Shown piece by piece: positions 1 through 31,768 of a DNA stretch of 31,768 bases. The notes under the pieces are model-generated. The model was not told the DNA's origin and ran no database searches. It saw only the letters and a program-made list of their open reading frames with translations. Numbering within the stretch: the stretch's first letter is position 1; each line of letters opens with the position of its first letter. The translations under genes were made by a program, and so were the position numbers. The stretch lies in IMG/VR virus record IMGVR_UViG_3300004369_000079, positions 1 through 31,768 of that record, one strand, 5' to 3'. The stretch is from a virus.

Positions 1-780
1 TACGCCAAGAACACCTCCGGCGGTTCAATAGACATTGGCCGTGCGGTAATGTTCTCTGGTTCGGTTGGCGCATCGGGGAAGCTGACCTTCGACAACGCGG
101 TCTCCAATGGAACGGTGCCCCATGAGTATTTGATGGGCATTACGGGCCACGACTTCTCAAATAACCAGTTCGGCTACGTCGTCTTCTTCGGGGTGGTCCG
201 TGGGTTTAGAACTGACGGCAGTGACAAGACGGTCCCTGAGACGTGGAACGACGGGGATCTATTGTATATGGATCCCGCTTATCCTGGGGAACTGACGAAC
301 GTCCAGCCCGTTGCGCCTAACTTGCACGCGCCCATCGCTGCGGTGATCTATGCCACTTCTGGTAACTCTGGCTCGATCTTCGTCCGCGCACTCCCTGGGG
401 AAGCGCTGAGCGAGCTGCACGACGTATACATCCCGAGCCCTTCTGATGGGCAGGTGCTAACCTACGTTTCAGCTAACAGCCGGTGGGAGGCTGCTACGCC
501 TTCCGGTGGCGGTTCCACATGGAACATTGTTTCGACAAGCCAGACCCTCGCTTCTGGCGATCAAGTAGTTTCAAACGCGGTGGGGGCGATTACGCTCACT
601 CTTCCTGCTACGCCGAGCCCTGGCGATAACGTGACGATCAGCAATCAGGGTGGGGCAACTCTGACGGTTGATCGCAACGGCAGTAACATCAATTCGGTAG
701 CGGCAAACGCAACACTCGCAGCAGGATTGTCAACGCAACTTGTCTACGTTGATGGCACAATCGGCTGGGGCGAGATTTAA
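1..780 (+). CDS. Tail fibre / structural protein, 5' end missing
   Basis: The reading frame is open from base 1, so the N-terminus lies outside the window; 259 residues plus stop are visible. An in-frame ATG at 49 is probably internal, because the preceding residues (NTSGGSIDIGRAV) read like the start of a beta-rich phage structural domain. The C-terminal ~90 residues form a Ser/Thr/Gly-rich beta repeat of the kind seen at fibre tips (TLPATPSPGD, then LTVDRNGSNIN). No catalytic motif is visible. It sits in the late (+) operon just upstream of other tail genes. I infer a virion fibre or baseplate-like role; the exact family is not recognised. A weak likeness to the C-terminus of the protein at 29080-29529 is possible but not demonstrated. 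Confidence 0.7.
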   Translation, partial: YAKNTSGGSIDIGRAVMFSGSVGASGKLTFDNAVSNGTVPHEYLMGITGHDFSNNQFGYVVFFGVVRGFRTDGSDKTVPETWNDGDLLYMDPAYPGELTNVQPVAPNLHAPIAAVIYATSGNSGSIFVRALPGEALSELHDVYIPSPSDGQVLTYVSANSRWEAATPSGGGSTWNIVSTSQTLASGDQVVSNAVGAITLTLPATPSPGDNVTISNQGGATLTVDRNGSNINSVAANATLAAGLSTQLVYVDGTIGWGEI

Positions 781-787
781 GGGGTAG

Positions 788-1399
788 ATGATGACTGTTT
801 TAGGCCGTCCGCAGAAAAACTTTACCTTGAACGATATGTTTGTGGTCAAGCATACCTTTAACGCCATTTATATCTCGATCGGTGGAGGGTCCGCGAAATC
901 AGATCAGTTTGTGCTTTTCGATACTTATCTCACTAATTTCGGAGGGGGATATGTTGTGTCTCCCGCTGCAAATACCTTTGTCGATTTAGTCAATATATCT
1001 GGTAGCGGCTACTTTATGTTTGCAGTTAGCGGAACAAGCTACCCCGGCACCACGGTGAATACTTTACGAGTTACTATTGACGGTGAAACTAGAGAAATAA
1101 GCGGCGGAACCGTTAATAACAATGAGCGAAATATTTGGAGTTTTGCGCCAATTATGACTAATGGCGCGAGTGATCTTTTAAGCAGCCCAGCTATGCTGGG
1201 GAACTACTCATTTACTGGCTCAGAGCGTATTCCCCGATTGTTTGGCCGAGCGCCTTATCTTCCGGGGCCGTCGCTTGGGAAAGAATGCGGCATGAGGTTT
1301 GAGAGCCAATGCCATGTGGAACTAAAAACTACCGCACCTTATTTCAACAATAGTCAATATAACAGGGCTGGCGCTGGGGTGTTCCTCGATCAAACGTAA
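788..1399 (+). CDS. Putative tail fibre / receptor-binding protein, AT-richer than its neighbours
   Basis: This 203-residue protein is rich in Gly, Ser, Asn, Thr and aromatic residues, a typical beta-structured fibre composition, with no enzymatic motif. Two adjacent ATGs (788 and 791) follow a GGGG purine run at 781-784; spacing favours 791, so the true start may be the second Met. The gene is visibly richer in A/T, especially at codon third positions (runs such as aatatttggagttttg), than the genes on both sides. That suggests separate acquisition, as is common for host-range determinants. It begins 7 nt after the upstream fibre gene and is followed by a chaperone-like gene, an order typical of fibre plus fibre-assembly pairs. 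Function is inferred from composition and context only. Confidence 0.6.
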   Translation: MMTVLGRPQKNFTLNDMFVVKHTFNAIYISIGGGSAKSDQFVLFDTYLTNFGGGYVVSPAANTFVDLVNISGSGYFMFAVSGTSYPGTTVNTLRVTIDGETREISGGTVNNNERNIWSFAPIMTNGASDLLSSPAMLGNYSFTGSERIPRLFGRAPYLPGPSLGKECGMRFESQCHVELKTTAPYFNNSQYNRAGAGVFLDQT

Positions 1400-1408
1400 A
1401 GGTGAATC

Positions 1409-1708
1409 ATGGAATATGTAGAGAACAAGACTAACCCCGGAGCGGACCCTGTAGAAGGGGACTATGTGGTCTATCGCTTTGGGAAATCTTTGGTCACGCG
1501 GCAGTACCACGATCCCGTGGAGCCGTCGGCTGAAGAGGTCGCAGAAACCGCTCGTTTCTGGCGCGATCAGGAGCTTGTGGCCACTGACTGGATCGTGCCT
1601 GTTACGGACCACCCCCAGCACGCTGCTTATATGGCGTACCGCCAAGCACTTCGGGACTGGCCCAGCACTGACGCCTTCCCCGACACTCGACCTACTTTAG
1701 GAGGCTGA
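1409..1708 (+). CDS. Tail-assembly-chaperone-like protein
   Basis: A 99-residue acidic protein. Its second half (residues ~48-90) has the pattern of the phage tail assembly chaperone C-terminal domain: RDQELVATDWIVP, then HAAYMAYRQALRDWP. The known family motif is R(D/N)xLLxxTDW followed by WxxYRQALRDLP. Such proteins help fold or trimerise tail fibres and are normally encoded next to their client, here the putative fibre at 788-1399. The start ATG follows AAAGGTGA at a good distance. The N-terminal ~45 residues are not recognised. The family match is from the motif only. Confidence 0.65.
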   Translation: MEYVENKTNPGADPVEGDYVVYRFGKSLVTRQYHDPVEPSAEEVAETARFWRDQELVATDWIVPVTDHPQHAAYMAYRQALRDWPSTDAFPDTRPTLGG

Positions 1709-1709
1709 C

Positions 1710-2042
1710 ATGGCCGTCTCAAGCAAAGTTCTAATTTCTGCAAAGCTCGCTGAGATCGCTCAGACGACGCAATACACGGCTACGGGAGTGAAGGCCACCA
1801 TCGACAAGTTCACGGCTACGAACACGTCTGTGAGCGATGCCACGCTGTCTGTGAACCTAGTAGCGGCTGGCGACACGGCTGGCACGGGGAACCTGATCGT
1901 TGACACGCGGGTTATCGCTCCCGGTGAGACGTATACCTGCCCCGAGTTGGTAGGCCACAACATCGACCTAGGCGGCTTCATCTCGACGGCATCGAGCGCG
2001 AACGTAATCACGATCCGGGCATCGGGCCGAGAGATCTCTTGA
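1710..2042 (+). CDS. Small beta-rich virion protein (unknown)
   Basis: A 110-residue Thr/Ala/Val-rich protein without a signal peptide, membrane segment or catalytic motif. Alternating hydrophobic and small polar residues predict a beta-sandwich, as in many small tail or decoration proteins. The start ATG follows TTTAGGAGGCTGAC, a near-perfect ribosome binding site, and the gene begins 1 nt after the preceding stop, so it is translated as part of the late tail operon. A structural role is inferred from composition and position. Its general build resembles the 99-residue protein at 29540-29839 (small, beta-rich, late operon), but I cannot show homology. Confidence 0.6.
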   Translation: MAVSSKVLISAKLAEIAQTTQYTATGVKATIDKFTATNTSVSDATLSVNLVAAGDTAGTGNLIVDTRVIAPGETYTCPELVGHNIDLGGFISTASSANVITIRASGREIS

Positions 2043-2100
2043 CGTTTGCTCTGGATAGCGATATGGGCGAAAATGGCCTAGCAAAAAACGAGGGTCAAGC

Positions 2101-2541
2101 GTGAACTGGATGCGCCGCAACTTAGAAGAGGTCTTCAGCCTTCCCGCTCCTGCGGTTGACTGGCTCATGGCCCTCTATGACGTGATCCAGGTATTTGACG
2201 ATGTTGCAGATGGTGATGCGGTAGATCGGCCTGATTTAGACAAGGCCATCCTAGACTCCCTGGTGCGTATGCCAGCGAATCAGTTCTATCTAACCTACCC
2301 TGCGGCATTGTCCTCTGCCCTCCAGACGATGATCTTGAAGTGGCAGGCTTCGGACAAGCTAGAGCGTGACGGTAATGCGGGGCCTAAAGCCTATATGTGG
2401 CGCGCTGGCTTCTATGATGTGGTCTTATTGGTGGTAAGCCTTTGCCACGGTCCCGAGGCGACCCAGGAGGCAGCTCACCTTGTCTTAGAGCTGTACGGCG
2501 AGAGCCTTGAGGATTACATGAAGGAGTTTGAGAATGCCTGA
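2101..2541 (+). CDS. Conserved-looking phage protein in the position of P22 gene 14
   Basis: A 146-residue largely helical acidic protein with a GTG start (an in-frame ATG at 2110 is an alternative). Visible features are an acidic patch DDVADGDAVDRPD around residues 38-50 and a hydrophobic helix VVLLVVSLCHG near residue 110. The family is not recognised with certainty. In P22, gene 14 (head/ejection assembly) lies directly upstream of genes 7, 20 and 16; here this gene directly precedes three proteins with those roles. I infer a role in loading or organising ejection proteins from that synteny, not from sequence similarity. The stop overlaps the next gene's start by 8 nt, implying translational coupling. 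Confidence 0.65.
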   Translation: MNWMRRNLEEVFSLPAPAVDWLMALYDVIQVFDDVADGDAVDRPDLDKAILDSLVRMPANQFYLTYPAALSSALQTMILKWQASDKLERDGNAGPKAYMWRAGFYDVVLLVVSLCHGPEATQEAAHLVLELYGESLEDYMKEFENA

Positions 2542-3499
2542 TCCAGTCACAGGTCTAATCGCTGGCGGAACTGCGCTGATTGGTGGCGCCATTCAGTCTA
2601 AGGGCGCAGAGAAAGCGTCCAAGAACCAGGCAAAGATGCAGGTTCAAGCCACTGAGGCTTCTGCCGCCGCTGCTCGCCAAGCCATTGATGAAGTTCGGCG
2701 GATGTACGCCTCTGCGGAGGAGATCCTGGCCCCGTTCATGGATCTTGTCCCCCAGCAGATTCAAGAGCTCGGGCTGTATCAGCGCGCTGGTGGCGTGGCT
2801 GCACCAGGCTTAGAGACTATTGCGGGTGCTGCTGGCCCTGCCTTCCAGGCTCAAGCTGCTATCGCGGGCTTAGAAGGGCCTGAAGCGCAGCGTGAGGCGA
2901 TTGCGAACATCGAGGCATCCCCCGAGTTCCAGGCGATGGTTCGCCAAGGGGAAGAGGCAATCCTTCAAGGCGCATCGGCTACCGGAGGGCTTCGAGGCGG
3001 TAATGTTCAAGCCGCGTTGGCTCAGTTCCGCCCCGCCATGCTCAATCAGTTCGTACAACAGCAGTATGAGCGTCTAGGAGGTCTCACACGGGGCGCTACG
3101 GGCGTTGCAGGTGAACTGTATGGAACTGGCCTAGGCACAACCGAAAGCCTCCTACAGCGCGGATTTGGTGCCGTTGCGGACGTGGCGGCAAATCGCCGTG
3201 GCCTTGGCACCAGCATCGCAAACATCGTAACTGGTCAGGGCCAGGCAGAGGCTCAAGGTCTTATGAACATCGGTGCGGCTCAGGCAGGGCGAGAGGTCGG
3301 CCAAGCAGGCGCAATGGGTGGCGCGATTAGTGACATTGGGCGCACCTATGGTCTTTATAAGGCGGGTGCATTCGGTGGAAGCTCCCCAACCTTGGCCCCG
3401 GTATCGACAGCGACCCCCGTATACCAGGCGCCCTTTGCTGGGGGCTACAACCCTGCGGCGATCAACATTAACGCTGGCCTAAGCACGCCGATTATCTGA
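2534..3499 (+). CDS. P22 gp7-like DNA ejection (internal virion) protein
   Basis: About 321 residues, Ala/Gly/Gln-rich and helical. The N-terminus has a short hydrophobic Gly/Ala segment (LIAGGTALIGGAIQ) followed by a long charged helix. Residues ~150-260 carry the pattern found in P22 gp7: ATGGLRGGNVQAALAQF, then a tract of short helices rich in Gln and Gly. P22 gp7 is ejected with the genome and helps build the conduit across the cell envelope. ATG 2534 is chosen because AAGGAG lies 7 nt upstream and it overlaps the previous stop; a TTG at 2528 lacks such support. The next two genes are the other ejection proteins, in the same order as P22 7-20-16. Confidence 0.75.
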   Translation: MPDPVTGLIAGGTALIGGAIQSKGAEKASKNQAKMQVQATEASAAAARQAIDEVRRMYASAEEILAPFMDLVPQQIQELGLYQRAGGVAAPGLETIAGAAGPAFQAQAAIAGLEGPEAQREAIANIEASPEFQAMVRQGEEAILQGASATGGLRGGNVQAALAQFRPAMLNQFVQQQYERLGGLTRGATGVAGELYGTGLGTTESLLQRGFGAVADVAANRRGLGTSIANIVTGQGQAEAQGLMNIGAAQAGREVGQAGAMGGAISDIGRTYGLYKAGAFGGSSPTLAPVSTATPVYQAPFAGGYNPAAININAGLSTPII

Positions 3500-3509
3500 G
3501 GACAAGACT

Positions 3510-4721
3510 ATGCGTATGCCTCAACCGTTCAATTACGTCGAGCAGGTTCAAAGCCCGGTTGCGGCCATGCTCCAAGGCTATCAGGCGGGGACTGCGATTC
3601 AGGATCGGCAGCGTCAACTTGCGATGCAGCAGCAACAGCAGCAACAGAATGCCCAGTTCCGTCAGGCGTTCCAGGCGTTTGCAACGAACCCCAACAAGTC
3701 TGTTACTGATTACACGCAGCTTCTCGCTATGGCGCCTCAAGAAATGGTCGGCAACATTAAGGCCATGTATGAGGCTATGTCGGAAGAGCAGCAGTCAGTG
3801 AAAAAGCGGCAGGCTGCTGAACTGATCTCCGCGTTCAAGATGGACCCCGCTCGAGGGAAAGAGATACTTGATACCCGCATTGAAGCGGCCAAAAACGCCG
3901 GGAATATGGAAGAGGTCCAAGCCCTTCAGGCCTATCGGAAGATCGCTGACGTAGACCCTGACGCGGTTGTGGAGGCTGTTGCCCTACAGGCAGGGATGGC
4001 GTTCGGTGATGAGTTCCTGAAGCAGATCCCTGGGCTGGCTGAGAAAAAGGTCCAGAGCACCCTCCGCATCCCCGATACCGGCACCTTCGTCACCGTATTC
4101 ACTGACGGCACCTCTCAAGCGGTTGACGATGCCGGGAACGTATTGACTGGGGAGGCAAGGGCGGAAGCGATTCAGAAAGCTCAGGAGCGCGGCATTGAAA
4201 TTCAGGGCGCGCGCGCCGGTCGCCGAGAGCTTGATAAGATTAGCGCTCAAGAGGGCAAGCTGGCGCTGCAAGGCGCTCGCTCTGCGCAAGGCAACATTGC
4301 AAACCTCAAGGAAGCACGTCGTCTTGTGGCAGAGGAAGGGGCATCTACGGGTGTGCTTCAGCGGTTCCTGCCGACCTTCCGAGACTCGACCATTGCATTG
4401 CGTGAGATTCAGCGCCGCCTAGGCTTGGATGTGATCGGATCTGTTACCTTCGGCGCATTGAGCGAGGGGGAATTGCAGCTTGCCCTTGATACTGCGCTCC
4501 CAACTGATCTTAGCGGTCCTGCCTTGATCGAATACCTTGATCGCAAGATTGTCGCTCAGGAGAAGGTTGCCCAAGAGCAGCAGAAACTTGCCGAATACCT
4601 CCTCCGAGGTGGCGATCTTGGCACCTATCTTGCCGAGAGCGGCGCTCCTAGCCCTGCCGGTGGTGCAACCCGTACCGCTGACGACATTCTTGCCGAACTC
4701 CGAGCTTCAGGGAGCCTCTAA
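3510..4721 (+). CDS. P22 gp20-like DNA ejection protein
   Basis: A 403-residue Gln/Ala/Glu-rich protein. Residues ~30-50 hold a poly-Gln run (LAMQQQQQQQNAQF), followed by helices, a small beta-rich insertion around residues 180-215 (IPDTGTFVTVFTDGTSQAV) and a helical C-terminus rich in coiled-coil-like heptads. No transmembrane helix or enzymatic motif is evident. Position between the gp7-like and gp16-like genes, length and composition point to the second ejection protein (P22 gp20 class), though direct identity cannot be measured here. The stop overlaps the following ATG by one base (taATGga), so the ejection genes are tightly coupled. Confidence 0.7.
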   Translation: MRMPQPFNYVEQVQSPVAAMLQGYQAGTAIQDRQRQLAMQQQQQQQNAQFRQAFQAFATNPNKSVTDYTQLLAMAPQEMVGNIKAMYEAMSEEQQSVKKRQAAELISAFKMDPARGKEILDTRIEAAKNAGNMEEVQALQAYRKIADVDPDAVVEAVALQAGMAFGDEFLKQIPGLAEKKVQSTLRIPDTGTFVTVFTDGTSQAVDDAGNVLTGEARAEAIQKAQERGIEIQGARAGRRELDKISAQEGKLALQGARSAQGNIANLKEARRLVAEEGASTGVLQRFLPTFRDSTIALREIQRRLGLDVIGSVTFGALSEGELQLALDTALPTDLSGPALIEYLDRKIVAQEKVAQEQQKLAEYLLRGGDLGTYLAESGAPSPAGGATRTADDILAELRASGSL

Positions 4722-6745
4722 TGGATAGACTCGAAGAGCTAAAGCGCGCCCTGGAAGTCGCCTATCAAGAGGGGCGGCAGGATGACGTGCTTATCCTGGC
4801 TCGAGAGATCGACAGGCTAGAGAAAGCCGTCTCGCCTGACTTGGCCCCTGGGGAGATTCCTGAGCCCTTTGCGCCCACCCCTGAAGAAGCAGCCGCCGCT
4901 CCAGAAGCAACTGGAAGCGGTTACAGCATCGGGGATGCTTTGATTGGCCTACGGAACATGGGCGTTCCGAATGAAGCCATCGCTGCCGTGGAGACCATTC
5001 TAACTCTCGGAACGGGTGCTGTAGGCGGTACGGCAGGGATGTTAGGCGGGACGGTTGCAGAAGGTATTGCCCAGGCAAGCCAGGGACAGTTCGGCACCCC
5101 TGAAGCCGCACAGGCGATCCAAGAGGCAGCAATGCGCGGGGCGGAGAGTCTCACCTATTCCCCTCGTACTGAAATGGCGCAGCGTATGCTCGGGCAGGTG
5201 GCAGAAGCATCCGAGCCTTTGGCACAGCTTCCTCCCGTATTGCCCACGGTAGGGCTTCCTGGCGCGGCAGCAGCGACCATCCCCCAAAGGGCACGCATGG
5301 CCCAAGCAGCCCTCCCAGAGCGCCGTACAGCGGCTCCTGAGGTGCCTACGGTCGAGGCAGTACCAGAACCCTCCCGTCCTCGTATCGTCCCAGGAACGGG
5401 CCGTAGAGAGCCCACAGCGCCTGCCGTAATGGACGAGGCGGTTGGGGAGGTGCCCCAGGCTGGGCCTACGTCTATCGGGGCAGCAGAAGCGCCGGTCCAA
5501 GCTGTTCGGCGTGAAACGGCAGCACAGATGCCTGTCCCCTTCGTGGGAAAGTCTGGCCTAACGAAAGGGCAAGCCTCTCGAGACTTCTCCCAGCTCCAGT
5601 TTGAGCGTGAGACTGCAAAGCTGGGTGATTTGGGAGAGCCTCTCCGAGAGCGTTATGCACAGCAGACGGCTACCTTCATCGACAACTTCGACGCCTTGAT
5701 TGACATTAACCAGCCGATCACGCGCACGGCCCGAGAGGTCGGCGCATCGGTTGACGAGGCGGTCAAGAATCGTGCCGAGGTCCAGCGCAGGAATATCCGG
5801 GAAGCCTATACGGCGGCTAGGGAGCAGGGCGAACTAGAAGCCCCTGTCACCCTCCAGCCTTTAGCAAATGCTTTTGAAAAAGTTCGGACTGCCGAGGGGG
5901 TCTCCCCCAATATCGCTGCGGCGCGGCGTGAAGCACAGCGTTTAGGGATGATCGACGAACTAGAAAGCGGCGACATTATCGGCCTTGAGGCCACGATCAA
6001 CGACGCTGAGACCCTTCGTCAGTTCATCAACAAGACTACGGACTGGACGAATGCCCGAGAGTCGCACTTTGCCAAGGGCCTGATTCAATCCATTGACCAG
6101 GCAACGGACGGTCTTGGAGGGGATTTATACAAGCAGGCTCGAGCTCTACGCGCACGCTATGCTGACGAGTTTGAGAACGTCGGGCTGACTGCAAAGCTGT
6201 TAGGCACGAAGGGGAAAACCTCTGAGCGTGCTATTGCTCTGGAAAACGTATTCGACAAGGTGATCCGCCTCTCCTCTGTTGAAGAAATGAACAAGGTTCG
6301 GAAGACCCTGCTGAATGCTGGTCCGAAGGGGCGGCAGGCGTGGTTTGATTTGAAAGCCTCTGCCATTCGGTACATCCGAGACAACGCGCTTCAGGAAGGG
6401 ACCGACCAGAAGGGGCAGCGGTTAATCTCTCCTGCCAAGCTAAACAAGGTCGTTCGACAGTGGGATGAAGCCGGGAAGCTGGAATCCTTATTCGGGAAGC
6501 GTGAAGCGCAGCAGCTTCGGGATCTCGCTGAACTTGCAAACGACATTCTCACCGCACCGCCTGGGGCTGTAAACTTCTCTAACACGTCCTCCGCTTTACG
6601 CAATGCGCTAGATCAGATTGCAATGGCAAAACTCGGGGCTGTCCCAGTTGCTGCTAGAGCCGCGATTCAAGAAGCATTATCATACGTTAAAGATCGCAAG
6701 ACCCGCGCACGCATACGCGATGCACTCAAGGAGCCTAACGAATGA
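4721..6745 (+). CDS. P22 gp16-like large DNA ejection protein
   Basis: A 674-residue protein and the third gene of the ejection block. Layout: an N-terminal charged helix (1-35), a Pro/Glu/Ala linker, a hydrophobic Gly/Ala-rich region (~residues 85-120) that could insert in membrane, a conserved-looking LTYSPRT motif at residue 144, a Pro/Ala/Glu low-complexity linker (~175-275), then a long helical C-terminal half (~290-674). P22 gp16 is the largest ejected protein and associates with membranes during DNA entry; the hydrophobic segment fits that. The LTYxPRT segment recurs in the 816-residue protein at 23225-25675. The 3' end overlaps the tailspike start (ATGA, 4 nt). Confidence 0.72.
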   Translation: MDRLEELKRALEVAYQEGRQDDVLILAREIDRLEKAVSPDLAPGEIPEPFAPTPEEAAAAPEATGSGYSIGDALIGLRNMGVPNEAIAAVETILTLGTGAVGGTAGMLGGTVAEGIAQASQGQFGTPEAAQAIQEAAMRGAESLTYSPRTEMAQRMLGQVAEASEPLAQLPPVLPTVGLPGAAAATIPQRARMAQAALPERRTAAPEVPTVEAVPEPSRPRIVPGTGRREPTAPAVMDEAVGEVPQAGPTSIGAAEAPVQAVRRETAAQMPVPFVGKSGLTKGQASRDFSQLQFERETAKLGDLGEPLRERYAQQTATFIDNFDALIDINQPITRTAREVGASVDEAVKNRAEVQRRNIREAYTAAREQGELEAPVTLQPLANAFEKVRTAEGVSPNIAAARREAQRLGMIDELESGDIIGLEATINDAETLRQFINKTTDWTNARESHFAKGLIQSIDQATDGLGGDLYKQARALRARYADEFENVGLTAKLLGTKGKTSERAIALENVFDKVIRLSSVEEMNKVRKTLLNAGPKGRQAWFDLKASAIRYIRDNALQEGTDQKGQRLISPAKLNKVVRQWDEAGKLESLFGKREAQQLRDLAELANDILTAPPGAVNFSNTSSALRNALDQIAMAKLGAVPVAARAAIQEALSYVKDRKTRARIRDALKEPNE

Positions 6746-8850
6746 GCATCAAAGTCACCCCCCAATTTCCCGTATTCACGGACATTGACGGACAACCGCT
6801 TGAAAACGGAAAGATCTATGTGGGCGCGGTGAATGTGCCCACGATTTCTAACCCCGTTCAGGCGTACTGGGACAAGGAACTCACGATTCCTGCCTCCCAG
6901 CCGATCACGACCATTGGAGGCTACCCGTCAAACGGTGGCACTCCTTCTCCGTTCTATGTGAATGAGAGCTACAGCCTGCTGGTGCAGAACAAGAACGGCA
7001 CCCAGGTCTATGTGTCTCCCGTTTCGTCAGACATTCCCAAGACGGTTGACCCGCGTGATTACGGCGCAATCCCCACGTCGGTTGACCCGACTGCGGACAG
7101 CACGGCTGCGCTGAATGAAGCGTTTGAGTCTGGCCTGATCGTTGACGGTGGTGGCCTCACCTACAACGTGACGGCAAGCGAGATCATCGATACCTCTGCA
7201 ACGGCTGGGGTTGGATATGGTCCCTCGAAGGCGTGGTTCTTGGCTGGCGTCTGTCAGAACATCAACTTCGTCGGGGACGTTTGCTTCGGCCGAGGCGTAA
7301 ACTACTTCCTCGGGAAGCACCACAACATTCAGAAGGTGACGGTTACGGGTGATGCCCGCCTCTCCTCCTGGTACACCACTTGGCAGGGTTGCCGGTTCAT
7401 CGGGACTACCTACATCAACGGTGACTTCCCGCCTGCTCAGAACCTGATCGGATGCTACTTTAACCAGTACATCAATACTGAGTTCGTCCATGTTGTAATC
7501 GATCAGCGTTATGGGCCGTTCAACCTCAATAACTTCACCGAGTGTAAATTCCAGTCCTTCCATGTGAAGGATACGGGGAATACGGGGTATGACCCTGGCT
7601 CCCAGCCGTTCAAGGATTTCCACCTCAACACGTTCATCGGGTGTGAGTGGCTTACCTCTACGGGTAACGGGATCATCGCCCCTGACACCCTTGAGTATCC
7701 CTTCGTCATCGACGACGCGGCGAATGTTGGCGGGATCAACCGCTTCATCGCGCCGTACATGGAAGGTAACGCTCGAGGCTTCTACGGAAGAGGCATCCAG
7801 GCGGATAACGTCCACAACTCTGGTTTGGCTGAAGGGACGAAGATCAACGCGCCTGCCGGTAACTACAACCGCATGGGGTATTCCTCCCCGATCTCTGGGG
7901 AGAGCGGTTACATTCAGCGAGATATTCCGCACGTTTACCCTGCGGGGCAGCTTGCCACGGGTGGCGACTGGTCGATCCTGAACAACCTGGGCTTCCCGTA
8001 CTGCTATGAGACGAACATGACGGCTTCGGTCGCGGCAGATCCGACGGAACCCACGGGTCTTGGGAAGGCGCTTACCGTTTCGGGAGCAGCATTCACTTTC
8101 TTTGATCTTGTTCCCCAGGTGAATGACATTTCCACCAGCGTAAAAAACCTTTACAGCTACGCGATTGTTTACAAGCTGATCTCTGGTGGCAATCCGATCC
8201 CTACTGCGTATGACGCGGCTGGGTTGGAATTATATGGCACCCAGAACATTGTCGTTCTTGACAATGGTTGGATAATGATTACGGGCCACACCTATGGGAA
8301 GCTGCGATTCACTGCTGGATCGACGTTTTCCTTCAAGGTGTCTGCGGCCTCTATGGGGCGTGGCGCTGGCGTCATCTCCCCCTTCTCAGCGCAGAGGAAC
8401 AACACGCCGCTGCTCGACCTTTCAAACGGTCCCAGCATCCTGAAGGATTACTTCCAGCAGACGCTTAACACGTCTGGCCTGGCAGGCTATCGTCACGCCC
8501 AGCAGAAGACGATGAACCTTGCAGGTGGGAACTATGACTTCTACACGATCACGCTTGCTCCGTTCTCGGCGCAGACCCTTAACCTCCGCGTGACTTTCTC
8601 CCTGCTCTCAACGGCTGCTGGGGCTCGTTACTTCTACCGCGAAAGCGCGTTGATGATTGACGGGACGAACAACATGCAGGAGACGAACATTCACAACATC
8701 ACTGGTGCAAACGGATCGCTTCAGTTTGTCCTCAGTGCGAATACGATTACTGTCCGTGCAACGTCGAACGAAGTCACCAATGAGAACGGCAAGCTGGCCG
8801 TGGATCTCTTTGGTGAAGGGATCAGCTACAACAGCCTAACCGTCCTCTAA
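6742..8850 (+). CDS. Tailspike with P22 gp9-like head-binding domain and beta-helix
   Basis: A 702-residue protein. Residues ~1-110 match the P22 tailspike head-binding domain: a PVFTDIDG-like beginning, ENGKIYVG (P22 ANGKIYIG), later YSLLVQNKNGTQV (P22 MAIYDANGSQV) and a final VDPRDYGA. DYGAIPTSVDPTADSTAALN around residues 105-125 is the entry motif of pectate-lyase-like right-handed beta-helices. The middle (~150-400) is Asn/Gly/Thr-rich as expected for beta-helix rungs, and the C-terminus (~400-702) is a beta-rich trimerisation or receptor domain. Such spikes bind, and often cleave, surface polysaccharide; I cannot assign the catalytic residues. It is the last of the P22-ordered genes (7-20-16-9). 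Length is close to P22 gp9 (667). Confidence 0.85.
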   Translation: MSIKVTPQFPVFTDIDGQPLENGKIYVGAVNVPTISNPVQAYWDKELTIPASQPITTIGGYPSNGGTPSPFYVNESYSLLVQNKNGTQVYVSPVSSDIPKTVDPRDYGAIPTSVDPTADSTAALNEAFESGLIVDGGGLTYNVTASEIIDTSATAGVGYGPSKAWFLAGVCQNINFVGDVCFGRGVNYFLGKHHNIQKVTVTGDARLSSWYTTWQGCRFIGTTYINGDFPPAQNLIGCYFNQYINTEFVHVVIDQRYGPFNLNNFTECKFQSFHVKDTGNTGYDPGSQPFKDFHLNTFIGCEWLTSTGNGIIAPDTLEYPFVIDDAANVGGINRFIAPYMEGNARGFYGRGIQADNVHNSGLAEGTKINAPAGNYNRMGYSSPISGESGYIQRDIPHVYPAGQLATGGDWSILNNLGFPYCYETNMTASVAADPTEPTGLGKALTVSGAAFTFFDLVPQVNDISTSVKNLYSYAIVYKLISGGNPIPTAYDAAGLELYGTQNIVVLDNGWIMITGHTYGKLRFTAGSTFSFKVSAASMGRGAGVISPFSAQRNNTPLLDLSNGPSILKDYFQQTLNTSGLAGYRHAQQKTMNLAGGNYDFYTITLAPFSAQTLNLRVTFSLLSTAAGARYFYRESALMIDGTNNMQETNIHNITGANGSLQFVLSANTITVRATSNEVTNENGKLAVDLFGEGISYNSLTVL

Positions 8851-8864
8851 GGAGAAATTGAAAA

Positions 8865-9134
8865 ATGGCTATCAAGCACACCTTTAACGTGCAAGACAAC
8901 TTCGGTCACGATGTTGTCCTATCCGACACCTACTGCCGTGTTTCTCGAGTAGTGGGCGGCAAGGATCTGGTGCACGTCAACGTGGAAGTTCTGAACGGTG
9001 ACAAGGACCGCCTCTTCATGGAGAAGTCCTATTCGTTCACGCCTTCCGTTGAAGATGGATCTGCCAACTTCATCAAGCAAGCCTATGAGCACCTGAAGAC
9101 TCTTGAAGAGTTCGACGGCGCAGAAGACTGCTAA
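8865..9134 (+). CDS. Small phage protein, probably virion-associated (unknown)
   Basis: An 89-residue protein with alternating beta-strand-like segments and a C-terminal helix; the segment SVEDGSANFIKQAYEHLKTL (residues ~61-80) is strongly patterned and looks conserved. The start ATG follows AAGGAGAAATTGAAAA, a good ribosome binding site. There is no signal peptide, transmembrane segment or enzyme motif. It lies between the tailspike and the lysis genes, so a late product is likely. Similar short proteins occur in environmental phages from my general knowledge, but none has an assigned function that I can name. Confidence 0.6.
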   Translation: MAIKHTFNVQDNFGHDVVLSDTYCRVSRVVGGKDLVHVNVEVLNGDKDRLFMEKSYSFTPSVEDGSANFIKQAYEHLKTLEEFDGAEDC

Positions 9135-9161
9135 AGAGGCCACACGGACGTGGAGCGAGCG

Positions 9162-9344
9162 ATGCAAGACCAGGCACACAAAGCAGCGGACGCGCTCGCT
9201 GCCACATCTGTTCTCAGTGCGATAACTGCGAATCTCCCGGTTATCACTGAGTGGCTTCAGCTTATCGCGGCGATCATCGGTATTTGCTCCGGTCTCGCCG
9301 CGCTCCGCTTTTATCTCAAACGCACTAAAGCCTTAGACGATTAG
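9162..9344 (+). CDS. Small single-span membrane protein, candidate holin
   Basis: A 60-residue protein with a polar N-terminus, one hydrophobic segment at about residues 31-49 (LQLIAAIIGICSGLAALRF) and a short basic tail (YLKRTKALDD). This topology resembles T7 gp17.5-type holins. ATG 9162 has GGAG six bases upstream; GTG 9150 is a weaker in-frame alternative that adds four residues. It is the first of three tiny membrane-protein genes immediately upstream of a spanin pair and an endolysin that lacks its own export signal. A holin is therefore required somewhere in this cassette, but which of the three small proteins does the job cannot be decided from sequence. Confidence 0.6.
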   Translation: MQDQAHKAADALAATSVLSAITANLPVITEWLQLIAAIIGICSGLAALRFYLKRTKALDD

Positions 9345-9353
9345 GAGACGATC

Positions 9354-9548
9354 ATGGACGCGATTCTAGGCTTTTTCGACGCATTCCCCGCATGGCTTAC
9401 GGCGATTACGGCTGTAGTCACCGCAGCAACTGCGGTCACGGCATTGACCCCGACGAAGGTGGACGATGAATACATCTCCATCGTTTTGAAGGTGTTGAAT
9501 GTCCTGGCTGGGAATGTCGGCAAGAACACCAACGCCGACGACGAGTAA
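9354..9548 (+). CDS. Small membrane protein of the lysis cassette (holin/antiholin candidate)
   Basis: A 64-residue protein with one N-terminal hydrophobic segment (residues ~9-31, Ala/Thr/Val-rich: [18 protein letters not shown]) followed by [17 protein letters not shown] and an acidic tail. The ATG follows TTAGGAGACGATC, an excellent ribosome binding site, 9 nt after the previous stop. The hydrophobic stretch then TPTKxDD pattern occurs in small phage proteins next to lysis genes, generally unassigned. It may be a second holin component, an antiholin, or an unrelated membrane protein. Function is inferred from context only. Confidence 0.6.
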
Positions 9549-9564
9549 GACATGGAGGGGCGCG

Positions 9565-9723
9565 GTGGACAACCGTCTCGATACTCTGGTTGGCCTCTGG
9601 CCTATCTTCGCGGGATTCATTTCCTTAGTGATTGTCTTAGCGAAGATGCACGCCGATCAGGAAACGATGAAGGAGAAGATCCGCACCCTTTTCACGCTTT
9701 GGAACTCCAGGGACAAGGATTGA
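9565..9723 (+). CDS. 52-residue membrane protein of the lysis cassette
   Basis: GTG start preceded by GGAGGGG. The 52-residue product has a short polar N-terminus (MDNRLDTLVG), a single hydrophobic helix (residues ~9-26, LVGLWPIFAGFISLVIVL) and a charged amphipathic C-terminal helix (KMHADQETMKEKIRTLF). One membrane span plus coiled-coil-like tail resembles small phage membrane proteins that accompany holins or inner-membrane spanins. The frame is open further upstream to 9499, but that would overlap the previous gene and has no ribosome binding site. It is flanked within a few bases by the other lysis genes. Confidence 0.5.
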   Translation: MDNRLDTLVGLWPIFAGFISLVIVLAKMHADQETMKEKIRTLFTLWNSRDKD

Positions 9724-9726
9724 TCA

Positions 9727-9939
9727 GTGCTTGAGACGGTCCTTGTCCTTGCGATCCTAGGAGCTCTCTTCTGGGCCTATCGTTCTGGGAAAGGTCACGG
9801 AAAGGCGTCTGTTGAATCAGACCAGCTCAAGGCGATGGCCGAGAGTGTTAAGCGAGGTATCGATGCGCGCCGCAAAGTTGCTCACGATGACGGTGGCGAT
9901 GATCCTAACGGGATGCGCGAGCGCTCCTTCCGGGACTGA
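9727..9939 (+). CDS. Rz-like inner-membrane spanin (i-spanin) candidate
   Basis: A 70-residue protein with a GTG start 3 nt after the preceding stop. It has an N-terminal membrane anchor (ETVLVLAILGALFWAY, residues ~3-18), then a charged helical periplasmic region (KASVESDQLKAMAESVKRGI) and a polar tail. A type II membrane protein with a periplasmic helix, with an out-of-frame lipoprotein gene starting inside it (9863), is the hallmark arrangement of Rz/Rz1 spanin pairs, which fuse inner and outer membrane at the end of lysis. It is short for an Rz protein (lambda Rz 153 residues), so the assignment rests on topology and the overlapping partner. Confidence 0.6.
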   Translation: MLETVLVLAILGALFWAYRSGKGHGKASVESDQLKAMAESVKRGIDARRKVAHDDGGDDPNGMRERSFRD

Positions 9940-10063
9940 CGCCTGTTTAGTTTTCGAGCCTATCTGTGCAAGTCGCTCAGACTCGGAGGACACCATCAGG
10001 CAGATCCTCGGGCACAACGTAGCCTGGGAAGCGATGTGCGGGAAGATGGAGCCATGCAGATAA
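9863..10063 (+). CDS. Rz1-like outer-membrane lipoprotein (o-spanin) overlapping the i-spanin gene
   Basis: A 66-residue protein read in a different frame from the gene at 9727-9939, overlapping it by 77 nt. The N-terminus is a lipoprotein signal: MRAAKLLTMTVAMILTGC with lipobox L-T-G-C, so the mature protein starts at Cys18. The mature part (CLVFEPICASRSDSEDTIRQ, later HNVAWEAMCG) is Cys-rich and matches a pattern I associate with lipoproteins of phage lysis cassettes. ATG 9863 follows AGCGAGGT; an upstream in-frame start at 9812 would bury the signal peptide. The 3' end overlaps the endolysin start by 10 nt. A lipoprotein implies a Gram-negative host. Confidence 0.75.
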   Translation: MRAAKLLTMTVAMILTGCASAPSGTDACLVFEPICASRSDSEDTIRQILGHNVAWEAMCGKMEPCR

Positions 10064-10500
10064 GTGACGAAGGTGTCGCCCTTATCCGTCACTTTGAAGG
10101 TTGCTCGCTGGACGCTTATCTGTGCCCTGCTGGTGTCTGGACTGTTGGCTACGGCCATACTGGTGATGTTAGCGAAGGTGATGTAATTGATCAGGAGCAG
10201 GCGGAAGCGCTCTTGATCGAAGATTTGGAGGAGTTCGAGGGGTATGTCACCGCACTCTGTCAACGCAGCCTTGAGCAGTGTCAGTTCGACGCGCTGGTTT
10301 CGTGGGTTTTCAACCTGGGTCCAGGTAACTTCAAGAGCAGTACCCTATTGCGTCGGCTTAACGCTGGGGATCTTTGGGCTGTCCCTGATGAAATTAGGCG
10401 CTGGAATAAAGCTGGCGGGCGAGTTCTTAGCGGACTGGTCAAGCGCAGGGAAGCCGAAGCCCTGATGTTCCAGGGCCTAGACTGGCGCTCTGCCATTTAG
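10054..10500 (+). CDS. Endolysin, T4/P22-type muramidase (glycoside hydrolase family 24)
   Basis: A 148-residue lysozyme that should cleave the MurNAc-GlcNAc bond of peptidoglycan. The catalytic signature is intact: Glu15 in RHFEG, Cys24 and Thr30 (E-8aa-C-5aa-T), followed by VGYGHTG. The usual middle residue is Asp (T4 lysozyme E11/D20/T26); Cys at this place is known from P1 Lyz. The FDALVSWVFNLG segment (residues ~80-91) and the C-terminal RREAEALMFQG are typical of the family. There is no N-terminal signal or SAR anchor, so release should need a holin. ATG 10054 is preferred over GTG 10036 because it removes six non-conserved residues. The stop overlaps the convergent gene's stop. Confidence 0.93.
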   Translation: MQISDEGVALIRHFEGCSLDAYLCPAGVWTVGYGHTGDVSEGDVIDQEQAEALLIEDLEEFEGYVTALCQRSLEQCQFDALVSWVFNLGPGNFKSSTLLRRLNAGDLWAVPDEIRRWNKAGGRVLSGLVKRREAEALMFQGLDWRSAI

Positions 10501-10898
10501 TTATACGACACCCACTCGGGCTCTTCACCGCTCTCAAAGGCTTGGATAAGCGCACGATAGTGGTCTGAGACTTCTTTCTTGATGTGCTTCGCCCCTTTGA
10601 AGATGCTATTCTTCTTCTCCAGAAGCCTCTCTAAATGACCCCTTCCTAAATGCTCCTCGAGCCACAGGAAGAACTCCGTGGGGTTCTCTCCGAAGTATCG
10701 ATGGTGGTACGCGCAGAGACAGACCGCGTTGTCCAGGGACCATCTGACGCTGTTGTGGCGCCTTCCATGTATATGGGCGCAGTGAAGCCCTGGATCTCTC
10801 CCTCCGAAGGATTTGCCGCAGTATTCGCAGGCCCATCCAGCTTTAGCTCTAACACAATCGGAGAAGTGCGCGTCACAGGCTTCCCGCTTTAGAGCCAT
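10497..10898 (-). CDS. HNH endonuclease-like protein
   Basis: A 133-residue protein with zinc-finger pair CEYC (residues 24-27) and CLCAYHH (C-x-C...HH), and an HNH core LHCAHIHGRRHNSVRW then SLDNAV. Basic helices follow (LERLLEKKN). Such ββα-metal nucleases cut or nick DNA; in lambdoid phages the NinG recombination protein has the same Cys-x2-Cys plus H-N arrangement, so a recombination role is possible given the operon. An ATG at 10946 would add 16 residues, but ATG 10898 shares one base with the stop of the small upstream gene (TGATG), so coupling supports it. It is the last gene of the leftward operon. Confidence 0.8.
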   Translation of the reverse strand: MALKREACDAHFSDCVRAKAGWACEYCGKSFGGRDPGLHCAHIHGRRHNSVRWSLDNAVCLCAYHHRYFGENPTEFFLWLEEHLGRGHLERLLEKKNSIFKGAKHIKKEVSDHYRALIQAFESGEEPEWVSYN

Positions 10899-11035
10899 CA
10901 GTGGTCCTCCAACTGGTCTAGGAGCTGCAAAGCTACCCACCAGCACGGAAGGGCGACAAGTGCCCCTGGGAGAGCCGCTAGCAGCCCTAGGAGAGCGAAT
11001 AGGACTACCCCATACCCCAGTACCTGTTTAGGCAT
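10898..11035 (-). CDS. 45-residue hydrophobic membrane protein
   Basis: A tiny gene: ATG at 11035, TGA at 10898-10900 sharing its last base with the HNH gene's ATG. The product begins MPKQVLGYGVVLFALLGLLA and continues with another hydrophobic stretch (LPGALVALPCWWVALQLL) before an acidic end (DQLEDH). It would form one long or two short membrane helices. It overlaps the stop of the preceding gene by 8 nt, so it sits in an unbroken chain of coupled genes, the best evidence that it is translated. Its role is unknown; candidates are a membrane-modifying or superinfection protein. No homology is claimed. Confidence 0.5.
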   Translation of the reverse strand: MPKQVLGYGVVLFALLGLLAALPGALVALPCWWVALQLLDQLEDH

Positions 11036-11210
11036 TGTCGTCGCTCCTAGGGCCGTTTATGGCGCTTAGGCGGGGCGTATCATCCACAACCGCCTTCATT
11101 GCCTTCCTGGCGCGGCTTAAGAGGGCTGGATCGTCGGTTATTACCGTCAGTGTGACTTGAATCCAGCCGTCCTCATCCTCGTCGAGCTCTTCAAAGTGGA
11201 CGGAGCGCAT
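11028..11210 (-). CDS. 60-residue acidic protein (unknown)
   Basis: ATG 11210 is in a TGATG overlap with the stop of the upstream gene (a GTG at 11213 would add one residue). The product has an acidic N-terminal part (FEELDEDEDGW), a beta-strand-like VTLTVITDD, then a helix (LLSRARKAMKAVVDD) and a polar tail. The central part looks like a small alpha/beta fold, but no family is recognised. Its stop overlaps the start of the 45-residue membrane protein. It belongs to the early leftward operon; no function can be given. Confidence 0.5.
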   Translation of the reverse strand: MRSVHFEELDEDEDGWIQVTLTVITDDPALLSRARKAMKAVVDDTPRLSAINGPRSDDNA

Positions 11211-11413
11211 CACAGCCGCCCGTACAGCTTATTTATGGCCGCGTTAAGATCCGCATCGTTGTAGATGTAGAACACGTCAGAGAGCGTTTTAGAGCCCTCC
11301 TGAACGGTAATGCGGAAGGCATCGCTCCCGTATCCCGGCATATACTCGCAGCCTACCTGCTGATAGGCCGCGTTCCTGCGTAGACTTTCCTTCATGTTTC
11401 CGTAGTTATTCAT
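11210..11413 (-). CDS. 67-residue protein (unknown)
   Basis: ATG at 11413 lies inside the last codons of the metallophosphoesterase gene (8-nt overlap). The 67-residue product has a basic N-terminus (NMKESLRRNAAYQQV), a middle beta region (DAFRITVQEGSKTLSDVFYI) and a C-terminal helix (DLNAAINKLYGRL). No motif is recognised. Its position as a downstream cistron coupled on both sides (8-nt overlap before, 1-nt TGATG overlap after) is the main support. Confidence 0.5.
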   Translation of the reverse strand: MNNYGNMKESLRRNAAYQQVGCEYMPGYGSDAFRITVQEGSKTLSDVFYIYNDADLNAAINKLYGRL

Positions 11414-12593
11414 CGTATGTGCTCCTCAACACGTCGATTCCACAAGTTAAACGCATCTGCTCTCCAAACTCGGAGTGCATGACGATGCACTTCATATCAC
11501 GGCCACTTAAGTACCCACCTCCTACAGCGTAAGCGTCACGGGCGAGGGTTCTCATTTGCTCCACAATGCAGCCGTTGTATTCGACTCGATTGTCGTGGTG
11601 GTGGTGTCCCCGGAAGAACACCCTATGCCTGGTCGCTCCCCACTCCTCGGGCTTCTCCGTCGCCATAATTCCGGGGAGATCCCGGTCCTTTGTCTGGTGC
11701 CCGTGAACCACGCCGATAAGGCACTTGCCATGCTGGAGATAGTGTCGGGTGGTCGGGGCGTCGTGGACAATGACGCGGTTTTCATTGGCGTATAGGTTAC
11801 GGAAGAGGACGTTCAGGAAGTGGGCAAAGGTTTCGTCGTGGTTTCCAGGGGCGTTGATCAGTTCGACGATCTCATGCTTCTCGCGCATCCTCTCTAAGCA
11901 GCGCTTAATGATCCGCACCCCTACGTCAATCATCTTCGCTGTGCGTGAGTCCCGGTCGAGGACGTGTCCGCTACGCTCCGTGGTCCCCGTCATGTTTGTA
12001 TAGTGGAAGAAGTCTCCTAGATTAACGAGAACGCCGCGCTTCGAGGGAGGAGAGCGCTCAACGAGGTAGTCAACCGCGTTGCACATATCTTGTTCTGCGA
12101 TCTGTAGATCGAAGTTGTCGCCTGTTTCATCAGCCCAGGCGTACATCCCAACGTGAGGGTCGCCCCAAGGGTAGATACTCATTAGCTGATCGTTTACGTC
12201 GAGAGGTGCTGGGATGGCTTTGACAGGCTTCACGTCTTCGCAGAGCGCCTCGACGGCCTGCTTCATAATCTCTATCTGGGCTTCGCGGTCTAGGTTGGTC
12301 TTGACCCATTGCAACTTGGGCTGCCCATCCTCCCCGTAAAGCGTTGACGTACCCTTGACCACAAACGGGGCCGTGGTGGGCTTGTTGAGGTCATGCTCCG
12401 GGGCGTAGCCCATCTTCGCTGCCCTGGCCTTTACTCTTTCAATGGCCTGGCGAACGGTGCCCTGGCTTACTCCGCACTCTTTCGCGGCTCGCCGTATCGT
12501 CCCGATTTGCATGGTGGATTCAAGGTAGAATCGTTCCTTGTCAGAAACGCAGTAGGTAAGCAGTTCTGGGTCTAGCTTCTCTGGCGCAGCCAT
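11406..12593 (-). CDS. HTH-metallophosphoesterase fusion protein
   Basis: A 395-residue protein. Residues ~15-55 form a helix-turn-helix (RRAAKECGVSQGTVRQAIER). The C-terminal two thirds is a calcineurin-like metallophosphoesterase: GDPHVG (metal D-x-H), LVNLGDFFHY (GD), NAPGNHDE (GNHD), VVHGHQ and FFRGHHHHDN (GH-x-H). All metal-binding motifs are present, so it should hydrolyse phosphodiesters or phosphomonoesters, possibly nucleic-acid ends in the manner of SbcD/Mre11-type nucleases, guided by the DNA-binding domain. Substrate is not known. Genes of this build are common in environmental phages, usually unassigned. The ATG follows GGGAGGGGT. It lies downstream of the recombination genes. 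Confidence 0.8.
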   Translation of the reverse strand: MAAPEKLDPELLTYCVSDKERFYLESTMQIGTIRRAAKECGVSQGTVRQAIERVKARAAKMGYAPEHDLNKPTTAPFVVKGTSTLYGEDGQPKLQWVKTNLDREAQIEIMKQAVEALCEDVKPVKAIPAPLDVNDQLMSIYPWGDPHVGMYAWADETGDNFDLQIAEQDMCNAVDYLVERSPPSKRGVLVNLGDFFHYTNMTGTTERSGHVLDRDSRTAKMIDVGVRIIKRCLERMREKHEIVELINAPGNHDETFAHFLNVLFRNLYANENRVIVHDAPTTRHYLQHGKCLIGVVHGHQTKDRDLPGIMATEKPEEWGATRHRVFFRGHHHHDNRVEYNGCIVEQMRTLARDAYAVGGGYLSGRDMKCIVMHSEFGEQMRLTCGIDVLRSTYDE

Positions 12594-12612
12594 TACCCCT
12601 CCCCCTTGAGGT

Positions 12613-13056
12613 TTACGCCTGCGAGCGGCGTATCTGCATGAACTCTGAATCGTCGGGCACGGTAAGGTTTAAGCCAAGGTCGAGGCACCATTGGTTTACC
12701 TGCTCCATAAACTCATACATCTCGCCACGTTTGAGCTTTGACGTATGACGTAACTGGTTGTCAATCATAATCTTACCAGCCTTTATTGATTCAGTCCCCA
12801 GGAAGCGATATTTCACAATCGCCTTCATTTCTTCCTCGTCGAGCTCCGGTCGGGCCGGTTTGAAGTGGGCAACCATCTCCCGAATCCAGACGTGAAACAG
12901 CGCGTTCTGGTCGAGGGAACGCTTACCCTCGTAGGGTTTCACCTGTAGAGCTAAGGGCTTGGCCCAGTCCCAGGTGTCGAGGATGTGTTGCTTGAGGTTC
13001 GCAAAAACCTCGTCAATGCGTTGCTTGTTCTCAATACGCCAAAATTCCCCTTGCAT
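12613..13056 (-). CDS. NinB-like (lambda Orf family) recombination protein
   Basis: A 147-residue protein. The hallmark is KRSLDQNALFHVWIREM (residues ~45-61), matching the RSLDQN motif of lambda NinB/Orf. The C-terminal LKRGEMYEFMEQVNQWCLD fits the family's ExxxxxExVxxWC-like end. NinB/Orf proteins bind single-stranded DNA and SSB and can replace RecFOR functions to load recombinases. Presence beside an annealing protein, exonuclease and SSB supports a recombination mediator role. The N-terminus (residues 1-40) is less like lambda Orf. ATG 13056 comes just after the preceding stop (TGATTTATG). Confidence 0.7.
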   Translation of the reverse strand: MQGEFWRIENKQRIDEVFANLKQHILDTWDWAKPLALQVKPYEGKRSLDQNALFHVWIREMVAHFKPARPELDEEEMKAIVKYRFLGTESIKAGKIMIDNQLRHTSKLKRGEMYEFMEQVNQWCLDLGLNLTVPDDSEFMQIRRSQA

Positions 13057-13059
13057 AAA

Positions 13060-13293
13060 TCACGCTCCCTTTGCGATGCGCTGGTCACGCTCGCATCGAA
13101 TCTCATGGTGGTATTCCGCCTGCTCCACGGCCTCCTCGAGCTTCTCCATTGCGATACGCAGGTTGGGCTTGTCCTGGCCGCTGAGAACGGCATCAACGTC
13201 AACGGTCGTCAGCGCCTTGAGTACCGCCCGAGCTTGGTTCAGCGTCAGGCGGTCCTCTTTCTTCATCACCAGATAAGTAACCCGCTTAAACAT
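13060..13293 (-). CDS. 77-residue helical protein, paralogue of the 17614-17814 product
   Basis: ATG 13293 shares one base with the stop of the HTH gene (TGATG); a GTG at 13296 would add one residue. After a short basic N-terminus, the core LTLNQARAVLKALTTV...VLSGQDKPNLRIAMEKLEEAV aligns with LTEKQARALLRVLAHV...VLRGNEKASFRQAVKKIGKAW in the gene at 17614-17814 on the opposite strand: Leu-Thr, QARA, V-L-x-G, Lys, Arg-x-Ala and Lys all line up without gaps. A charged tail follows. The fold is probably a small helical bundle; function unknown. It is coupled to the regulator gene, so a regulatory or replication-accessory role is plausible. Confidence 0.6.
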   Translation of the reverse strand: MFKRVTYLVMKKEDRLTLNQARAVLKALTTVDVDAVLSGQDKPNLRIAMEKLEEAVEQAEYHHEIRCERDQRIAKGA

Positions 13294-13484
13294 CACTCCT
13301 CCAGAAAGTCCTCAAGGGGCCGGTTCACGGCCTTAGCGATACGCGCAGCGACGGAGAGCTTAACGTCACGCATCTGCCGCCAGCGGGCAACCTGGGTCGG
13401 GTGCACCTCAAGCACCCTCGCCAGGTCCGCGTTCTTCAGATCCTCTTCAAGCTGGATCGCAGCCAAACGGAGACCGAAGTCCAT
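13293..13484 (-). CDS. Cro/CI-type helix-turn-helix regulator
   Basis: A 63-residue protein consisting almost only of an XRE-family helix-turn-helix: NADLARVLEVHPTQVARWRQ holds the two helices (residues ~18-37), followed by LSVAARIAKAVNRPLEDFL, the typical third part of the domain. It lacks a dimerisation or cleavage domain, as in Cro. It probably represses early promoters; the 11-bp inverted pair at 15399-15409 and 15527-15537 is a possible target (inference). It is coupled on both sides by TGATG overlaps (with ssb upstream and the 77-residue gene downstream). Confidence 0.8.
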   Translation of the reverse strand: MDFGLRLAAIQLEEDLKNADLARVLEVHPTQVARWRQMRDVKLSVAARIAKAVNRPLEDFLEE

Positions 13485-13876
13485 CAGAATGGCACCTCAT
13501 CAGAGAAGTCATCATCGGCAGGCTTAAGCTTTGCAGGCTTTGACTCAGATCGAGACAGGAGCTGCAAGGACTGAATGACAATCTCAAAGGTTGGCACTTC
13601 TACCCCGTCCTTGTTTGTGAAACTTCCGTATTCCAGCTCGCCTTCAACGTAAACCTGAGAGCCTTTCTTGACGTATTGCCCGGCAATCTCTGCCACCTTT
13701 CCCCAAGCTGTGACGCGGTGCCAGGAGGTCTTGTCTTGCTTCTGCCCGTCCTGGGTCTTCCAAGATTTGTTTGTGGCGATGCTGAAATTGCAGACAGCCG
13801 TGCCATTTTTCGTGTGTCGAACCTCCGGGTCTTGCCCGACGTTCCCGAGGATGATCGCCTTATTGACTGAGCTCAT
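13484..13876 (-). CDS. ssb: Single-stranded DNA-binding protein
   Basis: A 130-residue protein with a canonical OB fold: VNKAIILGNVGQDPEVRHT at the start, NFSIATNKSW (residues ~30-39), WHRVTAWGKVAEIAGQYVKKG and VYVEGELEYGSF. The C-terminal acidic tip DDDFSDEVPF is the partner-binding tail of bacterial-type SSBs, so it can recruit replication and recombination proteins. It protects single strands during phage replication and recombination and probably works with the exonuclease and annealing protein in the same operon. The stop is coupled to the regulator gene; the start overlaps the exonuclease stop by 4 nt. Confidence 0.95.
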   Translation of the reverse strand: MSSVNKAIILGNVGQDPEVRHTKNGTAVCNFSIATNKSWKTQDGQKQDKTSWHRVTAWGKVAEIAGQYVKKGSQVYVEGELEYGSFTNKDGVEVPTFEIVIQSLQLLSRSESKPAKLKPADDDFSDEVPF

Positions 13877-14475
13877 GCCTTAATATCCTTCGCAAGTAAG
13901 TGAATGGTTTCGCAAGCTTCTGTGACCAGATCTTCTAGGGTCTTGATAAACGCCTCGTCTCGCTCAATCCGAACGATCAGAGTGTGCATATCGGGGTGGT
14001 GAGAAACGAAATCCCACCACGCCCTACCCGTGATCCACATACACCCCTGCACCTGGGGGATGTGCTTCGACGGCATGACGCCGCCTCTCAGGGTTTCAAC
14101 GTGGGTGTGAGGCAGGGGGCACTTGATCTCAATGCCACCATCCTCGCCCACGAAGCCATCCGGGGAGCAGCCTGCCTCGAGGGTTTCGTGCTTAAGGAAA
14201 CCCATCTCGACAACCTCATTCCCGGTCTCAAGCTCATAGTAAGCACGCGCCATCGGCTCCAGCTCCGTCCCCCGAGCCATCGCATCAGTCTGGGGGAAGG
14301 GAGTCGCCTGGCCGGTGACGAGCTCTGCCACGCACTGATTGACGTAGCCGTCAAATGACGCGGCACGCTTGCCAGTTGGAGTAATCAGCTTCAAGAACAT
14401 CGAGGCGGACGGCACGCCTAGACGCGCCGCCAGCCATTCTTCTGTCCCCTGCTCTACGGCAAGGACTCTCACCAT
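13873..14475 (-). CDS. YqaJ / lambda-exonuclease-family 5'-3' exonuclease
   Basis: A 200-residue protein. The N-terminal GTEEWLAARLGVPSAS (residues 10-25) is the YqaJ signature (G-T/S-x-EW-x3-R-x-G). GTELEP gives a catalytic Glu at 71; GCSPDGF holds Asp106, and GIEIKCP gives Glu116 and Lys118, the D-(x)n-E-x-K site equivalent to lambda exonuclease D119/E129/K131. QVQGCMWITG (residues ~139-148) is another typical family segment. It should resect double-strand ends to give 3' single strands for the annealing protein encoded two genes upstream. All active-site residues are present; length is near that of lambda exonuclease (226). Confidence 0.9.
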   Translation of the reverse strand: MVRVLAVEQGTEEWLAARLGVPSASMFLKLITPTGKRAASFDGYVNQCVAELVTGQATPFPQTDAMARGTELEPMARAYYELETGNEVVEMGFLKHETLEAGCSPDGFVGEDGGIEIKCPLPHTHVETLRGGVMPSKHIPQVQGCMWITGRAWWDFVSHHPDMHTLIVRIERDEAFIKTLEDLVTEACETIHLLAKDIKA

Positions 14476-14774
14476 GACCTCCGCTCTTCAACAGTGACAA
14501 CGCGCTTTGTCGTGGTCTTTTGCAGAGTGAAGTGGCTGATGGGATAGCGACGTTTGCCAGTCTCTTCCCAGACAATCGTGACGGTGTGAGAGTCAGCGAC
14601 CCAGCATCCGTCCTCCGTTTGACCGTCATCAAGGTAGACGTAAGCCTTTTGGCCGCTTTCGGCGCATCGCTCGGTCAGAAGCACATACTCGCCACCTGTC
14701 TTGGCCTTTGCCAAGGCATGAATGTCTGCAAGAGCAGGGCTTGATAGAGTTAGAGCAAAAAGTAGGGCTCTCAT
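14469..14774 (-). CDS. Small secreted/periplasmic protein with Sec signal (unknown)
   Basis: A 101-residue protein starting with an apparent Sec signal peptide MRALLFALTLSSPALA, with an AxA-type cleavage before DIHALAK. The mature part is beta-rich: YVLLTERCAES, QKAYVYLDDGQTEDGCWV, TVTIVWEETGKRRYPI, with two cysteines that could form a disulphide outside the cytoplasm. No family is recognised, although the GKKAYVY...GCW pattern occurs in small exported phage proteins. Its place between the annealing protein and exonuclease genes is odd for an exported product. It overlaps the exonuclease start by 7 nt. It may act on the envelope, for example against superinfection, but that is a guess. Confidence 0.6.
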   Translation of the reverse strand: MRALLFALTLSSPALADIHALAKAKTGGEYVLLTERCAESGQKAYVYLDDGQTEDGCWVADSHTVTIVWEETGKRRYPISHFTLQKTTTKRVVTVEERRSW

Positions 14775-14776
14775 TT

Positions 14777-15340
14777 TTATGCCTCCATCTTCTTCTTCAG
14801 CAGGGTCAGCGCTTTCTCAAAGCGTTCCTTGGGCATATCCGAAAGGGCTTTGATTTTGAACGCGGCAAAGAACTTCTCGAGGTCCGTGTTGGTCTCGACA
14901 ATCATGTCGTGGAGAAGCTGCTGCTCTTTGTCGTCGATCTTCTCGGGCTCAGTCCCTTGAGGGAGATCCTCACCAGCGTAGATGTAATGGCCGAGGCCCA
15001 TCATGGAGAGGGTCTTCACAAGGCAGCGCATCTTGCAGGTGTTGCGGGCGAAGGCGTCCGGGTTCTGGATCGCTTTGTTACGATGGTCCATGACAGGCAA
15101 CCACATAACCTGGCTGTGCTCCTGGCCGCAATGGCGGACTGTAACCTTACAGACGTACTCGACGGTCCCGTCCGGGAAGTCCTCGGAGCAGAACTCATAG
15201 GTGGTATCGGGGAAGTACTGGCACATCACGCCCCAGGCCCAAGCCCAGGACAGGTATGACAAGCCTTGCTTCTTCTCGACGTGCTCAGAAACATCAATCT
15301 TGGACAGGGTTGCCCAAACGTGCGCGGGAAGGGTTTGCAT
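14777..15340 (-). CDS. Sak3 / DUF1071-like single-strand annealing protein
   Basis: A 187-residue protein and first gene of the leftward operon. The N-terminal segment IDVSEHVEKKQGLSYLSWAW (residues ~15-34), then YEFCSEDFPDGT, MWLPVMDHRNKAIQNPDA (DG/DHxNKAI) and MRCLVKTLSMMGLGHYIYAG match the DUF1071/Sak3 family of phage single-strand annealing proteins (RAD52-like superfamily). The C-terminal helical tail (DKEQQLLHDMIVETNTDLEK) is also usual. It should anneal complementary strands made by the YqaJ exonuclease, giving a Red-like recombination system together with SSB. ATG 15340 follows GAGGAGACACAAAA. Transcription probably begins at the promoter around 15370-15398. Confidence 0.85.
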   Translation of the reverse strand: MQTLPAHVWATLSKIDVSEHVEKKQGLSYLSWAWAWGVMCQYFPDTTYEFCSEDFPDGTVEYVCKVTVRHCGQEHSQVMWLPVMDHRNKAIQNPDAFARNTCKMRCLVKTLSMMGLGHYIYAGEDLPQGTEPEKIDDKEQQLLHDMIVETNTDLEKFFAAFKIKALSDMPKERFEKALTLLKKKMEA

Positions 15341-15369
15341 TTTTGTGTCTCCTCATCAATCCCAAAGAC

Positions 15370-15398
15370 ATTATGCCGATACTGTTTTGACCATGCAA
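15370..15398 (-). promoter_or_regulatory. Candidate leftward early promoter
   Basis: Read on the minus strand: -35 TTGCAT (15398-15393), 17-nt spacer, -10 CATAAT (15375-15370; five of six consensus bases). It points to the annealing protein gene, whose ATG is 30 nt downstream of the -10. The 11-bp operator-like element CGATTTACCTG abuts the -35. Assigned by eye only. Confidence 0.5.
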
Positions 15399-15537
15399 CA
15401 GGTAAATCGACAAAATGCCGAAAAAGTTACCCCATTTTCTTCAGAGCGCAGTGGTCTTTTGAGGACTATTGGTGCCCCCATGCTGGAACTACCTGCAATT
15501 TCCCGTTAGATCAGCGTCATCAGCAACGATTTACCTG
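15399..15537. repeat. Inverted pair of 11-bp operator-like elements
   Basis: CAGGTAAATCG at 15399-15409 and its exact reverse complement CGATTTACCTG at 15527-15537, with 117 nt between. The first abuts the -35 of the leftward promoter. An identical pair in a phage early control region suggests regulator binding sites, perhaps for the Cro-like protein at 13293-13484, but that link is inference. Confidence 0.55.
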
Positions 15538-16009
15538 CGGCTCGTAACACCGCCCCCACGCTTTGTGGCACCTGTACGCTGTTTATTCCCGTCCTCAAAG
15601 GTCGTGATCTAACATCTCGCTTTGCTGCTGGCTGCGCGATGCGACAGCACATCTTGTGGTGAGCAGTACCAGTCGGCACAAGATATGGGTAGCAGCATCT
15701 AAAGAAGGGACGAGGGAAGGTTGCTTCGAGATCACCCAAGAGGTTAGACTAGCCCTGCGTCGGGTGAACGATTCCAATCTTTCGCTCGTCGGATCTTTAG
15801 GGGCTGGTAACCCCACCGACGCGTAAAACCCTACTCCTCTCCCGTGGGGTTTGCAACAGTTTGGCCGGGTGGGCGTCTCCTCTATCCCCTTGCACCCTTT
15901 ACGCTTTCGAGCGACCGGCCCCTTCTTCCTTATTCCAAAAAATTATTTCAGTCCTCTCCCGTGACCCTTTATCTTTAGGGGTCCAAGCCTTCGCGTTTGA
16001 GAGGACAAA

Positions 16010-17470
16010 ATGCAGTTAAGACCACATCAAGAGAAAGCCGTCGAGATGCTTCGGGACTCTCTGAGGAGAGGAAAGACCCGCCCCATCCTCGCGGCCCCCT
16101 GTTCCTTCGGAAAGACCATCACTGCGGCCTACCTTCTCTCTGAGGCAGCCAAGAAGGGAAAGCGCGGCATCTTTGTTTGCGACCGCATCAAGCTGGTCCA
16201 GCAGGCCCTGAATGCCTTTGACGCGGAAGGGCTAGACGTTGGCGTGATGCAGGGGAGCCATGAGCGGGCGAACTACCGCGCTCCGATTCAGATCGCCTCG
16301 ATCCAGACGATAGCTCGGCGGAAGCATCTCCCCGAGTTCGACTTTGCCATCGTCGATGAGGCCCATGTGCACTACAAAGCGACTCAGTTCGCGATGGATC
16401 GCTATACGGCGGTCCCGTTTATCGGCCTGACGGCCACCCCGTACAGTAAAGGGCTGGGCCTGGCCTACAACGATCTTGTCTGCCCGATCTCCCCTAATGA
16501 ACTCCTAGAAGGCGGCTACCTCACCCCGGTGAAATATTTCGGTGGGGCCTCGGTCGATGTCTCAAAGATCAAGAGCCGCAACCTGCGGACGGGTGGGTCC
16601 GACTACGATCCTTTAGCCTTGGGGAAAGCCACGGAAGACGACCAGACCCTTGTCGGGGACATCATCGCGAACTGGCTCAAGCACGCGGAAGGGAGGCAGA
16701 CGATTGCCTTCTCGCCCTCGATCAAGCACAGCCGGGATATGGTGGACCAGTTCAACGCGGCTGGGATCAGCGCCGTTCACATCGATGGGTATATGGACGA
16801 CGAGGAGCGCCAGGTTATCTACCGCGCTCACGACGAAGGCGAGTTCCTGATCCTGTCGTGTTCGAGGCTGCTCAATGTCGGCTATGACGCTCCTAAGGTC
16901 TCATGCCTCATCGACTGCTTCCCCACGAAATCGCTGATCGCCTACGTCCAGAGGGCGGGCAGGATCATGCGTACCGCTGAAGGCAAGGAAGACGCCATCT
17001 ACCTCGACCACGCGGGGAACGTGGCAAGGCACGGGTTCGCGGAGGACATCGAGCCCGAGTGCCTTGATACCAGCGAGAAGGGCTTCGCTGAGAAGAATCA
17101 GGTCAAGGAGAAAAAAGAAAAGAAGACCCACGACTGCCCCCAATGTTACCGAAAGTTCGTTGGTATGCGATGCGCCTGCGGCTATACCCATCCCATTAAA
17201 GATCGCCTCGAGACCGACGGCAGCGAGCTCAAGCGCCTGGAGAAGGTGAAGAAGATCCCCCTTTCACGGGGCGACTGGTACGGCCAACTGGCCCTCTATG
17301 CGCACTACCAGGGCTATAAAAGGGGTTGGGCAGCGCATCAGTATCGGCAGAAGTTCGGGGCCTGGCCTGAGAGGATCACGCCGAGCTCCTGCAAGGACAT
17401 TTCCCCCGAGGTTATGGGGTTCATCAAGCATCAGCAGATCAGGAGGGCGAATGCTCGCAGAAGAGCTTAA
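16010..17470 (+). CDS. SF2 DEAH-box helicase, RadD-like
   Basis: A 486-residue superfamily 2 helicase. Motif I is PCSFGKT (residues 30-36, a variant Walker A); motif II is DEAH (116-119); motif III is GLTATP; the second RecA-like domain has HIDGYMDDEER, LLNVGYDAP and motif VI QRAGRIMR. The C-terminal part holds a zinc-ribbon-like CPQCYRKF...CACGY cluster after a Lys/Glu-rich linker. Domain order and the C-terminal zinc cluster resemble RadD (YejH), which aids recombination and replication repair. It could unwind forks, open the origin, or reverse forks for the phage. It is the first gene of the rightward early operon. No DnaB-type replicative helicase is seen in the window. Confidence 0.88.
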   Translation: MQLRPHQEKAVEMLRDSLRRGKTRPILAAPCSFGKTITAAYLLSEAAKKGKRGIFVCDRIKLVQQALNAFDAEGLDVGVMQGSHERANYRAPIQIASIQTIARRKHLPEFDFAIVDEAHVHYKATQFAMDRYTAVPFIGLTATPYSKGLGLAYNDLVCPISPNELLEGGYLTPVKYFGGASVDVSKIKSRNLRTGGSDYDPLALGKATEDDQTLVGDIIANWLKHAEGRQTIAFSPSIKHSRDMVDQFNAAGISAVHIDGYMDDEERQVIYRAHDEGEFLILSCSRLLNVGYDAPKVSCLIDCFPTKSLIAYVQRAGRIMRTAEGKEDAIYLDHAGNVARHGFAEDIEPECLDTSEKGFAEKNQVKEKKEKKTHDCPQCYRKFVGMRCACGYTHPIKDRLETDGSELKRLEKVKKIPLSRGDWYGQLALYAHYQGYKRGWAAHQYRQKFGAWPERITPSSCKDISPEVMGFIKHQQIRRANARRRA

Positions 17471-17666
17471 GTGGATGTTATCCAAGGGCTGGCACGCCCA
17501 GTATCGCCATGAGACCTACCGGGAACGGATCACCCGCCCGGTCTACGAATCGAAATTGAGAAGCAAAGTCACGCATGGAGAGGAAACGAATGATCTCTGG
17601 GGAGGGAGCAGAAATGCAGAGCTTGGAGCGTGGAACGAGGAAGCGGCGGACCCTCGAGCAATATGA
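17451..17666 (+). CDS. 71-residue protein (unknown)
   Basis: The ATG overlaps the end of the helicase gene by 20 nt and follows AGGAGGG, a strong ribosome binding site. The product is polar and charged: a helical N-terminus (LAEELKWMLSKGWHAQYRHE), a basic middle (RERITRPVYESKLRSK) and an acidic end. No motif or family is recognised. The downstream gene starts inside it in another frame. Translation is supported by the ribosome binding site and coupling; function is unknown. Confidence 0.5.
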   Translation: MLAEELKWMLSKGWHAQYRHETYRERITRPVYESKLRSKVTHGEETNDLWGGSRNAELGAWNEEAADPRAI

Positions 17667-17814
17667 GGAGGAGATGCTCACGGAAAAACAAGCTAGAGCT
17701 CTGCTCAGGGTTCTAGCGCACGTCAACGAAGCTGACGTTTTGAGGGGCAATGAGAAGGCGTCCTTCCGCCAGGCGGTGAAGAAGATCGGGAAAGCATGGA
17801 GCAACAGACAATGA
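17614..17814 (+). CDS. 66-residue helical protein, paralogue of the 13060-13293 product
   Basis: ATG 17614 follows GGGGAGGGAG at 5 nt; ATGs at 17590 (with AGAGGA upstream) and 17575 are in-frame alternatives. After a basic, Glu-rich N-terminus (RGTRKRRTLEQYEEEM), the core LTEKQARALLRVLAHV then VLRGNEKASFRQAVKKIGKAW lines up without gaps with the protein at 13060-13293, encoded on the other strand in the leftward operon. It is probably a small helical bundle with a nucleic-acid- or protein-binding face. The 3' end overlaps the zinc-finger gene. Function is unknown. Confidence 0.55.
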   Translation: MQSLERGTRKRRTLEQYEEEMLTEKQARALLRVLAHVNEADVLRGNEKASFRQAVKKIGKAWSNRQ

Positions 17815-18233
17815 TTGATGAACTACTAGATCGATTGGATAAGGTGAGATCGACGGGTAAAGACAAGTGGGTGGCCTGCTGCCCTGTCCACGGGGACCGG
17901 AACCCCTCGATGAGCATTACCGAGAAGGATGGCCGCGTGCTGTGCCATTGCTTTGCCTGTGGAGCCAATGGCCTCGAGGTGGTGGAAGCGCTAGCACTTC
18001 CTGCAAGCGTCCTCTTTGAGAAGCCGCTGGAGCAGGGCTATATCCCCAAGAAGATTCAGGAGGAAATCGAGATTGACCGCCTAGTTATCAGGGGAGCAGA
18101 GGAACAGGTGAAAAGAGGTAAGCCATTGAGTTACAATGACTTTAAGCGGTTGAAGTTAGCGAAAAGCCGCATTGAGGCATTAGAAAAGCGTTTTTTAGAA
18201 CAAAACAGTCTAAACAAAGTATGTACATCGTAA
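17811..18233 (+). CDS. Stand-alone CHC2 zinc-finger (primase-type) protein
   Basis: About 140 residues. The N-terminus holds a DnaG-type CHC2 zinc finger: ACCPVHGDRNPSMSI and VLCHCFACGANG, with probable ligands Cys24, His27, Cys47 and Cys50. No TOPRIM catalytic domain follows; the rest is a charged helical tail (residues ~75-140). It may recognise priming sites or recruit a host primase. ATG 17811 forms an ATGA overlap with the previous stop and has GGAG nine bases upstream; ATG 17796 is an alternative adding five residues. The 3' third is more A/T-rich than its surroundings. It belongs to the early rightward operon. Confidence 0.75.
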   Translation: MIDELLDRLDKVRSTGKDKWVACCPVHGDRNPSMSITEKDGRVLCHCFACGANGLEVVEALALPASVLFEKPLEQGYIPKKIQEEIEIDRLVIRGAEEQVKRGKPLSYNDFKRLKLAKSRIEALEKRFLEQNSLNKVCTS

Positions 18234-18287
18234 ACGATTTGGGAGATTATAGCGGTGTGGCAAGGGGCCACGGACGAGGAGACAGAT

Positions 18288-18557
18288 ATGGATTTCGTTA
18301 GAGCAGCCAGAAAGACTTTAGGCCGGAAGAAAGCCGTCATGGTCCAAGAATTCAGCGATGACGGTTACACCTATGAAGTGGTGTTGCGGGCTCCTTTCGC
18401 CAATATGTCTTACGGCGAAACGGTCTGGACCTTCGACTACAACTTCTACGACGATATGACCGAGCAGCAGGTTCTAGATGATTTGGCCCATTGGATTTGG
18501 GGAGTTGAGGAAGTAAGCCCCGAGGAGTGGACGAAGTTAACGGGAGAGGCGGCGTAA
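18288..18557 (+). CDS. 89-residue protein (unknown)
   Basis: ATG 18288 follows GAGGAGACAGAT, a good ribosome binding site; a GTG at 18255 would add eleven residues without one. The product starts with a basic helix (VRAARKTLGRKKAV), then a beta-rich middle (GYTYEVVLRAPF, ETVWTFDYNFY) and an acidic helical end with WIWGVEE. No family is recognised. It is an early gene by position. Confidence 0.5.
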   Translation: MDFVRAARKTLGRKKAVMVQEFSDDGYTYEVVLRAPFANMSYGETVWTFDYNFYDDMTEQQVLDDLAHWIWGVEEVSPEEWTKLTGEAA

Positions 18558-18578
18558 GCCGCCCAAGGGGAGATAAAC

Positions 18579-18872
18579 ATGGCAGCAGAACACGATTGGG
18601 GCTACGAGCACTGGAAGGCTAACCAGGACCGCATCGATGAGATCGCAAGCCGGTGGCTTAAGGACACCATTGCGCATCGCGAGATTGATGAGCTCTGGTG
18701 CGCTATCGGGGACGACTTCCCCGCGCTGCTCTGGGAGGTCGGTGCAACCCAGGAGCCCTTCAACGAGGCCCTTGAGCGGGAGTGCATCTCGCGGCACTGG
18801 CCTGACATCTTTGACTACGTCGAGTCGATTGTGCATCGCGACGACGAAGACGGGACGATCACTCTCCTATGA
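18579..18872 (+). CDS. 97-residue acidic protein (unknown)
   Basis: The ATG follows AAGGGGAGATAAAC. The product is acidic, helical and Trp-rich (HDWGYEHWKANQDRIDEI; later LWCAIGDDFPALLWEV and HWPDIFDYVESIV). No catalytic motif or membrane segment is evident. It ends in an ATGA overlap with the lipoprotein gene. Acidic early proteins of this size sometimes inhibit host DNA-binding proteins, but nothing specific supports that here. Confidence 0.5.
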   Translation: MAAEHDWGYEHWKANQDRIDEIASRWLKDTIAHREIDELWCAIGDDFPALLWEVGATQEPFNEALERECISRHWPDIFDYVESIVHRDDEDGTITLL

Positions 18873-19057
18873 ACATTTCAATCTGGATTGCCGCCATCCT
18901 CCTAGTGGGGATGGTCGTTGCCTGCGACGACAGCTACCAGCAGGCGGTTGACGACGCCGAGTTCTATAATGATATGGTTTGTGAGGGCTACTGGCCCGAC
19001 TATGATCAACGCGAACCTGACTGCGGAGCCAGCAATGGTAGAAATTCACGCGATTGA
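18869..19057 (+). CDS. Small lipoprotein in the early operon
   Basis: A 62-residue protein with a lipoprotein signal MNISIWIAAILLVGMVVAC (lipobox V-V-A-C), so the mature part is 44 residues from Cys19: acidic, Tyr-rich, with two further cysteines (MVCEGYWPDYDQREPDC). Asp at +2 (CDD) would favour inner-membrane retention by the E. coli rule. The ATG is in an ATGA overlap with the upstream stop. Early-expressed phage lipoproteins such as T5 Llp block receptors against superinfection; that is a hypothesis here. It is separate from the spanin lipoprotein at 9863-10063. Confidence 0.65.
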   Translation: MNISIWIAAILLVGMVVACDDSYQQAVDDAEFYNDMVCEGYWPDYDQREPDCGASNGRNSRD

Positions 19058-19232
19058 GTGGGACGCCGAGCACGAGGCGGTAAGCCTAATCATGAGTGGC
19101 GAGCCTACGGAGGCGGAATCCAGGCTGATCAATGAGCTCATGGTGGAATTTGCCGCGTTCCTGGGTAGGGAGATGGAGTCCGCTGGCGAGTATGTCAGGG
19201 ATTGGATGGATAAAAACGGGGGGATTCATTGA
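19035..19232 (+). CDS. 65-residue acidic protein (unknown)
   Basis: The ATG follows GCGGAGCCAGCA and overlaps the lipoprotein gene by 23 nt. The product is acidic and helical: VEIHAIEWDAEHEAVSLIM, then SRLINELMVEFAAFLGREME. No motif or family is recognised. Its stop overlaps the TTG start of the next gene by 4 nt. Confidence 0.5.
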   Translation: MVEIHAIEWDAEHEAVSLIMSGEPTEAESRLINELMVEFAAFLGREMESAGEYVRDWMDKNGGIH

Positions 19233-19384
19233 AAGTAAAAGCGCACGACTTCAATCATCTCCTAGGGAAGCAAGACGGCTACTCTCAGAAGCCCTTCAAC
19301 GTCTTCATAGGCGGCAGCTACGAGAAGGGCTATCGAGAGGGCCAAGCCCTGTACAAAAAGCACGGTGGTGACAAAGGCAAGTAA
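19229..19384 (+). CDS. 51-residue basic protein (unknown), TTG start
   Basis: A TTG start overlapping the preceding stop by 4 nt (TTGA), preceded by GGGGGG. The 51-residue product is basic and Gly/Lys-rich, with NVFIGGSYEKGYREGQAL followed by YKKHGGDKGK. The GxYEKGYxEG pattern is common in tiny phage proteins of unknown role. It ends the rightward early operon; a promoter-like sequence starts just after its stop. Confidence 0.45.
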   Translation: MKVKAHDFNHLLGKQDGYSQKPFNVFIGGSYEKGYREGQALYKKHGGDKGK

Positions 19385-19385
19385 T

Positions 19386-19394
19386 TGATACAAT
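19386..19394 (+). promoter_or_regulatory. Candidate extended -10 promoter before the late genes
   Basis: TGATACAAT (the TG starts at 19386) matches the extended -10 form TGnTATAAT with one mismatch. No good -35 is seen at 17 nt, which extended -10 promoters do not strictly need. It would drive the packaging and head genes. G/C-rich inverted segments downstream (GGCGG/CCGCC near 19408-19423) lack a T-run, so they are not clear terminators; they could be leader structure. By-eye assignment. Confidence 0.4.
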
Positions 19395-19448
19395 CTAGGG
19401 GCTCCCCGGCGGTGGTCCCCGCCCGTTGCCCCGTCGTGGGAGCGTCAA

Positions 19449-19604
19449 ATGCTAGTTTGGATCTTTGAACGGCAGCACTTCGAGGTCTGGCCAGAAGGGC
19501 GGCGTCCCCAGAAGCCGAAGGTGGTTGCGTTGAGAGAGATATCGCGCGTATGCCAAAGCGAATCGATTGGACCCCAAAGCAGCAAGACGAATTCCTCGAA
19601 CTGA
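19449..19604 (+). CDS. Possible 51-residue ORF overlapping the terminase small subunit gene
   Basis: An ATG with GGGAG about seven bases upstream opens a 51-codon frame whose last third overlaps the terS gene in another frame. The product starts LVWIFERQHFEVWPEGRRPQ and is basic. The first 100 nt are not otherwise used, and phages often have a tiny gene before terS. The C-terminal part looks like out-of-frame terS sequence, so this may not be a gene. Confidence 0.3.
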   Translation: MLVWIFERQHFEVWPEGRRPQKPKVVALREISRVCQSESIGPQSSKTNSSN

Positions 19605-19936
19605 TTGCCACAGGATCAAGCATGGGCCAGGCCTGTGCCGCGTTCGATGTGGCTCCCGCAACTGTCTACCGCATGGCAATCCGTGACGCTGAGTTCCAAG
19701 CCAAGCTCACTAGGGCGAGGATGGACCAGCAGGACGCGGAGATGGACAAGATCATCGACATGGCTGACGAGGCCAGCACGGATGATTGGCAGGTGGTCAA
19801 GCTCCGCATCTGGGCACGGCAATGGCGAGCAGCCAAGCTAGCCCCAAAGAAGTACGGCGAGCGCAAGGTGATTGCTGGCGACGAAGAGGCTCCCCTAACG
19901 GTGCAGAGGATCGAGCGTGTCGTCGTTGGCGATTGA
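19550..19936 (+). CDS. Terminase small subunit
   Basis: A 128-residue protein with an N-terminal helix-turn-helix: MPKRIDWTPKQQDEFLELI then GSSMGQACAAFDVAPATVYR (residues ~22-41), followed by a helical oligomerisation region (RARMDQQDAEMDKIIDMAD) and a C-terminal KLAPKKYGERK segment. This is the classic layout of phage small terminases, which recognise the packaging site and regulate the large subunit. It precedes the terminase large subunit gene with a 20-nt overlap in another frame. Confidence 0.85.
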   Translation: MPKRIDWTPKQQDEFLELIATGSSMGQACAAFDVAPATVYRMAIRDAEFQAKLTRARMDQQDAEMDKIIDMADEASTDDWQVVKLRIWARQWRAAKLAPKKYGERKVIAGDEEAPLTVQRIERVVVGD

Positions 19937-21161
19937 CACGACGCTACGCATCGAGACGCCGCGCTGGGCCGTTCCCCTCTTTGAGCCTGCCCGCTACAAG
20001 GCGGCGCATGGAGGCCGGGGGTCGGGCAAGTCTCATTTTTTTGCTGAGATGCTCATTGAGGAGCACATCATGGACCCCAACCGGCGCACGGTCTGCGTTC
20101 GGGAGGTCCAGAAGAGCCTGGCTCAGTCTGTCAAACGTCTCCTAGAGGACAAGATCAAAAAGCTCGGGGTTGAGTCCGCCTTCATCGTCCAGGAGTCGAT
20201 GATCAAGTCCGCCCACGGTTCCGGCATCATCATCTTCCAGGGGATGCAGAACCACACCAGCGACTCGATCAAGTCCCTTGAGGGCTACGACTGCGCTTGG
20301 GTGGAGGAGGCCCAGAGCCTCTCGCAGCGCTCCCTGGACCTGCTCCGTCCCACAATCCGTAAGGAAGGCTCAGAGCTGTGGTTCACATGGAACCCGAGCC
20401 AGAACAGCGATCCCGTCGATCATCTCCTAAGAGGCGACAAGCCGCCCCCTGACGCCACGGTCATTGAGGTCAACTACAAGGATAATCCCTGGTTCCCTGA
20501 TGTGCTCAGGGCGGAGATGGAGTACGACCGAGGGAGAGATTACGAGAAGTACGAGCACGTCTGGTTAGGAAAGTACCTCCAGAACAGCTCGACCCGCGTA
20601 TTCAAAAACTGGACGGTGGAGGAGTTCGAGACCCCCGTAGACGCTACGCTGCGATTTGGTGCTGACTGGGGCTTCGCTACCGACCCCACGGTGCTAATCC
20701 GGTGCTTCATTGAAGGACGCACGCTCTACGTTGACCATGAAGCGTATATGGTGGGCTGCGAGATCGTGAACACCCCCGAGCTCTTCTTCCAGATCCCTGA
20801 GTCGGAGCGGTGGCCCATTGTGGCTGACAGCGCTCGGCCAGAGACGATAAGCTACATGAGGTCGCACGGCTTCCCTAAGATCATGGCAGCCGTGAAGGGT
20901 CCGAAGAGCCTGGAAGAGGGGGTTGAATGGCTCAAAAGCTACGACATTGTGGTGCATCCGAGGTGCCAGCACACCATCGACGAACTCACGATGTATTCGT
21001 ACAAGAAAGACGCCCTTACAGACGCTGTACTCCCCGTCCTCGAGGACAAGGACAATCACCTAATCGATGCCCTCCGCTACGCCTGCGAGTCTGTGAGGCG
21101 GACGCAGAAGGCGTCGAAGCCGACACACGTTGAGCCGTTGCCCACGATCAATCGTTGGTAG
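19917..21161 (+). CDS. Terminase large subunit (ATPase and nuclease)
   Basis: A 414-residue protein; GTG start with AGAGGA six bases upstream. The ATPase domain has Walker A GGRGSGKS (residues 32-39) and Walker B CAWVEEA. The nuclease domain begins with FGADWGFATDPT, continues with VADSARPETI and ends with HLIDALRYACESV, giving the expected catalytic acidic residues of the RNaseH-like fold. This is the Terminase_3/PBSX-like family. It packages DNA into the procapsid through the portal and cuts the concatemer, probably by a headful mechanism as in other P22-like phages (inference). Neighbours are terS and portal. Confidence 0.95.
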   Translation: MSSLAIDTTLRIETPRWAVPLFEPARYKAAHGGRGSGKSHFFAEMLIEEHIMDPNRRTVCVREVQKSLAQSVKRLLEDKIKKLGVESAFIVQESMIKSAHGSGIIIFQGMQNHTSDSIKSLEGYDCAWVEEAQSLSQRSLDLLRPTIRKEGSELWFTWNPSQNSDPVDHLLRGDKPPPDATVIEVNYKDNPWFPDVLRAEMEYDRGRDYEKYEHVWLGKYLQNSSTRVFKNWTVEEFETPVDATLRFGADWGFATDPTVLIRCFIEGRTLYVDHEAYMVGCEIVNTPELFFQIPESERWPIVADSARPETISYMRSHGFPKIMAAVKGPKSLEEGVEWLKSYDIVVHPRCQHTIDELTMYSYKKDALTDAVLPVLEDKDNHLIDALRYACESVRRTQKASKPTHVEPLPTINRW

Positions 21162-21195
21162 ATAATGGCTTGACTTTTACAGTGGGGCCTGATCA

Positions 21196-23244
21196 ATGGC
21201 ACGAATGACTAAAGAACAGCGGCTTGCTTTTGTGCATCAAGAGGCGCTGAACGAGTTTGACAACGCCCAGTCCCCCGTGAGGGACGAGCGCCTTCAGTGC
21301 CTACAGGACCGCCGGTTCTATTCTATCGCCGGGGCTCAGTGGGAAGGGCCGCTCGAGGAGCAATTTGAGAACAAACCCCGCTTTGAGGTGAACAAGATCC
21401 ACCTCTCCGTTATGCGGATCATCAACGAGTACCGGAACAACCGGATTGCGGTTGACTTCCTACCCCGCGAACCCGAATACGACGGCCTGGCCGACACCCT
21501 GGACGGCCTGTTCCGCGCTGACTGTCACGACTCCTGTGCCGATGAAGCCTTCGACAACGCCTTCGAGGAAGCTGTTGGTGGTGGCTTTGGCGCCTTCCGC
21601 CTTCGTACCGAATACGAGGATGAGGAGGACGAGGACAACGAGCACCAGCGCATCCGCATCGAGCCCATCTTCGACGCTGACTCAAGCGTCTTCTTCGACG
21701 TTGATGCCCGGAGGCAGGATAAGGCGGACGCACGCTTCTGCTTTGTGATTTATGCCATGACGCGGGAAGCCTATGCCGAGGCGTATGACGACGACCCCTC
21801 AGACTGGCCGAAGGAGATCACCCAGGTAGAGTTCGACTGGTGCACGCCGGATGTTGTGTACATCGCGGAGTATTATAAGGTTGAAGAAGTGACAGAGACC
21901 CTCCGAATTTACGAGGCTATCGATGGCACTGAAGAAAAGTATCGGCAGTCTGACTTCGACGCGGACCCTGAATTAGAAGACAAGCTCGCCGCCATTGGCT
22001 CCATCGAGGTACGCAAGCGCCGCGTTAAGCGTAAGAGAGTACACAAGTACCTCATGTCTGGCGGGAAGGTGCTAGAGGATCTCGGCTACATCGCAGGCAA
22101 GTGCATCCCGATCATTCCCGTCTATGGCAAGCGGTGGGTGGTGGATAACGTCGAGCGCTGCATGGGCCACGTTCGTTTGGCTAAGGACGCCCAGCGGCTC
22201 AAGAATATGCAGTTATCTAAGCTGGCGGAGGTCGCCGCGTTAGGTTCTGTCGAGAAGCCCATCTTATTGCCCGAGCAGGTGGCAGGGCACCAGATGATGT
22301 GGGCAGAGGACAACTTAAAGGACTACCCGTACCTCCTGGTGAACCCCATCACGGGACCGAATGGCGAGACCCAGGCTGCTGGCCCTGTCGCTTACACCCG
22401 CTCTCCTCAAGTGCCTCAAGCGCTGGCTGGCCTGCTACAGCTCACCGAAGCCGACATGGACGACATTCTCGGAGGCCAGGGCGAGGCCGACAAGATGGTG
22501 TCGAACATCTCCGGGAAGGCTGTGGAGCTGATTCAGGAGCGGATCGACAAGCAGGCTTACATCTACATGAGCAACTTCGGCAAGGCCATGCAGCGCTGCG
22601 GTGAAGTCTGGCTGTCGATGGCTCAAGAGGTCTACACGGAAGAGAAGCGCCGCATGAAGACCGTCTCTGAAGAGATGGAGATCGGTTCCATTGAGCTCAT
22701 GACGCCGACCCTATCTGAGATCGGTGAGGTTGAGTACGAGAACGACCTATCGGATGCCAAGATGGACGTATTCGTGGACGTTGGGCCTACCAGTGAGTCT
22801 AAGCGTGCCTCGACCGTCCGGGCACTGACCGGGATGATGGCGATAACGCAAGATCCCCAAACGATGCAGGTGCTGTCGGCTCTTTCCTTAATGAACATGG
22901 AAGGCGAAGGGCTCTCTGACGTTCGCAAGTTCTTCCGCAAGCAGCTTGTCCAGATGGGTGCAGTCGAGCCCACGGAAGAAGAGCAGCAGCAGATGATGGC
23001 GGCTCAGCAAGCAGCCCAGCAGCAGGAAGACCCGAACGCGGTATTCCTCAAGGCTGCGGCCGAGGAAGCTGTGGCGAAGGCCCAGAAGGCCCGTGCTGAC
23101 GTGATTGAGACCATCGCTGACGCGGAATACAAGCAGGCGAAGACGATTGAAACCTACAGCAAGGTCGATAACGACGACGAGCGGCTGCGGCTTGAGACCG
23201 CCAAGAACATAAGGAGCCTAGTGAGTGGCGACCAGGGGCGTTAA
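21196..23244 (+). CDS. Portal protein, P22 gp1 family
   Basis: A 682-residue protein (P22 gp1 is 725). The N-terminal region has RFEVNKIHLSVMRIINEYRN (residues ~64-83), AFEEAVGGGFGAFRLRTEY and EPIFDADSSVFFDVDAR, matching the P22 portal pattern; IIPVYGKRWVVDN and SGKAVELIQERID (stem and clip region) follow. The C-terminus is Gln/Ala-rich then a long heptad helix (KAAAEEAVAKAQKARADVI), as in the P22 portal barrel. Twelve copies form the DNA channel at one vertex. The stop overlaps the next gene by 20 nt. Confidence 0.93.
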   Translation: MARMTKEQRLAFVHQEALNEFDNAQSPVRDERLQCLQDRRFYSIAGAQWEGPLEEQFENKPRFEVNKIHLSVMRIINEYRNNRIAVDFLPREPEYDGLADTLDGLFRADCHDSCADEAFDNAFEEAVGGGFGAFRLRTEYEDEEDEDNEHQRIRIEPIFDADSSVFFDVDARRQDKADARFCFVIYAMTREAYAEAYDDDPSDWPKEITQVEFDWCTPDVVYIAEYYKVEEVTETLRIYEAIDGTEEKYRQSDFDADPELEDKLAAIGSIEVRKRRVKRKRVHKYLMSGGKVLEDLGYIAGKCIPIIPVYGKRWVVDNVERCMGHVRLAKDAQRLKNMQLSKLAEVAALGSVEKPILLPEQVAGHQMMWAEDNLKDYPYLLVNPITGPNGETQAAGPVAYTRSPQVPQALAGLLQLTEADMDDILGGQGEADKMVSNISGKAVELIQERIDKQAYIYMSNFGKAMQRCGEVWLSMAQEVYTEEKRRMKTVSEEMEIGSIELMTPTLSEIGEVEYENDLSDAKMDVFVDVGPTSESKRASTVRALTGMMAITQDPQTMQVLSALSLMNMEGEGLSDVRKFFRKQLVQMGAVEPTEEEQQQMMAAQQAAQQQEDPNAVFLKAAAEEAVAKAQKARADVIETIADAEYKQAKTIETYSKVDNDDERLRLETAKNIRSLVSGDQGR

Positions 23245-25675
23245 AGAGTTCGTTGATTCCTACATCGCGGGGCTGACGCAACCGGCTCAGCCTTTCTCCG
23301 GTGGTGGGCAGATGGCTCGCCGTCAGCAGCCGAGCATCGTTCAGAGTCCCTTTGATCGCCAGGTTACCGGGGCGATGGAGGCGGCTGGAGCTATGGGAAC
23401 GGGGTTTGCGTCCTTGTTTCCTGCTGGTGCGGAGGGAATCTTTAAGCTAATACGCACAGGAAGCCCCCTAGAAGCCGGTCAGAGGGCCGAACAGGTCCAA
23501 GAGGCCCTGACCTACCGCCCCCGCACGCAAGAGGGCCAGGAGGCTTTCAGGGCGGTTGGGGAGGTGTTGTCCCCCCTGTCTGCCCCGTCAGAGTATGTCG
23601 GGCAAACCATTTTGGACATCACGGGATCGCCTGCTCTTGCAACGTTTGGCGAAGTTGCATTAGACCCGCTCGATAAACTAGTGCCTGGCCTCAAGGCGGT
23701 TGGAGCTGGAGCCCTAGGGGCTATGGCTGCTGTTCCTCCCCTGGTGGGCAAGGCAGCTAAGCGTGGAAGCGCTGTAAACCTTCGGCGTCAGGATGAGATG
23801 CTTGAGGTTACCCCTCCCCCGGAGCTGCAAGAGATCATGCAACAACGGGTGGCTATGGAATCCGAGGCGGCAGGCAAGCCGGTTCGCCCGAAGATTAAGA
23901 TCGACGATCTGACGACGTATCTTGAGCAGGACCATGTAAATCGGTACGGGCGGAAGCTAGATCCCTACGATGAAGCGGACTTCGAGGAAGCGCTTGAGGC
24001 GGCTGCGCAAGAAGTCGAATATCAGCTTCAGCAAGCTGTAAGCGGGAAGGGATGGTATGACTCCGACGTTCGCAAGACGTTTGAGAACGCATCGCGCATT
24101 CCAGGGCTTGAATCTTTAGCTAATAACGAAACGGATCGCGTTATCTGGTCGGCCCTTGCCGCGCCTACCTCAATCGGCAATGACGTGGACCTCAATACGA
24201 AAGCCGCTACCGCCGCGTTCCTGCAGTACAAGCGCAACGGTGAGGTTCCGACTACCCCCCCGAAGCCTGGTGCGGTGACGGAGGGCATCGCTGGCGCAGG
24301 ATGGGGCGTTAAAGGCAAGTCTGTCGCTGCGGGCATGAAGGTTATTGACCACCTCATCAAGAAGTATGGCGAAGAGGGTTTCGCGGACTGGTGGATGTCC
24401 CCGCACACCCTAGGCGAACTGACCCAGCTTCGGAAAGAGGCAGGGCTATCTGGTGCTCCTAGCGGGTTAAGCGGTGGCAAGGACAGTATGCATCTCGGGG
24501 CTAAGATCCTCGGGGACAAGACTGGTCAATACTCGCTTAACATCAACGGCTACCAGGGTACGACAAAAGATGTCTGGTTCTCTCGGACCTTCGGCCGTCT
24601 CTTTGGCGATCTTCGAGATGCGAAAGGCGCTGCAATCGGTGGCCCGCGCAACGCAAAAGAGCGCCGCCGTATGGAGGAGTTCACGCGGCGTTTGACTGAC
24701 AAAATTGAAAGCGGCAAGCTATCAGAGCAGGATGCGCAAGCTGTCCTGTGGTTTTTTGAGCAGAACCTATACAGCGACCTAGGTGTACCGTCGCGGCCTG
24801 GTTCATTTAGCAAGGGGATGGAGAAAGTAGATGAGCAATTACGACGAGGAGTTCGCGAGGGCGATGAAGCTCAAGCTGGACTTGAACCGCCAAGCCCGCT
24901 CGAAGGATTCCGGGGCCTCGGCCAGACCCAGCGCACCGTCCGCGCCCAGCGCAGGCTCGAGCTTCCGGGACGAGATAATGCGGCAGGTGATGGCGGAGCA
25001 CCCAGGGCTTACGCTCGAGGAGCTGGACAGCCAGATGGCGGCACTGGGCTACTAACGCTTGAGCCGTCTCCCGAGGTTGCAGCCCGGTACAATGAGTCCG
25101 GGCTCAATCTCCCTGCAATTCGTCAGCAAGACGCCGCACAAAACGCAGCCGAATACAGCGCAACGATGCGAGCCGCAATGGCTGGCAACCCGATGGGCGC
25201 ACAGGTTGAAATCAAATCTCCCGAGGATCTCGCCCAGGCCCGTCTCTTCCGCACCGATAACGGCAGCGGATTTGCTATCAAGGATGACGGTGACGTGGTC
25301 GCTGTCTTCGCATCTCCAGACGAGTCCAAGGGTGGCGCTTATGCCATGCTCCAGGCCGCTGTAGAGGCCGGTGGGCGCAAGCTAGACGCATTCGATACCT
25401 ACCTGCCAAAGATCTACGAAGCGGCTGGATTCCGCCCTGTGGCGCGTCTCAAGTGGAATGATGAGTACCAGCCTCCTGGTTGGGATAAAGAGACCTTCAA
25501 GAATTACAACAACGGCGAGCCCGATGTGGTCTTTTTTGTCTATGACCCGAACTATTTTGGGGGCACCGGCAAGATGGATGTGCCCTACGTCGATGAGTAC
25601 GACGAGGGCGTGGCCCTGCAAAGCGCCAAGATGAAGGAACTGGCTCCCGAGGTGGAGCGCATCTACGGTAAATAA
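23225..25675 (+). CDS. Large multidomain virion-associated protein with GNAT-like C-terminus
   Basis: 816 residues, between portal and scaffold, where P22 has no gene. Layout: a hydrophobic Gly/Ala region (~45-75); LTYRPRT at residue 95, shared with the gp16-like ejection protein; a helical middle; a globular part (~330-530) with GQYSLNINGYQGTTKDVWFS and QAVLWFFEQNLY; a Gly/Arg/Pro-rich low-complexity stretch (~536-610) that coincides with an out-of-frame gene; then a C-terminal domain (~665-780) with GSGFAIKDDGDVVAVFASPD, LDAFDTYLPKIYEAAGFRPV and PDVVFFVYDP, resembling GNAT-like domains of phage polyvalent proteins. An injected or capsid-internal protein is inferred. It could also be two genes fused through the overprinted linker. 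Confidence 0.7.
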   Translation: MATRGVKEFVDSYIAGLTQPAQPFSGGGQMARRQQPSIVQSPFDRQVTGAMEAAGAMGTGFASLFPAGAEGIFKLIRTGSPLEAGQRAEQVQEALTYRPRTQEGQEAFRAVGEVLSPLSAPSEYVGQTILDITGSPALATFGEVALDPLDKLVPGLKAVGAGALGAMAAVPPLVGKAAKRGSAVNLRRQDEMLEVTPPPELQEIMQQRVAMESEAAGKPVRPKIKIDDLTTYLEQDHVNRYGRKLDPYDEADFEEALEAAAQEVEYQLQQAVSGKGWYDSDVRKTFENASRIPGLESLANNETDRVIWSALAAPTSIGNDVDLNTKAATAAFLQYKRNGEVPTTPPKPGAVTEGIAGAGWGVKGKSVAAGMKVIDHLIKKYGEEGFADWWMSPHTLGELTQLRKEAGLSGAPSGLSGGKDSMHLGAKILGDKTGQYSLNINGYQGTTKDVWFSRTFGRLFGDLRDAKGAAIGGPRNAKERRRMEEFTRRLTDKIESGKLSEQDAQAVLWFFEQNLYSDLGVPSRPGSFSKGMEKVDEQLRRGVREGDEAQAGLEPPSPLEGFRGLGQTQRTVRAQRRLELPGRDNAAGDGGAPRAYARGAGQPDGGTGLLTLEPSPEVAARYNESGLNLPAIRQQDAAQNAAEYSATMRAAMAGNPMGAQVEIKSPEDLAQARLFRTDNGSGFAIKDDGDVVAVFASPDESKGGAYAMLQAAVEAGGRKLDAFDTYLPKIYEAAGFRPVARLKWNDEYQPPGWDKETFKNYNNGEPDVVFFVYDPNYFGGTGKMDVPYVDEYDEGVALQSAKMKELAPEVERIYGK
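24831..25055 (+). CDS. Gene embedded out of frame within the 816-residue virion protein gene
   Basis: A 74-residue frame inside 23225-25675. It has ATG with GGAG seven bases upstream (GGATGGAGAAAGTAG). The product looks like a real protein: NYDEEFARAMKLKLDLNRQA, a Ser/Ala/Pro linker, then FRDEIMRQVMAEHPGLTLEE and LDSQMAALGY. Third codon positions in this frame are strongly G/C, as in neighbouring genes, whereas the 816-residue frame over the same bases gives mixed third positions and an Arg/Gly/Pro-rich sequence. I therefore think this frame is translated. Homology and function are unknown; an assembly role beside the scaffold gene is possible. Confidence 0.6.
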   Translation: MSNYDEEFARAMKLKLDLNRQARSKDSGASARPSAPSAPSAGSSFRDEIMRQVMAEHPGLTLEELDSQMAALGY

Positions 25676-25680
25676 CCTAA

Positions 25681-25707
25681 TTGCATAAGCTTCAACGCTT
25701 TTATAAT
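25681..25707 (+). promoter_or_regulatory. Candidate promoter for the scaffold and coat genes
   Basis: A perfect -10 TATAAT at 25702-25707 in the 88-nt gap before the scaffold gene. The best -35 is TTGCAT at 25681-25686, only 15 nt upstream, the same hexamer as in the leftward early promoter. A promoter here would raise head-protein levels, with a terminator after the coat gene at 27957. By-eye assignment. Confidence 0.5.
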
Positions 25708-25763
25708 ATGTGTTCACGGCATCCGCCCAGCCGCGAAATGGGTGAGTCTAGCAGGGGTCTGAA

Positions 25764-26660
25764 ATGAACGATTTGGCAGAACAGATCGAGGATGAAGTCT
25801 ATGAAGACGAAGATGTGCTCAGCGAAGGCGGGGATGAAGCGGAAGAGCTACGGCTCGAAGCCGATGACGAAGCCGAAGACGAGCAAGCGGAGCCGGTAGA
25901 AGCCGAGGCCGAAGAGTCTGAGACTGATGACGACGGTTTAGTCGTCTCGATTGACGGGGAATCGCCAGCCCCAGAGGAAGCAGCACCGGAATGGGTGCGC
26001 GACCTGCGCAAGCAGCACCGAGAGCAGAAGCGTAGGAACCGTGAGCTGGAACAAGAACTTGAGCAGATGCGGAGCCAGGGCCAACGAGCCCAGCCGCTAG
26101 GGCCTAAGCCCACCCTCGAGGTCTACGACTACGACACGGATAAATACGAAGCGGCTCTTGCGAACTGGTTTGACAGGAAGCGTAGGCATGACGCCGAGCA
26201 GGAAGCTGTCCAGCGTCAGCAGCAAGCCATCACACAGCAGTGGGAGCAGAAGCAACAGGAGTATTTCCGTCGCAAGGAGGCGCTGAAGGCCCGAGACTTC
26301 GATGATGCGGAGGATGTTGTTAAAGACATCTTAAACGTCACGCAGCAGGGCATCATCGTCAAAGGCGCGGATAACCCCGAGATTGTTGTTTACGCTCTAG
26401 GCAAGAACCCCAAGAAGGCGCAGGAGCTTGCTCAGATTGATGACCCCATTGACTTCGCGTTTGCGATCAGCAAATTGGAGGCCAAATTGAAGGTTGCAAC
26501 GAAGAAGTCGGCACCCCCGCCCGAGAAGACGGTCAAAGGACAGGGCCGTGTATCGGGTTCGGTGGACTCAACCCTTGAACGGCTGAGAGCTGAAGCAGAG
26601 AAGACCGGAGACTACTCAAAGGTTCTTCGCTACAAGAAACAGCTCAAGGCGAACAAATGA
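25764..26660 (+). CDS. Scaffolding protein, P22 gp8-like
   Basis: A 298-residue protein (P22 gp8 is 303). The N-terminal third is extremely acidic (EVYEDEDVLSEGGDEAEELR onward), the middle has coiled-coil-like Gln/Arg/Glu helices (KQHREQKRRNRELEQELEQM; QQQQ-rich stretch near residue 155), and the C-terminus is basic and helical (STLERLRAEAEKTGDYSKVL, then RYKKQLKANK), the coat-binding helix-loop-helix position in P22. It directs coat assembly into procapsids and leaves before or during packaging. The gene is just upstream of the coat gene, the P22 order. Confidence 0.85.
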   Translation: MNDLAEQIEDEVYEDEDVLSEGGDEAEELRLEADDEAEDEQAEPVEAEAEESETDDDGLVVSIDGESPAPEEAAPEWVRDLRKQHREQKRRNRELEQELEQMRSQGQRAQPLGPKPTLEVYDYDTDKYEAALANWFDRKRRHDAEQEAVQRQQQAITQQWEQKQQEYFRRKEALKARDFDDAEDVVKDILNVTQQGIIVKGADNPEIVVYALGKNPKKAQELAQIDDPIDFAFAISKLEAKLKVATKKSAPPPEKTVKGQGRVSGSVDSTLERLRAEAEKTGDYSKVLRYKKQLKANK

Positions 26661-26675
26661 CTTTAGGAGGCCATC

Positions 26676-27947
26676 ATGGCTAATGCATTTTCCAAGGAAG
26701 AGCGCGTTGCGTTCGAGGATCTTCTCGAAGGCTTCAACGATGCCCTAATCCTTTCCCGTAACGTGAGCGTGTACAACACGGACTCCGCAATGATGGAGCG
26801 CGCACGCGACACCATCTGGCGTCCGATGCCCTACATCGCTCAGTCCATCAACGCTACCGCTGGCAGCTCCATCGCTGGTTCGTATCAGGACATGACTCAG
26901 CTTTCTGTGCCCGCTACCCTGGGCTACAGCAAGGCCGTCCCCTGGACGATGACCACGCTGGAACTGCGTGACGCCCTCCAAGAGGGTCGCCTCGGCACGG
27001 CAGCACGTCAGAAGCTCGCTTCCGACATCAACCAGGCCGTTCTCGACGTTGCCGCTAACCAGGGCACGCTTGTTGTGACCACCAACACCCCGGCTGGTGA
27101 CTACGACGACGTGGCTCTCTGCGACACCGTTATGAACGAGCAGGGTGTGCCGGACTTCGACCGCTTCCTGGCCCTCTCCAGCCGCGACTACAACGGTCTC
27201 GCTGGGAACCTAGCAGCAGCTACCCGTTCCTTCGGGAATGCGAAGTCTGATTCCGCCTACGAGCGCAGCTTCGTGGGTATGGTCGCTGGCTTCGACACCT
27301 ACAAGCTTGATACCGCCAAGCGGATCACGGCTCAGGCAGCAGCCCCCACGATGAACACCACTCTGGCAGCAAACGTCGAGTATGTGCCCCAGGCAACCTC
27401 GGTCGCTGTTGGTGGCGAGATCAACGTGGACAACCGCTACCAGCAGGTGACGGTTTCCAGCACCGCTGGTCTGGCTGCTGGTGACGCCTTCGAGATCGCT
27501 GGCGTGGAAGCTGTGCATCACATCACGAAGCAAAGCACGGGTCAGCTCAAGACCTTCCGTGTGATCTCCGTGGACAACCCCACGACCATGACCATCTCCC
27601 CGGCTATCATCAGCGGCGGTGGCGGTACCGATGCCGAGCTTCAGTACAAGAACGTGGAGCTTGCTTCCACCTCTGCCACTGCGGCTATCACCTTCCTCAA
27701 CACCACGGCAGCTAACGTCAACTGCTTCTGGCAGCGGGACGCTCTCGAGCTTCTCCCTGGCCGGTTCGCAGTGCCCTCCGACGCTGGCACCGCTGTGATG
27801 CGTGCGACCACCGATCAAGGTGTGGAGCTTGTCATGCAGAAGTTCTATGACATCGACAGCATGACGATCAAGTATCGTCTTGACACTTTGTTTGGGGTTT
27901 GCTGCAAGCAGCCTGAGATGGCTGGTATCCTCCTCTTCGATCAATAA
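26676..27947 (+). CDS. Major capsid (coat) protein, P22 gp5-like HK97 fold
   Basis: 423 residues (P22 gp5 is 430). Diagnostic segments: [17 protein letters not shown] (P22 SSNTIWMPVEQ), [20 protein letters not shown] (P22 AARKLANNVELKVANMAAE), and [20 protein letters not shown] then [15 protein letters not shown], which matches the P22 I-domain [40 protein letters not shown] and [20 protein letters not shown] correspond to the C-terminal part. It forms the icosahedral shell. The ATG follows TTTAGGAGGCCATC. Codon use is strongly biased (GC3-rich), as expected for a highly expressed gene. An intrinsic terminator follows. Confidence 0.95.
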   Translation: [423 protein letters not shown]

Positions 27948-27956
27948 GAGGACTGA

Positions 27957-27988
27957 GGGGGCGGTGGCTTCGGCTACCGCTCCCTTTT
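27957..27988 (+). terminator. Intrinsic terminator with UUCG loop after the coat gene
   Basis: A 12-bp stem GGGGGCGGTGGC / GCTACCGCTCCC (two G-U pairs) closed by TTCG in the c(UUCG)g context, followed by TTTTCT. It lies 10 nt after the coat stop. It would separate abundant head mRNA from the tail genes, which probably also receive read-through. Confidence 0.85.
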
Positions 27989-28001
27989 CTAAGGAGGGCT
28001 T

Positions 28002-28139
28002 ATGCCTCTGAAGAAGGGTTACTCCAAGAAGACGATCAGCAAGAACATCAAGACCGAGATGAAGGCTGGTCGGCCTCAGAAGCAGGCGGTTGCGATTGCC
28101 CTCAATGTTGCTCGCAAGGCGAAGAAGAGGAAGAAGTGA
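28002..28139 (+). CDS. 45-residue very basic phage mini-protein
   Basis: The ATG follows TAAGGAGGGCTT. The product ([20 protein letters not shown], then [20 protein letters not shown] and a Lys/Arg tail) belongs to a type of tiny basic protein common in environmental phages near head genes; no function is established to my knowledge. The [13 protein letters not shown] helix is the most recognisable part. It may bind DNA inside the head. Its stop and the next start share one base (TGATG). Confidence 0.75.
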
Positions 28140-28285
28140 TGGCAAAGGGTCTCTACGCCAACATCCAAGCAAAGCGTAAGCGCATCAAGGCCGGTTCTGG
28201 CGAGAAGATGCGGAAGCCTGGCACGAAGGGCGCTCCCACGGCCAAGGCGTTTAAGCAGGCCGCGAAGACGGCGAAGAAGAAATGA
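28139..28285 (+). CDS. 48-residue very basic phage mini-protein
   Basis: ATG in a TGATG overlap with the previous gene. The product is Lys/Arg/Ala-rich: [20 protein letters not shown], then GEKMRKPGTKGAPTAKAFKQ. The KRIKAGSGEKMRKPG segment is recurrent in environmental phage mini-proteins. Strong positive charge suggests nucleic-acid binding or a virion-internal role. The stop is in an ATGA overlap with the following gene, so the three small genes are coupled. Confidence 0.7.
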   Translation: MAKGLYANIQAKRKRIKAGSGEKMRKPGTKGAPTAKAFKQAAKTAKKK

Positions 28286-28593
28286 TCTCCTTCCCCAATC
28301 AAGTATTTCGTGAGGGTGGACCTCACTGGCACCCTGTGGCGCGTACTCGGTACAGCATCAAAGGTGTGAACAATGAAGAGGAGCTCCAGGCCGCACTTGC
28401 AGACGGCTGGCGCCTCTCCATGCTTGAAGCTGTGATCGATGAAGATCCAGTGGTAGAATCCGAAGAGCCCCTAGACGATTCTCCTCCCACGAAAGAGGAG
28501 ATGCTCCAGAAGGCGGAGGAGCTAGGGCTGAAGATCGACAAGCGCTGGTCTGAGAAGACCCTGCTTGCCAAGATCGAGGAGGCTCTCCAGTGA
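28282..28593 (+). CDS. 103-residue protein with C-terminal SAP/HeH-like motif
   Basis: ATG in an ATGA overlap. Residues ~1-50 are a small beta domain (HWHPVARTRYSIKGVNNEEE, LADGWRLSML), followed by an acidic linker (VVESEEPLDDSPP) and a C-terminal KEEMLQKAEELGLKIDKRWS then EKTLLAKIEEAL, the pattern of HeH/SAP-like helix-extension-helix DNA-binding motifs. It may be a head-tail connector or internal head protein. It overlaps the gp4-like gene by 4 nt (GTGA). Confidence 0.6.
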   Translation: MISFPNQVFREGGPHWHPVARTRYSIKGVNNEEELQAALADGWRLSMLEAVIDEDPVVESEEPLDDSPPTKEEMLQKAEELGLKIDKRWSEKTLLAKIEEALQ

Positions 28594-29069
28594 GCTACAC
28601 GAAGCGCCAGTTCATCACCGCAGCCTTTGAAGAGATTGGGCTGGCCTCGTATGTCTTCGATCTACAGCCAGAAGATCTCCAGACGGCCCTACGCCGCCTC
28701 GACGCCATGATGGCGGAGTGGAACGGCAAGGGTCTGCGCTTGGCATACCCCATCCCCTTGAGCCCGGAGGACGCCGATCTTGACACGGAGACGACGGTCC
28801 CTGACTGGGCTAATGAGGCGGTTATCACGAACCTTGCTGTGCGCCTTGCGTCGGGCTATGGAAAGACTGTTCCGCCCGATACTAAGATGATCGCACGGCA
28901 GGGCTACAACACGATTATGAGCCGTGCAGCGATGCCTCCCGAGATGCAGATGCCGCACTCCATGCCGCGTGGTGCAGGGCGCAAGCCTTGGCGCTACGAC
29001 GACCCTTTCATGCCCATCCCGGATGCTCCTGTGGAGACTGGTGGAGAGGGCGAGCTGGATCTTTATTGA
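28590..29069 (+). CDS. Head-tail connector, P22 gp4-like
   Basis: GTG start in a 4-nt overlap. 159 residues (P22 gp4 is 166). ALRRLDAMMAEWNGKGLRLA matches P22 DAVDDLEAMMAEWYQDGI; later VITNLAVRLASGYGKTVPPD matches P22 [20 protein letters not shown], and SMPRGAGRK matches P22 SRMPTGSGN. In P22, twelve gp4 copies bind below the portal and close the packaged head; P22 gp4 also has a reported peptidoglycan hydrolase activity, which I cannot assess here. It follows the coat region, as in P22. Confidence 0.88.
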   Translation: MSYTKRQFITAAFEEIGLASYVFDLQPEDLQTALRRLDAMMAEWNGKGLRLAYPIPLSPEDADLDTETTVPDWANEAVITNLAVRLASGYGKTVPPDTKMIARQGYNTIMSRAAMPPEMQMPHSMPRGAGRKPWRYDDPFMPIPDAPVETGGEGELDLY

Positions 29070-29079
29070 GGGCCTAACG

Positions 29080-29529
29080 ATGCCGACTATCAACCAACTG
29101 CCGACCGTTACGAGCCTCTCAGGCGGCGATCTCTTCGCGGTCTACAACACGGGGAACGGTGACGCCCGGAAGGTGTCTGCCACGACCCTCTCCGCCTTCA
29201 TTGCGGATCAGGGCGCAGCGTCAACCTTCACTCAGTTTGAGAGCCCCACGAACGGCTTCGTGCTGAACATTGGCGGTTCTGGCATCCAGACCTGGCTTAT
29301 CCTTACCCCGGCAACCAGCCTGGCCTCTGGGACGCTTGTCCTCCCGAATGCTGGTGGTGCGAAGGACGGGATGGAGATAATCGTAAACACTACGCGGCAG
29401 ATCAACAGCCTATCGTTCACCCTCAACGGTGCGACGGCTATCTACGGAAACCCCGCCGTCCTAGCGGCAGAAGACACCTTCACCCTTAAGTTTAGCAACG
29501 GCCTGAACTCCTGGTTCCGGGTCGCGTAA
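29080..29529 (+). CDS. Putative tail fibre / structural protein
   Basis: 149 residues. The N-terminus TINQLPTVTSLSGGDLFAVY then GDARKVSATTLSAFI is the typical beginning of phage fibre proteins that attach to a baseplate or tail (LPxxxxLxxxDxxxVxN-like). The C-terminus is beta-rich (SGTLVLPNAGGAKDGMEIIV; FTLKFSNGLNSWFRV). The ATG is 10 nt after the gp4-like stop with GAGGG upstream; a longer frame to 28924 overlaps gp4 and is not supported. P22 has no gene here, so this begins an inserted block before the gp10-like gene. Confidence 0.65.
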   Translation: MPTINQLPTVTSLSGGDLFAVYNTGNGDARKVSATTLSAFIADQGAASTFTQFESPTNGFVLNIGGSGIQTWLILTPATSLASGTLVLPNAGGAKDGMEIIVNTTRQINSLSFTLNGATAIYGNPAVLAAEDTFTLKFSNGLNSWFRVA

Positions 29530-29539
29530 GGAGCAGATC

Positions 29540-29839
29540 ATGGAACTGACGACCTTCAAGCCTGGCTACGGCACCGGATCGCTCAACGCGGTCACGGACA
29601 CCTCCTCCAGCGTATCGATCCCCGAGAACGCACGGTCCCTGTGCCTCTCTAACCTGGGCGATGAGACGGTCTGGGTCCGCGTTACTGATGGCGCCTCGAC
29701 GGCCACGACGTCAGACTACCCGGTTCTTTCTGGGCAGCAGGTGACGATCGCTAAGGGACGCCCGCAAGGTACGCTCTCGATGGTCTGTGACACCGGCCTC
29801 TCCTCCAGTCTCCATGTGATCGCAGGGGAAGGCTTCTAA
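29540..29839 (+). CDS. Small beta-rich structural protein (unknown)
   Basis: 99 residues; ATG after AAGGAGCAGATC. Beta-strand-like composition (SSSVSIPENARSLCLSNLGD, ETVWVRVTDGAS, LSGQQVTIAKGRPQGTLSMV), no enzyme motif or signal. It is probably a decoration or fibre-attachment protein from its size and place between fibre genes. The family is not recognised. Confidence 0.6.
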   Translation: MELTTFKPGYGTGSLNAVTDTSSSVSIPENARSLCLSNLGDETVWVRVTDGASTATTSDYPVLSGQQVTIAKGRPQGTLSMVCDTGLSSSLHVIAGEGF

Positions 29840-29840
29840 G

Positions 29841-30761
29841 ATGCTTGTCCGGGACCGCCAACGCATGAGGGCCCGTGCCTTTACAGGCGGGGGCGGCGGA
29901 GTCGCCCTTGTTGCCGATTACCTTGTGGTCGCCGGTGGTGGCGGAGGCGGCAAAGGCGACTATTCTGGATCGTTCTATTTTGGGTATAGAGTAGGTGGAG
30001 GGGGTGGTGCTGGAGGCTACAAAGAATCGTCGGGGCTAAGTTTAACTCCTGGTGTTGCGTATTCAATCGCTGTCGGGGCTGGCGGACCTGGGGTTTATTC
30101 AGGGTCATCTAGGAACGGCAGTTCCTCTAGATTTGATTCAATTTTTTCTACCGGCGGGGGTGGTGGCGGGTCAAACGGAGACAGCGGAGCTAATCCTGCT
30201 AAGTCAGGTGGCTCCGGTGGCGGTGGATATGCCGGAAATGCTGGAGGAACCGGTGTTGCCGGACAAGGCAATGCCGGGGGCTCTGGTGTCGGGGTATTCA
30301 CAGCCGGTGGGGGCTATGAATCATTTGGCGGGGGAGGTGGCGGGGCTGGTGCGGCAGGAGCAAACGCATCAAGTTATGTTGCAGGGAACGGCGGCGCGGG
30401 ATCATCTTCTTTAATCACCGGGGCGTCTGTTGCCCGAGCTGGCGGGGGCGGAGGTGGCGCTGGATCAGGCGGCACCAACGGAACTGGCGGAACTGGCGGC
30501 GGTGGCAATGGTGGAAGGGATTCCGGTGGTCCGCTTGCTAACGGCGTTGCTAATACCGGCGGTGGCGGTGGCGGGGTTGCTGGAAGAAACAATTCCGGCC
30601 TTTCCGGAAGCGGCGGCTCTGGCGTCGTGATCATCAGCGTGCCAGACGCTTACACGGCAACCTTTACTGCTGGCGTTACGCACACCCTTCACACCCCGGC
30701 AGGTTTTAACGTCTACGAAATCACAGCGGCAGGTGCATCCGACACAGTCACGTTTGCTTAG
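29841..30761 (+). CDS. Glycine-rich receptor-binding / tail-tip protein
   Basis: 306 residues. After ~22 residues comes VADYLVVAGGGGGGKGDYSG, and then many Gly-rich loops (GGGGGGSNGDSGAN; GGGGGGAGAAGAN; GGGGGGAGSGGTNGTGGTGG), ending with GSGGSGVVIISVPDAYTATF and a short beta end. The DYLVVAGGGGGG start and GGSGVVIISVP end delimit a known kind of glycine-rich domain in phage tail and adhesin proteins; Gly-rich polyglycine-II sandwiches form the tips of some T-even-like adhesins. It probably contacts the host surface. Parts of the middle are more A/T-rich in codon third positions than neighbouring genes. Confidence 0.7.
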   Translation: MLVRDRQRMRARAFTGGGGGVALVADYLVVAGGGGGGKGDYSGSFYFGYRVGGGGGAGGYKESSGLSLTPGVAYSIAVGAGGPGVYSGSSRNGSSSRFDSIFSTGGGGGGSNGDSGANPAKSGGSGGGGYAGNAGGTGVAGQGNAGGSGVGVFTAGGGYESFGGGGGGAGAAGANASSYVAGNGGAGSSSLITGASVARAGGGGGGAGSGGTNGTGGTGGGGNGGRDSGGPLANGVANTGGGGGGVAGRNNSGLSGSGGSGVVIISVPDAYTATFTAGVTHTLHTPAGFNVYEITAAGASDTVTFA

Positions 30762-30769
30762 GAAGGATC

Positions 30770-31138
30770 ATGGCTCATTACGCATACCTTGATGAAAACA
30801 ACATCGTCACCCAGGTCATCGTGGGCCGGGATGAGGACGACCTTGTTGAGGGCATCACGAGCTGGGAGGAGTACTACGGTGCCAAGCAGTGCTCTTATAA
30901 CACCTACGGTGGGAAGCATGTGTACGGTGGCACGCCTTACCGCAAGAACTACCCCGGCATCGGCTTCAAGTACGACGAGGAGCGGGACGCATTCATCCCA
31001 CCCCAGCCTTTCGCCTCGTGGACCCTGAACGAGGATACCTGCCTCTGGGAGGCCCCGATTCCTATGCCTGAAGACGGGAAGCCATACCTGTGGAACGAGG
31101 AGGCTGGTGCCTGGGAGGAGGTGCCCCTTGCCAGCTAA
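30770..31138 (+). CDS. Conserved-looking phage structural protein (unknown)
   Basis: 122 residues; ATG after AGGAAGGATC. The sequence AHYAYLDENNIVTQVIVGRD, RKNYPGIGFKYDEERDAFIP and PQPFASWTLNEDTCLWEAPI matches a pattern I know from cyanophage and other marine phage proteins next to fibre genes (DENNxVxxVIV ... RKNYxGxGxxYDxxRDAFIPPxPxxSWxLDExTCxWxxP). Those are unassigned or called structural. It is acidic and Trp/Tyr/Pro-rich. A role in fibre attachment or assembly is inferred. Confidence 0.7.
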   Translation: MAHYAYLDENNIVTQVIVGRDEDDLVEGITSWEEYYGAKQCSYNTYGGKHVYGGTPYRKNYPGIGFKYDEERDAFIPPQPFASWTLNEDTCLWEAPIPMPEDGKPYLWNEEAGAWEEVPLAS

Positions 31139-31373
31139 GGGCAAGGCCAAGGTCAAGGTCACTTCTTCCGGGAAGCGCGTATCCTACGGCCAGGCTGGAA
31201 AGGCAAAGGACGGAGGCCCCCGTGTGCGTCCAGGGACTAAGAAGGGTGACGCCTATTGCGCCCGTTCAGCAGGCCAGATGCGTGACAACCCGAAAGCAGC
31301 CAAGAACCCCAACTCGCCCCTCCGCCTCTCTCGAAAGAGATGGAAGTGCAAGGGAACCAAAAGCACGAAATAG
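31128..31373 (+). CDS. 81-residue basic Cys-containing mini-protein, TTG start
   Basis: A TTG start with a perfect AGGAGGT five bases upstream; the ribosome binding site decides the start, which overlaps the previous gene by 11 nt. An ATG at 31107 would place the ribosome binding site inside the gene. The product is very basic: GKAKVKVTSSGKRVSYGQAG, VRPGTKKGDAYCARSAGQMR, SPLRLSRKRWKCKG. The GDxYCARSAGxM...SPLxLSRKxWKC pattern recurs in phage mini-proteins. Two cysteines might bind metal. Possible DNA-binding or internal virion role; unproven. Confidence 0.65.
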   Translation: MPAKGKAKVKVTSSGKRVSYGQAGKAKDGGPRVRPGTKKGDAYCARSAGQMRDNPKAAKNPNSPLRLSRKRWKCKGTKSTK

Positions 31374-31383
31374 GAATGAGTGA

Positions 31384-31768
31384 ATGCAGATCCCAATTGT
31401 GCAGGGCGTATTCACGGACAGCGGCCCCGACATTCGGAGGGCCTATCCGGTAAACCTTGTCCCGACGATCCTGCCCAATGGCTTGAGCAACGGCTACCTG
31501 CGTCCTGCGGAAGGCATTGTTCAGTTCACATCTGCATCCTTCCCTGGCGTTGATCGAGGCGGTATCAACTGGAATGGTTACTGCTACCGCGTCCTCGGGG
31601 ATACGCTTTACAGGATCGAAGCAGACGGATCTGCCACCAGCATTGGGAACGTCGGCCCTGGTGCGAATTGCACCTTCGACTACAGCTTTGACCGCCTTGC
31701 CATCGCCTCTGGCGGCAACCTGTACTATTACGACGGTATATCACTTGTTCAAGTAACCGATCCTGACT
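31384..31768 (+). CDS. P22 gp10-like packaged-DNA stabilisation protein, 3' end missing
   Basis: The frame starts at ATG 31384 and is cut by the window end after 128 residues. The N-terminus MQIPIVQGVFTDSGPDIRRA then YPVNLVPTILPNGLSNGYLR, AEGIVQFTSASFPGVDRGGI, and blade-like RVLGDTLYRIEADG and FDRLAIASGGNLYYYDG match the gp10 tail accessory factor of P22-like phages, which binds gp4 and carries the needle and tailspikes. In P22 it follows gene 4 directly; here five genes intervene. The rest of the protein lies outside the window. Confidence 0.85.
   Translation, partial: MQIPIVQGVFTDSGPDIRRAYPVNLVPTILPNGLSNGYLRPAEGIVQFTSASFPGVDRGGINWNGYCYRVLGDTLYRIEADGSATSIGNVGPGANCTFDYSFDRLAIASGGNLYYYDGISLVQVTDPD

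What the first reader, a model, noticed from the sequence alone, without database searches (positions are those of the whole stretch)
13060..17814. Paralogous mini-proteins encoded in the two opposing early operons
The products of 13060-13293 (-) and 17614-17814 (+) align without gaps over about 40 residues: LT-x2-QARA-x-L ... VL-x-G-x2-K-x3-R-x-A-x2-K. One is coupled to the Cro-like regulator, the other to the CHC2 protein. A duplicated gene retained in both divergent transcripts suggests a role needed in each or a heteromeric pair; the family is not known to me.
Basis: seen in the sequence. Interest (0 to 1): 0.55.

Follow-up and report, generated by a model that had tools for sequence, protein, structure and literature searches.

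The report
Two distant cousins in phage operons
Two tiny helical phage proteins in opposite early operons are true but very old relatives: one is a fixed companion of a helicase gene, the other an optional gene present in some related phages and absent from others, so they are probably not an obligatory pair.

Summary
The 77-aa product of 13060-13293(-), here "A", and the 66-aa product of 17614-17814(+), "B", align without gaps over 44 residues (41% identity). They score far above shuffles, and their profiles find each other and nothing else. The reading [quoted passage not shown] is only partly right. B is a core gene: it follows the helicase in 18 of 18 records where both are readable. A is an optional cassette: it sits between the Cro-like gene and ninB in 6 of 13 records that show this junction, and is missing in 7, all of which carry B. 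One relative has a gene-exact empty site. A also occurs in other phages without this recombination operon. The A/B split is far older than these phages. No Pfam, PHROGs, NCBIfam, PADLOC or PDB-sequence family matched convincingly. AlphaFold2 predicts small all-helical proteins with a shared heptad core. Most likely both are small self-associating accessory proteins of early phage DNA metabolism; that function is inferred from position and anatomy, not shown. In passing: an unlisted overlapping gene (17451-17666) and a conserved, covarying, probably structured RNA at 15440-15830.

The parts
13060..13293 (-). gene A, 77 aa; optional helical mini-protein between the HTH gene and ninB
   Evidence: dN far below dS between relatives
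17614..17814 (+). gene B, 66 aa; core helical mini-protein downstream of the helicase; start MQS with an upstream gggagg ribosome-binding site
13291..13295 (-). TGATG overlap: HTH stop with A start; the same TGATG joins HTH directly to ninB in L025, which lacks A
13293..13484 (-). Cro/C1-type HTH protein upstream of A
   Evidence: Pfam HTH_26 5.5e-6
12613..13056 (-). NinB/Orf-like recombination mediator downstream of A
   Evidence: phrog_72 5.9e-29
16010..17470 (+). DEAD/DEAH-type DNA helicase, first gene of the rightward operon
   Evidence: phrog_16 4.7e-84
17451..17666 (+). gene C, 71 aa, overlapping the helicase end and the B start in another frame
   Evidence: found in 17 of 18 records with helicase and B (not L027), plus a partial match in L056
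17811..18233 (+). CHC2 zinc-ribbon primase-like protein; conserved start is at 17811, overlapping the B stop (ORF list gives 17796)
   Evidence: Pfam Zn_ribbon_DnaG 2.1e-10; start contexts

Best explanation
A and B are two anciently separated members of one small family of all-helical phage proteins. Shown: homology, purifying selection, B as a core gene of the helicase operon, A as an optional gene-exact cassette. Predicted only: small helical proteins with a heptad core, probably stable only as a homodimer or homo-oligomer. Inferred only: B is a non-enzymatic accessory (adaptor or loading) protein acting with the helicase and zinc-ribbon protein at the start of phage DNA replication; A is a related accessory that some phages add to the recombination operon (annealase, exonuclease, SSB, NinB), where it works on its own rather than as B's obligatory partner.
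For: Homology. Purifying selection: A window vs L006 dN 0.14, dS 1.47; B codons 22-62 L016 vs L025 dN 0.09, dS saturated. Operon position of B: helicase upstream in 18 of 18 records with both readable; CHC2 immediately downstream in 15 of 18. A cassette: present in 6 and absent in 7 of 13 HTH-ninB junctions; L025 lacks A between neighbours 86% (HTH) and 98% (NinB) identical. Predicted fold: A pLDDT 83, pTM 0.64, helices 18-29, 33-36, 41-76; B pLDDT 79, pTM 0.52, helices 2-20, 24-39, 46-63. Shared heptad hydrophobics L45/F51, M49/V55, L52/I58, V56/W62. All neighbours with a family match in both early operons are DNA-metabolism or regulatory proteins.
Against: No experiment and no characterised relative. 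In records L006-L010 A lies among small genes of other phages (near nuclease or DNA polymerase genes), and in L009 upstream of an ATPase gene, so its link to NinB/SSB is not general. The alignments are shallow (18 and 11 rows), so the models are modest; the N-terminus of A is low-confidence although it is its most conserved stretch. The oligomeric state was not computed.
Confidence: 0.35

Rival explanations
1. A and B form an obligatory heteromer, or one recently duplicated gene is retained because both operons need it.
For: They share a heptad core and co-occur in 4 records: the window, G001, G002 and G005.
Against: 7 of 7 records whose HTH-ninB junction is readable and empty carry B without A. 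A and B are separated by a long branch at 100/100 support. The A-only records are fragments, so they do not test the reverse.
Confidence: 0.07
2. A (and perhaps B) is a counter-defence or host-takeover protein; A as a cassette that comes and goes would fit, for example a helical-hairpin nucleotide sponge like Acb2/Tad1.
For: A is an optional, horizontally distributed small gene. Weak structural match to Tad1 hairpins: 7uav_C Z 5.0, 50 residues aligned, rmsd 2.2 A, 20% identity.
Against: Z 5 is within the noise for helical hairpins by the tool's own note. No PADLOC or convincing Pfam/PHROGs match. B is a fixed part of the replication operon.
Confidence: 0.15
3. They are small nucleic-acid-binding regulators, A autoregulating with the Cro-like protein and B acting on the replication region.
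For: B is basic (pI 9.7-10.6, net +3.6 to +6.6 in 11 of 11 sequences examined). K42, R46 and K51 are invariant in both families. A is coupled to an HTH gene.
Against: A is near neutral in the window group (net -1.2 to +1.6). No HTH or ribbon-helix-helix Pfam family recurs; the only DNA-binding hit was one of 18 members to NrtR_WHD at E 0.0049. The predicted helices do not look like a classical HTH (judged by eye).
Confidence: 0.15
4. The likeness is chance or convergence between two amphipathic helical proteins.
For: Short, helix-rich sequences; default BLASTP shows nothing; the A profile reaches the most distant B members only at E 0.01-0.08.
Against: Column-shuffle and sequence-shuffle controls; reciprocal profile hits limited to each other among 9,501 open frames, duplicates included; 11 shared invariant positions.
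Confidence: 0.04

Closest known systems
Exodeoxyribonuclease VII small subunit (XseB)
   Same: Small helical hairpin of similar size; top two PDB matches of the A model: 8txr_e Z 6.1 (60 residues, rmsd 2.5 A) and 1vp7_E Z 5.9 (66 residues, rmsd 2.5 A); one phage protein of this name in the B list at E 2.7.
   Different: 11-13% identity; no Pfam match among 18 members at E<=1 that names this family; no sequence match to a solved XseB chain at E<=10. Z near 6 is common for helical pairs (note).
Acb2/Tad1 helical hairpin (nucleotide-sponge counter-defence proteins)
   Same: Helical hairpin of similar length; weak structural hits (7uav_C Z 5.0, 50 residues, rmsd 2.2 A; one BFVD row at prob 0.13).
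   Different: No family match; ligand-binding residues not tested; B sits in a replication operon.
Small uncharacterised genes of the lambda nin region (ninB/ninG neighbourhood)
   Same: A lies in an operon that holds ninB (phrog_72) and a ninG/Rap-like gene (phrog_5034), as small genes do in lambda (recalled).
   Different: No convincing sequence match of A or B to a described nin gene in PHROGs or NCBIfam.

Membership tests
Exodeoxyribonuclease VII small subunit | matches the family's sequence profile | tested here: not met
   18 members scanned against Pfam at E<=1: only DUF6058, DUF6714, NrtR_WHD and RGS_DHEX listed; 4 proteins scanned against NCBIfam at E<=10: none
Exodeoxyribonuclease VII small subunit | helical-hairpin fold | tested here: inconclusive
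   Z 6.1 (60 residues, rmsd 2.5 A) and 5.9 (66 residues, rmsd 2.5 A) for A, within the range of common helical arrangements
Exodeoxyribonuclease VII small subunit | partner large subunit XseA in the same genome | not tested
   no search for XseA was made
Acb2/Tad1 hairpin proteins | hairpin fold | tested here: inconclusive
   7uav_C Z 5.0, 50 residues, rmsd 2.2 A
Acb2/Tad1 hairpin proteins | binds cyclic nucleotides | not testable with these tools
   needs a binding assay
Cro/C1-type or other HTH regulators | HTH profile match | tested here: not met
   Pfam: A matched only DUF6058 (E 0.067) and B nothing at E<=1; of 18 members one hit NrtR_WHD at 0.0049
Ribbon-helix-helix regulators | N-terminal strand then two helices; profile match | tested here: inconclusive
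   no Pfam RHH match; A residues 1-11 are predicted as coil, but RHH strands form only in dimers (the dimer remark is recalled)

The most novel reading that the evidence does not exclude
A and B found a new family of self-associating helical adaptor proteins of phage DNA metabolism, in which one paralogue is a fixed replication-operon component and the other a mobile cassette that links or retargets the recombination machinery, or interferes with the B-type protein of competing phages.
Probability: 0.12. Interest if true: 0.5.

Novelty: new member of a known kind. Interest (0 to 1): 0.25.

Why it matters
It defines a small homologous protein family that the libraries searched here do not hold, with one core and one cassette branch, and gives a natural with/without comparison (window versus L025) for testing what A adds. 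It also shows that homology between genes of two divergent operons does not by itself mean recent duplication or a heteromer. As biology it is ordinary phage mosaicism until a function is shown.

Tried and rejected
Family and database searches for A and B: Pfam, PHROGs, NCBIfam, PADLOC, PDB sequences, annotated phages and plasmids gave nothing convincing. Two genome-contig scans found no relative. Foldseek against viral models gave no E<=0.001 for either model; VIA-align gave only helical arrangements with Z<8. No metagenome-contig scan was available.

Other phages with related helicases: in 7 of the 8 fetched regions the helicase gene is followed by a primase gene with no B annotated between, and in the Pelagibacter phage the primase precedes the helicase. 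The A and B profiles found no credible relative in them (best stray hit of the A profile outside the two families E 0.38, in L035).

Literature: four searches, of which I saw listings and abstract openings only. None targeted this family by name, as it has none; I make no claim about what is in print.

Considered and dropped: the similarity of gene C to the helicase C-terminus (10 of 20 residues, E 0.10) is too weak; gene conversion between A and B was considered only by eye and not tested.

In one search gene C was first translated in a wrong frame (17453); this was corrected (17451). The C row is therefore not used.

The record tally was typed in. G017 (L024), where NinB is seen but no HTH, was left out of the 13 junctions; it lacks A and has B.

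Full report
Observation. The two ORFs are at the stated places. Call the 77-aa product of 13060-13293(-) A and the 66-aa product of 17614-17814(+) B. They align without gaps over 44 residues with 18 identities. The Smith-Waterman score is 78, against maxima of 52 and 60 in two sets of 20,000 shuffles. Among 22 small window proteins A-B is the best of 231 pairs, the next scoring 45. Within the virus record each finds the other at E about 7e-6, with no third copy. Default BLASTP saw nothing; with word size 2 and no composition correction E is 4e-9 for that single comparison.

Families. Relatives were found only in IMG/VR contigs. With truncated ones there are 28 records including the window: 11 with A, 21 with B, 4 with both (window, G001, G002, G005). 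Profile-profile comparison gives 94.7% and E 6e-8, with a score of 41.0 against at most 17.0 in 300 column shuffles. With only divergent members of each family it is 34.5 against at most 19.7. Among 9,501 open frames of all loci held at that point (duplicates included) each profile's only credible non-self hits are members of the other family, the weakest at E 0.08-0.11. Eleven columns are invariant across 18 sequences. Both genes are under purifying selection.

Anatomy and comparison. B follows the helicase in 18 of 18 records where both are readable, with gene C between them in 17 of 18 (not found in L027). CHC2 follows directly in 15 of 18. In L024, L050 and L051 another gene starts exactly at the B stop; in L050 it reads as a cytosine-methyltransferase-like ORF (motif recalled). 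A lies between the HTH gene and ninB in 6 of 13 records showing that junction and is absent in 7. The cleanest empty site is L025, where SSB, HTH and NinB are 91, 86 and 98% identical to the window's and HTH joins NinB by the same TGATG overlap that joins HTH to A in the window. Whether this was gain or loss cannot be told. In L006-L010 A lies in other phages among small genes, without a detected annealase-exonuclease-SSB-NinB operon; L006-L008 carry homologues of two small genes from the end of the window's recombination operon nearby. The tree puts A and B on opposite sides of a 100/100 branch of about 9 changes per column (saturated), while branches within families are at most 0.6. In-place duplication in this phage lineage is therefore unlikely; ancient paralogy plus transfer of A fits better.

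Structure. AlphaFold2 with the combined alignment gives A a short helix, a turn and a long helix (pLDDT 83, pTM 0.64), and, with the B alignment, B three helices (pLDDT 79, pTM 0.52). Aligned heptad positions are hydrophobic in both families: L45/F51, M49/V55, L52/I58, V56/W62. Fold searches return generic helical arrangements. The best for A are exonuclease VII small subunits, Z 6.1 (60 residues, rmsd 2.5 A) and 5.9 (66 residues, rmsd 2.5 A), in the range that the tool calls common for helical bundles; for B nothing stands out.

Mechanism. Shown: two homologous, selected genes, one core and one cassette, in translationally coupled early DNA-metabolism operons. Predicted: small helical proteins with a coiled-coil-like core. 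Inferred: homo-oligomeric accessory proteins, B for the helicase/zinc-ribbon complex and A for the recombination operon or for an independent cassette function such as counter-defence. An obligatory A-B heteromer is unlikely because the A-less records keep B.

Verdict. This is a small new orphan family, ordinary in kind. I rate interest 0.25. The conserved structured element at 15440-15830, noted in passing, may deserve more attention than the finding itself.

Noticed in passing
window 15440-15830 (+), between the divergent operons: Conserved non-coding element: 95-96% identical over about 240 nt to L066/L050/L068; RNA fold z -3.0 for 15580-15870; consensus structure of 12 loci with 69 pairs, 9 of them kept through changes on both sides. 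No Rfam match at E<=1 and none in annotated phages. In 7 relatives with the recombination operon on the helicase strand it lies upstream of the helicase on the opposite strand. Possibly an undescribed structured RNA.
   Followed up: partly
window 17451-17666 (+): Gene C (71 aa), with an AGGAGG site, overlaps the helicase end and the B start; conserved in 17 of 18 helicase-B records (not L027), so part of B's N-terminus is encoded in two frames at once.
   Followed up: partly
L024, L050, L051 directly after B: A gene, cytosine-methyltransferase-like in L050, is inserted exactly at the B stop between B and CHC2, another gene-exact cassette.
   Followed up: partly
window 17811-18233 (+): The CHC2 protein is only the zinc-ribbon part plus a tail; in 7 of the 8 other phage regions fetched a longer primase gene (about 285-330 aa) follows the helicase directly. 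No catalytic primase domain was noticed in the window.
   Followed up: no
recombination operon, window 10497-15340 (-) versus L016, L024, L050, L063, L066, L068: The recombination operon runs opposite to the helicase in the window group but on the same strand in these relatives.
   Followed up: no
L016, L021, L024, L063, L066, L067: Where the window has a full SSB these phages show a small protein (85-93 aa open frames) ending in an acidic SSB-like tip (likeness judged by eye).
   Followed up: no
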